From Candidatus Kapaibacterium sp. (lineage in GTDB: Bacteria > Bacteroidota > Ignavibacteria > Kapaibacteriales > JAEUSM01): a stretch of DNA of 64,000 nucleotides. Positions within the stretch are counted from its first letter, which is position 1, and each line of letters starts with the position of its first letter. Below the pieces are notes generated by a model. That model worked only from the letters and a program-made list of their open reading frames with translations. It was not told the origin of the DNA and ran no database searches. The position numbers and the translations under genes are program-made. The stretch lies in the NCBI GenBank assembly GCA_016788785.1, contig JAEUSM010000006.1, forward strand, positions 1 to 64,000, given 5' to 3'. Shown here piece by piece: positions 1 to 64,000 of this stretch.

Positions 1-1
1 T

Positions 2-868
2 AAAGAAGTGTATGAATATTTACATAGACTTAGACGTAATGAAAAACAATTTGAAGAAGCATTAGAATATCATTTAAAATCAATTGCCCTCGAAAAAGAA
101 ATCCAATCCATTGAAGCAAAAAAACAAGCTGAACGTTTTGATATTGAACGTAAAACTGCAGAACGTGAAAAACAATTGGCAGTAGAAAGAGCAAGATATG
201 AAGAACGTGAAAGTATTCTTCGAAACATACTCCCTGATTCTGTAACAGACCGCTTGGTAAAGGGTGAGAATCCAATCGCGGATCACTTCGAAACTGCTTC
301 CGTTCTCTTTATGGATTTGGTTGGCTTTACGACACTTGCTTCCATTGCTCCACCAAAACAACTTGTCTATTTACTCGATGCTATATTCCAAAAAGCAGAT
401 GAAGTAGTAGAACAATTCGGTTTAGAAAAAATCAAAACTATTGGCGATGGATATCTTGCTGTAGCAAATGTAACAACACCACTCAAACACCACCAAAAAG
501 CAACAGCACTCGCATCACTCCAACTTCTCGAAACGATGAAAGACTTTGTAGTATACTTTCCATCAGATTTGGGTAATACTGAATGGACAAAGGATATGAA
601 AGACCTCGAAATTCGCATTGGTATCCATACTGGTGAAGTTGTCGCTGGGATCATCGGCAAAAACAAATACACCTACGATCTTTGGGGCGATGCAGTGAAC
701 GTAGCCTCTCGAATGGAATCAAACTCAGAAGCAGGTCGCATCCACATCAGCGAACAATTTGCAAAATCTATTGAATCTAATCCAGAATTTTCCATTATCC
801 CTCGTGGCGAAATCACTATCAAAGGTAAAGGAATGATGAATACCTATTGGCTGGAGAAGGCGAAATGA
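2..868 (+). CDS. TPR-adenylate cyclase, C-terminal part (cut by window edge)
   Basis: Class III nucleotide cyclase expected to make cAMP from ATP in the cytoplasm. The reading frame is open from base 2 (K-E-V-Y-E), and the paralogue at 44292 aligns straight through this point, so the GTG at base 8 is not the start; the TPR part lies upstream of the window. Visible are the end of the TPR region, a charged coiled coil (bases about 90-220) and a full catalytic domain. Metal-binding Asp sits in FMDLVGFT (bases 314-316) and in KTIGDGY; adenine-type Lys (IKTIGD), Asp (YDLWGD) and the Asn/Arg pair of NVASRMES are all present. It overlaps the next cyclase by an ATGA junction. Adenylate rather than guanylate specificity is inferred from the Lys/Asp pair. 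Confidence 0.9.
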   Translation, partial: KEVYEYLHRLRRNEKQFEEALEYHLKSIALEKEIQSIEAKKQAERFDIERKTAEREKQLAVERARYEERESILRNILPDSVTDRLVKGENPIADHFETASVLFMDLVGFTTLASIAPPKQLVYLLDAIFQKADEVVEQFGLEKIKTIGDGYLAVANVTTPLKHHQKATALASLQLLETMKDFVVYFPSDLGNTEWTKDMKDLEIRIGIHTGEVVAGIIGKNKYTYDLWGDAVNVASRMESNSEAGRIHISEQFAKSIESNPEFSIIPRGEITIKGKGMMNTYWLEKAK

Positions 869-2685
869 CAAAAGAAGAAATTCAAATAGCTATAGAGAAA
901 TTAATAGAATTAGAGAGAACTTCACATAATTTTGAGGCAAAAGAATTTGCTTTTATGTTATTGGAACAAACTGAATTACAAGAACAAAAAGAATCATTAG
1001 CAATAGTCTATAGAGTTTTGGGTTTAGTGTATAATACCTTATCAGAATTTCCAAAATCATTAGAATATCACAAAAAATCCTTATCAATAAATACAGAAAT
1101 AGGAAACAAAGTAGGAATTGGTGGAACGTTAGTGAATATTGGATTGGTATATAATAAATTAGGACAATATCTAACAGCACTGGAAATGTTTGGAAATGCT
1201 TTAATAGTATTAGAAGAAATTGGCCATAAGCTTTTTCAAGCTAATGCATATGCAAATATTGGTATAATATATCAAAAATTGTTAGATCTTTCAAAAGCTA
1301 TTGAAAATTACTCAAAAGCATTACAAATTAATGAAGAAATAGGAAATAGAATTGGAATAGCTGCTAATTTAAGTAATATTGGAAATATTTACTTTCATTT
1401 AATCAACTACTCAACTGCCTTGGACTATTACTCAAAGGCATTACAACTTAATAAAGAAATTGAAGATAAATATGCTATTGCAATTGGATACCTCAATCAT
1501 GGAAATGTTTATTTCAAACTTTCTGACTATCAAAACGCTTTAGAGAATTATAAAACTTCTTTGCAAATAAATGAAGAAATTGGTAATATTTATGGCATTG
1601 CATTCAACTTAGGTAGTATAGGTTTAGTATATTTAGATCTAAAGAACATAGAAGAGGCACATGATTACTTCTCCTTATCTTTAATGAATTTTAAAGAAAT
1701 TGGCTACAAAGATGGTTATGCAAGAACTCTCTTTTCTTTAGCAAAAGTATATTCTAATATATATTCTAAATTTTATAACACTTCCAAAACCGAAGAATAT
1801 CTTACAGAATCTTTACAGATTGCTGAAGAAATTGGTTTAAATGATTTAATTATTTCTATTTACGAACTTTTACATTCTATTCGTTTGTCTGAACAAAATT
1901 ATAAAGACGCACTAATGTATCAAACAAAAGCAATCACATTAGAAAGGAAGTTTGAGTCAGTTGAAATCAAAAACAAAGCACAACTATTTGATCAACGCCG
2001 TAAAATAGAAGAAGATGAAAGAGCACGTCAGTTGAAATTAGCTCGATTCCAAGAACAAGAACGAATCTTCCACAATATTTTGCCAATTCCTATTGCCAAT
2101 AGATTGATAGAAGGTGAACAAACAATAGCTGAATCATTCGAAAATGTCAGTATCTTCTTTTCCGATATAGTGGGATTCACAACGCTTTCTTCAAGAATTG
2201 AACCGTCTGAATTAGTAAAAGGTTTAAATACTATATTTACTGCATTTGATAGAATTGGAACAATGTATGGATTAGAGAAAATTAAAACTATTGGAGATGC
2301 CTACATGGCAGTGTGTGGGGTACCCGAATCATTTTTAGATCATACTTCCCGAACTGCAAAATTTGCTCTTGAAATTAATGATGTATTAAAATCATTAGAA
2401 CTTAGTGAAGAATTTAGCAAATTACAATTTAGAATAGGGTTGCATTGTGGCAGCGTTGTAGCTGGTATTATTGGTGAGAAAAAATTTGCTTATGATGTCT
2501 GGGGTGATGCAGTGAACGTAGCGTCACGAATGGAATCCAATTCAGAAACTGGACGCATTCATATTAGCGAAGTATTCGCAAAGTCTATCGAATCAAATCC
2601 AGAATTTTCCATCATCCCACGTGGCGAAATCAATATCAAAGGCAAAGGTACTATGAAAACGTATTGGTTGGAGAAAGGAATATGA
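865..2685 (+). CDS. TPR-adenylate cyclase (606 aa)
   Basis: N-terminal TPR repeats (about residues 5-365, with recurring A-L-E-Y-Y/S-K-A-L and EEIGN elements), a charged coiled coil (about 375-405) and a class III cyclase domain (about 415-600). Catalytic residues are intact: metal Asp434 and Asp478, adenine-specifying Lys474 and Asp544, Asn551 and Arg555. The ATG at 865 overlaps the previous stop as ATGA and is preferred to the in-frame TTG at 847. The catalytic core differs from its neighbours: it begins FFSDIVGFT and lacks the insert of about 12 residues before the RIGIH motif seen in the other four. Its last 60 or so residues nevertheless match the upstream paralogue almost exactly, suggesting gene conversion. 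The TPRs probably bind a partner that regulates the cyclase (inference). Confidence 0.9.
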   Translation: MTKEEIQIAIEKLIELERTSHNFEAKEFAFMLLEQTELQEQKESLAIVYRVLGLVYNTLSEFPKSLEYHKKSLSINTEIGNKVGIGGTLVNIGLVYNKLGQYLTALEMFGNALIVLEEIGHKLFQANAYANIGIIYQKLLDLSKAIENYSKALQINEEIGNRIGIAANLSNIGNIYFHLINYSTALDYYSKALQLNKEIEDKYAIAIGYLNHGNVYFKLSDYQNALENYKTSLQINEEIGNIYGIAFNLGSIGLVYLDLKNIEEAHDYFSLSLMNFKEIGYKDGYARTLFSLAKVYSNIYSKFYNTSKTEEYLTESLQIAEEIGLNDLIISIYELLHSIRLSEQNYKDALMYQTKAITLERKFESVEIKNKAQLFDQRRKIEEDERARQLKLARFQEQERIFHNILPIPIANRLIEGEQTIAESFENVSIFFSDIVGFTTLSSRIEPSELVKGLNTIFTAFDRIGTMYGLEKIKTIGDAYMAVCGVPESFLDHTSRTAKFALEINDVLKSLELSEEFSKLQFRIGLHCGSVVAGIIGEKKFAYDVWGDAVNVASRMESNSETGRIHISEVFAKSIESNPEFSIIPRGEINIKGKGTMKTYWLEKGI

Positions 2686-4409
2686 CTTCTGAGGAAATAA
2701 AGGAACAAATAGTTAGAATTGAAAATTATATAAGTTCATCTGAATATGAAATTGCTAAAGAAATAGCTCTAGAATTAAAATCTCAAATAAATGCTTCAGA
2801 GGATGTTATTGTAAATGCTAAAATTCATAATTTGTTAGGAAACATTCACTATTCCCAATCAGACCTAATAAAAGCCAAAGAGATGTATACTTACGCTTTG
2901 GAAAAAAATACATCTGTAGACTATAAAATAGGAATGGCAGGTAATTTAGGGAACATTGCTCTTATTTATTATCAATTATCTAACTATGATAAAGCTCTCG
3001 AATTTAATAAAGCTGCCTTAACGATAAATACTGAAATTGAAAATATATCAGGAAAGGCAATAATTTATGGAAATATTGGAAATATATTTAATATTCTTCA
3101 AGAATACGAACAAGCTTTAAACTATTATACCATAGCCCTAGATTTGAATAGAGAACTTAATAATTTGGAAGGTATTTCTATAAATTTAGGTAATATAGGT
3201 AATATATATTTCGAAAGTAAAAACTATTCAAAGGCATTGGAGTATTATAATAATGCACTTTCTATTTCATTATCAAATGATCTTAAGTATTCAATTTCAA
3301 ATATTTATGGGAATTTGGGAAATGTATACAGACAACTTTTACAATTTGAAGAATCAATTAAGTATTTTTCAAAATCTATTGAATTAGATACATACAACAA
3401 AAATAAGCGCGGATTAGCCGTCAACTATTTTAATTTAGGTGAATTATATTTCTTTCAAGAACAAATCTCAAAAGCAAAAGAGTACTTAAATCAAAGTCTT
3501 TCAATTTGTATTGAAATTGAACATAAACTTCTTCAAATGAAAATTTACGAAATACTATCTCAAATAGAAGAACGAGTTCAAGAAGATAAACTTGCGTTAA
3601 TTTATTATAAACAATTTACAAATTTAAAAGATGAAATCCATAACAATGAGATTAAAAGAAAAGTGTTTCAATTTGATCAACAACGTAAAATGGAAGAGGA
3701 AGAAAAAGAACGACAATTAAAAATAGCTCGATTTCAAGAACAAGAGAAAATTCTTCACAAAATACTTCCTGTTAACATTGCAAATAGAATCATCAAGCAA
3801 GAAACTTTTATTGCTGACCATTTTACCTCAGTTACAGTATTGTTTATGGATTTGGTTGGATTTACTCCATTATCATCAATAGTACCAGCAAAACAATTAG
3901 TCTTTATTTTAGACACAATTTTCTCAATGGCAGATGAAGTTATTGATAGATATGGTTTAGAAAAAATAAAAACCATCGGAGATGGATATATGGCAGTTGG
4001 AAATGTGACCACTGTAAACAAAGATCATCAAAAAGCAGCAGCACTTGCAGCATTAGAGTTAATTCATACAATGAAAGAATTTTCAATAAATATACCTTCT
4101 GAATTAGGTAATACTGTTTGGATAAAAGATGTTCCTGAAATTCAAGTTAGAATTGGTATTCACACAGGTGAAGTAGTTGCAGGAGTTATCGGAAAAAACA
4201 AGTTTGTCTTTGATTTATGGGGTGATGCAGTAAATATTGCCTCTCGAATGGAATCAAATTCACTACCATGGAAAATACATGTTAGCAATGAATTCGCGAA
4301 AGCAATTGAGCAACACCCAGAATTTTTACTAATTCCTCGTGGCGAAATCACTATCAAAGGGAAAGGCAAAATGAATACATATTGGTTGGAGAAACAAAAA
4401 GATTGTTGA
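2682..4409 (+). CDS. TPR-adenylate cyclase (575 aa)
   Basis: Third member of the tandem set. TPR repeats fill about residues 1-310, followed by a coiled coil with Q-Q-R-K-M-E-E-E-E-K-E-R and a class III cyclase domain (about 365-570). The first metal Asp is residue 390 (FMDLVGFT); IKTIGDGY, FDLWGDAVN and the Asn/Arg of NIASRMES are present, so it should be active on ATP. The ATG at 2682 overlaps the preceding TGA; the in-frame TTG at 2664 is less likely. The paired overlapping starts suggest translational coupling of the three genes. In ESNSLPWKIHVSNEF this copy departs from the otherwise constant GRIHISE stretch of its paralogues. No terminator is visible downstream. Confidence 0.9.
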   Translation: MTSEEIKEQIVRIENYISSSEYEIAKEIALELKSQINASEDVIVNAKIHNLLGNIHYSQSDLIKAKEMYTYALEKNTSVDYKIGMAGNLGNIALIYYQLSNYDKALEFNKAALTINTEIENISGKAIIYGNIGNIFNILQEYEQALNYYTIALDLNRELNNLEGISINLGNIGNIYFESKNYSKALEYYNNALSISLSNDLKYSISNIYGNLGNVYRQLLQFEESIKYFSKSIELDTYNKNKRGLAVNYFNLGELYFFQEQISKAKEYLNQSLSICIEIEHKLLQMKIYEILSQIEERVQEDKLALIYYKQFTNLKDEIHNNEIKRKVFQFDQQRKMEEEEKERQLKIARFQEQEKILHKILPVNIANRIIKQETFIADHFTSVTVLFMDLVGFTPLSSIVPAKQLVFILDTIFSMADEVIDRYGLEKIKTIGDGYMAVGNVTTVNKDHQKAAALAALELIHTMKEFSINIPSELGNTVWIKDVPEIQVRIGIHTGEVVAGVIGKNKFVFDLWGDAVNIASRMESNSLPWKIHVSNEFAKAIEQHPEFLLIPRGEITIKGKGKMNTYWLEKQKDC

Positions 4410-4527
4410 TGTTTTTTTGTAAAGAATTCCGATTTGTTTTGGTATTTAGATAATCATAAAATATAAAATTACTTTTTACTTCACTAAATTTTAACACAGA
4501 TTTTTAGAAATATCACTTTCAAATTCT

Positions 4528-5736
4528 ATGATAAATGTACTATTTTGTTGTATAGTCTTACTTGTGCTTTCATTTCAAATATCAGTTGCTCAATGGACAA
4601 TAATAGCTAATTTACCTTCGACAGAATTTTCTTCATTAGCAAGTAAGGACTCATTGTTTTATGCAGCTACATTATCAAATATTCTTTACAAAAGTACAAA
4701 CTTTGGTGAAGATTGGGAGCAAATTGAAATTGAAGGTAATAATGTTGTTATCGAAAAAATAGAGATTATCGATAGTATAGTATTTATAGGAACTAAGAAC
4801 ACTGGAATTTACGAATCAAATAATTTTGGTCAAACGTTTACAAAAACATTTCAATTTACATTGCCTATTTCTGATTTTGTTAAAAGAGGGAATACTATCT
4901 ATGCAGCATCGTTAGGAAATGGAGTATATGTTCGAGGTGCTACATCAAATGAATGGTCTGAATTTAATTCTTCATTACCTTTAAACGTAGCTGGTAATGT
5001 AACAAATATTTTGAGTACAAAAGACTATTTATTCATTGCTTCTGGGGGAAATGGCGTATTTCATCAATTTTCAACGATTGACAATAGGTGGAAACCCGGC
5101 TATTTTTATGGAAATTTAGCTCCTGGTTTACAAATTACCGATGCAATTAATCTAAGCGATACCATATTTGTAGTGAATGGGAATCGTGTCATAGTTTCTA
5201 CGAATGATGGACAATCATGGCAGGATGATAAACTTGGAACTATGAATGGAGTTGATAGGCTCATTTATCAAGGGAACACAGATATTTATCTGGTTACAAG
5301 TGATTTGCAACAAGGAACTTGGATACAAAAAAGAGAAAAATATTCTCCAATAGGAAGCAATTGGTCTTCAGATGATTATTATATTCCTAACTTTTACTGT
5401 TTTGATATAATTGAATACAATAACAGAATATATTTAGCAAGTGAAAATGGAGTGTATTATAAATCTACAACAACAACAGTTTCGGAAAAAGAAGAGAACA
5501 AACCTACACTGCAAATTCATTACCAACCAATATCAAATCTCTTAACAGTACATAGTTCTCAAGAAATAGTTTCTGCAACATTATTTAATATCCTGGGACA
5601 AATCGTTCATCAAGAAAAATCTAACAGTTCAGTGTTGCAAATACATTCACAACTTCAAAATGGAGTGTATGGAATTAGTATAGAGTTAATTGATGGAAAA
5701 AGTTTGTACCAAACACTTCTTGTTGAATCAATGTAA
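4528..5736 (+). CDS. secreted BNR/sortilin-like repeat protein, T9SS cargo (402 aa)
   Basis: Signal peptide of about 21 residues ending SVAQ, then a body with recurring short beta-propeller-type motifs (KSTNFGEDWEQI, ESNNFGQTFTKTF, STNDGQSWQDDK, YKSTTTT), the S-T-N-G-W pattern of BNR/Asp-box proteins. The last 85 or so residues (from about 320) read like a T9SS type A sorting domain: SATLFNILGQIVHQE, then LQNGVYGISIEL and a short basic/aromatic end. It is therefore probably exported through T9SS and either anchored to the surface or released. It is a lone gene between the cyclase cluster and the convergent guaA, 11 bases away, with no terminator between them. Its function is unknown. Confidence 0.8.
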   Translation: MINVLFCCIVLLVLSFQISVAQWTIIANLPSTEFSSLASKDSLFYAATLSNILYKSTNFGEDWEQIEIEGNNVVIEKIEIIDSIVFIGTKNTGIYESNNFGQTFTKTFQFTLPISDFVKRGNTIYAASLGNGVYVRGATSNEWSEFNSSLPLNVAGNVTNILSTKDYLFIASGGNGVFHQFSTIDNRWKPGYFYGNLAPGLQITDAINLSDTIFVVNGNRVIVSTNDGQSWQDDKLGTMNGVDRLIYQGNTDIYLVTSDLQQGTWIQKREKYSPIGSNWSSDDYYIPNFYCFDIIEYNNRIYLASENGVYYKSTTTTVSEKEENKPTLQIHYQPISNLLTVHSSQEIVSATLFNILGQIVHQEKSNSSVLQIHSQLQNGVYGISIELIDGKSLYQTLLVESM

Positions 5737-5747
5737 AAGTTGAAAAT

Positions 5748-7295
5748 TTACTCCCACTCAATAGTTGAAGGTGGTTTGGAAGAGATGTCATAGACAACTC
5801 GATTAATTCCAACAACTTCATTACAAATTCTATTTGAAATTGTAGAAAGTACATCATACGGCATTGGGTACCAATCTGCAGTCATGCCATCAGTAGAGGT
5901 TACTGCACGTAATGCACAAACATATTGGTATGTACGTTCATCGCCCATAACACCGACCGTTTTCACCGGTAAAAGAACTGCAAAAGCTTGCCAAATTTCT
6001 TTATACAATCCTGCTTTTTTGATTTCCTCAATGTAGATTGCATCTGCTTCCTGCAAAATGAGGATTTTTTCTGTGGTAATTTCACCTGGAATTCTTATTG
6101 CAAGTCCTGGTCCCGGAAATGGATGACGTTCCACAAACCACTCAGGAATTCCTAGTAAGGTGCCGACATTTCTCACTTCATCTTTGAAGAGTTCTCTAAA
6201 TGGTTCAATAAGCTTCAAATTCATTTTTTCCGGTAGTCCACCAACATTATGATGTGATTTGATGGTGGCTGATGGTCCTTTTACCGAAACCGATTCAATG
6301 ACATCTGGATATAATGTTCCTTGTGCTAAAAATCGAGCATCTTCGAATTTTTTTGCTTCAACCTCAAATAGGTCGATGAAGGTTTTTCCGATTATTTTAC
6401 GTTTTGTTTCTGGGTCAGAAACTCCATTCAATCGAGAATAGAAAAGTTCTTTTGCATCAATCAAATCTATCGAAATATCAAAATGCTCTTTAAATAGCTT
6501 TACAATTGTAGCACTTTCATCTTTTCGCATTAACCCAGTATCAATGTGGATACAATGTAATTTGTTTCCTATTGCTTTGTGAAGCAATACAGCAGCAACT
6601 GTAGAATCAACTCCTCCACTCAAGGCACAAATAACACCATTATCGCCTACCTTTTGTTTAATTTCGTTGACAGAATGTTCTACAAATGAACCCATAGACC
6701 AATTTCCTTCACATTTGCATATTGTAAAGAGGAAATTGCCCAAAATAGCTTTACCATCTATTGAATGATGCGTTTCTGGGTGAAATTGAACACCCCAAAT
6801 TTGTTTTTTCGTAGAACGGATTGCACAAATTGGAGAATTGTGTGAATATGCAATTATATCAAAATCCTCAGGAATTTTAGTTAGATGATCTCCATGAGAC
6901 ATCCAAACTTCAGAATTCAAACCAATACCACGAAATAAATCATTTGAATCTTCTATAGTTATTGATGCTCTACCAAATTCACGTTTTGCTGCTTTATCAA
7001 CAATACCACCATTTTTATGTGCAATCAATTGCAAACCGTAACAAATGCCCAATAACGGTACTTGAAGATTGAACAAATTGACAGATGGAATGGGCGCGTC
7101 TTCAGCATACACACTGGAAGGTCCTCCAGAAAGTATGACACCTTTTGTATCAACAAGAAGTGCATCAAATGTTTTTTGGTCTATAGAAAAAGGGTATACT
7201 TCTGCGTATACCCCTAATTCTCTTACTTTTCTAACTATTAACTGTGTATATTGCGACCCAAAATCTAATATGATGATTTTTTCGTTATGTTTCAT
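5748..7295 (-). CDS. guaA: GMP synthase, glutamine-hydrolysing (515 aa)
   Basis: Makes GMP from XMP, ATP and glutamine in the last step of guanine nucleotide synthesis. The N-terminal class I amidotransferase domain has nucleophile Cys85 (GICYGLQL) and HPETHHS. The ATP-pyrophosphatase domain has the P-loop [11 protein letters not shown], and the dimerisation domain runs to the typical end PPSTIEWE. Full family length. Last gene of a six-gene minus-strand run; it starts 9 bases after the giant secreted protein ends. That is an odd partner, so co-transcription probably reflects compact packing rather than shared function. Confidence 0.98.
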
Positions 7296-7304
7296 TGAAA
7301 ATTG

Positions 7305-10300
7305 TTACTGAACAATAGTTATTATGGAAGTTAATTTTTGCTTTGATGTTTGCAATTGTAAGAAGTACATTCCTTTTGGTAATTGATGTGTAGGAAGTTC
7401 AAATGTATATACCCCACCGTCTAATTCTCCCTGTATAGGAACGCTAACAACCTCACCTAAGGTATTCGAAAGACTTACAGTTACGTTTTCAAATGTAGGT
7501 AACGAAAATTCGACCGTAACATTTGATTGTGTTGGTGGATTTGGAAAAGATTTTAATTCTGTTTGAACAGGAAACTTTTGCGAAGTAATAATTAATGGGA
7601 CATCGCAACGTGTATTGGAACTTTGCACAAATGGCACTCCAATACCGCGTAATGGGATTACGTGAGTATAACAACGGAATCCAAACATCAATGAGTCTGT
7701 CCATTCAGGAATTAATCTTGGGTTTTCAGCCAACGGTGCAAAACATACAATGAGCGATTTCCTTTCTTTTGGCTTTAAGATGAATGGAAATTGATATTGA
7801 GGCATGCTATAGAGTATATTTTGTTTTAATTGAAGGTAATCATATTCAATATCATAATTACCTTGATTAAAGAAATTGATGGTATCACAAAATACAGAAT
7901 AAATAGTTCGTTTTCCATAGTTTATTGTAAACAATGTATCACGACCATCAAATTGAACAGTATAACCTTTTATCGTATCAATTCTTACTGTCACATTTGA
8001 AGCCGAATCTATTGCTTCGAAAGCAAAAATGGCGTCTTTAACAGCATCAATAAGACTCAAATAGAATCTAATACCATCAGGAAAATCGGAAACCACAGAA
8101 TCCACTCTGATATTGATTAATAATGAATCTAAAATGCGATATGATTCTAAACCAATATCAGCAGGAGTATCATCAAGTAATTGAATAGTAAACAAGGTAT
8201 CACATCTGTTATCAATTTTGTTAATTCTTGGTGGAATTTTGTCTTCACGAACGAATATCTCGAAACCAGCGACAGTTCTATTAACACATTTGTTTATCAA
8301 TATCAATGAATCGATTACATTCATCTCAGCAAATGCTTGAAAACATATCTTTAATTTCACTGATTGTCCTGGTCGAATGCTATCAGGAAATACTGTGTCA
8401 GCGTAAGTCAATTGAGGACTAGAATTTTTGAAAGCGATACTATCAATTTTTTGAGGAAATTTCCCATAATTAAAAATTTCTACATCAAAGCAGTATTTTT
8501 TTGTAACAACTATTTGTTCTTCAATCTCCTTAGGACCATTAGTTGCAATTACACTTGTATGAAGTGTAAAACCAGGTACATCGAAAGTTTTTCTATTTCG
8601 TAGTCTTGAGGAATCCTGAGCAATAATTGTATAAAAACCATCCTGATAAGGGTCAATTAATTTTCCTGAAAATACACTACTATCAGCTTGGATAAACTGA
8701 TATTGTTTTGTAACATTAAAGGAATTATTATCATCAAAAAACACTTGTTCAATTTTTGTATCTGCTTCACCAGTGTCTAAAATAGTCCCTGTAAACGTAC
8801 CACAATCATTGGTAGTAAAAATTTGGGGGGCTCGAAAATCAATCTTTTTAAAATTCATTCCGCCAACATAACCATATGAATTAGCACTTCCATAACCATA
8901 TACGTATATACCACAAATTGTATCTGATTCAACTGTATGAACACCATCATTTACTCTAATATTTGCATATGAATAGGTTGTATTCGGTATAATTCTAAAA
9001 TTATTTTGGGGTATATTTCCTCCATCTAATTTTACTCTATCTGTGTAAAGAGTAGGCGAAACAATGGTAACATATTGTTCTTTGTATACTAAAGGTTCGT
9101 ATCTAACAACAGTAGAAAATCCTGTGTTTTCTTCAAAATATTCACCAACTTGTACATTCATAAAACGATATGATTTTAAAAATTGTTCAGCTGGAGGAAT
9201 TAACATCATAAATGGATCGCCTAAACGTAAAGTTGTACCACCTTCTCCTGAGGTTTTTTTAAATTGAGCCACAAGTACTGGGCTAGAAGCATCAATTCTT
9301 TTTGGGGTTGATGGGATATCTGCTTGGTAAAACTCTCCTTTATTTAAAATTGCAACTTCTATACTATCTATCATTACAATGGTATTATCATAGGCAGATA
9401 ATACTCTAAAAATATCACTTCCTATTTTGGTTGCATTTGTTGGTGTAGGATATGGGGTTATGAATGCAGAAAATCCCCATGTTTGTACTGGTGGAAGTTG
9501 TTCAATTAATACATCTCTCGAATTTAAATCTTGTTCTTCAATTGGAATTACAGCTCTTTGATGTCCTGAAAAAATAGCAACAGGTTTTGTTGATTGTACG
9601 TTTGTTCCTGTTAAATCTAATCGGAAATTAATTCTAATATCTGTTTGTACAAGATACACATCACCTTTGTTTAAGGTAATTCTTTGTTCATTAAGACCAT
9701 TCCTTACTGTTGGTGAGGTTGGTTTGATAGTAACTTCAGTATTATCTTCAGTTGCAACGATAGCAAATTGGGATGGTGTTGAATTAACATCTAATTCATT
9801 TCTTCTAGGATTTATAAATGCATCAGAATTGTAAGACATAATATAATATTCTCTATCTAGAATATCAACTGGAAGAACTAAAAATGCATCTGATGTTGTA
9901 AGAGCTTGGTTTATTGCATAGACAGAAATCTCTTCTTCAGAGGTGATATTAAAAGATTGTGGAGCTATTCTCTCATTTTGATTTCCTAAAAAGTTTAACT
10001 CTGCAGTAGTGTTAATACCTTTTAACTCATAATCATTAAATACTACAGAGAATTGGTATATTTGTGAAGGATTTGTAATGTTAAATGGTTCAGTTTTTTT
10101 AAGATTATTTATATCTGTATACGTAATACTTCCAGTTGTGGGTTTTTCTGAAACTATAAATATATGAAGTGAATCAGAATTTCGTAATCGATTATCATCT
10201 GAGAGAAGTCCTCTATGTAAATTGGGTAAAAAAGTTAGCCAAAATTCACGTCCTTTGCTGTCAGGACCTTCTAATTGGGCAAAAAGATTCGTTGTGAAAA

Positions 10301-10337
10301 CAAACAAAAGGACTATTATGAAGAAAATATTTTTCAT
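7305..10337 (-). CDS. giant secreted IgGFc-binding-like protein, T9SS cargo (1010 aa)
   Basis: Signal peptide of about 20 residues ending LFAQ, followed by KGREFWLTFLPN. That opening and the region to about residue 490 resemble the IgGFc-binding N-terminal domain found in many Bacteroidota/Kapabacteria surface proteins. The middle (500-900) is beta-rich with repeated cysteines (NDCGTF, KKYCFDVEIFNYG, NRCDTLFTI, VFCDTINFFNQG) in two or three Ig-like repeats. The end is a T9SS type A sorting domain: SFPNPPTQSNVTVEF, VSLSNTLGEVV, LPKGMYFLQLQT. It is probably a cell-surface or released structural or adhesive protein; the ligand cannot be told from sequence. It lies 3 bases after the phosphatase gene. 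Confidence 0.8.
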   Translation of the reverse strand: MKNIFFIIVLLFVFTTNLFAQLEGPDSKGREFWLTFLPNLHRGLLSDDNRLRNSDSLHIFIVSEKPTTGSITYTDINNLKKTEPFNITNPSQIYQFSVVFNDYELKGINTTAELNFLGNQNERIAPQSFNITSEEEISVYAINQALTTSDAFLVLPVDILDREYYIMSYNSDAFINPRRNELDVNSTPSQFAIVATEDNTEVTIKPTSPTVRNGLNEQRITLNKGDVYLVQTDIRINFRLDLTGTNVQSTKPVAIFSGHQRAVIPIEEQDLNSRDVLIEQLPPVQTWGFSAFITPYPTPTNATKIGSDIFRVLSAYDNTIVMIDSIEVAILNKGEFYQADIPSTPKRIDASSPVLVAQFKKTSGEGGTTLRLGDPFMMLIPPAEQFLKSYRFMNVQVGEYFEENTGFSTVVRYEPLVYKEQYVTIVSPTLYTDRVKLDGGNIPQNNFRIIPNTTYSYANIRVNDGVHTVESDTICGIYVYGYGSANSYGYVGGMNFKKIDFRAPQIFTTNDCGTFTGTILDTGEADTKIEQVFFDDNNSFNVTKQYQFIQADSSVFSGKLIDPYQDGFYTIIAQDSSRLRNRKTFDVPGFTLHTSVIATNGPKEIEEQIVVTKKYCFDVEIFNYGKFPQKIDSIAFKNSSPQLTYADTVFPDSIRPGQSVKLKICFQAFAEMNVIDSLILINKCVNRTVAGFEIFVREDKIPPRINKIDNRCDTLFTIQLLDDTPADIGLESYRILDSLLINIRVDSVVSDFPDGIRFYLSLIDAVKDAIFAFEAIDSASNVTVRIDTIKGYTVQFDGRDTLFTINYGKRTIYSVFCDTINFFNQGNYDIEYDYLQLKQNILYSMPQYQFPFILKPKERKSLIVCFAPLAENPRLIPEWTDSLMFGFRCYTHVIPLRGIGVPFVQSSNTRCDVPLIITSQKFPVQTELKSFPNPPTQSNVTVEFSLPTFENVTVSLSNTLGEVVSVPIQGELDGGVYTFELPTHQLPKGMYFLQLQTSKQKLTSIITIVQ

Positions 10338-10340
10338 AGC

Positions 10341-11282
10341 TTATTTGATAGTATGGGTAAAGACAACATTACCGTGTTGATTATAAAACTTACAACGAAT
10401 GTTTTTATTTGAAATACTGCAAGAGACGAATCCTCCGTTGGTATGAGCAAAAATGGTGTTCTTTCCATAACCAGTCTCTCTTGTACCACCTCCTGCACCG
10501 GAAATAAGTTGATAGAATTCATCATTGTCGGCTTTAATCAATTGCAAATCATGATCATGTCCTGATAAATACATAGTAACATTGTATTTATCTAATAGTG
10601 GTTTTATCGTTTTCATCATGAATGGTTGATCACCATAAACACCATGAGAACGAATCATATGATGTCCAATACATATTTTCCAACGTGATTTTGAAGCAGA
10701 TAGTTCCTTTTCAAGCCATTGTAATTGTTTCTCTTTGTCAACTTTGGAACCTTTTATCAGCATTTGTGTATCGATACAGAAAAAATCAACTGTAGTATTA
10801 TCGATATTTTTTGAAAATGAGTAATAGTTGTTCGGCATTACCCAATTTGTAAACACTTTAGAATATTCAATTTGTGCTTGTGGATTTAGACCATAATCAT
10901 GATTTCCCAAAACCGAATACCAATTCATTTCTTGCAATTTCCCTTTGTATACATTGTGAAATTTTGTTTTCCATTGGTTATCGCTCGTTGAACTAACTCC
11001 GGATGGATAGAAATTATCACCAGTAGAAACTACAAATTGTATGTAATCTTTGGGAATTGTTTTTTCCATATTTGTTGAAACATTTTTTTGAATTACTCCA
11101 CCAGCACCCCAATCACCAATGATAAGAAAATTTATATCTTGCTGATTAAAAGAAATGTCAGAAAATTCAATAGTAGTTGGTTGGTTTTTAACAGATTTGC
11201 TATTATTCTGTGAGAAACAAGTAGTAAATGCTAACGCAACTACGATTAAAAACGACAATGCAAATGTATGTCTAAATTTCAT
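10341..11282 (-). CDS. purple-acid-phosphatase-like metallophosphoesterase (313 aa)
   Basis: Exported calcineurin-like phosphoesterase of the tartrate-resistant acid phosphatase type. Metal-binding motifs appear in order: GDWGAGG, GDNFYPSG, GNHDYG, GHHMIRSHG and GHDHDLQ. The N-terminus is a hydrophobic signal sequence; a Cys follows (AFTTC), but the residues before it do not fit a good lipobox, so I call it periplasmic rather than a lipoprotein. Likely hydrolyses phosphomonoesters outside the cytoplasm. The start overlaps the menA stop by one base (TAATG). Confidence 0.88.
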   Translation of the reverse strand: MKFRHTFALSFLIVVALAFTTCFSQNNSKSVKNQPTTIEFSDISFNQQDINFLIIGDWGAGGVIQKNVSTNMEKTIPKDYIQFVVSTGDNFYPSGVSSTSDNQWKTKFHNVYKGKLQEMNWYSVLGNHDYGLNPQAQIEYSKVFTNWVMPNNYYSFSKNIDNTTVDFFCIDTQMLIKGSKVDKEKQLQWLEKELSASKSRWKICIGHHMIRSHGVYGDQPFMMKTIKPLLDKYNVTMYLSGHDHDLQLIKADNDEFYQLISGAGGGTRETGYGKNTIFAHTNGGFVSCSISNKNIRCKFYNQHGNVVFTHTIK

Positions 11283-12160
11283 TATGTTGTTTTAATTAAA
11301 AACCCGATTGATTGTAAAACACCGAATATCATCAACAAAGCAGCAGATTGTACTAAAATAGTTGTCAACTCAGCACCTTGAGCTGTATCTATTGATTTCC
11401 AAAGTTTTCTGCCCAAAGGAATTGAAATGAACGGTAACAGATGATATGGATTCATTGTTAATAAAAATAACACGAAAACACTAAGATACGATACAACCAA
11501 AACGACTTTGTAAAGTTTTCTTGAATTTGCATCTCCCAATAATACTGCTAACGTGTTTTTGCGAATTTTTGCATCACCAATTCTATCGCGAATATTATTG
11601 GCAGAAAGTATGTTTGCTGCCAATAGACCAGGACTAATAGAACAAAGTAATGCATAGTGGGAATAATATCCAGTTTGAACGAAATACGTACCACAAACTG
11701 CAACTACACCAAAAAACAGAAATACAAAAATATCTCCTAAACCATTGTATGCTAATGGATATGGACCACCAGTATACATCCAAGCAAAAAACAATGATGA
11801 TATTCCAATTAATAAAACAATAAATCCGTGCAAATACACCAAATACATTCCAAGAATAAATGATATGCTGGCAGTTAGAAAGATGGCTGTAATCATTGCT
11901 TTTTGTGATATCACTCCACTAGCAACTAATCGTTTAGGTCCAACCCTTTCTTCATCTGCTCCTCTACGAAAATCATAGACATCATTGGTGAAATTTGATG
12001 TAAGTTGAAACAACATTGAACACAACATTGCTACTACAAAAACATCAAAATGAAATTGATTGTGAGCATATGCTAAGCTACTTCCAACAAGTACAGGTAC
12101 TACTGATGCAGGAATTGTTCTTAGTCTACCTGCTTCAATCCAAATTTTTATCTGATTCAA
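11282..12160 (-). CDS. menA: 1,4-dihydroxy-2-naphthoate polyprenyltransferase (292 aa)
   Basis: UbiA-family membrane enzyme that attaches the isoprenoid tail in menaquinone synthesis. Both Asp-rich motifs are visible: NFTNDVYDFRRGAD near residue 60 and NNIRDRIGDAKIRK near 190. About eight hydrophobic segments fill the chain. The opening IWIEAGRLRTIPASVVPV is typical of MenA rather than UbiA. It overlaps glcD by 4 bases (ATGA) and the phosphatase by 1, so it sits inside an operon. No other men genes are in the window. Confidence 0.92.
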   Translation of the reverse strand: MNQIKIWIEAGRLRTIPASVVPVLVGSSLAYAHNQFHFDVFVVAMLCSMLFQLTSNFTNDVYDFRRGADEERVGPKRLVASGVISQKAMITAIFLTASISFILGMYLVYLHGFIVLLIGISSLFFAWMYTGGPYPLAYNGLGDIFVFLFFGVVAVCGTYFVQTGYYSHYALLCSISPGLLAANILSANNIRDRIGDAKIRKNTLAVLLGDANSRKLYKVVLVVSYLSVFVLFLLTMNPYHLLPFISIPLGRKLWKSIDTAQGAELTTILVQSAALLMIFGVLQSIGFLIKTT

Positions 12161-13599
12161 AACAAATTCCCTTTTCCGAATTGATTTTTAGGATCAAACA
12201 ACGATTTTATTGACACAAAATAGTCTAATACTTCTTTTGAATACATTTTATGAAAGTACTGTTTTTTCAATTTCCCAACTCCATGCTCAGCAGAGATTGT
12301 TCCTTTGACTTCTAAAGCTTTTGAAATCATCGTATCATAAACATATCTTGATCTTGTAGTTTCTTCATCATTTTTGGGAAACATATTCGCATGAAGATGA
12401 CAATTGCCGATATGTCCAAAAAGAACATATTGTACATTTGCTTGGTTCAAGAGTCGTAGATATTCCCAAAAATAGTCATCAAAAAACTCCGTTGGAACAG
12501 CCATATCAGTACCAATTTTAGCAGAACTCCCTTTTCCAATTACTTCATAGACCTCAGAGGGTAATTTATGACGAAATTCTGCCAATTTACGATGTTCTAT
12601 ATCATTTTGTGCAAACCACGTCTCATCTGCTAATGATGAATACTCAGCAATTATTTTCCACCAATTATCAATATCAATATCCATTGATTCTTCAATAGAC
12701 TCTTGTTCAAACCAAATTGCACCCTTAGCACTCTTTGGTATCTCATGATAAAATTTACGCAAAAGATTCAAAGAATTTTCATCAAAAAATTCTATTAACC
12801 GAGCTTCAATAGAACCATCTGATTTCGTTTTTGAGATAGTTCGAACTTCATCTACAAATTGTAACAATCGTTTATAGTTGTCAAAGAATACAATTCCACC
12901 GAGAAGAACTTCTTCTTTTGGGAGTGTTTTCAATGTGATTGATTGAATAAATCCCAAAGTCCCTTCAGAACCAACAAATAGATCGGTAGTTCTCATTGAT
13001 GGAGAAACAAAATACCCAGCAGCATGTTTTGTTGTTGGTATTGGAACTGAGAATAATTTAAAAGAAAATTCCTCTCCATTTTGAGATACAACAGAATAGG
13101 TTGAATTGTTAATAGTTTCACTTGAAATTGTAACGGTTTCACCATTAGAAAGAATGACTTCTAAAGAGTGTACCCATTCTCTCATTGCACCGTATTTGAA
13201 TGTTCTGGAACCAGATGCGTTTGTTGATACTGCTCCACCAATTGAACATAGCCATTCTGTTGGGTTTGGAGGTAAAAATCGTGAATATTGCTCTAAAAAA
13301 GTATTAACATCTCTAAAAACAACACCCGGTTCGACAGTAAGTAAATTCGTTGTTTCGTCAAATGACATAGCAGTTAGTCTTTCTGTTGAAATAACTACTC
13401 CTCCATTTGGTACACGTGATCCTGTTAGTCCAGTACCAGAACCACTGACTGTAATAGGAGTTCCATCGACATATAAGGAACGAATCAATTCTTGAGCTTC
13501 TTCTTTCGATTCTGGAATATAGACTATATCGGCAAAACCAATCAAATTGGAAGCATCTTTGAGATAACTACTAATGTCTTCAGAAAGTTTTTTAATCAT
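12157..13599 (-). CDS. FAD-linked oxidase, GlcD / D-lactate dehydrogenase type (480 aa)
   Basis: FAD_binding_4 plus FAD-oxidase C-terminal architecture, as in glycolate oxidase subunit GlcD and D-2-hydroxyacid dehydrogenases. The FAD-binding motif VSGSGTGLTGSRVPNGG is near residues 50-66, GSEGTLGFI near 205, and HIGNCHLHANMFP with the terminal EHGVGKLKK carries the conserved His ligands. It oxidises a D-2-hydroxyacid such as glycolate or D-lactate and may feed electrons to quinone; its position next to menA fits but does not prove this. It starts within the last codons of the M16 peptidase gene (8-base overlap). No glcE or glcF partner is present. Confidence 0.85.
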   Translation of the reverse strand: MIKKLSEDISSYLKDASNLIGFADIVYIPESKEEAQELIRSLYVDGTPITVSGSGTGLTGSRVPNGGVVISTERLTAMSFDETTNLLTVEPGVVFRDVNTFLEQYSRFLPPNPTEWLCSIGGAVSTNASGSRTFKYGAMREWVHSLEVILSNGETVTISSETINNSTYSVVSQNGEEFSFKLFSVPIPTTKHAAGYFVSPSMRTTDLFVGSEGTLGFIQSITLKTLPKEEVLLGGIVFFDNYKRLLQFVDEVRTISKTKSDGSIEARLIEFFDENSLNLLRKFYHEIPKSAKGAIWFEQESIEESMDIDIDNWWKIIAEYSSLADETWFAQNDIEHRKLAEFRHKLPSEVYEVIGKGSSAKIGTDMAVPTEFFDDYFWEYLRLLNQANVQYVLFGHIGNCHLHANMFPKNDEETTRSRYVYDTMISKALEVKGTISAEHGVGKLKKQYFHKMYSKEVLDYFVSIKSLFDPKNQFGKGNLF

Positions 13600-14857
13600 T
13601 AACTCGTTTCATCAATAATGTATTTGACTCAGGTAATTGCAAAAAGGTTTGAACAAAATTATGACATTGTTCTAATGTAACATTTGCATACTCTTTCTCT
13701 AGCGAAAATACATAGTCAGGTTGATTCTTCAACATTGTTGTGGTTGTTATAAAATCAGCAACTCCTTCAACCAATTGGGTTTGATAAGCATGAGAAGTCA
13801 GGGACTTGTTTGTAATTTTTTGCAATTCGTTTGCAGAAAATCCTTTCTCCAATACTGAATGTACAGTATCTCGTAGTGATTCTTCTATTTGTTCAGCTGT
13901 GATGTTTTCCTCAGATGCAATTGCTTGAATATTGAGAATTGAACTTTCTTCACGTGCATCAACATAAGAGTAAACTTCCGAACAAAGCTGTTGTTCACGA
14001 ACTAAGGTGTTGTACAAAGTCGTACTTTTTCCTTTTCCAATCATCGAGCTGACAAAATTTCCAATTAAATACTGTTCGGAATACTTTTTAGGAATATGAA
14101 AACTTATATTTACACCTTCTAATGGAATTGAATCAGAATAAACGGAACGTTGATTTTTCAAGCATTGAGTTGAAGTAAACCCATACGGTTTCATTGCACC
14201 ATTTTTTTGTGCAATTACTCCGAAATACTGTTCAATCAATTGCTCTGTTTTTGAAAATTCAAAATCACCAACAATGGTTACAACCGCATTAGTAGGAGAG
14301 TAATAAGAATTGTAAAATTCTAATGCTTTATCTAAGCTAAAGTTATTGACATCTTCGATTGAACCATACACTTCCCAATTATAAAAACAGCTTTTATCAA
14401 ACATCATTTCGTTCATTTTCGTCGATAACAAACCATACGGCTGATTGAACACATTTTGATTTATCTCTTCAGTAACAACACTTTGTTGTGTTTTTAATGC
14501 ATCTGAATTGATTGAAAATTTGTTCATTCTTTGGGCTTCTAACCAAAGTCCAAGTTCTAATTGATGATTTGGCAATGAGATATAATAAACAGTTTGGTCA
14601 TAGGTTGTATAGGCGTTATTTTCTGCACCTGAATACAATCCGCACAAATCATAGAGTTTATCAAATGAAGAAGCATTGACATTATCAAACATTAAATGCT
14701 CAAATAAATGAGCTATTCCTGTCATACCTTCAATTTCATTTTTTGAGCCAACATGATAGCCAATTGTCACACAAACTGTTGGGGTTCTTTTAATTTGATA
14801 CAGATTTACTCGTAATCCATTTGAAAGTGTATAGGTCTTTATTTTTGTATTTGTCAT
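13592..14857 (-). CDS. M16 family zinc peptidase (421 aa)
   Basis: Pitrilysin/insulinase-type metalloprotease. The inverted zinc motif HLFEHLMF is near residue 55, with the distal Glu in ENAYTTYDQTVYY about 75 residues later. The chain contains both the catalytic M16 half and the inactive M16C half. I place the start at the ATG at 14857 (MTNTKIKTYTLSNG) because the frame upstream overlaps the divergent gene and its translation does not resemble M16 proteins. First gene of the six-gene minus operon. No signal peptide, so probably cytoplasmic or exported by an unseen route. Confidence 0.9.
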   Translation of the reverse strand: MTNTKIKTYTLSNGLRVNLYQIKRTPTVCVTIGYHVGSKNEIEGMTGIAHLFEHLMFDNVNASSFDKLYDLCGLYSGAENNAYTTYDQTVYYISLPNHQLELGLWLEAQRMNKFSINSDALKTQQSVVTEEINQNVFNQPYGLLSTKMNEMMFDKSCFYNWEVYGSIEDVNNFSLDKALEFYNSYYSPTNAVVTIVGDFEFSKTEQLIEQYFGVIAQKNGAMKPYGFTSTQCLKNQRSVYSDSIPLEGVNISFHIPKKYSEQYLIGNFVSSMIGKGKSTTLYNTLVREQQLCSEVYSYVDAREESSILNIQAIASEENITAEQIEESLRDTVHSVLEKGFSANELQKITNKSLTSHAYQTQLVEGVADFITTTTMLKNQPDYVFSLEKEYANVTLEQCHNFVQTFLQLPESNTLLMKRVND

Positions 14858-14936
14858 ACGATAGATAGAAAAAATGATGGTTATTCTAAAAAAAAGTAGT
14901 AAATTTAGGAAAAAATACGGTCTTTGATGAGAAAAT

Positions 14937-15767
14937 ATGCAACAAGAGATTATACTAATTACATCAGTAGCAACAATACTTTTGCTACATTTTATCACCT
15001 ATTTGAGTGGAATTCGGTACTATAATAACAAAGTTTCTCAGCTTCAATCAACGATGGAAAAAGAGAACAAAGTGTTTACAGAACAATCAATTTCCACCTT
15101 GCCAGCTATTGTTCAAAGGTATTTTAAAAACTCAATTCCTGAGAATCAAAAGTACCTTTCATCAGCAATGGTGTATCAACGTGGACAATTTCGTTCTCGC
15201 GAAAATCACCAGTGGTCTCGATTGAAGGCTAAACAGTATTTTACGACGAAACAACCGGGTTTTGTGTGGAAAGCAATACTCTCTCAAACATTTATTTTTA
15301 GAAAAACTGCCGTTTTGTCCTATATAGATAAAAAAGGGGAAGGTCAACTTCGTTTTTGGGGATCGATTGTTCTTAATGAACCAAAGGGAAATGAGACTAC
15401 AATTTCTATGTTAGTTCGCTATTTGACGGAAAGCGTATGGTTCCCAACAGCATTATTACCAAGCAATACCATACATTGGGTTGAACATACAGATTTGACG
15501 GCAAAGATTGTTATTCGGGATGGTAGAAATTCTGCATCTGCATTAGTAACATTTAATGAAGAAGGTGAGATTGTTCAATTTGAAACAGAAGATAAATTTC
15601 GAGATTTCAAAGCAACCTTTTCAAACGAAAAATTTACATTACGTTGTTCACGATACAGAACAATTGATAAAATAAGAGTACCAACGAAGGTTGTTTTTTT
15701 ATGGAATCTTCCCTCAGGTGATTTTCCGTATGCTGAAATTCAAGTTGATGATATTATTTATTCCTAA
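14937..15767 (+). CDS. DUF6544-like membrane-anchored protein (276 aa)
   Basis: One N-terminal membrane helix (residues 4-22), then a domain with the DUF6544/DUF6920 pattern: LPAIVQRYFKNSIP, RGQFR near 75, KQPGFVWKA near 100, a gap with LVRYLTESVWFP near 160, and a C-terminal GDFPYAEIQVDDI. The family's function is unknown; homologues are often single-pass envelope proteins. It is divergent from the M16 gene with 79 bases between start codons, and is followed 2 bases later by mutY, so the two are probably co-transcribed. Family assignment is from recalled motifs only. Confidence 0.65.
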   Translation: MQQEIILITSVATILLLHFITYLSGIRYYNNKVSQLQSTMEKENKVFTEQSISTLPAIVQRYFKNSIPENQKYLSSAMVYQRGQFRSRENHQWSRLKAKQYFTTKQPGFVWKAILSQTFIFRKTAVLSYIDKKGEGQLRFWGSIVLNEPKGNETTISMLVRYLTESVWFPTALLPSNTIHWVEHTDLTAKIVIRDGRNSASALVTFNEEGEIVQFETEDKFRDFKATFSNEKFTLRCSRYRTIDKIRVPTKVVFLWNLPSGDFPYAEIQVDDIIYS

Positions 15768-15769
15768 AA

Positions 15770-16654
15770 GTGACATCGAAGAAATATTTCACTAAAACAC
15801 TTCTTCAATTCTTTTCTGATTCAACCATTACTTTGCCATGGAGAGGATTTAAACCTGATCCATACAAGGTTTTAATATCAGAAACGATGTTGCAGCAAAC
15901 ACAAGTTTCCAGAGTTATTGAAAAATTCACGGAATTTATAGAAGCATTCCCAACGATTTTTGAAGTTGCTTCAGCCAGTAATGAGCAAATAATCCGATTT
16001 TGGAATGGATTGGGATATAATTCACGTGCATTAAGACTAAAAAAAACTTGTGATGCAATTGTAAAAGACAATAATGGTGTAATACCGTATTCTTACAACG
16101 AATTACGTTCCTTACCCGGAATCGGTGATTATACAGCCTCTGCAATAGTTTGTTTTGCTTTTAGAGTTCCTGTTGTTGTATTGGATGTAAATGTAATACG
16201 AGTTTTTTCTCGATTTTTTTCACCGCAGGTTTACACAACTGATGTAATAAATGAAAAAGAAATTCGAGAATCTTTGGTAAGGATGTTGCCCAAAGAACAT
16301 TCGTCAGAATTTTTTCAAGCTATTATGGATGTCGCCAGATTGTATTGCAAAAAATCTTCACCAAATTGCAATGAATGTCCTCTTTCACCAAAGTGTAAAT
16401 CTAACAATAAATTAGTATTTAAAAAGGTTACAAAAAGATTAGAGCCATCTTATTTGGGTTTCCCAAGAAGAATTTGGCGTGGGAGAGTATTGAAAATAGT
16501 TACTGAACATTATTCAATTTCTGTTGACGAAATTGTTCAAATACTTGAAATGTCAGAACACATAGATTGGATTACTACCATTATCCATCTGTTAGAAAAA
16601 GATGGCTTAATTGAATTTGAAAAAGTAAATGAAACGGTAAGAATCAAAAGTTAA
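15770..16654 (+). CDS. mutY: A/G-specific adenine glycosylase, short form (294 aa)
   Basis: Helix-hairpin-helix DNA glycosylase of base-excision repair that removes A mispaired with 8-oxoG. Glu of SETMLQQTQ (near residue 40), the hairpin [11 protein letters not shown] (about 110-120), the catalytic Asp of [10 protein letters not shown] (near 140) and the iron-sulfur cluster C-x6-C-x2-C-x5-C ([17 protein letters not shown]) are all visible. The protein is about 60 residues shorter than E. coli MutY. In place of the MutT-like 8-oxoG-sensing domain there is a small winged-helix-like tail ([12 protein letters not shown] to [11 protein letters not shown]). It starts with GTG. Its stop overlaps the convergent clpB stop. 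Confidence 0.88.
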
Positions 16655-17976
16655 TCAATACCATTCTTTTTCAATTCATTTTCTAACGCCAGTTTTTCTA
16701 TTTCTAATTGCCGAATTCTGCGTTCAATTACATCTAATTCTTCAGGCATTGAATCAATTTCAATACGAAGTTTACTTGCTGCTTCATCAATCAAATCAAT
16801 AGCCTTATCAGGCAAGAATCGTTCGTTGATGTATCTATCGGACAATTGAACAGCAGCAACTAAGGCACCATCTGTGATACGAACACCATGATGTAATTCG
16901 TACTTTTCTTTGATTCCACGTAAAATAGAAATTGATGAATCAATGGAGGGTTCTTCAACTAACACTTTTTGGAAACGGCGTTCTAAGGCAGGATCTTTTT
17001 CAATATATTTTTGATATTCATTGAGTGTTGTAGCACCAATAGCACGAAGTTCACCTCTTGCTAATGCAGGTTTTAAGATATTTGCGGCGTCAACAGTTCC
17101 ACCAGCTGCACCAGCTCCTACAACAGTATGTAATTCGTCAATAAACAAAATAACTTCACCATCCGATTGGATTACTTCATCAATAATTGCTTTTAATCGT
17201 TCTTCAAATTGTCCTCTGTATGATGCTCCAGCAATGATAGAAGCCATATCTAAGGTGATGATTTTTTTCGTTTTTAATCCCTCAGGAACGTCTCCATCGA
17301 CAATACGTTGGGCAATTCCCTCTACTATCGCAGTTTTGCCAACACCGGGATCTCCAATAAGTACTGGATTGTTTTTTGTTCTACGTGAAAGTACTTGTAA
17401 AACCCTTCTAATTTCATCTTCTCGTCCAATAACGGGGTCAATTTTTCCTTTACTTGCTAGATCATTCAGAACTTTCCCATATTTATACAACGAGCGATAT
17501 TGATCTTCAGCTGAAGCACTTGTTGCTTTCTTTTGTGTGCCTCGTAATTCAGGTAGTACAGACACAATAGCTTTTTTTGAAAACCCTAATCCTCGAACGA
17601 AAGTACCGTATTTGGAGGGTTCTTCAGCCAATGAGATGAGCAAATGTTCTACAGTAATATATTCATCACCTAATTCCGTTGCTATTTTTTGAGCAATTTG
17701 TAAAGCACTCATTGAATCAGAAGTTAATCCTATTTGTCCTCCATTGGAAATGGAAGATTGGGGAATCTTTGATAACGATTCTGTAACTTTTATCAATATG
17801 AACGACTTATTTAAACCAATTTTTGTAACAATTGCATCAATAATAGGAGCAGATGATTGCATAAGTGATGCAAATATATGAAGTGGCTCAATAGATGAAT
17901 GTGAGTAACTTAGAGCAATTTCTTTGGAATTTTCTAACGTTTGCTGTGCTAAAAGCGTTAGTTTATCAAAATTCAT
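16651..17976 (-). CDS. ClpB-type AAA+ ATPase lacking its second half (441 aa)
   Basis: The N-terminal Clp repeat domain (1-145) and first AAA+ module match ClpB disaggregases: linker [14 protein letters not shown], Walker [14 protein letters not shown], Walker [16 protein letters not shown], sensor-1 [12 protein letters not shown] and the Arg-finger region DPALERRFQ. Full ClpB is about 860 residues; this one stops at [13 protein letters not shown], just inside the coiled-coil middle domain, so the rest of that domain and the second ATPase domain are absent. The stop lies in a TTAA shared with the end of mutY, so the missing half is not next door. It is either a remnant of a deletion or a standalone NBD1 protein; the intact motifs argue that it is still under selection. 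Confidence 0.88.
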
Positions 17977-18053
17977 AGTGATGGAAATAGTAAGGATGAA
18001 ATGGAAAAATTTAAGTTAATTGACGAATAATGTGAAAAAAATATTTCGTACGA

Positions 18054-18950
18054 TTATTCAAAAACTGTGATTGCTGTTGAGAATATTTGTGAGTACGCCT
18101 CAACAGTGATATCGATGTTTTTGCAGTACCCACCTCCAATTGCAATCGAAATGGGAATCCCTCGTGAAAATGTTGATTCAAATACCATTTTATCGCGTTC
18201 GTGCAATCCTTTCATCGACAAATCAAGTCTGCCTAAAGCATCTTCTTTCAGTGGGTCAACTCCTGCTTGATAAAGAATAATATCTGGAGAAAATTCATAC
18301 ACTGTAGGCAATATATCCTTTAATTTTTGAAGGTATTCATCATCAGTAGTATTATCATTTAAACCAATATCAATTGAAGATGGAACCTTGGTAAATGGAT
18401 AATTCTTTTCACCGTGCATACTGAAAATAAATACACTATCATCATTGCCTAATATCTCAGAATTTCCATTCCCTTGATGAACATCTAAATCTATGATTGC
18501 TATTTTTTTGACTTTTTTTTCCTTAATTAACAATCGTGAAACAACAGCAAAATCGTTAAACACACAAAATCCTTCTCCTGAGGAAGTCATTGCGTGATGT
18601 GTACCTCCAGCTAAATTACCAGAAATTCCATTTTCTAAAGATGTATAAGCAGAAGAAATAGCTCCTCCAACCGTTGCACAAGATCTACGAACTAATGATT
18701 CGCTCCATGGAAAACCAATTTTACGAATGGTCATATAATCAGCTGTTCCTTGAAAGATTGCATCAACGTATTGTTCAGAATGTGCCAAACATAAGGTTTC
18801 CTTTGAACATGGTATTACAGACTGTAAATCAGATTCTGCAACAATACCTTTGTCTAATAGATTATGACGTAATTTGGTATATTTGGACATTGGGAAGCGA
18901 TGTCCATCAGGAAGGTCAATAGTATACAAATCGGAGTAATACAATTTCAT
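18054..18950 (-). CDS. histone deacetylase family (AcuC-like) zinc hydrolase (298 aa)
   Basis: Arginase/deacetylase-fold amidohydrolase. Key motifs: GGTHHAMTSSGEGFCVFND (active-site His pair), IIDLDVHQGNGN (zinc Asp and His), FSMHGEKNYPF, YQAGVDPLKEDALGRL (third zinc Asp) and the terminal GGGYCKN. Bacterial members deacetylate acetyl-lysine, acetylpolyamines or related amides; the substrate here is unknown. It has the family's usual length of about 300 residues. It stands between kbl and the truncated clpB with gaps of 36 and 77 bases, so operon membership is uncertain. Confidence 0.9.
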   Translation of the reverse strand: MKLYYSDLYTIDLPDGHRFPMSKYTKLRHNLLDKGIVAESDLQSVIPCSKETLCLAHSEQYVDAIFQGTADYMTIRKIGFPWSESLVRRSCATVGGAISSAYTSLENGISGNLAGGTHHAMTSSGEGFCVFNDFAVVSRLLIKEKKVKKIAIIDLDVHQGNGNSEILGNDDSVFIFSMHGEKNYPFTKVPSSIDIGLNDNTTDDEYLQKLKDILPTVYEFSPDIILYQAGVDPLKEDALGRLDLSMKGLHERDKMVFESTFSRGIPISIAIGGGYCKNIDITVEAYSQIFSTAITVFE

Positions 18951-18986
18951 ATTATTCCGATGTATACTGAGTGTTGTTTTGTAAGG

Positions 18987-20183
18987 TTATTGAATAACAC
19001 CAAGACTTTTACCAATTTTTGCAAATGCAGAAATAGCATGGTCTAATTGTGCTTTTGAATGTGCAGCTGAAATTTGTACACGTATTCTTGCTTGACCTTT
19101 TGGAACGACAGGATAGAAAAACCCAATAACATAGATATTTTCTTTTAATAATTCATCTGCCATTTTTTGTGCTAAAGGTGCATCATAGAGCATTACAGGA
19201 ACAATTGGGTGGGTTTCACCTTTTATATCAAAACCTAATTCACTCATTTTAGAGCGGAAATACATTGTATTTTCTTCTAATGTGTCACGCAATTTTGTTG
19301 TTGAACTAAGTAAATTGAAAACTTCAATTGAAGAACCAACTACTGATGGAGGAAGGGAATTACTAAATAAATATGGACGAGAACGTTGGCGTAGAATATC
19401 GATGATTTCTTTTCTTCCAGTCGTAAACCCACCAATTCCCCCACCAAGAGCTTTTCCTAATGTACCAGTAATAATATCAACTTTCCCTGTAACGCCACAA
19501 TGTTCAACAACACCACGACCAGTTTTACCCATAAATCCCATCGAATGGCATTCATCAACCATTACTAATGCTTCATAATGTTCTGCCAATGCACATATTT
19601 TGTCCAAAGGAGCAATAGTTCCATCCATTGAAAAAACTGCGTCAGTTGCAATCATTATGTACCTCGCACCATTTTCGCGAGCAGCTTTTAATTGTGATTC
19701 AAGGTCATTCATATCACAACTTGCATAACGATAACGTTTAGCTTTACATAAACGAATACCGTCAATTATAGAAGCATGATTCAATGCATCAGAAACAATG
19801 GCATCTTCTTCACCCAATAACGGTTCAAAAACACCACCATTAGCATCAAAACAAGCCGCATAAAGAATTGTGTCATCTGTTTGACAGAATGTTGCAATTT
19901 TTGCTTCTAACTCTTTATGAATATCTTGTGTACCACAAATAAAACGTACTGAGGACATTCCATAACCATGTGTATCTAATGCTTTTTTTGAGGCTTCAAT
20001 AACAGATTGATTAGAAGAAAGTCCTAAGTAGTTATTAGCACAAAAATTGAGAACTTTAGAGTCTGAACCTGCAACTCCGATTTCAGCAGCTTGTTCAGTT
20101 GTTATAATTCGTTCACGTTTATACAATCCACTTGATTCTATTTCTTGTAATTCTTTGATGAGGTGATTTTTAATAGTGTACAT
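18987..20183 (-). CDS. kbl: glycine C-acetyltransferase (398 aa)
   Basis: PLP enzyme of the alpha-oxoamine synthase family that cleaves 2-amino-3-ketobutyrate with CoA to glycine and acetyl-CoA in threonine breakdown. Visible: NFCANNYLGLSSNQ, SVRFICGTQDIHKELE, VMVDECHSMGFMG and the PLP-lysine motif TGTLGKALGGGIGGFT. The match is closer to Kbl than to BioF or HemA, though this cannot be fully settled by eye. No tdh gene lies beside it. A TATTTTTG box (20221-20228, minus strand) fits a Bacteroidota -7 element, but no clear -33 partner is seen. Confidence 0.93.
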   Translation of the reverse strand: MYTIKNHLIKELQEIESSGLYKRERIITTEQAAEIGVAGSDSKVLNFCANNYLGLSSNQSVIEASKKALDTHGYGMSSVRFICGTQDIHKELEAKIATFCQTDDTILYAACFDANGGVFEPLLGEEDAIVSDALNHASIIDGIRLCKAKRYRYASCDMNDLESQLKAARENGARYIMIATDAVFSMDGTIAPLDKICALAEHYEALVMVDECHSMGFMGKTGRGVVEHCGVTGKVDIITGTLGKALGGGIGGFTTGRKEIIDILRQRSRPYLFSNSLPPSVVGSSIEVFNLLSSTTKLRDTLEENTMYFRSKMSELGFDIKGETHPIVPVMLYDAPLAQKMADELLKENIYVIGFFYPVVPKGQARIRVQISAAHSKAQLDHAISAFAKIGKSLGVIQ

Positions 20184-20250
20184 CTTAAATATGGTTTATG
20201 TTTTTTTAAAAAATGATGTGCAAAAATACGAAAATGAAGCAAAAACTTCT

Positions 20251-20287
20251 AAAAAAAATCCCCTTAAGAACAAATCTTAAAGGGATT
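20251..20287 (-). terminator. rho-independent terminator after rpoZ
   Basis: A 13-position stem (20257-20269 with 20275-20287, one C/A mismatch, 5-base loop) is followed on the minus strand by a run of eight T. It begins 20 bases after the rpoZ stop. Confidence 0.85.
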
Positions 20288-20306
20288 AGTATAATTGATG
20301 AGACAA

Positions 20307-20603
20307 TTACCTTTCGATTGATCTAATATCAAGTCTATCGGTAAAAATTTCTTTCATTGCTATAAAAGTTGGTTTTGGTAAACGATCAAACTCTTTTGAA
20401 ATAGCTAATTTATCTAGATTTGTTGTTTCAATATCATCAATATCATCAACAATATGAATCATTCGTTGAGTCAATTGTGTTTTAATCTTGTCATTGACTT
20501 GGCGAGAACGAATTCCCATAACAACGATTGATTTGTAAATACTTCCATTCGCAGATTCTTTCATTCGAACTTCAACTGGATTTACGACGTATGTTGAATT
20601 CAT
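20307..20603 (-). CDS. rpoZ: RNA polymerase omega subunit (98 aa)
   Basis: Small RNA polymerase subunit that helps assemble the beta' chain. It follows the Bacteroidota form: an N-terminal segment with YKSIVVMGIRSRQVNDKIK (the conserved omega helix) and the lineage-typical tail LPKPTFIAMKEIFTDRLDIR. It has a strong ribosome-binding site (AGGAG 6 bases before ATG), a candidate promoter upstream and a clear terminator downstream, so it can be transcribed alone. Confidence 0.88.
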   Translation of the reverse strand: MNSTYVVNPVEVRMKESANGSIYKSIVVMGIRSRQVNDKIKTQLTQRMIHIVDDIDDIETTNLDKLAISKEFDRLPKPTFIAMKEIFTDRLDIRSIER

Positions 20604-20644
20604 AAAAACTCCTATAAGGGGGTTTAAAAATTATTGAGCAATTA

Positions 20645-20676
20645 CAAATATATGAAAAACTTTCGACATTACGAAA
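20645..20676 (-). promoter_or_regulatory. candidate rpoZ promoter
   Basis: On the minus strand, TTTC (20673-20676), a 20-base spacer and TATATTTG (20645-20652) fit the Bacteroidota -33/-7 consensus with one mismatch in the -33 box. It lies inside the YtxH coding end and just upstream of rpoZ. Confidence 0.5.
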
Positions 20677-21091
20677 GTTTATTTCCATTTTGTAATTCTT
20701 CTTTGAACGTATCTATTCCAGCATTAGCAGCAGTTTTCAACGTAGAAATACCTTCTGAGACTGTATTGGAAGTAGTTGTAATCTTCGTACGAGCATCTTT
20801 GATGGTTTTCTCGGCATTTGCTATCAAAGCATCTGCTTGTTCTCTTGCAGAATAAATCATATCTTCTGCTTTTCGTTTTCCAGAATTGATAACATTAGAA
20901 ATCTCATAAGAAGCATCTTGAGCCAAGTTACCTGCTTTGTGATACAATTCTGAAGATTTTTCTGAGATGTCTCTACGTAATTCTTCTCCACTTTTGGGAG
21001 CGAATAATAAAGCAGTAATCGCACCAATTGCACCACCAACCAATGCACCAATAACGAAACCTTTTGAGTAAGAATCAATGTGTTTAGACAT
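20669..21091 (-). CDS. YtxH-domain small membrane protein (140 aa)
   Basis: One glycine-rich membrane helix near the N-terminus (GFVIGALVGGAIGAITALLFAPKSGEELR), the signature of YtxH/general stress-type proteins, then a long amphipathic Ala/Lys/Glu helix. The ATG at 21091 has GGAG 8 bases upstream and gives the usual YtxH beginning; the longer frame from 21160 is rejected. YtxH proteins occur widely in stress regulons; their molecular role is unknown. It lies between kdsC and rpoZ. Confidence 0.85.
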   Translation of the reverse strand: MSKHIDSYSKGFVIGALVGGAIGAITALLFAPKSGEELRRDISEKSSELYHKAGNLAQDASYEISNVINSGKRKAEDMIYSAREQADALIANAEKTIKDARTKITTTSNTVSEGISTLKTAANAGIDTFKEELQNGNKLS

Positions 21092-21178
21092 ACTATATCT
21101 CCATTTGAGTGTAAAATTAACTAATTTATGACTTATTTTTAAGTGACGATTATATCCCAATTTTAATTATTTGCATAC

Positions 21179-21703
21179 TTACCAGGAATCTGGTAAGGTG
21201 ATTGCTTTATTTTGGGCGATAAGAATTATTTCAACAAATTCTCGAACAGCTCCATGACCACCCATTACTGATAAATTGAAAGTGGCTACATCTTTGATTG
21301 ATTGAACTGCATCCGATGGACAGGCACTTACACCAACGATGGACATTGCTTGTAAATCATTTATATCATCGCCAATATACGCTATTTCAGAGAGATCAAT
21401 TTGCAACTCCTTTGCCAAATTTCTTACTGATTCTGTTTTGTGTCTTGAGCCAAGTAATACATGTTGAATGGTTAATTTTTTTGCTCTTGCTGTTACAATG
21501 GGAGAACTTTCGCTGGTGAGTATTGCTGAGATATGTCCAGCACGATGCCATAAATTTATTCCCATTCCATCTCTAATGGAAAAACGTTTCATTTGTTCAC
21601 CTTCTGCAGAATAGTATACACCACTATCCGTCATGGTACCATCAATATCCATAACTAAACATCGTATATTAAGAAGTTTTTCTTGTAAAGTAGCATCATT
21701 CAT
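21179..21703 (-). CDS. kdsC: KDO-8-phosphate phosphatase, HAD family (174 aa)
   Basis: Removes phosphate from 3-deoxy-D-manno-octulosonate 8-phosphate for lipopolysaccharide core synthesis. HAD motif I DIDGTMTD with nucleophile Asp (near residue 18), KRFSIRDGMGINL typical of KdsC, LTSESSPIV as motif II, Lys of SRHKTESV as motif III, GDDINDL as motif IV, and the KdsC-type tail GGHGAVREFVEIIL. No kdsA or kdsD is nearby. Divergent from the M28 lipoprotein gene with 49 bases between. Confidence 0.9.
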   Translation of the reverse strand: MNDATLQEKLLNIRCLVMDIDGTMTDSGVYYSAEGEQMKRFSIRDGMGINLWHRAGHISAILTSESSPIVTARAKKLTIQHVLLGSRHKTESVRNLAKELQIDLSEIAYIGDDINDLQAMSIVGVSACPSDAVQSIKDVATFNLSVMGGHGAVREFVEIILIAQNKAITLPDSW

Positions 21704-21752
21704 AGAAATTCACCTATTTTTGTAGTAATTTTTTGAAAAGAAAGCCAATATA

Positions 21753-22745
21753 ATGAAATTAAATTTGTTTGCATACATACTTGTTGTTATCGTTCTACTT
21801 TCCTCTTGCACAAAGGAAAATACGCCTATTGCAAAAGAGAAAGTAGTTGAAAAACAAAAAATATCTAAACCAGTTCCTTCATTTGATGGAAAATATGCAT
21901 ATGAAACTGTTGCTAAACAAGTTTCATTTGGACCTAGAGTGCCTAATACTCCGTTTCATGTAAAATGTAAAGACTATCTTATTGCAGAATTGTCCCAATA
22001 TGCAGATTCTGTTTTCGTACAAAGTTTTGACGATTACATTGAAGGAGAAAAGGTTCAGTTATTCAACATTGTCGCTCGATTTAAGGGAGATGACCCTTCT
22101 AAAGTATTGCTATTAGGTGCACATTGGGATTCTCGACCTTTAGCTGATGAAGACCCAGATCCTAAAAAAGCTGCCAAATCTTTTGATGCAGCGAATGATG
22201 GAGGTTCTGGAGTTGGGGTCTTGGTTTCTATGGCAAAATCTTTTAAATCCGAAAAACCTCCAGTAACTGTAGATATCGTACTTTTTGACGGTGAAGATTT
22301 GGGTCTACATGGTAGTATGGAATATTTCTGTAGAGGTTCAAAATATTATACTCAACAGCTTACTCCGCTTAATCGACCTTCTCATGTAATTATACTGGAT
22401 CTTGTTGGTGACAAAGAAGCACAATTTACTATAGAAGTAAATTCAAATCGTTCTGCACCAGCATTAATTCGTTCACTTTGGAGCGTTGGATTAGAGGTTG
22501 GAAATGGTACCTTTGCTAATCAAATTCGCTATGAAATTTACGATGACCACATGCCATTTATCTCAATGGGAATTCCTGCTGTAGATATCATTGATGCTGA
22601 ATTAGTAGGCAATAGAGCCTTTAATCCACGTCGTCAATATTGGCATACTGCCGATGATACCATGGATAATATAAGCGAATCTACCTTGTCAGCTGTTGGA
22701 AAAACTGTATTGACCTTCATTTATCAACACTATCTAAATCTTTAA
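21753..22745 (+). CDS. M28-family lipoprotein, glutaminyl-cyclase-like (330 aa)
   Basis: Lipoprotein: hydrophobic leader with lipobox LLSSC (Cys near 19). Zinc-peptidase fold with [16 protein letters not shown] (His/Asp), [13 protein letters not shown] (bridging Asp), [11 protein letters not shown] (Glu/Asp), ILDLVGD and [18 protein letters not shown] (His). The motif set resembles bacterial glutaminyl-peptide cyclotransferases as much as aminopeptidases, so the reaction is either N-terminal pyroglutamate formation or aminopeptidase cleavage in the periplasm. First gene of a plus-strand operon; its stop overlaps the uvrB start by one base (TAATG). Confidence 0.88.
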
Positions 22746-24826
22746 TGCCTCGAGATCAATTTCAACTTGTATCGAATTATCAACCTTCGGGCGATCAACC
22801 TCAAGCTATCAAGGAATTAGTTGAGGGTGTTCACCGTGGAGATAAGTCTCAAGTCTTATTAGGAGTAACAGGTTCCGGTAAAACCTTTACTATCTCGAAT
22901 GTCATTCAGCAGGTGCAAAAACCAACCTTAGTAATTTCACCAAACAAAACCTTAGCAGCTCAATTATATGGCGAATTAAAAAGTTTTTTCCCAAATAATG
23001 CTGTTGAGTTTTTCATTTCGTACTATGATTATTACCAACCTGAAGCATACATTGCAAAAACAGATGTTTATATCGAAAAGGATTTTTCTATCAATGATGA
23101 GATAGACCGTTTACGCATTCGAGCAACATCTGCATTGGTTGATGGGCGTCGTGATGTTATCGTCGTTGCATCTGTTTCCTGTATTTATGGTATCGGAACT
23201 CGTGAAGATTTTGCTGCTATGCTCACTCCATTGAAGGTAGGTACATCCTTTGGAAGAAAAGAATTTTTATACAAATTAGCAGAATTGTATTATGAACGCA
23301 ATGATTTCGAACTTGGTCGTGGTACCTATCGTGTTCGTGGTGATGTTATCGAAGTAATGCCTGCTTTTGAAGAAGAAAAAACGATTCGTATTGAGTTTTG
23401 GGGTGATGAAATTGAAAAAATTTCCATTGTCAAACAACCAGAAGGAAAGGTTATTGAACATCGTGAACAAATTATTCTTTACCCAGCAAAAATCTTCGTA
23501 ACTTCTCGACCTCAGTTAGAAAAAGCAATTGTAAAAATCAAAGAAGAATTAGTCGAACGATTAGAAGAACTAAGAGAACAAGGGAAGTTGGTAGAAGCAC
23601 AACGTTTGGAACAACGAACGCTTTTTGATATTGAAATGATGAAAGAAGTAGGGTATTGTTCAGGTGTCGAAAATTACTCTATGCATTTGAGTGGACGTAC
23701 ATTTGGTGATACTCCTTCGTGTTTAATGAACTATTTTCCTGACGATTATATGTTAATTTTGGACGAATCGCACATCACTGTTCCACAAGTTCGCGGAATG
23801 TATAATGGTGATAGAGTTCGTAAATCTACGTTGGTGGAACATGGATTTCGTTTGCCATCAGCCAAAGAAAATCGTCCGTTACAATTCGAAGAATTTACCA
23901 AGTTAACGAATCAAGTAATCTATGTTTCTGCAACTCCAGCAGATTATGAATTAGAACAATCTAATGGAGTGGTTGTCGAACAAATTATCCGTCCTACAGG
24001 ACTTTTAGATCCTGAAATATCCTTACGTCCAGTTCACAACCAAATTGATGACTTGTTAGCGGAAATTCGCAAAAGAACACTCAAAAAAGAACGAGTTATT
24101 GTTACAACATTAACAAAAAGAATGGCTGAAGATTTGACAGATTATTTAAAGAATTTGCAAATTAGCGTTGCCTATATTCACTCCGATATTGATGCTTTGG
24201 AGCGAGTGGAAATCATACGAGATTTACGATTGGGCAAATACGATGTCCTTATTGGAGTGAATTTATTGCGTGAAGGTTTGGATATGCCTGAGGTGTCGTT
24301 AGTTGCTATTTTAGACGCTGACAAAGAAGGCTTTTTACGTTCTGAACGTTCGCTTCTGCAAACTGCTGGACGTACTGCAAGAAATGTTGACGGATTGGTC
24401 ATTCTATACGCTGCGAAAATGACAAAATCTATGCAGAAATTGATTGATGTTACCAATCGTCGTCGAAAAATCCAAATGGAATATAACGAAAAACACAATA
24501 TCAATCCTGTCACCATTTACAAATCCATTGAAGATATTTTAAGTTCGACCTCTGTTGCAGATATTCAAGCCTCACGTCAAGGAAAAATTACTGATTACGA
24601 GAATGCAAAAATTCGAAATACTGCTGAACCTCTCATCAAATATCTTACAGAAGAACAGAAAAAAGAAACCTTGGATCAATTGTACGAAGAGATGAAAAAA
24701 GCAGCTCGAGATTTGGATTTTGAACGTGCTGCCGAATTACGAGATGAGATTTCTTTCATTTCGGATACTCCATTGACCACAGCAACTTCAAAACCAAAAC
24801 CAAAATCTTCAAGGAAACGGTATTAA
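22745..24826 (+). CDS. uvrB: excinuclease ABC subunit B (693 aa)
   Basis: DNA-damage recognition helicase of nucleotide excision repair. Walker [11 protein letters not shown] near residue 40, the damage-clamping hairpin [26 protein letters not shown], helicase motif [31 protein letters not shown], and a C-terminal UVR motif ([24 protein letters not shown] region) that binds UvrC. Full length. It sits between two peptidase genes, with 1-base spacing on either side. Confidence 0.98.
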
Positions 24827-24827
24827 G

Positions 24828-25373
24828 ATGATTATTGATGCAAATTTTACGCACGAAGAATGTATCGCTCATTTCAAATGTCCAACGGAAATTTTGGATA
24901 GCTTAGTTACGTTGAATGTTCAGTATTATGATTTTGAAGAACAACTGCATCAAGGTCAAATCGTAGTTGATAAAGATATTGAAGAAGATGTCATTCAAGT
25001 GTTTTCACTTATCAAAGAAATCAAATTTCCAGTGCATTCTGTTATTCCAATACAAGTATTTTCATGGGATGATGATGCGTCTATGTTGGCAAATAATTCC
25101 TCTGCATTTAATTACAGACCTATTGCAGGAACAAATACTCTTTCGCTTCATTCGTTTGGCAGAGCGGTTGATATCAATCCGGTGCAAAATCCTTGGTATA
25201 TTCGCGATGAAATTCATCCACCAACGGGTAAATACGAACCAAAAGCACCCGGAACCTTACTCAAAGACGGTCCAATTGTACAGCTATTCACTTCCTTAGG
25301 TTGGGAGTGGGGAGGAGACTGGATTTCTATAAAAGACTATCACCATTTTCAGAAACCACTACAAAAAAAATGA
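24828..25373 (+). CDS. M15-family D-Ala-D-Ala carboxypeptidase-like enzyme (181 aa)
   Basis: Zinc peptidase fold of the VanY/M15 class. Ligands appear as S-L-H-S-F-G-R-A-V-D-I-N (SxHxxGxAxD, about residues 107-118) and the terminal GDWISIKDYHHFQ (DxxHF). It probably trims peptidoglycan stem peptides or recycled muropeptides. No signal peptide is visible, so cytoplasmic location or leaderless export remains open. It begins one base after uvrB, and its stop overlaps the next start as ATGA. Confidence 0.83.
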   Translation: MIIDANFTHEECIAHFKCPTEILDSLVTLNVQYYDFEEQLHQGQIVVDKDIEEDVIQVFSLIKEIKFPVHSVIPIQVFSWDDDASMLANNSSAFNYRPIAGTNTLSLHSFGRAVDINPVQNPWYIRDEIHPPTGKYEPKAPGTLLKDGPIVQLFTSLGWEWGGDWISIKDYHHFQKPLQKK

Positions 25374-26152
25374 TTCAATTTTTCGAACGCTTTGGCAGAC
25401 TTATCATCAATTTTTTCAAGGAATTTGGCAATCTTTCCTTGCTTATTGCAAATGTCATTCGCTATATTCCACGATGCTTCAAAGACCGAAAATTGATTAT
25501 TGAACAAATGAGTATCGTAGGTGCTGAGTCATTGCCCTTGGTTGTTCTTATCGGTGCATTTACTGGTGCAATTGCAGCATTACAGGCAACAAATCTCTTT
25601 GCAAAATTCAATCTCATTGCTATAGCACGTCCATTTATTGGTGGATCAATTTCGACGGTGGTCTTAACCGAATTAACTCCTGTTTTGACTGCTTTGGTTA
25701 TTGCAGGTAGGGTTGGTGGTGGGATCGCAGCTCAAATTGGAACTATGTCCGTTTCTGAACAACTTGATGCGTTGGAAATGATGGCGATAGACAAAAATCG
25801 TTATTTGGCAATGCCTCGTGTTGTTGCAGCTCTCACAATGATGCCAGTACTGGCAGTATTTTCGAATATTGTTGCCTTAGCAGGTGCATTTGTGCTTACC
25901 AATATCAAATTTGATTTCAGTTCACTGACCTTTTTCGAATCCGTGCAACGATTCTTCTCTATGGCGGAAGTTTACACCTCGCTTTTCAAATCCTCACTTT
26001 TTGGAGGTGTTACTGCACTCATCGGTTGTCACGTTGGTTTTTCCACATTTGGTGGTGCTGAAGGCGTTGGACAATCAACCGTTCGAGCTTTCACCATCTC
26101 TGCAGCCTCAATTTTAATACTTGACGCCATCTTCGGAGCAATTTTCAACTAA
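25370..26152 (+). CDS. MlaE/YrbE-type ABC transporter permease (260 aa)
   Basis: Inner-membrane permease of the MlaE family that moves phospholipids between membranes. Typical motifs: GAFTGAIAALQ, LTELTPVLTALVIAGRVGGGIAAQIGTM, SEQLDALEMMAID (the EQLDAL contact loop) and CHVGFSTFGGAEGVGQSTVRAF. Five or so membrane helices. I take the ATG at 25370 (MIQFFERFG), which overlaps the M15 stop, rather than the long frame from 25301. The usual ATPase (MlaF) and MCE (MlaD) partners do not follow; the next gene is the secreted protease. Confidence 0.9.
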   Translation: MIQFFERFGRLIINFFKEFGNLSLLIANVIRYIPRCFKDRKLIIEQMSIVGAESLPLVVLIGAFTGAIAALQATNLFAKFNLIAIARPFIGGSISTVVLTELTPVLTALVIAGRVGGGIAAQIGTMSVSEQLDALEMMAIDKNRYLAMPRVVAALTMMPVLAVFSNIVALAGAFVLTNIKFDFSSLTFFESVQRFFSMAEVYTSLFKSSLFGGVTALIGCHVGFSTFGGAEGVGQSTVRAFTISAASILILDAIFGAIFN

Positions 26153-26178
26153 ATATTTTTGCAAATTTCACACAAAAA

Positions 26179-26210
26179 TTTGTTTTATTGATGATTTTAT
26201 AGTATATTCC
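26179..26210 (+). promoter_or_regulatory. promoter of first subtilisin module
   Basis: TTTG (26179-26182), a 20-base spacer and TATATTCC (26203-26210) fit the Bacteroidota -33/-7 pattern. The same block occurs at 36084 upstream of the second module. Transcription should begin near 26217, at the edge of the hairpin at 26215-26251. Confidence 0.6.
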
Positions 26211-26214
26211 AAAG

Positions 26215-26251
26215 GGTTTAGAATACTTTCTTGGATTTCAAACCTTTTTTT
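26215..26251 (+). terminator. leader hairpin followed by T7
   Basis: GGTTTAGAAT (26215-26224) pairs with ATTTCAAACC (26235-26244) apart from one A/C mismatch and one G-U pair, then T7. It could end transcripts from the uvrB operon, or act as a leader attenuator, since it is duplicated with the protease gene and ends 42 bases before its ATG. Confidence 0.55.
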
Positions 26252-26293
26252 AAATAGTACAATTATTCTTTTTCTTCACGAAATATAGTATGT

Positions 26294-28855
26294 ATGAAAC
26301 ACTTAGTACACCTTAGCGTTGGTAGAAAATTGTACAAATTTTCTATTATTTTTGTCAGTTTTACGATTCTGGCGATGTTTTCTTATTGCAATGTTTATTC
26401 ACAATCAATTCCAACGAATGTTTTGGATAGTATCAAGGGGTTGTTTCCCCCAGATTCTATGTATGTGAAAAACGAAGTAATTATCAAATTCAAAAAAAGT
26501 GGTTTGTCATTAGAGAAGCTCTGTTATAGTTACGGAGTTTCTGAAAATATTTCTACTAAAAACGAAAAGAAGACTGAAAAATCATTTACGTTGCATCCAA
26601 CCTTAGAGTATATACTTTCTACACAGCGCTTTTCAGTCGACTCTCTAATTCCTAATATTTCTTTACGTAACACAATGAAAGCCTTCGGTGGTGATACACT
26701 TCGGAGAGTTACCTTTGCGAATCCATGTGTTGACACCTTTTCAATCACTCGAATGGGTGATACAATTCCATGTACTGATTTCCTTTGGATGGTTCTTCAA
26801 CTGAATAATGACACATCTGTTGTCAATGCTTGTATCTTCCTTACGTATCTGTTTCAAAATCAAATTGAAGTAGTAACCCCGAATATTTATTTCACAACTA
26901 CAAGTATTGAACCTCCACCTCAAGATGGTGAATACGGCTCTCAAATGTCTCTACATGGAGGCTTCATGGGAATGGAATTTGTTTGGGAAAAAGGAAGAGT
27001 TGGCTTACCAACTACGTTAGTAGGAATCTTAGATAATGGTATTGATTATAGACATTGTGACTTAGGAAATGGAAATTTTGGTTCAAAAGTAGTTTATGGA
27101 TGGTGGAATCAACTTTCAACAAATCAAGTTTTCATTGATTCACATCATGGCACTTCTGTTGCAGGAATTATTGGTGCATATTCTAATAGGATTACCTGTC
27201 CTACAGGTAATGGTGGAATTGCCGGAATTGCAGGAGGTTGGGGTACTTTTGAATCAAGTCCACCAGATAATCAACCTCCATTTGGTGTGAGTTTATTAGG
27301 ATATAAACTTAATGATGTAAATCAAAATAATTTATTTCCACTATCAGAAGTAAAACAAGCAGTTAGACATGCCAGTTCTAATAATCCAAATAGTGGGTAC
27401 GGTCAAGGTGTTCATATTATGAATAATAGTTGGGGTAATGCAAACAATCAACAATATTTAGAATGGATTAGTTTGGGGGAGGATATTAATTATGCTTTTG
27501 AAAACGATGTTACCATAGTTTGTTCACGTGGAAACTTAGGAATTGACGAAAAGACCCTACCAGCAAATTTTGAAAATCATAAAGTAATTAGTGTTGGGGG
27601 ATATGGTTTTCATCGTGATCCACCTAATAGTGGAACTGAGGATCTTACCAGAAAGGTTCGTCATTATAGTAGTTCATGGGGTAACAATATGGACTTTTTG
27701 GGAGGTCCATTTGGTGCATGTGATAATTCAGGAGAAAAAACCATTTATACAACAGGATATACAGGAGGTACAAACTTAAACAATGTTGTTTGTGTAAATG
27801 GTACATCATTCTCTGCTCCTCATGCAACTGGTTTAGTTGCCCTTCTTCATTCTACTCCCGGCATTATATATGAAAATGCTGGTATTGCACAATTACCACC
27901 AGAAGACTACCAAGGTCTTTTGAAAGTCTCATGTATTGACATTGACGACAATGAAACACAATACGGACCCTATACCGAGCATTATGATGAAAAATCAGGC
28001 TGGGGTTGGCTAAAAGCTTCAAAGATATACCAAATGCTTCAAGATGGATACAAAATTCACCACTTTTCTGCTGAAGATTTGGATACAAGTGAAGATAGTT
28101 TTCCATTCTTAGGGATAAGCGGATTAGTCGGTTTTAATAATAATGGGAACTATTCAAAAATTTTAAACGGGAAGAAAAAAGTTTTCAATTCTATCGCAAG
28201 AAGAGAATTGTTTCATACTGTTGTTCATACAGAAAGATGGCATACTGATGGAAACCACAAAATATTTATTTGGGGAAGAAGTGGTGCCCATAATGCAAAT
28301 ACAAAGTCTGGGTACAATATCACTTCTGCGGGTGGTATAAACTATCAAAATGGGTTTACTGGAGTGATATCCGGGTATGGTGGTAATGGAAAAGATTATA
28401 ACATGATTCACGATGCAAACGTTGGTAATCATACATTCGAATTTGTTACTTATCAATATCATATAGATGATGTTTTAAAAGAACATTTAAATGAATCAAA
28501 TCAAGATATTGATATAGAACATGGCCTTTACTTACCCCAAAATAATCAGATTGGGATTAACTATACTGTATTTGCAAAACCTATAGAAATTACTTCAGTT
28601 ATAGATGTAAATCAAGAAAGTTCTATTAAGTATTTACAAACTGAGACTAATCTTAATATTAAAGCTCCAAAAGATAAAAGTATTGATAAAGTTCAATTAG
28701 TAAATGTGTTAGGAGATATTATATCTTCGGTAGTTTTCAATCAATTAACATTTCAGACTTCAATTAACACTTCTATTTTACCTTCAGGACTTTACTTCGT
28801 CCTAATTTATACTAATAATAAAGTCTATACACATAAATTTTCAATATTGAGGTAA
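26294..28855 (+). CDS. secreted S8 subtilisin-like protease, T9SS cargo (853 aa)
   Basis: Signal peptide (about 1-36), a propeptide (about 37-205, with NEVIIKFKK resembling an I9-type inhibitor segment), a subtilase domain and a C-terminal sorting domain. The triad is complete: Asp247 (LDNGIDYRH), His285 (HHGTSVAGIIGA), Ser505 (NGTSFSAPHATG), with oxyanion Asn in MNNSWGN. The tail (VQLVNVLGDIISS, LPSGLYFVLIYTN, KFSILR) fits T9SS type A. Its first 205 or so residues are almost identical to the protease at 36199, while the catalytic and C-terminal parts diverge strongly. It is followed 2 bases later by three paralogous lipoprotein genes. It should degrade or process proteins at or beyond the surface; the target is unknown. 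Confidence 0.9.
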   Translation: MKHLVHLSVGRKLYKFSIIFVSFTILAMFSYCNVYSQSIPTNVLDSIKGLFPPDSMYVKNEVIIKFKKSGLSLEKLCYSYGVSENISTKNEKKTEKSFTLHPTLEYILSTQRFSVDSLIPNISLRNTMKAFGGDTLRRVTFANPCVDTFSITRMGDTIPCTDFLWMVLQLNNDTSVVNACIFLTYLFQNQIEVVTPNIYFTTTSIEPPPQDGEYGSQMSLHGGFMGMEFVWEKGRVGLPTTLVGILDNGIDYRHCDLGNGNFGSKVVYGWWNQLSTNQVFIDSHHGTSVAGIIGAYSNRITCPTGNGGIAGIAGGWGTFESSPPDNQPPFGVSLLGYKLNDVNQNNLFPLSEVKQAVRHASSNNPNSGYGQGVHIMNNSWGNANNQQYLEWISLGEDINYAFENDVTIVCSRGNLGIDEKTLPANFENHKVISVGGYGFHRDPPNSGTEDLTRKVRHYSSSWGNNMDFLGGPFGACDNSGEKTIYTTGYTGGTNLNNVVCVNGTSFSAPHATGLVALLHSTPGIIYENAGIAQLPPEDYQGLLKVSCIDIDDNETQYGPYTEHYDEKSGWGWLKASKIYQMLQDGYKIHHFSAEDLDTSEDSFPFLGISGLVGFNNNGNYSKILNGKKKVFNSIARRELFHTVVHTERWHTDGNHKIFIWGRSGAHNANTKSGYNITSAGGINYQNGFTGVISGYGGNGKDYNMIHDANVGNHTFEFVTYQYHIDDVLKEHLNESNQDIDIEHGLYLPQNNQIGINYTVFAKPIEITSVIDVNQESSIKYLQTETNLNIKAPKDKSIDKVQLVNVLGDIISSVVFNQLTFQTSINTSILPSGLYFVLIYTNNKVYTHKFSILR

Positions 28856-28857
28856 CT

Positions 28858-29895
28858 ATGAAATTCTATCTTTTAAGTTATATTTGTATTTGTACAATCA
28901 TATTTATTTCTTGTAAAGATTCTAACGTAAATCCCATCCCAGACCCTGAACCAAGTCCGTGCGAAGTACCGTTATTTGGTATGTTTGATCATTTTTCTAA
29001 GGGTAAAGTTCCTATATCAATTTCAAGTGACAATAAAATATTAGCTTATAGAAGTACTTTAGATACATTTAAGAAAATATATTTTCAAAATTTAACTTCT
29101 AATCAAATTCATTCTATTTCTGACGCTAAGTTTAATCAGTATTTAGCAGAGTTTCAAAAAGCGTTCCCATCACCATACAATAATGATGAATTTATAGTTG
29201 TACATAAATTTCGTAATGATTCAATTCCATCTGGTGATACTAAAAAGGTGTTTTTTACTTCTCGAAGATTATACTTATTTAATTTTTCTTCTCAAACTCT
29301 TACTGAAATTACTCCAGTAAAATATATTAAATTTGGTTTGCCTGCCCAATTCAATCCAATAGTTTGGTTGAAAAATTCTTCACAAAACAACGACTTCGTA
29401 GATTGTGGGAATGGTGGAGTCATACACCTTCAATCTGGAGAAGTTACTATTTCAGATAAGCAATATTCTTCAGTATTAACCAAAAGTAATGATGGGACTA
29501 TAGTTGTTAAAATAAACAGTAATGATTCTATGGTATCATTAAATGAGGTTCCATTAGTTTCTTGGACAAGTAGTTCAGGTTTTTCATTAGATAAGGATAA
29601 TAAATTTCTTTCATTTTTAAATTATTCTACCATAGACACTATAAACACATTTCAAAATTTTTGGAAATTGTATATTGTTGACATTCAAAAGTCTTTGAAT
29701 GCAAATAAAGTTGAATTCGTTAAAATAATAGATTTAAAGAATGATTTATGTGCATTTCAAACAAGAGATTTAATTACACTTAATGCAAAAAATTCTCTGG
29801 TTTTACCTCTTAGTAGATATACAATTCAAGAAAAATCTAACCTCTACGAAATTGATTTTAACGGGAAGATTTTACGGCAATTGACCAATGAGTAA
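28858..29895 (+). CDS. TolB/PD40-propeller-like lipoprotein, paralogue 1 (345 aa)
   Basis: Lipoprotein with lipobox FISC (Cys near 19), then a P/E/D-rich tether (NPIPDPEPSPCEVP). The body has weak repeated blades, and the end YEIDFNGKILRQLTNE reads like a PD40/TolB-type propeller strand. The family is shared with three other genes here; ends are conserved (SCxDSNVN near the start, LCAFQ and the terminal 16 residues), middles vary. First of three lipoproteins after the protease, at 2 bases spacing, so surely co-transcribed. A role as partner, inhibitor or substrate receptor of the protease is inference only. Confidence 0.8.
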   Translation: MKFYLLSYICICTIIFISCKDSNVNPIPDPEPSPCEVPLFGMFDHFSKGKVPISISSDNKILAYRSTLDTFKKIYFQNLTSNQIHSISDAKFNQYLAEFQKAFPSPYNNDEFIVVHKFRNDSIPSGDTKKVFFTSRRLYLFNFSSQTLTEITPVKYIKFGLPAQFNPIVWLKNSSQNNDFVDCGNGGVIHLQSGEVTISDKQYSSVLTKSNDGTIVVKINSNDSMVSLNEVPLVSWTSSSGFSLDKDNKFLSFLNYSTIDTINTFQNFWKLYIVDIQKSLNANKVEFVKIIDLKNDLCAFQTRDLITLNAKNSLVLPLSRYTIQEKSNLYEIDFNGKILRQLTNE

Positions 29896-29902
29896 TCGAA
29901 CT

Positions 29903-30931
29903 ATGAAAATATTCTTTAGTATTATAATTGGACTTATGTTTATTTCTTGTAATGATTCTAATGTAAATTCTACCCCAGACCCTGAGCCCTGTGAAGTTCC
30001 TATGATAAACAGTTCATATGGACATATTTCAACATATTCATATCCAATAGTTCTAACTAAAAATAACAGATTTCTCTTTACAGTCTATCAAAACTTGGAT
30101 ACAGCATCTATATGTAGGGTGTATGATACTGAAAACAAGAATATTCATAGTATCGAATGGAGCAATATTTTGAATATTAATATTGACAAACAAAAGCTAT
30201 TTAAAGTCTTTACATCACCTTATGAAGAAAATGTTGTACTTTTTGAAATAGGCTATCATTCTAATTCTTTTTCTTCAGTAGTAGTTGGTGGTGTTAATGC
30301 TTTTCGATATGTTAAATATAGTGCAAACAGCAAACAAATTCAAGATATAACTCCAACTCAGTATTTTGAAACAGGGGTGCCAAGAAGTTTAGGAATTAGA
30401 TTAATGACATGGTTGTCAAAGTCAAGTTCAAACAATGATTTTTTTGATTGTGGTAATTCTGGTGTATTACATGTACAAACTGGTAATATTGTTGAACCAC
30501 ATTCTGGGGAAACTTATTTTTCAATAAGCAGTAGCGGTAATTATAAAACTTCAAGAGTTCCGGGAGATACAATGTTAAGAATAAATGATGTTCGTTTAGA
30601 CAGATTTTCTTCAAGTACTAAATTTTCTCCCGATGAACGGTACTTGGTTCTGATGACTACAAGACAAGATACAGGTCTAATAAATTGGAGACATTTTTGG
30701 GAATTATATGTTTACGACATTAATAATACTGTTACAGAGAAAAAACCATTCATACATTCAAAAATTGATTTTCCAACAAAACTTTGTGCTTTTCAAGCGT
30801 CCTCAAATTTTGTGATTACTCCAAATAATACTATAATAATTTCATTTAGTAGATATACAATTCAAGATAAATCGAACCTTTACGAAATTGATTTCAACGG
30901 CAAAATTTTACGGCAATTGACCAATGAGTAA
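29903..30931 (+). CDS. TolB/PD40-propeller-like lipoprotein, paralogue 2 (342 aa)
   Basis: Same architecture as its neighbours: leader with FISC lipobox, tether STPDPEPCEVP, propeller-like body containing FSPDERYLVLM (a PD40-type strand), conserved SFSRYTIQ and terminal YEIDFNGKILRQLTNE. I place the start at ATG 29903 (MKIFFSIIIG), the proper lipoprotein leader, not at 29888, where an ATG lies inside the conserved 3' end of the previous gene. The segment YFETGVPRSLGIR-MTWLSKSS is almost identical in paralogue 3, so these two are the closest pair. Confidence 0.8.
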   Translation: MKIFFSIIIGLMFISCNDSNVNSTPDPEPCEVPMINSSYGHISTYSYPIVLTKNNRFLFTVYQNLDTASICRVYDTENKNIHSIEWSNILNINIDKQKLFKVFTSPYEENVVLFEIGYHSNSFSSVVVGGVNAFRYVKYSANSKQIQDITPTQYFETGVPRSLGIRLMTWLSKSSSNNDFFDCGNSGVLHVQTGNIVEPHSGETYFSISSSGNYKTSRVPGDTMLRINDVRLDRFSSSTKFSPDERYLVLMTTRQDTGLINWRHFWELYVYDINNTVTEKKPFIHSKIDFPTKLCAFQASSNFVITPNNTIIISFSRYTIQDKSNLYEIDFNGKILRQLTNE

Positions 30932-30938
30932 GGTAAAT

Positions 30939-31994
30939 ATGAAAATATTCGTTAACATTCTAATTGGACTTCTGTTCATCTCTTGTAAAGATTCTAACGT
31001 AAATCCTACCCCAGACCCTGTGCCGGAGCCTTGTGAAGTACCAATAATTTATTCAAGTGGTGGTCACGTGTTAGATTATACCTATCCTGTTGCAGTTACA
31101 TTGGATAATAAGTATTTTATTTTTGCAGGTGGTAATCGAGATAGTACCATTGCATGGAATTTGTACGATAATCAAAAATCTACTGAAGAATATTTATACT
31201 TTGAAACATTTTTACCCGATATTATAAAGAATAGTCCAAGATATGGACGTGGCATTCCTTTTCCTTGTCCTTATAATCATAATTTACTTCTATTTGAAAT
31301 ATCATATGTGTCAGATTTATTACCACCAGCAGTTGCAAACAATGTTAATTCTATTCGATATATAGTTTATGATTTAACAAATAAATCAGTTAAGGACATC
31401 ACTCCTTTACAGTATTTTGAAACAGGTGTTCCAAGAAGTTTAGGTATTAGATTTATGACATGGTTATCAAAATCTTCAGAAGGAAATGATTTCTTTGATT
31501 GTGGTAAAAGTGGCGTTTTTCATGTCCAGTCAGCACAAATAGTTGAGTCAAATCCAACAGTCATTGTTTATTTGAACGTCGGTTCAAGTGGTAAAATTAA
31601 AATTCAAAACAAAGTATCAGATACTCTTTTCAGTATAAACAATGTTTCTTTAAATTTTGATAGAAATAGAATACGATCAACCAGAATATCTCCAGATGAA
31701 AAGTTTGCAGCTGTTTTTGTTGAACGGCAAGGTACTGATTATTTGTGGCCATATTACTATTGGGAGATGTACATTATAGATGTGGAAAAAACATTATCAA
31801 CTGGAACGATGGTCATACATTCAAAAATCGATTTTCCAACAAAACTTTGTGCCTTTCAAGCATCTTCAAATTTTGTACTTACACCAAATAATACTATAAT
31901 AATTTCATTTAGTAGATATACAATTCAAGAAAAATCTAACCTCTACGAAATTGATTTCAATGGTAAGATTTTACGGCAATTGACCAATGAGTGA
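30939..31994 (+). CDS. TolB/PD40-propeller-like lipoprotein, paralogue 3 (351 aa)
   Basis: Lipobox FISC, tether NPTPDPVPEPCEVP, body with ISPDEKFAAVF as a PD40-like strand and the shared C-terminal block FSRYTIQ through ILRQLTNE. Start chosen at ATG 30939 rather than the ATG at 30924 carried in the conserved 3' end of paralogue 2. It ends 4 bases before the convergent CoA-transferase, with no terminator visible between them. Confidence 0.8.
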   Translation: MKIFVNILIGLLFISCKDSNVNPTPDPVPEPCEVPIIYSSGGHVLDYTYPVAVTLDNKYFIFAGGNRDSTIAWNLYDNQKSTEEYLYFETFLPDIIKNSPRYGRGIPFPCPYNHNLLLFEISYVSDLLPPAVANNVNSIRYIVYDLTNKSVKDITPLQYFETGVPRSLGIRFMTWLSKSSEGNDFFDCGKSGVFHVQSAQIVESNPTVIVYLNVGSSGKIKIQNKVSDTLFSINNVSLNFDRNRIRSTRISPDEKFAAVFVERQGTDYLWPYYYWEMYIIDVEKTLSTGTMVIHSKIDFPTKLCAFQASSNFVLTPNNTIIISFSRYTIQEKSNLYEIDFNGKILRQLTNE

Positions 31995-31998
31995 GAAC

Positions 31999-33279
31999 TT
32001 AATATTGCCAAGTATCTTGCACGTAACGCTCTAATTCTTCACGATGGTTAGGATGAGCAATACCTATGAGTTCTTTTGCTCGTTGACGAAGGGATTTGCC
32101 GTAGAGATATGCAACACCAAATTCTGTAACTATATAGTGAACATGAGAACGAGTTGTTACAACCCCAGCTCCAGGATGCAATTGGGTAGTGATGCGAGAT
32201 TGACCTTTGGATGTTTGTGATGGTAAAGCGATAATTGGTTTTCCACCTTTTGACAGAGATGCTCCACGAATAAAGTCCATTTGACCACCAACCCCAGAAT
32301 ACATTTTTGTACCAATGGAATCTGCACAAACTTGTCCAGTGATATCAACTTCAATGGCACTATTAATAGCGATAACTTTCGGATTTTGACGAATAATAGA
32401 GGTATCATTCACATAACTAATATCCTTCATTGCAATGAGTGGATTATCATCTATATAATCGTAGAGTTTTTTCGTTCCCATCACAAATCCAGTAACAACC
32501 TTTCCTGGTTCGATGACCTTTTCCTCGTTTGTAACAACACCTGATTCGATGAGTGGAATAAGCCCATCAGAAAACATTTCCGTATGCACACCTAAGCGAC
32601 TATGCGAGTGAAGTGCTGCCAAAACCGCATTGGGAATTGCACCTATTCCCATTTGCAAAGTCGAACCATTTTCAATCAATTCCGCACAATATGCACCAAT
32701 GGTTTTTTCCACTTCATCAGGCTCAGATGGAGCAACTTCCACTAACGGAGTATCACAAAGAAATGCAATATCCAATTCTGAAACATGGATAAATCCATCA
32801 CCATGTGTTCGAGGCATTTTGGGATTAATTTGAGCTATTACTACCTTCGCAACTTCAATTGCTGCGATAGATATATCTATCGAAACTCCCAAAGAACAAT
32901 AGCCGTGAGCATCTGGCGGAGAAACTTGGATAAGTGCGTAATCCAATGGCAAAATACCTGAACGAAACAACAACGGAACTTCACTCAAAAACACTGGGGT
33001 GAAATCTGCATTCCCACTTTGCACTGCTTTGCGAGTATTTGAGCCAATGAATAGACAATTTGTACGAAATGAATTTGCATATTCAGGAAGTACATAATCT
33101 GCAAATCCTTCAGTATGTAAATGAACTAATTCAACATTTTGTAATTCGTTATGCCTTGAAACTAACGCTTTGAGTAATTCTTGAGGTGCAGCAGCAACAC
33201 TTTGAACAAAAACGCGGGAATTGGACTGAATGGTAGAAACTGCATCAAGTGCTGAAGAGGCAAAATGAGGATTGTTCAC
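31999..33279 (-). CDS. acetyl-CoA hydrolase/transferase family, 4-hydroxybutyrate CoA-transferase-like (426 aa)
   Basis: Class I CoA-transferase that moves CoA between acetyl-CoA and a carboxylic acid. The catalytic Glu lies in GVHTEMFSDGL (near 218); GIGAIPNAVLAAL, GVGGQMDFIRGASLSKGG and VTEFGVAYLYGKSLRQRA are typical of the AbfT/Cat2 branch. The acid substrate (4-hydroxybutyrate, succinate or other) cannot be fixed from sequence. Last gene of a minus operon: bacilliredoxin, AI-2E transporter, threonine aldolase, this gene. Its start overlaps the aldolase stop (ATGA). Confidence 0.88.
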   Translation of the reverse strand: MNNPHFASSALDAVSTIQSNSRVFVQSVAAAPQELLKALVSRHNELQNVELVHLHTEGFADYVLPEYANSFRTNCLFIGSNTRKAVQSGNADFTPVFLSEVPLLFRSGILPLDYALIQVSPPDAHGYCSLGVSIDISIAAIEVAKVVIAQINPKMPRTHGDGFIHVSELDIAFLCDTPLVEVAPSEPDEVEKTIGAYCAELIENGSTLQMGIGAIPNAVLAALHSHSRLGVHTEMFSDGLIPLIESGVVTNEEKVIEPGKVVTGFVMGTKKLYDYIDDNPLIAMKDISYVNDTSIIRQNPKVIAINSAIEVDITGQVCADSIGTKMYSGVGGQMDFIRGASLSKGGKPIIALPSQTSKGQSRITTQLHPGAGVVTTRSHVHYIVTEFGVAYLYGKSLRQRAKELIGIAHPNHREELERYVQDTWQY

Positions 33280-34316
33280 GGTTGTAATTTCTTTAAAATA
33301 TTGATAATTCTTGTAAAGAGTTCGTCTAAATATTCGGATGAAATATCTAAATGAAACACAAAACGAATTAACCCTACTCCAAATTTTGAACCAAGTATTA
33401 CATCTTCTTTACATAGGTGCAAAAACTGATTTGCAAGTACATCTGTCGAAAATTGAAATAGTATAATATTAGTTTGGGGTTGTGTAATGGATAGAAAATC
33501 AAACTGACCATTCAAATGCTGATAAAGAGCTTTAGCTTGAGTATGACTTTCTACAATTCGATCATAATTATGTTGAAGAGCAAATAAGGCACCTTGGGCA
33601 ATGATTCCAGCTTGACGCATTCCACCGCCAAGAATCTTGCGTAGTTTTAGAGCTTTTTTGATAGTTTCTTTGCTTCCCACCAATGCAGAGCCAACAGGTG
33701 CACCCAATCCTTTTGAAAAGCATACAGAGATTGTGTCAAAGTCTTTCGTAAGTTCGGAAACTGGACAATTCAATGTAACTGCAGCATTCCAAATTCTGGC
33801 TCCATCACAATGGTAGTGCAGATTATGGTTATCACAAAATGAACGACCTTTTTTTATCGTTTCTTTGTCTATTACAGCTCCTGCATATCGGTTGTGAGTA
33901 TTTTCCAAACACAACATCGATGAGGTTGGTAAATAGTAGATATCATCACGAACAAAATGTTCCAATTCATCGAAATTTGGAAGAGCATTGTTTGAATGAA
34001 ATGGACGTAATTGCACTCGCGACAGAATTGATGGGGCAGCAGTTTCGTAATAGTAAATATGTGCTTCGGAATCAATGAGAATTTCATCACCAGTCCGAGT
34101 TTCTGTCATTATAGCAAGTTGATTACCCATAGTACCAGACGGAACAAAGAGAGCTGCTTCCTTTTGACATAACTGAGCAACATATTCTTCAAGGGCATTG
34201 ACGGAGGGGTCTTCGTTGTAAACATCGTCTCCAACTTCAGCATTTGCCATTGCCTCACGCATAGCTTGTGATGGCTTCGTTACGGTATCACTTCGTAAAT
34301 CAAACTGTCGTTTCAT
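33276..34316 (-). CDS. ltaE: low-specificity L-threonine aldolase (346 aa)
   Basis: PLP enzyme that splits threonine/allo-threonine to glycine and acetaldehyde. Opening RSDTVTKPSQAMREAM is characteristic; FVPSGTMGNQLAI, the His-bearing EAHIYYYE, DGARIWNAAV and the PLP-lysine motif CFSKGLGAPVGSALVG are present. Full family length. Overlaps the AI-2E transporter gene by 17 bases at its 5' end. Together with kbl at 19 kb it gives the cell a second glycine-producing route from threonine. Confidence 0.92.
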   Translation of the reverse strand: MKRQFDLRSDTVTKPSQAMREAMANAEVGDDVYNEDPSVNALEEYVAQLCQKEAALFVPSGTMGNQLAIMTETRTGDEILIDSEAHIYYYETAAPSILSRVQLRPFHSNNALPNFDELEHFVRDDIYYLPTSSMLCLENTHNRYAGAVIDKETIKKGRSFCDNHNLHYHCDGARIWNAAVTLNCPVSELTKDFDTISVCFSKGLGAPVGSALVGSKETIKKALKLRKILGGGMRQAGIIAQGALFALQHNYDRIVESHTQAKALYQHLNGQFDFLSITQPQTNIILFQFSTDVLANQFLHLCKEDVILGSKFGVGLIRFVFHLDISSEYLDELFTRIINILKKLQP

Positions 34317-35538
34317 TCATTCCTTTTTCAACTTCTTCATCTGGGTCTTTGAATTTCATCCATTCTTTAAAAAAAAGAAGAATAATAGCGGTAGTTGGGA
34401 TAGCAACAATAAGCCCAATGATGCCAAAAAAATGACCAAAAACAAATAATGAACCAAACAACACTATAGGATTTAACCCTACTTTTTCACCTAATACTTT
34501 TGGTTCTATGAAGTACGAATTTATAAAATGTATCGCATTGATAGTAATAATAATAGTCAAAATGGAAGAAAGTACATTTGGAGGATTAACGATAATTACC
34601 GTTAATATACTCAGCACTATACAAATTATCAGTCCAATTGTTGGTATAGGATTCAACAGTCCACATAGCATTCCAAGTACAATTCCGTACGGTACACCCA
34701 TTAAGGAAAATACTGTTGAACATGTTACAGAAACTATAATAGCCGCTATTATTTGCCAAGAAATATACGAATTGATGATACTATGAATGTTTTGAAGAAC
34801 AGGTAATGAAGAAGGGCGTATTCTGGTTGCAAGATTTTTGAAACCTTGCTGAAACGATGGCATATCTTTTATGAAATAAAACAATAGAACAGGAACTAAA
34901 ATGATATTGATTAAATGTCCTGCTATCACCGAAACAGATGTTAATAAATTCAAAATACCGAACAGAAACGACTGTAAAATAGTCTCTAATTTGGGAACGA
35001 CTTGGGTAGTAATAAAATCTCGAGAACTTTGTTCCGGTATACCCAAAGAAGTAAGAAAATCAAAGAATTGTTGTTGATCTTTGAGAGAATGAACTGTAAA
35101 CCAATCACGAACCTGCTTCACAACAGAATCCAATTGCTGAAAAAGAATTGGAAAAAAGTAGATAGAAAAAACTGTAACAACACCAACGATAGAAAGCACA
35201 ACAATGGTTGCAACGACAAACCGAGGTAATCCTTTTTTCTCTAATCTAACAACTATAGGTTCTAAAAGATATGCACCAATAAAAGATACGATAAATGGGA
35301 CTAAACTGTAGTTCAGCTCAAATGCAATCCAAGTAATATACAAAACGATGGAAGTAGTGAGTAATCGTTTTGCTAAAACAGAATGTTGCCGAAACGGATA
35401 GAGTAAAAATACGACAATTGCACCCAAAACTAATGGCGAAAGAAATTGGGGTGCTAAATAAAAAAAGGCAGTAAGTACTAGGGTACTTACCGCCACGACT
35501 GTCGTAGGAGATTCAGAAAGTTGTTTTGAAATCTTCAT
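34300..35538 (-). CDS. AI-2E/PerM-family membrane transporter (412 aa)
   Basis: Multi-pass membrane protein with about eight helices. FIVSFIGAYLLEPIVVRLEKKGLPR near residue 90 and the C-terminal GVPYGIVLGMLCGLLNPIPTIG, PKVLGEKVGLNPIVLFGSLFVFGHFFGIIGLIVAIP match the AI-2E/PerM family. Transported substrates differ within the family (autoinducer-2, sodium/proton exchange), so none is assigned. I take the ATG at 35538 (MKISKQLSES); the longer frame would overlap the bacilliredoxin gene. Confidence 0.88.
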   Translation of the reverse strand: MKISKQLSESPTTVVAVSTLVLTAFFYLAPQFLSPLVLGAIVVFLLYPFRQHSVLAKRLLTTSIVLYITWIAFELNYSLVPFIVSFIGAYLLEPIVVRLEKKGLPRFVVATIVVLSIVGVVTVFSIYFFPILFQQLDSVVKQVRDWFTVHSLKDQQQFFDFLTSLGIPEQSSRDFITTQVVPKLETILQSFLFGILNLLTSVSVIAGHLINIILVPVLLFYFIKDMPSFQQGFKNLATRIRPSSLPVLQNIHSIINSYISWQIIAAIIVSVTCSTVFSLMGVPYGIVLGMLCGLLNPIPTIGLIICIVLSILTVIIVNPPNVLSSILTIIITINAIHFINSYFIEPKVLGEKVGLNPIVLFGSLFVFGHFFGIIGLIVAIPTTAIILLFFKEWMKFKDPDEEVEKGMNETTV

Positions 35539-35549
35539 ACGGATTTTTG

Positions 35550-35966
35550 TTATGCACAAATTTTGTCAAAAGCACCAGTGAGTGCTTGAGCTATTTGCTC
35601 TGGCATTGCACCTTCGATATGATGGCGGTGCATCATTGCTACTAATTGACCATCTTTGAACATTGCAATTGATGGAGATGAAGGAGGTTGATCAGTAAAA
35701 TAATCCCTCATTCGTTGAGTTGCTTCTACATCTTGACCTGCAAAAACAGTATAAATGTTGTCTGGTTTCACTGAATGTTGTAATGCGAGTTTCACACCCG
35801 GTCTTGCACCACCAGCAGCACATCCGCACACTGAATTGACAACAACTAAGGCAGTTCCTTCTGCTTTCATTGCTTCATCTACTTCAGCTATAGTACGTAA
35901 TTCTTTCACACCAACAGAAGTGAGTTCTTCTCTCATTGGCTGAACAATCATCGGATCGTATGGCAT
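35550..35966 (-). CDS. bacilliredoxin BrxA/BrxB family (138 aa)
   Basis: YphP/YqiW-type thioredoxin-fold protein that removes bacillithiol from mixed disulfides. The redox motif is CGC (VNSVCGCAAGGARPG, near 55), with AGQDVEATQRMRDYF and MFKDGQLVAMMHRHHIEG downstream, all conserved in the family. Bacteroidota often make bacillithiol, so the role is plausible. First gene of the four-gene minus operon; the second subtilisin module begins divergently about 230 bases away. Confidence 0.9.
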   Translation of the reverse strand: MPYDPMIVQPMREELTSVGVKELRTIAEVDEAMKAEGTALVVVNSVCGCAAGGARPGVKLALQHSVKPDNIYTVFAGQDVEATQRMRDYFTDQPPSSPSIAMFKDGQLVAMMHRHHIEGAMPEQIAQALTGAFDKICA

Positions 35967-36083
35967 ATTCTTACTTTTTTAATAGTTAATACGTATTTTT
36001 CATCCCTAAAGACTGAAAAACACCCCTTTTTATTTTCTCAAGAACGGAAATTTTGGTAAATATCAAATTATTTCACACAAAAA

Positions 36084-36115
36084 TTTGTTTTATTGATGAT
36101 TTTATAGTATATTCC
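36084..36115 (+). promoter_or_regulatory. promoter of second subtilisin module
   Basis: TTTG (36084-36087), 20-base spacer, TATATTCC (36108-36115), identical to the promoter at 26179. Sequence shared with the first module begins near 36071 and runs without a break through the ATG. Confidence 0.6.
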
Positions 36116-36119
36116 AAAG

Positions 36120-36156
36120 GGTTTGGAATACTTTCTTGGATTTCAAACCTTTTTTT
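36120..36156 (+). terminator. leader hairpin followed by T7
   Basis: GGTTTGGAAT (36120-36129) pairs fully with ATTTCAAACC (36140-36149, one G-U), then T7. Compared with the copy at 26215 one base differs, turning a mismatch into a pair. The gene before it points the other way, so it cannot serve as that gene's terminator; a leader role for the protease transcript is more likely. Confidence 0.5.
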
Positions 36157-36198
36157 AAATAGTACAATTATTCTTTTTCTTCACGAAATATAGTATGT

Positions 36199-38790
36199 AT
36201 GAAACACTTAGTACACCTTAACATTGGTAGAAAATTGTTCAAATATTCTATTATTTTTGTCAGTTTTACGATTCTGGCAATGTTTTTTCATTGCAATGTT
36301 TATTCACAATCAATCCCAACGAATGTTTTGGATAGTATCAAGGGGTTGTTTCCCCCAGATTCTATGTATGTGAAAAACGAAGTTATTATCAAATTTAAAA
36401 AAAGTGGTTTGTCGTTAGAAAAGCTCTGTTATAATTACGGAGTTTCTGAAAATAATTCTACAAAAAACGAAAAGAAGACAGAAAAATCATTTACGTTGCA
36501 TCCAACCTTAGAGTATATACTTTCTACACAGCGCTTTTCAGTCGACTCTCTAATTCCAAATCTTACTTTACGAAACACAATGAAAGCCTTCGGTGGTGAT
36601 ACTCTTCGAAGAGTTACCTTCGCCAATCCTTGCGTTGATACATTTTCCATTTCACGTTTAGGAGATACTATTCCTTGTACAGATTTCCTTTGGATGGTTC
36701 TTCAACTTAATAATGATACATCTGTTGTCAATGCTTGTATTTTCCTTACGTATCTTTTTCAAGAACAAATAGAAGTTGTAACTCCAAATCTTTATTTCGT
36801 TAAAACTGGTTTTTCTAATGATGAAAAATATCCATTACAATTATCTTTTCAAGCTAACGAAATGGAAGTTCCACTTATTTGGAATAGAGAAATTTATGGA
36901 GACCCATCTACGAGGGTAGCAGTGCTAGACAACGGAATAGATTATTACCATTGTGATCTTGGAAATGGAGAAATGGGTACTGGTAAAAAAGTGATTTATG
37001 GATGGTGGAATCAAGATAACTCAAATACAACAATATATCAAGATGCTAACCATGGTACTCCAGTAGCAGGAATTATTGGTGCCTATACCAATAGATTATG
37101 GCCCTGTGCTACAGGTGTAGGTATTGTTTCAGGAATTGCAGGTGGATGGGGAACATTTAGTTCAGGAGATAATCAACCACCAATGGGTGTGAGTTTATTA
37201 GGATATAAATTAAACTCTAAAAAGAGTGATTTTTACGAACTAGCTGACATAAAACAGGCATTAAGACATGCTAGTACCTATAATCCAAATAGTGAGTATG
37301 GACAACAAGTTCATATAATTAATAGGAGTATTTCTAACTGGGAACCACCTGAGGATCTTGGTTACGATATATGGAAAGCAGTTCTTAGTGTTGACTTAAA
37401 CTATGCATTTGAAAATGATGTAACAATGGTTGCTGCGAGAGGTAATTTCCCTAATCAAGGATTAGATAGGCGAAATTTTCCTGCTGGATTTGAACATCAT
37501 AAAATGATTTCTGTAGGTGGGTATGGATTTGTTATCGAAAATCCAAATACTCAAAATGCCTTAGACAATGAAAATCGTAAAATAAGACATTTGTATAGTA
37601 GGTGGGGCAGTAATATGGATTTACTTGCACCTTATGGAAATGAACAAGTGTATACTGGAGCCAGATATAATGTACATTCAACAAGTTTAACAAATAATGG
37701 TGCAAATAGAACAGCAACTTCAAATTATGAAGGAACTTCTTTTGCAGCTCCACATGCTACTGTATTAGTTGCTTTGCTTCATTCAACACCTAATATCATG
37801 TATGGAGAAACGGGTGTAGTTCCGCTTCCACCTGAAGACTATCAAGGATTGTTAAAAGTATCTTGTGAAGATATAACTAATACTGAAACAAAAAATGGGC
37901 CTTACACTAATTTCTATGATGACTATTCTGGTTGGGGTTGGTTACGTGCTTCAAAAATATACCAAATGTTAGATGAAGGTTACAGACTCCACCATTTTTC
38001 TGTTGACTTAGATCCGCAAGTTTATAACGCATCTAATTGGGAAAGAGTCAGAGAAGTCACTTTTTCAAATGATAATCTAGCAGAATATAAAATTGTAAAA
38101 TCTTTTTTTTCTGATTATAATTCAGGCATAACTTCTCACAGAAGTGAAATTTCTCAAACTGTTACTCTTCCTGCACGTTGGAATAATTCTAATGGTGATA
38201 AAATTTATGTTTGGGGTCGAAGTGGTCCGCATAATGCAAGTACAAAAACTGGTTATAATATCACAGAAAACGGTGGGATAAATTTTCTAACAGGTTTTAC
38301 TGGAATTGTCTCTGGTTATGGTGGTAATAACAAAGATTATAATATTATTCATGATGCTATAAGTGGCGACCATGAAATCGAATTAATCACATATCAATAT
38401 CAGTTAAACAATTTAACCCTAAATCAAGTTTTTGATACGGATTTAGACCTTGAGTCCGGAATTGTAATACCTCCAACAGATAAACTTGGGTTTAATTTCT
38501 CTGTTTTTGCAAAGGAAACAGTTACGAGTGTTGAAGAGAAATTCCTTAATAATTCTATCAGAATCCAGCAATTTGAAAATTCGCTTTTAATATCAAATAA
38601 AGATAATTTTTCACATATTTCAAAAATAGAAGTATTTGACATTCTTGGTAATTCTAAATATGTTGTGGAAAATCCACAAAATAGTATCAATTATAATTTA
38701 GTACTTTCTGCTTTCCAAAGTGGTATATATTTACTGTGTATTACTAACAATAATCAAATTTTCACTCATTCATTTGCAGTCGTGAGGTAA
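36199..38790 (+). CDS. secreted S8 subtilisin-like protease, paralogue 2, T9SS cargo (863 aa)
   Basis: Same plan as the protease at 26294: signal peptide, propeptide to about 205, subtilase domain with Asp244 (LDNGIDYYH), His285 (NHGTPVAGIIGA) and Ser514 (EGTSFAAPHATV), then a jelly-roll-like region and a T9SS-type tail (EVFDILGNSKY, FQSGIYLLCITNN, HSFAVVR). By eye the first 205 residues differ from paralogue 1 at only about 14 places; after the YF at that point identity falls sharply. Where paralogue 1 has MNNSWGN this one has INRSISNWE, so the oxyanion Asn position should be checked. One lipoprotein gene follows 2 bases later. Confidence 0.9.
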   Translation: MKHLVHLNIGRKLFKYSIIFVSFTILAMFFHCNVYSQSIPTNVLDSIKGLFPPDSMYVKNEVIIKFKKSGLSLEKLCYNYGVSENNSTKNEKKTEKSFTLHPTLEYILSTQRFSVDSLIPNLTLRNTMKAFGGDTLRRVTFANPCVDTFSISRLGDTIPCTDFLWMVLQLNNDTSVVNACIFLTYLFQEQIEVVTPNLYFVKTGFSNDEKYPLQLSFQANEMEVPLIWNREIYGDPSTRVAVLDNGIDYYHCDLGNGEMGTGKKVIYGWWNQDNSNTTIYQDANHGTPVAGIIGAYTNRLWPCATGVGIVSGIAGGWGTFSSGDNQPPMGVSLLGYKLNSKKSDFYELADIKQALRHASTYNPNSEYGQQVHIINRSISNWEPPEDLGYDIWKAVLSVDLNYAFENDVTMVAARGNFPNQGLDRRNFPAGFEHHKMISVGGYGFVIENPNTQNALDNENRKIRHLYSRWGSNMDLLAPYGNEQVYTGARYNVHSTSLTNNGANRTATSNYEGTSFAAPHATVLVALLHSTPNIMYGETGVVPLPPEDYQGLLKVSCEDITNTETKNGPYTNFYDDYSGWGWLRASKIYQMLDEGYRLHHFSVDLDPQVYNASNWERVREVTFSNDNLAEYKIVKSFFSDYNSGITSHRSEISQTVTLPARWNNSNGDKIYVWGRSGPHNASTKTGYNITENGGINFLTGFTGIVSGYGGNNKDYNIIHDAISGDHEIELITYQYQLNNLTLNQVFDTDLDLESGIVIPPTDKLGFNFSVFAKETVTSVEEKFLNNSIRIQQFENSLLISNKDNFSHISKIEVFDILGNSKYVVENPQNSINYNLVLSAFQSGIYLLCITNNNQIFTHSFAVVR

Positions 38791-38792
38791 CT

Positions 38793-39821
38793 ATGCGAAC
38801 CTATTTTTATATTATTTATATCATAGCATTGTTTGTTGGTATTTCGTGTAATGATAAAACAGTCAACCCTATTCCTGACCCTGAACCAGAACCGTGTGAA
38901 GTTCCTAAATATAATCAGTATACGATGTATTCAGGTGCAATTAGAATACATAATATTTCTAATGATGGAAAGTTCTTATTTTATAGTAAACTTGAAAACG
39001 ATGAAGATTATAAAAAAGTAACCATACTAAATACTCTGACAAATGAAAAAAAAGAAATAATGTTAGATAGTCTTATTTTTGCAAATTTTGAATTTCCCTT
39101 TGTCAGAGTATTAGTTTCCCCATATGATGAAAATGTTGTTTTATTAGAATTATTTCATAAACTTTCTAATAATAGTGAGTTATATTCAAAATATTATAAA
39201 TACTTAATTAAAGATAATCAAATTCTCGACGTAACTCCATCAATATATTTTGACAATGGTATACCAATTAATAGTACAAGAGATAAAGTATGGTTAACTA
39301 ATTCTAGTGCAGAAAATGATTATTTTTTTATTCTAAACAAAGGGGTCTTCCGTTTTCAAACTTGGGAACATATAGAAACTTCAAATAATTCAGTATTTCA
39401 ATATGCAATCAGTAATAGTGCTAAATATAAAGTCATACAAATTAAAACGGATACTTTCTTTACATTAAATGAGTTTAACATCACGAATTCTAATCAGTTT
39501 AAACGGCAATTCCAATTTTCACCAGACGAACGATTTTTGATGTTTATCGAAGATATCCAATTTGATACATTAAATCCATTTACTTTTGTACAAAAATTGC
39601 ATATTTATGATGTCGAAAAAACAATTTCGACTGGTAAAGCATCTTTGCTAAAAACAATTGATTTGCCTACAGATTTATGTGCTTTTCAATTTACAAATTA
39701 TGTAATATCACCCAGAAACACTATCTATATTTCTATGAGTAGGTTTGACTTTAAGCCAATGAAAAATATCTACGAAATTGATTTCAACGGCAAGATTTTA
39801 CGGCAATTGACCAATGAGTAG
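38793..39821 (+). CDS. TolB/PD40-propeller-like lipoprotein, paralogue 4 (342 aa)
   Basis: Lipobox GISC (Cys near 19), tether NPIPDPEPEPCEVP, propeller-like body with FSPDERFLMFI, LCAFQ and the terminal YEIDFNGKILRQLTNE shared with the three lipoproteins at 28.9-32 kb. The middle shares little with them. It follows the second protease exactly as paralogue 1 follows the first. Stops 13 bases before the convergent osmC. Confidence 0.8.
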   Translation: MRTYFYIIYIIALFVGISCNDKTVNPIPDPEPEPCEVPKYNQYTMYSGAIRIHNISNDGKFLFYSKLENDEDYKKVTILNTLTNEKKEIMLDSLIFANFEFPFVRVLVSPYDENVVLLELFHKLSNNSELYSKYYKYLIKDNQILDVTPSIYFDNGIPINSTRDKVWLTNSSAENDYFFILNKGVFRFQTWEHIETSNNSVFQYAISNSAKYKVIQIKTDTFFTLNEFNITNSNQFKRQFQFSPDERFLMFIEDIQFDTLNPFTFVQKLHIYDVEKTISTGKASLLKTIDLPTDLCAFQFTNYVISPRNTIYISMSRFDFKPMKNIYEIDFNGKILRQLTNE

Positions 39822-39834
39822 CGGGTAATTCCGT

Positions 39835-40248
39835 TTACGATGCTTTAATTGAATGCGTAATATTTATGATGATGTCAGGGTGAAGGCTGAGACTTACAGG
39901 GCATGAGCGTGGAATCGCCATTAAGATAGCCATTTCCTTTTCGGAATATTCACGTGCAAAAGTGATATGAGCATTTAACTGACCAACCATTCTTTTTGGT
40001 TCAGATTTCATGTGCTTTTCGACGGTAATCGATGCACCAGAGAGGTCAATAGAATGAGTACGAGCAGCTATCCCCATAATGGTGAGGACACACGTTCCGT
40101 ATGCAGTAGCGAGTAAATCCGTTGGTGAAAATGATTCGCCCATTCCTTGATTGTCTTTGGGTGCATCAGTAACTAATTCTGTGTTCGAAGGGGTGTGTAA
40201 TGCTATTGTGCGTAAATTTCCTAAATAATCAATATCTATTTGTACCAT
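39835..40248 (-). CDS. OsmC-family peroxide-resistance protein (137 aa)
   Basis: OsmC/Ohr fold thiol peroxidase. The two redox cysteines lie in YGTCVLTIMGIAA (near 60) and PRSCPVSLSLHP (near 125), with ESFSPTDLLATA preceding the first. It reduces organic or fatty-acid peroxides in the cytoplasm. The ATG at 40248 (MVQIDIDYLG) is chosen; the longer frame runs into the upstream gene. One base separates it from the coiled-coil gene, so the two form an operon. Confidence 0.87.
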   Translation of the reverse strand: MVQIDIDYLGNLRTIALHTPSNTELVTDAPKDNQGMGESFSPTDLLATAYGTCVLTIMGIAARTHSIDLSGASITVEKHMKSEPKRMVGQLNAHITFAREYSEKEMAILMAIPRSCPVSLSLHPDIIINITHSIKAS

Positions 40249-40249
40249 C

Positions 40250-40861
40250 TTACTTTTTCGTAAATTGTTGAAAGATTTTTGTAACGGCAACGACACCATC
40301 AACAATACTATCTATTGGAATTCCATTTGATTGGGATTGTTGTTTTGGAGCTTCATCGTTCGATTGAACTTCTTCATTATCTGAATGAACGTAGATTGGT
40401 TGTGATGACTTTGGAGAACGAAATGCTGAAATCATTGCTCCAATTCCTTTGTACAGTGCAGAAACGACATTTAGCGTACCCATTACAGGACCGTCAATTT
40501 TGTCAACAATTTTCTGCTCAAAATTTCTAACAGTTGAAACAATTTGATTGGAAGTTGCAATGACTTGTTCCATCTCTTGTAAACGAACTTCTGTTGTAAC
40601 TGCTAATTGCGATATTGACACAATAGCATCATCAGCTTTCACTAATGATTCGCGAGTTTGTTGCAAAGTCAAATTTGCTTCGTTCAGAGTAACCTGAAGA
40701 TTTTTCTCTAATTTATCTGTAGTATTTGACACTTTATCAAGTGACTGTTCTATATGCACTAATGATTGAGTAGTACGCATCAAAAACCGAATAGCATAAA
40801 GAAGAAATGCACCCAAACAAAGTAACGCTAACGATGCAGCAACATACAAGACATTTTCCAT
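40250..40861 (-). CDS. DUF948-like membrane-anchored coiled-coil protein (203 aa)
   Basis: N-terminal membrane helix (about 3-25), then a long heptad region (30-125) with Thr/Gln/Leu-rich segments and a Gln/Ser-rich tail. The layout (single helix, coiled coil, VVSALYKGIGAMISAFR near 135) resembles DUF948-type general stress proteins. Function unknown. Paired with osmC downstream, which hints at an envelope or stress role but does not show one. Confidence 0.65.
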   Translation of the reverse strand: MENVLYVAASLALLCLGAFLLYAIRFLMRTTQSLVHIEQSLDKVSNTTDKLEKNLQVTLNEANLTLQQTRESLVKADDAIVSISQLAVTTEVRLQEMEQVIATSNQIVSTVRNFEQKIVDKIDGPVMGTLNVVSALYKGIGAMISAFRSPKSSQPIYVHSDNEEVQSNDEAPKQQSQSNGIPIDSIVDGVVAVTKIFQQFTKK

Positions 40862-40916
40862 AAAATTTCACCCGAAAGAAAAGAAAGAAACAATCATCAA
40901 TAGTATAAGAACGAAA

Positions 40917-40943
40917 AACCCGAAATATATTCTATTTCGGGTT
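40917..40943 (-). terminator. rho-independent terminator after yidC
   Basis: Perfect 11-base stem AACCCGAAATA/TATTTCGGGTT with a 5-base loop, followed by a T-rich stretch on the minus strand, 7 bases after the yidC stop. Confidence 0.85.
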
Positions 40944-40950
40944 AAAAATC

Positions 40951-42906
40951 TTAGTTTTTATTTTTGTAATTGGCTTTTTTGACCTTCGATTTGTCGGTTG
41001 TAGTTTGTTGTTTTGGCATACCCGGAACTGTTCTACCTTGAGAGGCAGCAATTTCTTGAGCTTCTGCCATTTTCTTTTGCAACCAAGATTCTTTTTTCGG
41101 CATTTTCTTCAAATCAGCTAAGGTAAGATTTTTAGAAGAAACTTTAGTGATATACAACTGTTGCAATATTCCCAACAAATTGAACATAAAGTAGTACAAA
41201 TTCAATCCAGCAGGAAATGATGAAAACATAAACGTAAACATAAATGGCATCAAATACACCATCATTTTTTGATTAGGATCTGTGATTGTCATTTTTTGTT
41301 GAATGAACAACGTCGCACCCATCAATAAAGCTAACCCTGAGAATTGATCAATTCCCAAAAGCGGTAATTTGAACGGTAAATGTAAAATCACATCTGGAAT
41401 GGAAAGGTCATGTATCCAAAATACAAAATCCGCTTGACGCAAATCAATTGCCGCACTCAATACTGCCCACAACGCATACAAAATTGGCATTTGCAATATC
41501 ATTGGCAAACATCCTCCCATTGGATTAACGCCATATTCACTGTACAACGCCATCATAGCCTTTTGTTGTTCTTGCATACTATCTTTGTACTTCTCACGAA
41601 TTTTCGTCGCTTCTGGTTGAAGCAATTGCATTTTGACTGCTGATTGCAATTGACCAATTGATAGGGGATACAATAGAATTTTAATAAGTACTGAGAAAAG
41701 AATGATAGCAATACCAAAATTACCTATGTATTTATAGATGAAATTAATAATTGGCAACATAAAGTACTCGCCAATTGGACGTACGAGAAATTTCCAGCCC
41801 AAATTTACTGTTGATTCCATTCCATATAATTTGACAACATCATAGTCAAGTGGTCCAACGTAGAGAGTATGGTTGTACGATTGTTTTGAACCGCGGTAAG
41901 GAGCTCGTAAGGAAATGTCGTACGTTTCAACCAAACCTTCGTTGGCAGCGGTTGTACGATTTCCCTCGAGATAGACAGTCGTTTCAGAATTTGGAGCGTT
42001 ATCTACTAAAGCAGCAAGGAAATATTTCGATTTCACAGCCATGTAGTTGATGGTTCCTGTTGCACTGGTTTGCTTCTTTTGATTCAAATCCGATGCATCA
42101 ATTTCTTCCATTGAGCCATTCAAATTTGCCATTGCAACAGAAGAATTGGATTCATCAACAGAGTTACGTTCTTGATAGTTAAGACCATTTTCCCAAGCGA
42201 AATCAATTTTTTGATTTGCAATGATTTTATCGAAATCAAGAACATCCATAGTGCGAACAATTCCATATTTATCGCCATACATTGTAAATGTTTTGACCAT
42301 TTTTGCACCATTGTCAGCTTGGAATGTAGCAGTGAACTTTAACGAATCTGAACCTGTAATTTTGATGTTTTTTGTAGAAGATAACTGAAAGTCAAGATTA
42401 CTTGTACGAACTACTTTTCCTTCGATCGTTGTGAAAATTTCATAGAATTGACGAGAATTTTCACGAATAAGTTGTGAACGAATGTTTGCTGAGTCGATTC
42501 CAAACCATGGTTTGAAGTTTTTTAATGTAAAGTATTTGAACGTACCACCTTTGGAGGAAATGAATACAACATAATTGTCTGTTTCAATTCTCACCAATTG
42601 TTCATTACCTTTTGTATAAGGAGCAAGAAGTTTTCCGTATTTGTTTTCAGTTGCAATAGTTTCTTTCAGAGAAGTTTTTGCAGAATCTGAAAGTCCTTTT
42701 AAAACAGAATCAGGTACAGTACTTGTAAGAATTTTATCTTCTATAGTTGCAACAGCAGTACTATCTGATTTTTTCTTTTGTGGTTGTTGAGCCGGTTGTT
42801 CAATAGGTCTTGAGGAGAAGGACATATACATCATCCAACCTACAACGATTGCGAAAATAAGACCTATACCGATGAGCGATTTTTTATCCAAGGGAATAAC
42901 CTTCAA
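40951..42906 (-). CDS. yidC: membrane protein insertase YidC (651 aa)
   Basis: Inserts and folds inner-membrane proteins, alone or with SecYEG. N-terminal helix (10-28), a large periplasmic domain (about 80-365) and the conserved insertase core: NFGIAIILFSVLIKILLYPL, MGGCLPMILQMPILYALW, FPAGLNLYYFMFNLLGILQQ, ending in a Lys-rich tail. Part of the rpmH-rnpA-yidD-yidC order seen in many bacteria. Two bases after yidD. Confidence 0.97.
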   Translation of the reverse strand: MKVIPLDKKSLIGIGLIFAIVVGWMMYMSFSSRPIEQPAQQPQKKKSDSTAVATIEDKILTSTVPDSVLKGLSDSAKTSLKETIATENKYGKLLAPYTKGNEQLVRIETDNYVVFISSKGGTFKYFTLKNFKPWFGIDSANIRSQLIRENSRQFYEIFTTIEGKVVRTSNLDFQLSSTKNIKITGSDSLKFTATFQADNGAKMVKTFTMYGDKYGIVRTMDVLDFDKIIANQKIDFAWENGLNYQERNSVDESNSSVAMANLNGSMEEIDASDLNQKKQTSATGTINYMAVKSKYFLAALVDNAPNSETTVYLEGNRTTAANEGLVETYDISLRAPYRGSKQSYNHTLYVGPLDYDVVKLYGMESTVNLGWKFLVRPIGEYFMLPIINFIYKYIGNFGIAIILFSVLIKILLYPLSIGQLQSAVKMQLLQPEATKIREKYKDSMQEQQKAMMALYSEYGVNPMGGCLPMILQMPILYALWAVLSAAIDLRQADFVFWIHDLSIPDVILHLPFKLPLLGIDQFSGLALLMGATLFIQQKMTITDPNQKMMVYLMPFMFTFMFSSFPAGLNLYYFMFNLLGILQQLYITKVSSKNLTLADLKKMPKKESWLQKKMAEAQEIAASQGRTVPGMPKQQTTTDKSKVKKANYKNKN

Positions 42907-42908
42907 TT

Positions 42909-43118
42909 TTATGGAACTTCGTCAATCCCGCCTTTGTGGAATGGATGACATTTTGAAATGCGAACGATACTCAGTCGCGTACCTTTAAGTACTCCAAATT
43001 TTTCGATAGCTTGTCGGCTATATTCCGAACACGTTGGATAGAAGCGACAAGAATTGGGGAGCAAGGGCGATAGTAATCGTTTGTAGACCTTCAAGAGAAA
43101 AAGAGCAATGGTTTTCAT
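42909..43118 (-). CDS. yidD: membrane protein insertion efficiency factor YidD (69 aa)
   Basis: Small protein with the family motifs LLKVYKRLLSPLLP, SCRFYPTCSEYSRQAIEKFG and CHPFHKGGIDEVP, including the conserved cysteines. Start at ATG 43118, which overlaps the rnpA stop as ATGA. It aids membrane insertion with YidC. Confidence 0.95.
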   Translation of the reverse strand: MKTIALFLLKVYKRLLSPLLPNSCRFYPTCSEYSRQAIEKFGVLKGTRLSIVRISKCHPFHKGGIDEVP

Positions 43119-43494
43119 TGGCTTTTGGGAGGAGTGGATAGTTTTTTCAAACACACTTCAAGTGTGGAGTTGACAACTTCCATTCGAACTAATTGTGGAT
43201 GTTCATTTTCGGCAGTCCACACCAATAAGAACCGATTATATGCAATATCACCATTGTTCTGCAATAACAATAGATCTTGCATTTGAGAAACAAAACAAAC
43301 CCGCAAAAGTCGTTTTATTCTATTACGTAAAACGGCTCTGCGGGCACTTTTTTTTTAACAGAAATTCCGAATTCTACAGTCTGAGAGCCTTCAACTTTCT
43401 CCGCTATCAAAAGAAGTGATTGGTGTCGAACCTTTCTGCCATTCATTGATAATTGTTGAAAAGTAGTAGATCCCTTCAGAGATCGGATTTTCAT
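43115..43494 (-). pseudogene. rnpA: RNase P protein component, split by a frameshift in an A9 run
   Basis: Protein part of RNase P, needed for tRNA 5' maturation. The first part reads from ATG 43494 (MKIRSLKGS) to GISVKKK, then at nine A (43348-43356) the frame runs out at a stop at 43315. One base back, the second frame gives SARRAVLRNRIKRLLR, the conserved RNR signature, and continues to the stop at 43115. Joined length is about 126 residues, normal for RnpA. The second frame has a stop (TAA) directly before the A run, so the shift must occur within the run itself. Since rnpA is normally essential, this is either a sequencing error in a homopolymer or a real slippage site. It starts just after rpmH and overlaps yidD. 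Confidence 0.88.
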
Positions 43495-43495
43495 T

Positions 43496-43639
43496 CTATT
43501 TATCACTTACAGTTAACTTATGGCGACCTTTTGCACGGCGAAGTGCTAATACTTTTCTACCGCTTTTAGTTGCCATTCTGGCACGGAAACCATGTTTGTT
43601 TACACGTTTTCTTTTGCTTGGTTGGTATGTTCTTTTCAT
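43496..43639 (-). CDS. rpmH: ribosomal protein L34 (47 aa)
   Basis: Reads [18 protein letters not shown] followed by [21 protein letters not shown], the standard L34 sequence, ending HKLTVSDK. Too short for many ORF cut-offs. It leads the rpmH-rnpA-yidD-yidC operon and has a well-matched promoter upstream. No dnaA lies beside it. Confidence 0.97.
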
Positions 43640-43670
43640 TTTATTTCAATGTTTTATTGGAAAAATCCTA

Positions 43671-43702
43671 CAAAAATACAGAAATATTTTCAATTGACCA
43701 AG
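43671..43702 (-). promoter_or_regulatory. rpmH operon promoter
   Basis: On the minus strand CTTG (43699-43702), 20-base spacer, TATTTTTG (43671-43678): a close match to the Bacteroidota -33/-7 consensus, 32 bases before the rpmH ATG. Confidence 0.65.
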
Positions 43703-43771
43703 TTTCTTCCGAAAAATTTACAGAAAAAGAAATTGGAATTAACACCTTTTGATTGGAAAAGGGGAAGTTTT

Positions 43772-43866
43772 AACCGCAAAGTTCGCAAAGGGAAGACCGC
43801 AAAGGTCGTAGAGAGGTTACAATTGCGTACTCTGCTAAAAACTCTGAGTTCTCTGCGGATAAATCC
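43772..43866. repeat. dispersed intergenic repeat, copy 1 (CGCAAAG/CTCTGCG type)
   Basis: A direct cluster of CGCAAAG-like units, then AGAGAGGTTACAATT, then ACTCTGAGTTCTCTGCGG. The same order, with changes, recurs at 47641-47707. No coding frame makes sense here. Confidence 0.7.
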
Positions 43867-43901
43867 AAAATAAACCGTAGAGATTGTAACTTGATCAAAT
43901 T

Positions 43902-43942
43902 CCCCTCCATTGGAGGGGTACCACGAAGTGGCGGGGTGGTTT
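43902..43942. repeat. GC-rich palindromic element with GGGGTGGTTTT tail
   Basis: CCCCTCC-ATT-GGAGGGG (43902-43918) followed by ACCACGAAGTGGCGGGGTGG. Much richer in GC than the surroundings. One of several short inverted repeats in the 652-base gene-free stretch 43640-44291, which otherwise holds only the rpmH promoter and the other repeats listed. Confidence 0.65.
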
Positions 43943-43987
43943 TAAAAAGTTGGAGCAACCTTAAAGGTTGACCATTTATGTTGAATA

Positions 43988-44026
43988 ACCCCTCTCCCCA
44001 ACCCTCTCCCCATAGGGGCGAGGGAG
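43988..44026. repeat. CCCTCTCCC-type palindromic repeat
   Basis: CCCTCTCCCCATAGGGGCGAGGG forms a hairpin with one mismatch, preceded by CCCCTCTCCCCAA. Same family as the elements at 44175, 47783, 62130 and 62313. Confidence 0.7.
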
Positions 44027-44134
44027 ATATGTTTTGTTGTTTTTTATTAAGACTGGGCATGCTCTGTCTCTACCTGATATCTGTCAAACTCCCCTCTATG
44101 GATCTGTGACTAAAGGTCGGGGTGGCTTCTACAA

Positions 44135-44157
44135 AGACGCAAAGCATTGCGTCTCTA
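44135..44157. repeat. AGACGCAA...TTGCGTCT palindrome
   Basis: Eight-base perfect stem (44135-44142 with 44147-44154), 4-base loop, followed by CTAC. Related in the outer bases (GAGACGC...GCGTCTC) to the hairpin at 47727. Confidence 0.65.
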
Positions 44158-44174
44158 CAAAAAAACGATAACTT

Positions 44175-44211
44175 CCTCTCCCCTCTGAGGGAGAGGGTTG
44201 GAGTGAGGGGC
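44175..44211. repeat. CCTCTCCC...GGGAGAGG palindromic repeat
   Basis: CCTCTCCC (44175-44182) pairs with GGGAGAGG (44189-44196), then GTTGGAGTGAGGGG. It ends about 80 bases before the next cyclase gene. Confidence 0.7.
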
Positions 44212-44291
44212 ATTCATCTATAATCATTCTTATTCACAGTTATTTTCGTATATTCGTATGGCTAAACCCATTCCAACCTTCCATCATAACC

Positions 44292-46025
44292 ATGACACCC
44301 GAAGAAATACAACAAGCTCTAGAAAAATTAATAAATTTGTTTCATTCATCACAATTAAACGAAGCAAAAATATTTGCTTATGAACTATTAGAAAATCCTA
44401 CAATTCAAATAATGCCAGAATCACTTGCAGATGTTTATAACGTTCTTGGGAATATTTACAGAAATTTCTCTGACTACCCAGAATCATTAGAATGTTATAC
44501 AAAATCGTTACAAATAAATGAAGAAATCGGTAGAAAATCTGGGATAAGTGGAAATTTAATAAATATTGGAACAACATTTAACAACCTAAATGATTTTGTG
44601 AAAGCATTAGATTATTTAAAAAAAGGATTGATAATATCAGAAGAAATAGGACATAAGCTCTTTCAGGCTAATGCAATGACAGTAATCGGAAATGTTTATG
44701 GCCATCTTTCAGATTACCATAATCATTTAGAGTATAATTCTAAATCATTATACATTTTTGAAGAAATAGGAAACAAAGAAGGTATTGCAATGAACCTTGG
44801 GAATATAGGGGGTGTTTATTTGATGATTAAAGACTACCCAAGAGCCTTAGAGTATTATGAGAAAGCTTTACAAATATGTATTGAATTAGAAAAAAAAATG
44901 GGAATTGCAAATAGTATCGGAAATATTGGGAATGTATATCATAACCTATCAGACTATTCAAAAGCAATTGAGTTTTACACTAAATCATTACACATTTATG
45001 AAGAAATAGGAATCAAAGTAGGTATTGCAAGGTATAATGGTAATATTGGAAGTGTATATTTAACCAAGGATACTGAATTTTATGATCTTAAAAAGGCAGA
45101 AGTGTACCTTAAAAAAGCGTTGTTGATTGCTGAAGTAATTGAAGCTAAAGATGTCATCAAGGAAGTTTATGAAAATTTACACGAATTACGACTTAATGAA
45201 GAAAGATATAAAGAAGCATTAGATTATAAGCTAAAATCAATTGAACTTGAAAAAGAAATACAATCGATTGAAGCAAAAAAACAAGCGGATAATTTTCACA
45301 TTCAACGTAAAATAACAGAACGCGAAATTCAAATAGCTGAAGAACGTGGGAGATTGTTAGAACGTGAAACTATCCTACGAAATATACTTCCAGATTCAGT
45401 TACCGACCGCTTAGTCAAAGGTGAAAATCCAATCGCAGATCACTTTGAAACAGCATCAGTTCTTTTTATGGATTTGGTTGGATTTACAACTCTTGCGTCA
45501 ATTGCACCACCAAAACAACTTGTTTATTTACTTGACGCTATTTTCCAAAAAGCGGATGAAGTGGTTGAAACCTTTGGTTTAGAAAAAATTAAAACAATTG
45601 GAGATGGTTATCTGGCAGTTGCAAATGTTACTACCCCACTCGAGGAACACCAAAAAGCAACAGCACTTTCAGCACTCCAACTTCTCGAAACCATGAAAGA
45701 TTTTGAGGTTAATATCCCTTCAGATTTGGGCGATACAGAATGGATAAAGAATATGACCGAAATCGAAATTCGTATTGGTATTCACTCAGGAGAAGTAGTT
45801 GCAGGAATCATCGGCAAAAACAAATACACCTACGACCTGTGGGGCGATGCAGTGAACATTGCCTCAAGAATGGAATCCAACTCCGAAGCTGGTCGCATCC
45901 ACATAAGCGAACGATTCGCAAAGTCAATTGAACATCACCCCGAATTCTCACTCATCCCTCGTGGCGAAATCAATATCAAAGGCAAAGGCAAAATGAATAC
46001 TTATTGGTTGGAGAAAGCGGAATGA
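44292..46025 (+). CDS. TPR-adenylate cyclase (577 aa)
   Basis: TPR array over about residues 1-320, with repeated YSKALQI/NEEIGNK units, coiled coil about 325-375 (EKEIQSIEAKKQADNF), then a class III cyclase domain. The first metal Asp is residue 394 (FMDLVGFT); IKTIGDGYLAV, YDLWGDAVN and NIASRMES are intact. From the coiled coil onward it is almost the same as the truncated cyclase at the window start, while the TPR parts of the set vary. The ATG at 44292 lacks an obvious Shine-Dalgarno. First of a second tandem pair, with an ATGA overlap to the next. TATATTCG at 44249-44256 could be a -7 promoter element. Confidence 0.9.
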   Translation: MTPEEIQQALEKLINLFHSSQLNEAKIFAYELLENPTIQIMPESLADVYNVLGNIYRNFSDYPESLECYTKSLQINEEIGRKSGISGNLINIGTTFNNLNDFVKALDYLKKGLIISEEIGHKLFQANAMTVIGNVYGHLSDYHNHLEYNSKSLYIFEEIGNKEGIAMNLGNIGGVYLMIKDYPRALEYYEKALQICIELEKKMGIANSIGNIGNVYHNLSDYSKAIEFYTKSLHIYEEIGIKVGIARYNGNIGSVYLTKDTEFYDLKKAEVYLKKALLIAEVIEAKDVIKEVYENLHELRLNEERYKEALDYKLKSIELEKEIQSIEAKKQADNFHIQRKITEREIQIAEERGRLLERETILRNILPDSVTDRLVKGENPIADHFETASVLFMDLVGFTTLASIAPPKQLVYLLDAIFQKADEVVETFGLEKIKTIGDGYLAVANVTTPLEEHQKATALSALQLLETMKDFEVNIPSDLGDTEWIKNMTEIEIRIGIHSGEVVAGIIGKNKYTYDLWGDAVNIASRMESNSEAGRIHISERFAKSIEHHPEFSLIPRGEINIKGKGKMNTYWLEKAE

Positions 46026-47641
46026 TGACACTTGAAGAAATAAAAGTAGAAATTTCAACTTGTGAAAAATTGTATAAAAATTCACAATATTATGAAGCAA
46101 TAGCTTTAGCTAATGAACTTCTGGCAAATTCGGTAATTCAAGATGAAGTTGATTTACTTGCAACAGTAAATAATTTTCTTGGGATTGTTTACAATCGTCT
46201 TTCAGACTACCCCAAAGCTTTAGAGTTTTATTCAAAAGCATTACAATTATTTGAAGAAATTGGAATAAAAGTTGGTATTGGAGGTAATTTAGTAAATATT
46301 GGATTGATTTATAGTAGTATTAAAAAATATGATACTGCATTTGAGTATTTTAGCAAAGCATTAATAATTTTAGAAGAAATAGGACATAAAGAGTTTCAAG
46401 CAAATGCCACTTCCAATATTGGGATTGTTTACCGAAATCTTTCAGACTACCCTAAAGCCTTAGAGTATTATTCAAAGGCTTTACAGATTAATGAAGAAAT
46501 TGAAAACAAAGTTGGAATTGCTTCTAACCTTGGGAACATTGGAGAAGTGTACCTAGAACTTTTAGATTACCCAAAAGCTTTAGAGTATTCGACAATTTCA
46601 TTAGGCATCAATGAAGAAATAAATAATAAATTTGGTATGGCTCTAAATTTTGGAAATATTGGGATTGTCTATGCATCGAAAGAGTCTCTTTGTTACAATG
46701 TAGTAATTGCTGAGGAATATTTACAAAAAACGTTATTTATTTCAAATGAAATTGGTGCAAAAGAGTTTATAAGAGAATCCTATGTGCAATTACACAAATT
46801 ACGACTTACAGAAGGACAATTTGAAGAAGCATTAGTATATTTTAAAAAATCCGTTGAAATTGAAAAAGAAATTCAATCAGAAGAAGCAAAAAATCAAGCA
46901 TTAATCTTTGACCAACGTCGTAAACTAGAAGAAGATGAAAAAGCACGTCAATTGAAACTAGCTCGATTCCAAGAACAAGAAAAAATACTTCACAATATTT
47001 TACCAGTTAAGATTGCAGACAGAATCCTCAAACAAGAAACCTTTATTGCAGATCATTTTGAATCCGTTTCTGTTATGTTTATGGATATAGTTGGGTTTAC
47101 ATCTCTTTCTTCTATTGCTCCACCGAAACAACTTGTCTTTTTACTTGATGCAATCTTTCAAAAAGCAGATGAAGTAGTCGAGAACTATGGTCTCGAAAAA
47201 ATCAAAACCATTGGCGATGGGTATTTGGCTGTTGCCAATGTAACTTCACCTCTAGAACACCACCAAAAACCAACCGCACAAGCAGCACTACAACTTCTCG
47301 AAACAATGAAAGATTTTACTGTTAATTTTCCTTCAGACTTGGGTGATAAAGACTGGATAAAGTATATGAACGAGCTTGAAATACGTATAGGTATTCACAC
47401 AGGCGAAGTAATTGCCGGTATCATCGGCAAAAACAAATACACCTACGACCTTTGGGGAGATGCAGTGAACATTGCCTCACGCATGGAATCCAACTCAGAA
47501 CCAGGTCGCATCCACATCAGCGAACAATTTGCCAAGTCAATTGAACAACACCCAGAATTCTCACTCATTCCTCGAGGAAAAATCAACATCAAAGGTAAAG
47601 GAACTATGAATACGTTTTGGTTGGAGAAAAGAAGGATATAA
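46022..47641 (+). CDS. TPR-adenylate cyclase (539 aa)
   Basis: Shortest of the set: TPR repeats (about 1-285), coiled coil QRRKLEEDEKARQLKLARFQ (about 300-320, shared with the cyclase at 865) and a cyclase domain with metal Asp355 (FMDIVGFTSLSS). IKTIGDGYLAV, YDLWGDAVN and NIASRMES are all present, so it should be active. The ATG at 46022 overlaps the previous stop; a second ATG follows at once at 46025. The catalytic region is strikingly more C-rich in codon choice (ATC, CTC, CAC) than its TPR part. A repeat element begins at the stop codon. Confidence 0.9.
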   Translation: MMTLEEIKVEISTCEKLYKNSQYYEAIALANELLANSVIQDEVDLLATVNNFLGIVYNRLSDYPKALEFYSKALQLFEEIGIKVGIGGNLVNIGLIYSSIKKYDTAFEYFSKALIILEEIGHKEFQANATSNIGIVYRNLSDYPKALEYYSKALQINEEIENKVGIASNLGNIGEVYLELLDYPKALEYSTISLGINEEINNKFGMALNFGNIGIVYASKESLCYNVVIAEEYLQKTLFISNEIGAKEFIRESYVQLHKLRLTEGQFEEALVYFKKSVEIEKEIQSEEAKNQALIFDQRRKLEEDEKARQLKLARFQEQEKILHNILPVKIADRILKQETFIADHFESVSVMFMDIVGFTSLSSIAPPKQLVFLLDAIFQKADEVVENYGLEKIKTIGDGYLAVANVTSPLEHHQKPTAQAALQLLETMKDFTVNFPSDLGDKDWIKYMNELEIRIGIHTGEVIAGIIGKNKYTYDLWGDAVNIASRMESNSEPGRIHISEQFAKSIEQHPEFSLIPRGKINIKGKGTMNTFWLEKRRI

Positions 47642-47707
47642 CCGCAAAGGTCGCAGAGAGGATACAAATTTAGTCCTCTTCGAAAAACTCTGCGTTCTCT
47701 GCTGTTA
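47641..47707. repeat. dispersed intergenic repeat, copy 2 (CGCAAAG/CTCTGCG type)
   Basis: ACCGCAAAGGTCGCAGAGAG to CTCTGCGTTCTCTGCTG matches the order of 43794-43858. It begins directly at the end of the cyclase stop codon. Confidence 0.7.
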
Positions 47708-47726
47708 AAATGCAAATTATTCCGTA

Positions 47727-47749
47727 GAGACGCCCTATATGGGCGTCTC
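47727..47749. repeat. GAGACGCCC...GGGCGTCTC palindrome
   Basis: Perfect 9-base stem with loop TATAT between the cyclase pair and aspS (convergent). It could act as a two-way transcription barrier, but there is no T run. Similar outer stem to the hairpin at 44135. Confidence 0.7.
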
Positions 47750-47782
47750 AGCCAAGAAGATTTCACCCCACCGGTGACGGCA

Positions 47783-47827
47783 CCCCTCACCCCATTCGCC
47801 TCTTCCGCTCAAGGGGAGAGGGAGATT
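47783..47827. repeat. CCCCTCACCCC...GGGGAGAGGGAG repeat
   Basis: Imperfect copy of the CCCTCTCCC family with a longer loop, directly after the aspS 3' end. Confidence 0.6.
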
Positions 47828-47840
47828 CCAATTTATTAGT

Positions 47841-49616
47841 TTAAATCGTTTTGGTGATAGAGAGTTCTTTGAGTTGGGCGTTGTCGACTTCCGATGGGGC
47901 TCCATCCATTAGTGAGATTCCTGCTGTGGTTTTTGGGAATGCAACTACATCACGAATATTGGTTGTTCCACACAGCAACATCACTAAACGATCTAACCCA
48001 AAGGCAATTCCACCGTGAGGAGGAGCTCCGTATTGTAATGCCTCAAGCAAAAATCCGAATTTTGCTTCAGCTTCTTCTGGTGAAATTCCTAACAATGAAA
48101 ACATCGTTTGTTGTAATTCATTTTTGTGGATACGGATACTTCCACCAGCTACTTCATAGCCATTAATAACCAAATCATACGCACGTGCTAACGCTTCTTG
48201 TGGTGCTGATTTGAGTGTTTCAATTTGATCAGCTTTTGGAGATGTAAATGGATGATGTCGTGCCACCCAGCGATTATCTTCTTCAGAAAATTCCAAGAGG
48301 GGAAAATCGACAACCCAAGAAAAATGGAATGTGTTCTCAATTGTTGCATAAATTCCAGTTTTATGTGCCAAATGTAAACGTAACGCTCCTAAAGATTTAT
48401 ACGTTACATCATATGTGTCTGCAACTATAAAGACGATAGAACCTACAGCAACAGTCAATTCTGAGCAAATTTGTTGCAATTTCTCAGCACCCAATACTTT
48501 TTCCAAAGGAGAGTTAATTCCATCTTCTGTAACTTTTATCCAAGATAGACCTTTTGCACCATGTTTTTTAACGGTTTCCGTTAGTTCGTCAATTTCTTTT
48601 CGGCTAAAAGTAGCTCCATTCTCAACGGTAATTGAAGCAATAGAACCTTTCGCTTCTATTACAGAATCAAAAACTGAAAAGCCTGTATTGGTTAATAAAT
48701 CTGAAATTGTGCGAATTTCTAATGCAAATCGTAAATCTGGTTTATCTGAGCCAAATCGTTCGTACGCTTCTTTATATGTTAGTTTTGGGAAATTTGGTTC
48801 TATGGTTATACCTCGAATTTCTTTCCACAAACGAATGATTAACTGTTCGGTTAAGCGTTGGATATCTGATTCATCTATGAAGGACATTTCAACGTCAATT
48901 TGGGTGAATTCAGGTTGACGGTCAGCTCGTAAATCTTCATCACGAAAACATTTCACAATTTGCATATAACGGTCATACCCAGAAATCATCAAAATCTGTT
49001 TGTACAATTGTGGCGATTGAGGTAATGCGTAAAACTTCCCTTTTTGTACACGTGATGGCACCAAATAATCTCTTGCACCTTCAGGTGTGGATTTGGTGAG
49101 AATAGGAGTTTCAAATTCTATAAAATTCTGCTCAGCAAAATACGAATGCACAATTTGATAAACAGTATTTCGAATGATGAAATTCTGTTGAATTGATGGT
49201 CTACGCAAATCCAAATATCGTAAACGAAGTTTGGTTTCCTCAGTTGCAGTAGCAAAATCTGAAATTTCAAATGGCAATGCCTTCGATTCATTGACGATAT
49301 GTAAATCAGTAACTTCTACTTCAACTTCACCAGTTGGAATGGTTTTGTTAGGATTTTCACGTAGACGTAAAAGTCCAGTAACAGTAATTACAAACTCAGA
49401 ACGTAACGACTTTGCTTTTTCCACCAAATTAGGTGTTTCATTCGAATCAACAACGGCTTGAGTAATGCCATAACGATCGCGAATATCGATAAAGTAAATA
49501 CTGCCAAAGTTACGGACAGAATGTACCCAACCATTTAAAATGACTATTTCATTGATATATTCTTTGCGTAATTCACCGCAAGTTTTAGTTCGTTTTTGAA
49601 AAGAAAATTGATTCAT
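47841..49616 (-). CDS. aspS: aspartyl-tRNA synthetase (591 aa)
   Basis: Class II synthetase charging tRNA-Asp (possibly tRNA-Asn too). OB-fold anticodon domain at the start ([33 protein letters not shown]), motif 2 ([25 protein letters not shown]), the bacterial GAD insertion (about 290-410) and motif 3 ([14 protein letters not shown]). The GAD insertion marks the bacterial type. The ATG at 49616 ([14 protein letters not shown]) is chosen over the longer frame. It begins just after the terminator of the upstream gene, so it needs its own promoter. Confidence 0.97.
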
Positions 49617-49632
49617 AGTAGTAAAAAGTAAA

Positions 49633-49660
49633 AAAAAAAGGAGGCTTTTAAAAGCCTCCT
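49633..49660 (-). terminator. rho-independent terminator after the choice-of-anchor gene
   Basis: Perfect palindrome 49639-49660 (AGGAGGCTTTT/AAAAGCCTCCT) followed on the minus strand by T-rich sequence; 26 bases after the stop at 49687. Confidence 0.9.
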
Positions 49661-49686
49661 GCAAGAAAACGTTTGAACGAAGGATT

Positions 49687-51804
49687 TTATTTAATGACCG
49701 AAATTGATTTCACAAACAAGATGTTCATCGGATCTCGTACGATTACTGTATAAATGCCTGAAGTAACAACTGAATTTCTACTATCAGCAGTATTCCAATT
49801 GAATGAAAACTGCTGAGTTTGAGCTGGAATTGCAATAGTAAATACCTCGCGACCATTAACATCCACTATATATGCAATTGCTTGATTCATCGGTTTTACT
49901 GATTGAATTGCAATCAATGAGTTATTTTGAATAGGGTGTGGTGTTACTGAAATAGTAGAGCCACTAAACCCTTCTACAACCGAAGAAGGAAGTCTACCAG
50001 TACCAGATGCAGTAACTGTAAAAGGAGAATTTTGATCACAAGGAATAGTAGCAGTTACAGTCGTAACAGCATCTCCCTCAACGGTAGGAGTAAATTTTAC
50101 TACAACAGTTACAGAATCATTTGGTGGTATTGTTGGACTTGAAGGAAGGGTTAAAGCAAAGCTTGTAGAACCAACAGCATTAGCTCCAGTAATAACACAA
50201 GGTTGAGAGCCGCTATTGCGAATAGTAAATGGGATCTCAGCACTTTCACCAATAACAACATCACCAAAATTTAATTGAGACGAAGATAAACTTATTGCAC
50301 CAGCTTGAACACCCTTTCCTTTGACAATTAAACGAACTGGTGTTGGATTATCTGAAAGAATAGAAATCGTATCTGTATAATCACCAGAGGTAGGTGGGGT
50401 AAATGAAATAACAAACGGTTGTATTCCACTCGCATTTATTTCAAATGGTGCAGGTGATAATACAGCAAATGGAGAAGCCGACCCACCAGCTAATGAATAC
50501 CCATTAATTGAAACAGTTCCATTTCCAATATTGGATAAAGCGTTGTTAATTGACTGAGTCTTTGTTTCACCTACTTGAGAATTTCCAAAATCATACGTCG
50601 TTGGAGTAATTCTCAAATTTGGTTCCGTACCTATTCCAGTGAAAAGTATATCTGCTGGAGTAGTGACATTCGCTTCGAGAACTAAAACGGTCGATTTGTT
50701 TCCTTTTGAACTAGGAGTGAAACTCACTGAAATCGCATGAGAATCACTCGGCAAAATATTTACAGGAGCATTTCCAGATGTTATTGAAAACATTGTTTCA
50801 TCATTTCCTGCAAAACCCATTCCTGTAATTCTTAAAGTATCTTGACCAATGTTTTTTATAAACCCTACAAATTGTTTGCTTGCAGTTTTGCCTACATTTG
50901 CGTTGCCAACGACAAATTGAGTGCCATTAATTTGTAAAATTGCAGGTTGTCTTCCGGTACCAGACAAGGCTAATGTTTTTGGTCCACCGGCAGCATTTGA
51001 ATTTATTGAAAGAATTGCAGTTCGATTTCCACTACCAGCAGGTGTAAACTCTAAGATTACATCAGCAGAATCTCCGGCTTCTATTGGCGAATCGGGTAAT
51101 CCTCCTTGAGCAATTTTGAATTCGCCAGAATTATTACCGGTAAAATTCGTTGTTGAGATTGTCAAAGGGGCATTTCCTGTATTCTTAATTACCCCTTTTA
51201 ATTGCTGTGTGCGGGTAGTTCCAACGGTAACAGTGCCAAAATTCAAAGAAGTTTGTTTTAAGAGAAAATTTGGTTGATTGTTTTCAATAATTTGAACTAT
51301 AAATGGATTTGTCAATCTATTCCATTGATCGAAATTTGTAGCATTACCGTCATTCACATTCATGCAAGCTGCCACACGAATAAAAACATTGCCAGTCGTC
51401 GCAGGTGCAACATATTCAAAATCAAATTTTACAGTATCATCTGTTTTAATTTTCGGAGCAGTATGAGTGATTTGATTGTTAACTAATTTAGTACCGGAAC
51501 CAGCGACAACTTGTAATCCAGGTTGAATTTGGTTAAGTTGATTTAATACAGTAACATTTACACCCCCAACTACCAATCCAGGTGCAGTATTGGTAATAAT
51601 TGCCTTTAATTGAATAGTCCCGTTTGTAGTAACAGTATTTGAACCTTCAATGGTAATGGTAGTATTAGTATTTTGATTTCCATGACAAGTTCCGCAACCA
51701 TCTTGCCAAATAGTAGGTCCAGTTATTCCATCATTTGTAGCAAAAATGTCAAGAGCGGAAACCACGAATAAAATAAAGACAAAAAAGAAAGATTTTACAT
51801 TCAT
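49687..51804 (-). CDS. secreted choice-of-anchor V/D protein with CxxCH motif, T9SS cargo (705 aa)
   Basis: Signal peptide (about 1-22), then [18 protein letters not shown]: an N-terminal choice-of-anchor V type domain carrying a single CxxCH that could bind heme c. From about 180 to 600 there are four ASH/choice-of-anchor D repeats, each with LNFGTVTVG- or FGNSQVGET-like openings and VSFTPSSKG-like ends. The tail ([37 protein letters not shown]) is a T9SS sorting domain. ATG 51804 gives a proper signal peptide. It shares its N-terminal domain with the gene at 53191. Role unknown; a surface protein is likely. Confidence 0.82.
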
Positions 51805-51903
51805 ATATCTATACCGTAAAGATTGATTAACATTGAACAACTGCTAAAATAACACTTTAAAATGAAATAGGACACATTTTTTCACAAAGTATTTATTAAA
51901 AAC

Positions 51904-51932
51904 AAAAAAAGCGAGTTGTAACTCGCTTTTTT
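51904..51932. terminator. two-way rho-independent terminator
   Basis: GCGAGTT-GT-AACTCGC (51911-51926) flanked by an A run on the left and a T run on the right. It follows the minus-strand gene at 51953 and precedes the next one. Confidence 0.88.
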
Positions 51933-51952
51933 GTGATGAATAAGTAATGGTA

Positions 51953-53062
51953 TCATTTCACAACCTGAAAGAGTTTTGTACTTAAATTTTGGTCTTTATT
52001 TCGTAAGGTTACAGAAAAAGTGCCAGTATTTTTTGGTATGAAGGTAATGTTTTGTTCTATGGTTGATGGAATAAAATTTTTAGAGAATATTACATTCCCA
52101 TGCAAATCATGAATAATGACTTCTAATTCTTGTTCAATTCCCAAATCTACTGATGAAGGAATCGAAATTGTTGTAATAGTTGAAACAGGATTAGGGCTAA
52201 CTTTGAAATTTGTGTATTTCTCATTAACAGATGGGTTAAAAGTTGTAATGTATCCATCAATTGTAAAAGTTTCTAATTGACCAATAGAATTTTCTGAGTT
52301 TACAAACACCACTGCAGAAAAAGCATCACGTTGAAGTATATCTGGTTTAAAGCGAATAACAAGTGGAATTTTTTGCCATGGTTGAATTACAAATGCTGAA
52401 TCCGTTTTAGGAGATACTAAAGTAAAAACAGTATCAGAAGTTCCATTTATTCCAAATATTTCTACACTTTTTATATTTGCTTCAATATTAGTTTTGTTTT
52501 CAATTGCATCTTTAAAAGTAGTAGTTACTTCTTCATTTAAATCTCCAAAGTAGAAAACTCCAACATCAGCATAAATTGATTGATGTACTTTGATTTCTGG
52601 GAGAAATTGATTAGACGTTCTGACAATATAATCAGTACTATCTATCCAGTTAATAGTATTTTGATCAGAATCTGATTTTGAAAAAGCTACAACTCTTACT
52701 GTATAATCAGAAGTTTGAAATTGAGATATAAATTCAAAACTAAAAATCGCTCTACCTTTATTAAGTATCAAAGGAACCTCACTCTTTAACCGTAGAGAAT
52801 CTACAATTAAATTTTCACTCCAATGAGGTATTAATCCAAACACCATATTATTATTTGAATCTAATACTGTCACTGTAACATATATATTGTTTTGTTCATT
52901 ATGATTTAGAATACAATATAGAAGAAAATTTTGCCCAAATCTAGCAAGATTATTACCTCTAATTAGTATATTAGGAGATTCATTTAATTTTTGAGAAAAA
53001 AGTGAAGTAGCACAAATTAGAAAAGCTGTGACAATGAACGATGTTTGAAATACTTTTCGCAT
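51953..53062 (-). CDS. secreted T9SS cargo protein of unknown function (369 aa)
   Basis: Signal peptide about 1-23 (FLICATSLFSQ), a beta-rich body with no domain I recognise, a middle segment resembling an ASH-like strand set (VYFGDLNEEVTTTFKDAI, PWQKIPLVIRFKPD) and a T9SS type A tail: FKVSPNPVSTITTISIPS, LEVIIHDLHGNVIFSKNF, NTGTFSVTLRN. It stands between two choice-of-anchor V proteins, each of the three with its own terminator, so they are separate units of related surface function. Confidence 0.78.
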   Translation of the reverse strand: MRKVFQTSFIVTAFLICATSLFSQKLNESPNILIRGNNLARFGQNFLLYCILNHNEQNNIYVTVTVLDSNNNMVFGLIPHWSENLIVDSLRLKSEVPLILNKGRAIFSFEFISQFQTSDYTVRVVAFSKSDSDQNTINWIDSTDYIVRTSNQFLPEIKVHQSIYADVGVFYFGDLNEEVTTTFKDAIENKTNIEANIKSVEIFGINGTSDTVFTLVSPKTDSAFVIQPWQKIPLVIRFKPDILQRDAFSAVVFVNSENSIGQLETFTIDGYITTFNPSVNEKYTNFKVSPNPVSTITTISIPSSVDLGIEQELEVIIHDLHGNVIFSKNFIPSTIEQNITFIPKNTGTFSVTLRNKDQNLSTKLFQVVK

Positions 53063-53139
53063 AAATCACCAAATAGATAATAATGAATATACTAAAATAA
53101 CTAAAAAACTGTATCAAAGTACATCTTATCAAAAATTAA

Positions 53140-53170
53140 CAAAAAAAGCGAGTAAAAACTCGCTTTTTTA
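53140..53170. terminator. rho-independent terminator after the second choice-of-anchor gene
   Basis: GCGAGT-AAAA-ACTCGC (53148-53163) with A7 to the left and T6 to the right; works for the minus-strand gene ending at 53191. Its core stem matches the one at 51911, so the terminator itself appears duplicated. Confidence 0.88.
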
Positions 53171-53190
53171 TTAATGATTTTCAAATACGA

Positions 53191-54321
53191 TTATTTCACA
53201 ATTTGAAATTTTGAAGATGTTACGATGTTATTTTCAGAACGTACAATCGCAATAAATGTACCTGATTGCTCTGCATTCCATACTGTTCGTTCATTGCGAT
53301 AATTTGGTAATACAGTTTTAGAATAAAGAATATTTCCGTTCAAATCAATAATTTGAAATTCAACATTAGTATGAATGTTTAAATCTTTAACATCAAAATA
53401 AACTTCATTTCCATTAATAATTGGAAGTAATGACAAATTTTTCAAAGAACCAGAATTAACAGAAGTAGTTGGGTCATTTCCAAAAACTCGAATTGGTGGA
53501 ATATTTCCTACAGCGTCTTCAGAAAGGATTCTCAATCGAATCTCACGTAATGTGTTCGCAGTAGGAGTAAACTGAATATCCAAAGAAACTGATTCTCCAG
53601 GAGGAATAGATAAAGGAAAAAAAGCAGGACCGATTTCAAATTCATTAACATTCGTATTGTTAATACTTTCTTTTTCAAATCCTGAAATTGTTAAAGCCTT
53701 TGCTGATTTATTTTGTAGTACTCCTTGAAAAACAGCATTTCTACTCATTCCCGCTTCTACATCACCACAATCTAAATTGACATTTTCAATGGTCAATTCT
53801 GGTACATCACCATCAACGACAGTAATAGTAAAATCTTCAGATTTATTCCATTCATCACCACCAGAGGTTCCATTGAAATTGATTGCATTTCCACTGACAA
53901 CGATTTTGTACGTACCTGGAGTTGAAGGAGCGTTTAAGGTAAAATCAAATGTTGCTTTTCCAGAAGTCATTTGTTTAGGACCATTATGAGTAAGTTGATT
54001 TCCACCTGCACGAAGGCCTTGACCTGACTTTACGGCTAAACCAGGAGTTACTTGGTTGTTTTGGTTTAAAAAAGTGATATTGATACCTGCACCTGTTTCA
54101 GAAGAATTTGCAACTACAGCAGTTAAGTCCAATACTCCACTCGGTTTAACACGATTGTTACCTTTAATTGAAACATTGGTATTAGAATTAGCAGAACCAT
54201 GACAAGTTCCACAACCAGATTGAAAAATAGTTGAACCAGTGATTCCTCCTGAACTAGCTTGGAGTTCTACAGTAAAAATAGAAACGACAAAAAGGATGAA
54301 AACAGAAAATAAAGTCCTCAT
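53191..54321 (-). CDS. secreted choice-of-anchor V protein with CxxCH motif, T9SS cargo (376 aa)
   Basis: Signal peptide about 1-22, then GITGSTIFQSGCGTCHGS, the same opening as the protein at 49687, and a domain with NQVTPGLAVKSGQGLRAGGNQLTHNGPKQ shared between them. One ASH-like repeat (LDCGDVEAGMSRNAVFQG to LDIQFTPTANTLREI) follows. The tail (FQIIDLNGNILYSKTV, EQSGTFIAIVRSENN, SKFQIVK) is a T9SS sorting domain. Short version of the larger paralogue. The conserved CxxCH in both suggests a functional site, heme c or metal. Confidence 0.82.
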   Translation of the reverse strand: MRTLFSVFILFVVSIFTVELQASSGGITGSTIFQSGCGTCHGSANSNTNVSIKGNNRVKPSGVLDLTAVVANSSETGAGINITFLNQNNQVTPGLAVKSGQGLRAGGNQLTHNGPKQMTSGKATFDFTLNAPSTPGTYKIVVSGNAINFNGTSGGDEWNKSEDFTITVVDGDVPELTIENVNLDCGDVEAGMSRNAVFQGVLQNKSAKALTISGFEKESINNTNVNEFEIGPAFFPLSIPPGESVSLDIQFTPTANTLREIRLRILSEDAVGNIPPIRVFGNDPTTSVNSGSLKNLSLLPIINGNEVYFDVKDLNIHTNVEFQIIDLNGNILYSKTVLPNYRNERTVWNAEQSGTFIAIVRSENNIVTSSKFQIVK

Positions 54322-54396
54322 GAAATTAATCTCAGTAATGTATAAAAGTTAAAATTTAGTTTTGAAACAAATACGAAGTCAAAAAGTTACAAGTAA

Positions 54397-54675
54397 TTAG
54401 TTTTGTAAAGACTTTTTTTGTTCTTTTCTATGGAAAAATATTGAAAGCACACCAATAGTTCCTAATACTAAGACTGCAGGTCCAGTATAATCCAACCCTA
54501 AAACGAATTTGTCTTTAAGAACAGTTTCTTGAATTTCAGTTCCAAATAATTCATCTTTTTTAGTAATTGTTTCAGGAACTTGAGTTTTTGTAAGCATTTC
54601 AGCTCCTGAGAAAACCCAAAAGCTTAGTAATCCGATTTCAGTTACAATAGCAATAATTGCCAAAATTTTCCACAT
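54397..54675 (-). CDS. small two-helix membrane protein (92 aa)
   Basis: Membrane helices at about 3-24 and 66-84, separated by a charged loop (TITKKDELFGTEIQETVLKDK). I do not recognise the family. It lies 4 bases after the next gene upstream and is probably co-transcribed with it. Confidence 0.6.
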   Translation of the reverse strand: MWKILAIIAIVTEIGLLSFWVFSGAEMLTKTQVPETITKKDELFGTEIQETVLKDKFVLGLDYTGPAVLVLGTIGVLSIFFHRKEQKKSLQN

Positions 54676-54679
54676 AATT

Positions 54680-55084
54680 TTATCCTTCTATTTGTTGTTT
54701 TGAAAAACAATATGTCAATTCGCCAAGTTGATTGATTTGTGTTGAAGATGTTAATTCCGCAGATTTTTCTTCTAAAAATAGTTGTGCTTTTTCAACAGTT
54801 AATTCTGCCAATTCTGCAAATTGAAAAAGTGGAATTTCACCATATTTATTATTGAGAAAATACTCAAATACTTCTTCTTTTTTGTGTATAGAGGATTTTT
54901 TGTGTTCAAAATAGCTTGAAGCAAAAAGTCCCAAACAAACTGCAAGATGAGTAAAACCGACACCATACGTAATAATGGCATTTTGAGGTTCATCATCTTT
55001 AGCAAAAGCAGCACTTGCAAAAAGCATATATAGTAAACCAAATGAACCAATAAGTATGCCCATCAAGTATTTAATTTTTACCAT
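54680..55084 (-). CDS. two-helix membrane protein with small C-terminal helical domain (134 aa)
   Basis: Two membrane helices (about 7-28 and 41-60), then a cytoplasmic part (FQFAELAELTVEKAQLFLEEK, ending GELTYCFSKQ) whose pattern is compatible with a small winged-helix fold; this is a weak impression. ATG 55084 (MVKIKYLMG) places the first helix properly. Divergent from the lipoprotein at 55143. Function unknown. Confidence 0.6.
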   Translation of the reverse strand: MVKIKYLMGILIGSFGLLYMLFASAAFAKDDEPQNAIITYGVGFTHLAVCLGLFASSYFEHKKSSIHKKEEVFEYFLNNKYGEIPLFQFAELAELTVEKAQLFLEEKSAELTSSTQINQLGELTYCFSKQQIEG

Positions 55085-55142
55085 AATGTAGAGGTTAGTA
55101 CGTTCATACAAATAACTTTTTCATAAGACGTTCATAGTATCA

Positions 55143-55742
55143 ATGTATCGTTTAATTTACAGTATATTTTTCATTGCACTTTTGCAAGGTTGTAGTTGGT
55201 TTGCTACAAGAACACCTGAAGACCCCTCGAATTCAGGTTTAGGATTCAAACCTCCTACAACACCAGACTTGGTAATTACAAATTTGCAAAATGCTTTCAC
55301 AGATAATAACGCAGAAAATTATATCCTTTGTTTTACTGATACGTTAATAAATAAGAATCTACAATTTCAATTTACACCTTCTGGTGAAGCAAATGCGAGG
55401 TATGCTTCATTGTTTGCAAATTGGAATATCAATAACGAACGTGCAGCGTTCTTGTCAATGGTTTCTCGTTTAGAACAAAATTCACGATTGTTGTTGACAT
55501 TATCAAATTCTCGATTTGATATTCTGCTTCCTGATTCTGCAGTCTATGTTAGTGATTATTCTATTTCAGTTCCAACAGTCGTAACTGCTTTTGAAAAAAA
55601 CTATGTTGGTTCAATGCGATTAACTATCTCTCAAATTGGAAATGGACTTTGGGGTATTTCTCGATGGATAGACTCCAGAAATCCTGGAATTGACTCAACT
55701 CTTTCTACTTGGTCTATTTTAAAAGGGCAATATTCTAATTAG
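55143..55742 (+). CDS. lipoprotein, possibly NTF2-like (199 aa)
   Basis: Lipobox LLQGC (Cys near 17), then a domain beginning TPDLVITNLQNAFTDNNAENYILCFTD, which fits an NTF2/SnoaL-like alpha+beta fold, ending GNGLWGISRWIDSR. The next gene follows after one base and ends with a parallel WKIIRWRDE motif, so the two are related. Ligand and partner unknown. Confidence 0.65.
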   Translation: MYRLIYSIFFIALLQGCSWFATRTPEDPSNSGLGFKPPTTPDLVITNLQNAFTDNNAENYILCFTDTLINKNLQFQFTPSGEANARYASLFANWNINNERAAFLSMVSRLEQNSRLLLTLSNSRFDILLPDSAVYVSDYSISVPTVVTAFEKNYVGSMRLTISQIGNGLWGISRWIDSRNPGIDSTLSTWSILKGQYSN

Positions 55743-55743
55743 A

Positions 55744-56259
55744 ATGAAAGTAAAAAGTATTTATTCGTATGCTATCACATTCTGCTTAGCCATTATTCTA
55801 CTAAGCTGTAATCCATTTGCACCTCGGTTGTACGATCAACCAGTGGATGATTTTGGGTTACAAGACCAATTTACTACAGAAGCAATTTTTTCAAACTTTC
55901 GTTATTCTTATAACTTCAAAGATACCATAAGTTATGGTAGATTGTTATCACCCGAGTTTACTTTTATCTACAGAAACTATGACAAAGGAATTGATGTAAC
56001 ATGGGGAAAGGATCAAGATATGATTTCCACATTTGGTCTGTTTCAAGCTTCGCAAAGTTTAGATTTATCTTGGAACAATGTTGTCATTGACGTCGGTGAT
56101 TCATTAGTCAAAGACATTTCTCGAGGTTTTACATTGACGGTAATATTTTCCGCCAATGATGTTGTGAGAATTGATGGAAGAGCAAACTTTCGGTTAGGTA
56201 GATCTACTTCAAGCGATGAATGGAAAATAATTCGTTGGAGAGACGAATCCAACTTTTAA
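55744..56259 (+). CDS. lipoprotein, possibly NTF2-like, second of pair (171 aa)
   Basis: Lipobox LLSC (Cys near 22) and a domain starting LQDQFTTEAIFSNFRYSYNFKDTISYGRLLSPEFTFIYRN, the same plan as its upstream neighbour. Together they look like a duplicated periplasm-facing lipoprotein pair. The stop overlaps the convergent Spy-like gene by 4 bases. Confidence 0.65.
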   Translation: MKVKSIYSYAITFCLAIILLSCNPFAPRLYDQPVDDFGLQDQFTTEAIFSNFRYSYNFKDTISYGRLLSPEFTFIYRNYDKGIDVTWGKDQDMISTFGLFQASQSLDLSWNNVVIDVGDSLVKDISRGFTLTVIFSANDVVRIDGRANFRLGRSTSSDEWKIIRWRDESNF

Positions 56260-56741
56260 CGTTTCTGAAAGTTCCTTTTTTCCATTCTACCTTCTTTACG
56301 AATCAAAAACATCTCTATTTCACGTCTGAATTTGGTTTCAAACACCATAAATTTCGCAAACTTCTCTTCTGGTAATAACTGTTTTGCAGTTTTTAGTCTT
56401 TCTACGTTGAGATTCATAAATTCAGTCATTTTCGTAAACATTTGATCTGATTTTTTACGAATATCAGTTTGTTGTCCATCTCGAAGTGACCTTTCTAATT
56501 CAGCAGAAAGATTATCAATTTCTTGACGTATAATATCTATTTTTTTACTGTTTTGATGATCTTTTAAAAAGAATTTATCTGCAGTATTATCATCTAAATC
56601 TAACACTTCAATCAATTTCACTTTTCTAATTTGTTGGATACGTTCAATAGCTTTATTCGATGCAGCAGATTGATTATCCTGAGCATAACTAAAACTAACG
56701 GTTACAAATAAAAGTATGATATTAAAAAGAGAAATCTTCAT
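56256..56741 (-). CDS. periplasmic Spy/CpxP-like helical protein (161 aa)
   Basis: Signal peptide about 1-20 (SFSYAQ), then an all-helical, charged chain with an LTP-like segment LLPEEKFAKFMVFETKFRREIEMF, as in Spy/CpxP/heavy-metal resistance (CnrX-like) proteins. It overlaps the anti-sigma gene by 20 bases, and such proteins often act as sensor or target in sigma/anti-sigma operons. The signal sensed is unknown. Confidence 0.68.
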   Translation of the reverse strand: MKISLFNIILLFVTVSFSYAQDNQSAASNKAIERIQQIRKVKLIEVLDLDDNTADKFFLKDHQNSKKIDIIRQEIDNLSAELERSLRDGQQTDIRKKSDQMFTKMTEFMNLNVERLKTAKQLLPEEKFAKFMVFETKFRREIEMFLIRKEGRMEKRNFQKR

Positions 56742-57351
56742 TTTCTAAGGTTGTTATGAGGTCTACAATTTCTGGTTCATCAAGTGTTTTTAATGAATGA
56801 ACAGGTAATGACATTGGATTAGCATTGGTCACTGCAAATGCAGTTTTGGGTTCCAATGTTTGAAGGGTTGATTCAACTATTTCATCTTCAATTTCATCTA
56901 AAGTATGTAAGGTTTGTGAATCATATTCTTGTAACAAATCTGTATTTTCAGAATTTGATGATGCTTCGATATTGTTTTTATTGTTCGCTTGTGTAGATAC
57001 AACATTCGTTTTATTCATTGGAAGTGAATAATATACAAATAGAACAGTTCCAATAACAAATGCAGATGCAATTGCAGCAAACGAGGGGCGTTTGAAGTAT
57101 GTCTTTTGTGTGTAAGAATAATTTTCTACCACTTTATAGGACAGATTTTTCAATTTAGAATCATATCCAGAACGCATATCCAATTCTTCTAACCCAGAGA
57201 ATAACTTTAGTGCATTTTGTACTTCTTCTTGTAAATCTGGAAATTGTTTTACTTCATCTGAAAATCGTTTTTCATCTTCTTCAGATAAACGATGGAAACA
57301 ATAATCAGGAAGTTGTTCTTCTAACCATTGTCTAATATCTTGATTATTCAT
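56722..57351 (-). CDS. membrane anti-sigma factor-like protein (209 aa)
   Basis: Cytoplasmic N-terminal part (about 1-80: IRQWLEEQLPDYCFHRLSEEDEKRF, LQEEVQNALKLFSGLEEL), one membrane helix (about 88-110) and an Asn/Ser/Glu-rich periplasmic tail. The order sigma-this gene-Spy-like supports an anti-sigma role; no zinc HxxxCxxC motif is seen. ATG 57351 overlaps the end of the sigma gene by 8 bases. Confidence 0.72.
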   Translation of the reverse strand: MNNQDIRQWLEEQLPDYCFHRLSEEDEKRFSDEVKQFPDLQEEVQNALKLFSGLEELDMRSGYDSKLKNLSYKVVENYSYTQKTYFKRPSFAAIASAFVIGTVLFVYYSLPMNKTNVVSTQANNKNNIEASSNSENTDLLQEYDSQTLHTLDEIEDEIVESTLQTLEPKTAFAVTNANPMSLPVHSLKTLDEPEIVDLITTLENEDFSF

Positions 57352-57949
57352 TGTTTTTGTCAAAATAATGTGAAAGTAATTCCGAATCTTTAAGTAAAAC
57401 AGCCAACTTTTTCACAGCTTGGAAATAATTTGCTTTCAAACCACCAACACTTGTGCCGAGTATTTTTGAAATTTCTTCGTAGCTTAGATCATCAAAATAT
57501 CGTAATGCAAATGTTTCGCGTTGTTTCACAGGAAGTTTTTGAAGGATAAGTCGAAACTCTCGTTCAAAATCTTCATTATGAAACTTTGTATCTGCACCAA
57601 CTTCATCAACAAGCAAATCGTCAAGTGTTACTTCCGTTTCCATTCCGAAAAACCGTTGGATTTTTCGTTTTCTGTTGATGGTTGAGCAAACTGAAGTTGT
57701 GATAGTATATAACCAGGTAGAAAGACTACTATCGCGTCGAAATGAACCGATATATCGTAAAGCTCTTATGAAAGTATCTTGCGTTGCATCCTCAGCATCA
57801 AATTCATTTTTTAGGTAACGTAACGCAATAGAATATACGTACTTTTGGTATTTTCGAACGAAGAGTGTACTTGCACGATGAACATCGCCAGTATCAAGTA
57901 ATTCGTAGACTTCGAGGTCTTTTATCGAGTTCAAAACAGTAGTTTTCAT
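57344..57949 (-). CDS. ECF sigma factor, RpoE-like (201 aa)
   Basis: Region 2 (ALRYLKNEFDAEDATQDTFIRALRYIGSFRRDSSLSTWLYTIT) and region 4 (LPVKQRETFALRYFDDLSYEEISKILGTSVGGLKANYFQAVKKL) are typical of group 4 sigma factors. It directs RNA polymerase to a stress regulon, probably including its own operon. Leads the operon with anti-sigma and Spy-like genes. Confidence 0.93.
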   Translation of the reverse strand: MKTTVLNSIKDLEVYELLDTGDVHRASTLFVRKYQKYVYSIALRYLKNEFDAEDATQDTFIRALRYIGSFRRDSSLSTWLYTITTSVCSTINRKRKIQRFFGMETEVTLDDLLVDEVGADTKFHNEDFEREFRLILQKLPVKQRETFALRYFDDLSYEEISKILGTSVGGLKANYFQAVKKLAVLLKDSELLSHYFDKNNE

Positions 57950-58005
57950 ACTTTTTGCAATTGGTTATTTCTACCTTTGACTCTTTATATGCGAAGAAGG
58001 TTTAA

Positions 58006-58479
58006 TTACTTCGAAATTTTCAATATTTTGTACTCCATCATTCCAGCAGGTACTTTGACTGAAACAACTTCATCAAGTACTTTTCCTAATAATGCTTTAC
58101 CTAATGGAGATGAAACAGAAATTTTATTTTGATCGAAATCTGCTTCTTCAGGACTAACTAATGTATAGTTAAATTCTTGTGAATTTTTTAAATTCAATAG
58201 TGTTACCTTGGAAAGTATATAGATTTTATCATCAGGAAAATCACTTGCTTCAATTACTTGTGCTTTAGAAAGTGCAGTTTGGAGTTTTGAAATTCTCATT
58301 TCCAAAAGTTCTTGTTCATGCTTGGCTGCATCGTAATCTGCATTTTCAGACAAATCACCATGCGAACGAGCATCTGCTATTTTTTGAGCAATTTCTTTTC
58401 TTGTATTTACTTTCAAGTTATGAAGTTCGGCTTCCATTTCTAAAAGTCGTTCTTTTGTTATATAGACTGCATCACTCAT
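58006..58479 (-). CDS. greA: transcription elongation factor GreA (157 aa)
   Basis: Rescues backtracked RNA polymerase by stimulating transcript cleavage. The N-terminal coiled coil has the acidic tip ARSHGDLSENADYDAAKHEQ, and the C-terminal domain has SSPLGKALLGKVLDEVVSVKVPAG. ATG 58479 (MSDAVYITKERL) chosen. Confidence 0.95.
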   Translation of the reverse strand: MSDAVYITKERLLEMEAELHNLKVNTRKEIAQKIADARSHGDLSENADYDAAKHEQELLEMRISKLQTALSKAQVIEASDFPDDKIYILSKVTLLNLKNSQEFNYTLVSPEEADFDQNKISVSSPLGKALLGKVLDEVVSVKVPAGMMEYKILKISK

Positions 58480-58512
58480 TTGGGTTCCCAATAGGGTTTT
58501 GAATTGTTATTT

Positions 58513-58555
58513 TAGAAATAAAACCGCTGACGCAATATCTCTATTGGGCAGCGGT
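58513..58555 (-). terminator. rho-independent terminator after ribBA
   Basis: ACCGCTG/CAGCGGT (58523-58529 with 58549-58555) continued by CAATA/TATTG above a small internal loop, then TTTTATTT on the minus strand. It lies between ribBA and greA. Confidence 0.8.
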
Positions 58556-58596
58556 ATCTACAAATATAGGTATATTTTTTGGAATGTACTACGATT

Positions 58597-59805
58597 TTAA
58601 ATTTTCGATAGTATATGTCCCATTTTTTCTTTTTTTGTTGTCAGATATTCTCTGTTGGATTCTTGAGGTTCGATTTCTAACGGCAATCGCTCTACAACAG
58701 TGAGACCAAAACTTTCTATTCCTACTCTTTTCGTAGGATTATTGGTCAAAAGTCGCATTTGACGAATTCCTAATGAAGAAAGTATTTGAGCTCCAATTCC
58801 ATAGTCACGTGCATCAGGTTTGAAGCCTAAATGTGTATTTGCCTCAACAGTATCCATTCCAATGTCTTGAAGAGCATACGCCTTGATTTTATTGAGTAGT
58901 CCAATACCGCGACCTTCTTGACGCATATAGAGCAATACTCCACTTTCGTGTTGTGAAATGATTTCTAATGCTTTGTGTAGTTGTGGTCCACAATCACATC
59001 GTCGAGAGCCAAATACATCACCAGTTAAACATTCTGAGTGCACTCGAACAACGGTCGGTTTTGTTGAATCTACTCTACCCTTGATGAGTGCTACATGTTC
59101 GTTCTCATCACAGGTGTTTCGAAAAACCTTGATGGTAAAATCACCAAATTCCGTCGGCAATACAGATTCAGCAACTTCCGCAATCAATGAATGTTGTTTC
59201 AATTTATAAGAAATCAAATCACGAACTGAAATGATTTTTAGCGAATGTTTTTCACCAAATTGAATTAAATCTGGTAAACGAGCCATCGTTCCATCTTCGT
59301 TCAATATTTCACAAAGAACTCCAACTTGGGTTAGGTTTGCCAATTCCATTAGGTCGACTACTGCCTCTGTATGTCCAGCACGACGTAAAACGCCTTCTTC
59401 TTTTGCAATTAACGGAAAAACATGTCCTGGTCGACCAAAGTCCTCTGCTTTTGAAGAGTCAACAGCTAATGCTTTGATTGTTTCGGACATATCAAAGGTC
59501 GAAATTCCTGTCGATGTTCCGTGAATATAATCTATGGAAACGGTAAATCCTGTACCGTGTAAGGCGGTATTGGAACTTACCATCGAATCTAATTCCAATT
59601 CTTCAGCACGTTTTTTGGTGAGAGGTGCACATATTAATCCACGAGCATGGATTTTCATAAAGTTCACCATTTCAGGAGTACAGTATTCAGCTGCACAGAC
59701 AACATCACCTTCATTTTCACGGTCTTCATCGTCAACAACAATGACAAATTTACCCGCTTTGATTTCTTCTATCGCTTCTTCTATTGTGTTTAGTTGTGTT
59801 TTCAT
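58597..59805 (-). CDS. ribBA: DHBP synthase / GTP cyclohydrolase II (402 aa)
   Basis: Bifunctional riboflavin enzyme: the N-terminal RibB half makes 3,4-dihydroxy-2-butanone 4-phosphate ([26 protein letters not shown]), the C-terminal RibA half opens GTP ([21 protein letters not shown] zinc cysteines, [18 protein letters not shown]). ATG 59805 is taken; a TTG at 59838 in frame would lie within the yajC terminator. No Shine-Dalgarno precedes 59805, which sits directly after the terminator T run. No FMN riboswitch is apparent upstream. Confidence 0.95.
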
Positions 59806-59806
59806 A

Positions 59807-59830
59807 CAAAAAAAGGCACCATTGGTGCCT
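59807..59830 (-). terminator. rho-independent terminator after yajC, abutting ribBA
   Basis: AGGCACC-ATT-GGTGCCT (59814-59830 as read) followed on the minus strand by T7, ending two bases before the ribBA ATG. Confidence 0.8.
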
Positions 59831-59852
59831 ACAGTCAATGGTTTGTGAAAAA

Positions 59853-60194
59853 TTATTTATTATTCTTATTAAGAATCGAAACGACAGCTACTTTTTCAAA
59901 TTTGATACGAGCATTGTCTGAAACTTGTAATGTGACAGTTTTTTCGTCCATTTCAACGATACTTCCGTGGATACCTGAGGAAGTAACTACTTTATCGCCT
60001 TTGGTCATTGATTCGAGAAGTAACTTTGCTTCTTTCGCACGTTTTTGCTGGGGGCGGATCATCATAAAGTACATGATTCCAATGACAGCTCCAAACATTA
60101 CTAATGTAGTAATTAAACTTTGGATTGGATCGGCTGGTTGTCCATTTGCTCCACCTGATGGTGCCATCAACATAATTGCGTTTGCTAATATCAT
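59853..60194 (-). CDS. yajC: preprotein translocase subunit YajC (113 aa)
   Basis: Accessory protein of the SecDF-YajC complex. Membrane helix about 30-48 followed by the signature [43 protein letters not shown]. Its ATG overlaps the tgt stop (ATGA). The tgt-yajC order is common in bacteria; secDF is not here. Confidence 0.95.
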
Positions 60195-61324
60195 ACGTTT
60201 TTTTCGGGGTAATAGGTCTCTATAAAATTATTTGACCATTGACGGAATGTTCCATTTCTTATTTTTTCTTTTGCAGTTCGCACTAACCACATATAAAACG
60301 AAATATTTTGCAATGTTGCCAAATGCAAAGCAAGTGTTTCTCCGCTTATAAATAAGTGTCGTAAATACGAAAGCGAAAAATTGTTTGCATAGGTATTGCC
60401 TAATCCGGGGTCGATTGGGTCTAGATTTAATCGATATTTCACATTGCGAATATTGACCTTTCCAGTTGTAGTAAAAAGTGTTCCATTCCGTGCATTGCGA
60501 GTTGGCATCACACAATCAAACATATCTACTCCTTTTTGAATCGCTCGTAGTATATTCGCTGGAGTACCAACTCCCATCAAATAACGTGGTTTATCTTGTG
60601 GATATTCAGGTACAACAACGTTCAAAATATCGTACATTTCTGCAGTTGTTTCACCAACGGCTAAACCACCAATCGCATAACCGTCAAAACCAATTTCGCA
60701 TAATTGTTTTATCGATTCTTTACGTAACGATGGGTAAATACTTCCTTGTCCTATACCAAATTGTAATTGTTCAAATCCATAATAACCAGTAGTTGATAAA
60801 AAATGTTCTCTCGATATTTTTGCCCAAGAAGTTGTCAATGCGATACTTTTTTTGACATACTCATAACTCGAAGGATTCGGTGGACATTCGTCCAAAACCA
60901 TCATTATGTCCGAACCAATCGAACGTTGAATATCAACAACACTTTCCGGAGTAAAAAGATGTTTCGAGCCATCAATATGGGAGCGAAATTCCACTCCATA
61001 CGAATACATTTTTGTAAGTTCTTTGAGCGAAAATACTTGAAATCCACCACTATCAGTGAGGATTGGTTTATCCCATTGCATAAATGGATGCAAACCACCA
61101 GCATTTTCCAAAACTTCTCTCGATGGACGTAAATATAAATGGTACGTATTGCCAAGAATAATCTCAGCTCCAGCATTATGCAAATTTTGTGGGGTCAAGG
61201 TTTTTACTGTTCCTTGAGTGCCAACAGGCATAAAGATTGGCGTTGTGACTTCTCCGTGAGCAGTTGTCAAAACTCCCAATCGAGCATTAGTTTCAGTATC
61301 AGTTTTGAGGAGTTGGAAGCTCAT
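60191..61324 (-). CDS. tgt: queuine tRNA-ribosyltransferase (377 aa)
   Basis: Exchanges guanine 34 for preQ1 in tRNAs with a GUN anticodon. Visible: FMPVGTQGTVKTLTP, LTDSGGFQVFSL (general base Asp) and nucleophile Asp of VDMFDCVMPTRNARNG. The zinc site is missing: where most Tgts read CxCxxC before NYSRAYLRHL this has GLGNTYANNFSLSYLRHL, and the expected His of TxHN is Gln (LATLQN). The barrel itself is of normal length, so the enzyme may be zinc-free rather than dead. Overlaps the VanZ-like gene by 26 bases. Confidence 0.93.
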   Translation of the reverse strand: MSFQLLKTDTETNARLGVLTTAHGEVTTPIFMPVGTQGTVKTLTPQNLHNAGAEIILGNTYHLYLRPSREVLENAGGLHPFMQWDKPILTDSGGFQVFSLKELTKMYSYGVEFRSHIDGSKHLFTPESVVDIQRSIGSDIMMVLDECPPNPSSYEYVKKSIALTTSWAKISREHFLSTTGYYGFEQLQFGIGQGSIYPSLRKESIKQLCEIGFDGYAIGGLAVGETTAEMYDILNVVVPEYPQDKPRYLMGVGTPANILRAIQKGVDMFDCVMPTRNARNGTLFTTTGKVNIRNVKYRLNLDPIDPGLGNTYANNFSLSYLRHLFISGETLALHLATLQNISFYMWLVRTAKEKIRNGTFRQWSNNFIETYYPEKNV

Positions 61325-61688
61325 TTGAAGGCTCTTTGGTGAAAAAAAATCGAATGAATAGTAACGAAAGTATCACACCTATCACATCTGCAATCCAATC
61401 ATCCAAAGCTGCGGTTCTATTTGGCACAAACGATTGATGAACTTCATCAAGCAAACCCCAAACAGCACCAAAGGAAATCACAATGAGAATGCGATACAAC
61501 TTTGGCATTTTGAACGGTGATAATGCAAAAAGTAGAGCAATTCCGAGTACAAAAAATGCAGAAATATGGAGCAATTTATCTTCGAATGTGAATCCCAAAT
61601 CCATTAAAATTGGGCTTGGCTGATGAGAAAATAGTACATTTGTAAGACAAACGACAATTAGTGGTAGGACTCGAAAATATTTTTTCAT
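61299..61688 (-). CDS. VanZ-like membrane protein (129 aa)
   Basis: Four membrane helices with the VanZ-family motifs DKLLHISAFFVLGIAL and LLDEVHQSFVPNRTAALDDWIADVIGVIL. Widespread small membrane protein family with unclear function. It shares 26 bases with the tgt start, so it is probably in the tgt-yajC operon. Divergent from the thioesterase gene. Confidence 0.85.
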   Translation of the reverse strand: MKKYFRVLPLIVVCLTNVLFSHQPSPILMDLGFTFEDKLLHISAFFVLGIALLFALSPFKMPKLYRILIVISFGAVWGLLDEVHQSFVPNRTAALDDWIADVIGVILSLLFIRFFFTKEPSNELPTPQN

Positions 61689-61719
61689 CTACAAATGTAC
61701 GGTTTTTTGAAGAATTTCT

Positions 61720-62115
61720 ATGAAAAATGGGATAATTAACGCATCACATACCTTCGATATTTTAGTTACAGAAGAAATGTTAGCAACCTTTGATGGCATT
61801 GTCATTCATCCTGTGTATTCTACTTTTTGGCTATGTTACCACGTAGAACTTTGTGCCAGAAAAACCATCGAACCTTTTTTCGAGGATGAAGAAAATGCGT
61901 GTGGCGGAGGAATCGACATCATTCACAAAGCAATGGCTCCACTCGGTGCAACCGTTAGCATTTCCACACGAGTTTCCAAACTCTCCGAAAAAACCATCGT
62001 CTGTGAATTCGTTGCCTACCACGGTGAAACGTTACTCGCAAACGGCACCCAAACCCAACATTACTTTCCCCAATCCAAAATCGACACGTTGATAAGTAAT
62101 GCTTATAAGCGGTAG
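61720..62115 (+). CDS. FlK-like hotdog thioesterase (131 aa)
   Basis: Hotdog fold with the pattern of fluoroacetyl-CoA thioesterase FlK and relatives: TEEMLATFDG near 20, HPVYSTFWLCYHVELCARKTI (Ser/Thr and Glu positions), and IIHKAMAPLGATVSISTRVSKL (catalytic His). Here it is surely a general short-chain acyl-CoA thioesterase-like protein; substrate unknown. GC-rich repeats start just after it. Confidence 0.75.
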   Translation: MKNGIINASHTFDILVTEEMLATFDGIVIHPVYSTFWLCYHVELCARKTIEPFFEDEENACGGGIDIIHKAMAPLGATVSISTRVSKLSEKTIVCEFVAYHGETLLANGTQTQHYFPQSKIDTLISNAYKR

Positions 62116-62129
62116 GGGGGAGTTTTTAA

Positions 62130-62172
62130 AAATCCCTCTCCCTGACCCTCTCCCTTCAAGGGAGAGGGAATA
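62130..62172. repeat. CCCTCTCCC palindromic repeat
   Basis: CCCTCTCCCTT-C-AAGGGAGAGGG (62146-62168) is a perfect 11-base inverted repeat, preceded by a partial unit CCCTCTCCCTGA. First of three such elements in the 342-base gap 62116-62457. Confidence 0.75.
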
Positions 62173-62211
62173 TCCTTTTCGTTCTTTTCTTGCGTAAAAA
62201 CCCATAAAACA

Positions 62212-62275
62212 ACCCCCTCTACCTTGAAGGGAGATGTCCACTGAGGCTCTCGAAGTGGATGGGGTGAGGGATTAT
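62212..62275. repeat. CCCCCTCTACCTTGAAGGGAG...GGGGTGAGGGA repeat
   Basis: Longer imperfect element with an inner inverted repeat GTCCACT...AGTGGAT near 62237-62262. Same family as the flanking elements but with an extra insert in the loop. Confidence 0.6.
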
Positions 62276-62312
62276 ATTACAACAAACTTCTTAATAACTA
62301 AGCCCAAAAACA

Positions 62313-62353
62313 ACACCCTCTCCCTCGAAGGGAGAGGGATGGGGAGAGGGATT
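62313..62353. repeat. CCCTCTCCCTCGAAGGGAGAGGG repeat
   Basis: Perfect inverted repeat with a short tail GATGGGGAGAGGGA. Remaining sequence to 62457 holds only a possible -7 box TATATTTG (62419-62426). Confidence 0.75.
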
Positions 62354-62457
62354 CACTATCCAAAAACAAATTTCACCAAATACCTAAACAATTGCCATAA
62401 AAAGACAATATAATTATGTATATTTGTCTTAGTTATAATAATCGAAAGGTAAAGATA

Positions 62458-63075
62458 ATGAGCACATTACAGCATTTACATCAAATTTACACTCAATATG
62501 TCAAACTTGCTTATTTGACAGATGTTTTGTATCACAATTTTGCAAATGAGAAATTGGAAGAAAATAATATTGATATTCTAATTAAAGATTCAATATTAGT
62601 AGCTTGGAGTGCATTTGCTCGTTCTTTATTAGATTGTCTATTAACTGAAAATAAAAGTGAAAATGAAAACAGAAAAGATGACTTGATAGCCATAGATTTT
62701 TTTAATTCTCAACTAGTAAATGAATATTTAGCTACTCAAAATAAACTAAAAAGTTGTTTTGAAGTAACTGAATTTAAAAAGAGCATCCATAAATATTCCC
62801 TACATTTGACGTATTTTAATAACCCAGAAATTGAAGAATATCGAAGAAAAGTATTTGAATACTTTGATTTTATTCATTATGCAATGAATAATTTTCTTAT
62901 CTATTTAAAAAGAGTAGAAGAATTTGAACCTATAATGAATAAGTATCCTTTAATTGTTCTAGAATTTTCAACAACAACCCCAGATTTTAAAATGAAGATA
63001 TCAGGTGAAGTTAGAGGTATTACGTTATTGTCAAACTTAAGATTATTCGATGCTCTAAATGACATGAAGTTTTGA
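62458..63075 (+). CDS. unknown helical cytoplasmic protein (205 aa)
   Basis: No signal peptide or membrane helix; mostly alpha-helical with many charged and aromatic residues (LVAWSAFARSLLDCLL near 48-63, YSLHLTYFNNPEIEEYRRKVFEYFDFIHY near 120). I do not recognise the family. I take ATG 62458 (MSTLQHLHQIY); the ATG at 62416 falls inside the TATATTTG promoter-like box. It stands alone between GC-rich repeats and the hairpin array. Confidence 0.65.
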   Translation: MSTLQHLHQIYTQYVKLAYLTDVLYHNFANEKLEENNIDILIKDSILVAWSAFARSLLDCLLTENKSENENRKDDLIAIDFFNSQLVNEYLATQNKLKSCFEVTEFKKSIHKYSLHLTYFNNPEIEEYRRKVFEYFDFIHYAMNNFLIYLKRVEEFEPIMNKYPLIVLEFSTTTPDFKMKISGEVRGITLLSNLRLFDALNDMKF

Positions 63076-63329
63076 CTAATTTTTGTTTAGAAAATCCTAT
63101 ATCGGAGCTTTTTTTTGTCGTGCACTGTCACAATGTCGTGTATATTGTGTGAAAGTAAGGAAATTTCTTACCGTAATTTACATTTTCGTATATTTGTATT
63201 CTATACTCTTACTTTATAATCAATTATTCTATGCCGTCATTACAGTGGATTGGGAAAGATTTTTAAATCAATTGTATTAGGATAATTGTGAAAGAACAAT
63301 GAACTTGCACTGAAAACGTTTATAAATTA

Positions 63330-63410
63330 GCTGTCTGGAGTTGAGAATGAAATTGTTTTCATCGTTTTACTCCTTAGTCATCATACTTCATAGGTATGAT
63401 GACTTTTTTT
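63330..63410 (+). ncRNA. candidate small RNA 1 (hairpin family A)
   Basis: GGAGT...ACTCC encloses an ATGAAA/TTTCAT stem, then CTCCTTAG, then the perfect 10-base hairpin GTCATCATAC/GTATGATGAC (63377-63403) and T7. Organised like a bacterial small RNA with its terminator. Promoter not identified. Confidence 0.4.
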
Positions 63411-63464
63411 GTGTCTCAAACAATTTTCGTTTTTATTCAACGTTGATTAATCTGACTAAATGAA

Positions 63465-63545
63465 TAAGTTCATGAGGTCTCCTTTAAGGAAAAATAAAAA
63501 TAGCATAAGACCATCAAGCAAAATGTTTGGTGGTTTTATGCTTTT
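63465..63545 (+). ncRNA. candidate small RNA 2 (hairpin family B)
   Basis: TCTCCTTTAAGG (63478) and an A-rich linker, then a stem of about 15 pairs GCATAAGACCATCAA/TTTGGTGGTTTTATGC (63503-63541) and T4. First of three copies of this hairpin. Confidence 0.4.
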
Positions 63546-63599
63546 GTACAATCTGTTTATTTTAAAACCGTAATATAATTTAGGTTACGATTTTGTGCT

Positions 63600-63665
63600 G
63601 TCATAATCGCAATCTCCTTTAAAGCATAAGACCATCAAGCAGAAATGTTTGGTGGTTTTGTGTTA
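63600..63665 (+). ncRNA. candidate small RNA 3 (hairpin family B)
   Basis: TCTCCTTT (63613-63620) directly before the hairpin (63623-63664). Compared with candidate 2, A-U and G-C pairs become G-U at two places, so pairing is kept while sequence changes. TATAAT at 63574-63579 lies upstream as a possible -10. Confidence 0.4.
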
Positions 63666-63719
63666 TAAAAGAAATAATTGAACAAACATTACGTTTAAAT
63701 ATACTAATGAATACATGAC

Positions 63720-63790
63720 TCATTTCAAGTTTGTCTACTGAAATGAAAGCCTCCGAGTCATCATATCTGTACTGGTATGGTGACTTTTTT
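63720..63790 (+). ncRNA. candidate small RNA 4 (hairpin family A)
   Basis: CATTTCA...TGAAATG stem, then GCCTCCG (63749), then GTCATCATATC/GGTATGGTGAC (63757-63784) with two G-U pairs and T6. Same three-part plan as candidate 1. Confidence 0.4.
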
Positions 63791-63849
63791 GTATTCAATA
63801 AAATACATCATCTATCGTATAATAGTTATCGAAAGTCTATGGGAATTTG

Positions 63850-63930
63850 TTCACATAGGAGACTCCTATCGTAAAGTGTGAAAAAAGCATAAGACCATCA
63901 AGCAGAAATGTTTGGTGGTTTTGTGTTTTA
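63850..63930 (+). ncRNA. candidate small RNA 5 (hairpin family B)
   Basis: ATAGGAGACTCCTAT palindrome carrying ACTCCT, then AAAAAAGCATAAGACCATCAA...TTTGGTGGTTTTGTGTTTT. TATAAT at 63819-63824 precedes it. A further CACTCCTTCAAGG at 63937 suggests a sixth unit running off the window end. Confidence 0.4.
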
Positions 63931-64000
63931 TGACATCACTCCTTCAAGGCACCGGATGTGAGTGATTGAATGATTTGTTTTTGGAAGAAGAGGAAGAGAA

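Follow-up and report, generated by a model that had tools for sequence, protein, structure and literature searches.

Five related hairpins with a shared CTCC motif in one intergenic gap of a Candidatus Kapaibacterium genome: a candidate cluster of sibling small RNAs

Is a row of similar hairpins between two genes of Candidatus Kapaibacterium a set of sibling small RNAs, or something more ordinary? The hairpins lie near the end of the window, by which we mean the whole stretch of 64,000 nucleotides that was analysed. A 645-kb contig in a draft genome of 2.97 Mb begins with this window. The closest relatives that we could compare belong to the same order and are no nearer. An earlier note on this DNA had proposed a tandem array of sibling small RNAs with loops resembling the anti-Shine-Dalgarno sequence, in a gene-free stretch at 63076-64000. 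The start of that stretch is correct, and its real end is at 63935:

63076 to 63935, no strand assigned, gap between convergent genes that holds the array (from ORF lists)

The gap measures 860 nt, more than any other of the 12 convergent gaps found in 482 kb of sampled sequence (median 92.5 nt). Its left neighbour is ORF219, on the plus strand at 62416-63075 with the stop at 63075, and its right neighbour is a carbohydrate ABC permease (Pfam PF00528) on the minus strand with the stop at 63936. A CTCC at 63937, thought to open a sixth unit, thus sits within the permease coding sequence and that unit drops out. Since the two genes converge, neither strand of the gap is the leader of a downstream gene, and the array has no cis target on either strand. 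Two loci of permease orthologues in relatives, compared for synteny, are without the array. ORF219 is an orphan of 219 aa with 25.8% GC, and it belongs to no family in Pfam, NCBIfam or PADLOC and is without relatives in 122 genomes from the same order, in 396 from the phylum, in plasmids and in viral contigs. As an orphan in all sets compared, it was rejected as a linked partner of the array. Its string HKYSLHLTYFN has what we take to be a faint likeness to HEPN-type proteins. An orphan and AT-rich neighbour suggests that the array region may have been recently acquired.

Hairpin scan and folding bear out five hairpins on the plus strand, in the order A-B-B-A-B that had been described:

63376 to 63404, plus strand, hairpin A1, terminator-like with a T7 tail (fold, hairpin scan)
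63502 to 63542, plus strand, hairpin B1, 19 bp (fold, copy comparison)
63623 to 63664, plus strand, hairpin B2, 19 bp, T-run beyond the stem absent (fold, copy comparison)
63755 to 63786, plus strand, hairpin A2, terminator-like with a T tail (fold)
63885 to 63928, plus strand, hairpin B3, 20 bp (fold, copy comparison)

The array is stranded. With their leaders, the five units have fold-energy z scores of -4.2 to -7.1 on the plus strand against dinucleotide shuffles, and on the minus strand only -1.7 to -3.1 in four of the five; A1 folds well on both strands. At paired positions scored as different between copies, a standard pair is kept on the plus strand and lost on the minus strand. The statement that the B hairpins differ by changes that keep the pairing is thus correct for the plus strand, but the stem changes between copies are few and mostly wobbles, so that the direction is supported and covariation is not proven. 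The description of the units as a hairpin plus a T-run suits the A hairpins, which have a clean T-run after the stem, but not the B hairpins, where most of the T-rich stretch TTTTRTGYTTTT belongs to the 3' arm and where a strong T tail is absent from B2 and B3. On the minus strand, at 63880-63934, B3 is followed by TTTTTT shortly past the permease stop; it may therefore also end the permease transcript, so that both directions are served.

In the other gaps of the 231 sampled (both strands, 482 kb), a strand holds at most three such hairpins. A rival explanation would be that duplicated intrinsic terminators or hairpins are stacked here to keep two convergent transcription units apart and that no RNA acts in trans, with B3 ending the permease transcript, A1 and B1 serving the ORF219 side, and the others as spare copies. 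It agrees with the convergent gap, with the quality of the A hairpins as terminators, with the T6 of B3 on the permease strand, with the fact that the repeated unit is the hairpin and not the leader, and with the lack of any promoter found per unit. Against it, five hairpins stand on one strand whereas elsewhere there are one or two terminators and the median convergent gap is 92.5 nt, the loop identity of B2 and B3 is unneeded for termination, and the CTCC before every hairpin, which is treated below, is left unexplained. We regard this explanation as unlikely, while giving it real weight.

A CTCC-type motif had been reported just before each hairpin. CTCC is indeed found in five of five units, but the longer CTCCTTT is complete only in B1 and B2:

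63370 to 63373, plus strand, CTCC of unit A1, which longer folds pair with GGAG at 63337
63479 to 63482, plus strand, CTCC of unit B1, in the self-complementary CTCCTTTAAGG (pre-stem window and fold)
63614 to 63617, plus strand, CTCC of unit B2, in CTCCTTTA (pre-stem window and fold)
63751 to 63754, plus strand, CTCC of unit A2, unpaired with a probability of about 0.98 (predicted fold)
63863 to 63866, plus strand, CTCC of unit B3, within the palindrome ATAGGAGACTCCTAT (pre-stem window and fold)

The distance from CTCC to stem ranges in the five units from directly adjacent up to about 20 nt. CTCC lies within all five 25-nt windows before the stems, and a shared 4-mer of equal rarity was found in 0 of 20,000 random intergenic sets, which is beyond chance, with the reservation that the copies of the array are related and the five cases are not five independent events. 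Among 104 other terminator-like hairpins in 770 kb of sampled genome, CTCC stands at most 25 nt upstream in 6. These six are two CCCTCTCCC palindromes, two apparent tRNA 3' ends (one of the two confirmed as tRNA) and two single cases, and at least four of them have a trivial cause. That the distance to the stem varies in the array, and that the leaders are otherwise unrelated, argues that the motif has been kept. Palindromes of the CCCTCTCCC and GGGAGAGGG types are repeated in the gaps at 62116-62415 and 43890-44200, on both strands, with a further one near 376362 of the contig, and have the look of a repeat that is dispersed through the intergenic regions of this genome.

The anti-Shine-Dalgarno reading has partial support, and the idea that the motif is in loops has none, for CTCC is in none of the loops of the conserved A or B hairpins. 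In the predicted folds it is open in A2, mostly or partly open in B2 and about half open in B3, and it is mostly paired in B1 and in the longer versions of A1, those of A1 with short 5' ends excepted. In four of five units CTCC is preceded at 5-9 nt by a CAT, against a background of 15 of 85 that includes these four, and this spacing is that of the complement to a Shine-Dalgarno (SD) sequence with its AUG.

In this genome the Bacteroidota element TAnnTTTG is concentrated about 33-57 nt upstream of starts, and the gap has one perfect copy on the plus strand, ahead of the first unit, and none per unit:

63189 to 63196, plus strand, TATATTTG, the only perfect plus strand TAnnTTTG of the gap (motif search)

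Judged from its sequence and position, TATATTTG could start a transcript that enters the array. No motif common to the five leaders scored above shuffles. A candidate promoter 'CGTTTATAA', noticed by eye about 51-70 nt ahead of the stems, was rejected as not better than shuffles, and ECF-type -35/-10 pairs were dropped because their spacing, also judged by eye, was inconsistent. One rival that fits these results is a single long RNA with five hairpins, made from the 63189 promoter or by read-through from ORF219, which would act as a scaffold or sponge with several sites and perhaps be cut in the long B stems. The single perfect TAnnTTTG ahead of the array, the lack of a promoter common to the units, and B2 and B3 without a strong T tail all agree with such an RNA, but A1 and A2 would be strong terminators inside it, and we find it rather improbable.

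CTCC is the sole feature that the five leaders have in common. The B2 and B3 hairpins, on the other hand, are identical over 43 nt, loop included, and their leaders are without similarity. The conserved module thus appears to be the hairpin plus CUCC, with the hairpin as the main part and CUCC as the second. Dissimilar leaders of B2 and B3 argue against a recent duplication of whole sRNA genes, in which case the leaders should match; it would seem that either the hairpin alone was copied, or that it was strongly constrained while the leaders drifted. Sibling sRNAs usually conserve their seed. The sequence thus does not bear out the picture of sRNA genes that were duplicated in tandem and have a seed in common, as the leaders are unrelated and no promoter shared by the units was found.

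The hairpins are unique to the array. A covariance model of B has the three array copies as its sole credible matches in the 2.97 Mb of the genome, and nothing credible in 122 further genomes of the order; weak matches in two relatives were set aside as chance (E about 0.03 per genome, 123 genomes). A pattern search of the genome for A returned A1 and A2 alone. The array, A included, has no credible blastn match in 60 genomes of the same order and none in phages or plasmids, and the B pattern has no match in viral contigs. Rfam gave no match at the gathering score and, below it, none to a bacterial sRNA family; the sub-threshold matches, to eukaryotic snoRNA or miRNA models, were rejected as chance. 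As A and B are found nowhere else in the genome, they are not its ordinary terminators, and on this point, that such hairpins should not be scattered after genes as plain terminators, the earlier note stands.

Another rival is that a short palindromic element, mobile or repetitive, multiplied locally and left the hairpins behind without function. Almost identical hairpins between unrelated flanks are what such remnants would look like, and the neighbouring ORF219, an AT-rich orphan (25.8% GC), fits as well. Against it, the hairpins show no scatter in the genome and a single orientation throughout, CTCC is kept though its distance varies, and an integron core site GTTRRRY is absent. We consider this origin very doubtful. 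An integron attC array was likewise rejected, GTTRRRY core sites being absent from the gap on the plus strand, and so were type III toxin-antitoxin repeats, as there is no toxin gene downstream on the plus strand.

That the units encode small peptides, or an opposite-strand type I toxin-antitoxin set, is hardly credible. Short plus strand ORFs do overlap A1 and B1, and AAGGAG-n-ATG precedes tiny ORFs on the minus strand in some units, but no ORF is common to the siblings, the one-base difference in the B loop between B1 and B2/B3 shifts any frame through the loop, and the minus strand folds poorly in four of the five units. Leader peptides or a type I toxin on the minus strand were rejected for the same lack of a shared ORF and the same poor folding.

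GGAG occurs 4-20 nt before the start in 5.9% of 356 genes, a figure that misassigned starts dilute somewhat, against 0.3% in a control stretch; SD sites in this genome are real but rare, and the presumed target site is thus rare too. Target prediction for the CUCC leaders gave no signal, with duplex energies at 345 translation starts no better than at upstream controls (means about equal). The best-scoring targets of B2, a paralogous set that shares TTGGTTGGAGAAGG before the ATG, were rejected as an artefact because TTGGTTGGAGAAGG is the apparent coding end of an overlapping upstream gene. These paralogous genes, of about 540-750 aa, start at 864, 2681 and 46021 with a shared stretch before the ATG that begins with TGAA, and more copies are near 404777, 419154, 421400 and 423238 of the contig; they make up an expanded family in which the overlapping start is conserved. 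Neither RF00177 nor an anti-SD pattern matched a 16S rRNA in the draft genome, which is 99% complete, and the missing 16S is probably an assembly gap.

The explanation that we favour, at somewhat less than an even chance, is that five sibling small RNAs, all from the plus strand, form a lineage-specific cluster. It is based on the plus strand structure, with its strand bias in four of five units and stem changes that keep the pairing, and on the CTCC before five of five stems, against none in 20,000 random sets and 6 among 104 other terminators. The CAT before CTCC in four of five units adds to it, as csRNAs give a precedent for anti-SD plus anti-AUG (PMC3091779), and so do the convergent setting, the highest number of one-strand hairpins among the sampled gaps and the absence of A and B elsewhere. 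Of the original proposal, the related, strand-specific and structured units are upheld, and the anti-SD loops and the common seed are not. Several observations speak against sibling sRNAs: no shared promoter motif scores above shuffles and there is one perfect TAnnTTTG only; CUCC is largely or partly paired in A1, B1 and B3; unrelated leaders with near-identical hairpins are the reverse of seed-driven siblings; few genes bear an SD, and the duplexes at starts are no better than controls; and no homologue was found in any set searched.

Under the sibling sRNA explanation, the units would be separate transcripts that act in trans with the SD as target. Each RNA would begin with a short 5' leader that is unrelated to the others and often forms a weak first hairpin, followed by CUCC and the conserved 3' hairpin, A or B, which would end or protect the RNA. 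CUCC and its flanking bases would pair with the SD-bearing translation starts of a few mRNAs, which would thereby be blocked in the manner of csRNAs and LhrC, and the shared hairpin could be a handle for stability or for a protein. This anti-SD mechanism is our inference. A further idea, which we think is rather a long shot, is that an SD-poor bacterium of the Bacteroidota type has an sRNA family in which it is the 3' hairpin that is copied and conserved as a module, instead of the seed, so that unrelated leaders share a stability or protein-binding handle and a CUCC contact for a few SD-dependent genes.

Were the array expressed, this lineage, in which most genes are without a Shine-Dalgarno sequence, would have a clustered system of sibling sRNAs. 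A CUCC sRNA would then address a small and definable set of genes, which would make the use of rare SD sites directly testable. Some caution is called for, as conserved hairpins with variable leaders can mimic sRNA siblings without a common seed.

One close parallel is with the csRNAs of the CiaRH regulon in Streptococcus, which are intergenic, terminator-ended siblings 51-202 nt long; their two stem-loops enclose an anti-SD stretch and an anti-AUG, CAU (PMC3091779). The array has the same succession of hairpin, CUCC and terminator-like hairpin, and four of its five units have a CAU that precedes CUCC by 5-9 nt. The two have no sequence relation, and csRNAs share their unpaired region and a CiaR promoter, whereas the array has unrelated leaders, no common promoter that could be seen and a CUCC that is often paired; no direct repeat of the CiaR type (two TTTAAG repeats) is found ahead of the units. 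LhrC of Listeria monocytogenes is a family of five homologous multicopy sRNAs whose CU-rich UCCC motifs pair with the SD region, and these motifs are in loop A, a single-stranded stretch and the terminator loop (PMC4132741). In the array each unit has a single CUCC, which stands ahead of the last hairpin, and, unlike in LhrC, the hairpins are its conserved part.

In FopS, a multicopy Bacteroidota family from Bacteroides, a single-stranded 5' seed is combined with an independent terminator hairpin; it has 14 copies, is associated with RbpB, and has a conserved 5' seed R1 and canonical promoters (PMC11697453). The array has five copies in one cluster, and its 5' leaders are unrelated. FopS is reported to have been deposited in Rfam (PMC11697453); the Rfam search, in release 15, which may or may not hold FopS, gave no match for the array. 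Tandem sibling sRNA genes with anti-SD motifs in one intergenic region are found in NmsR of Neisseria (PMC5362039) and in AbcR1/2 of rhizobia (PMC7143759), and NfeR1 of rhizobia has six copies with aSD motifs in loops (PMC7143759). All of these belong to other phyla and have other sequences, and the tandem sets among them are pairs with similar bodies. By its architecture, and not by its sequence, the array is a candidate member of this known kind of sibling sRNAs.
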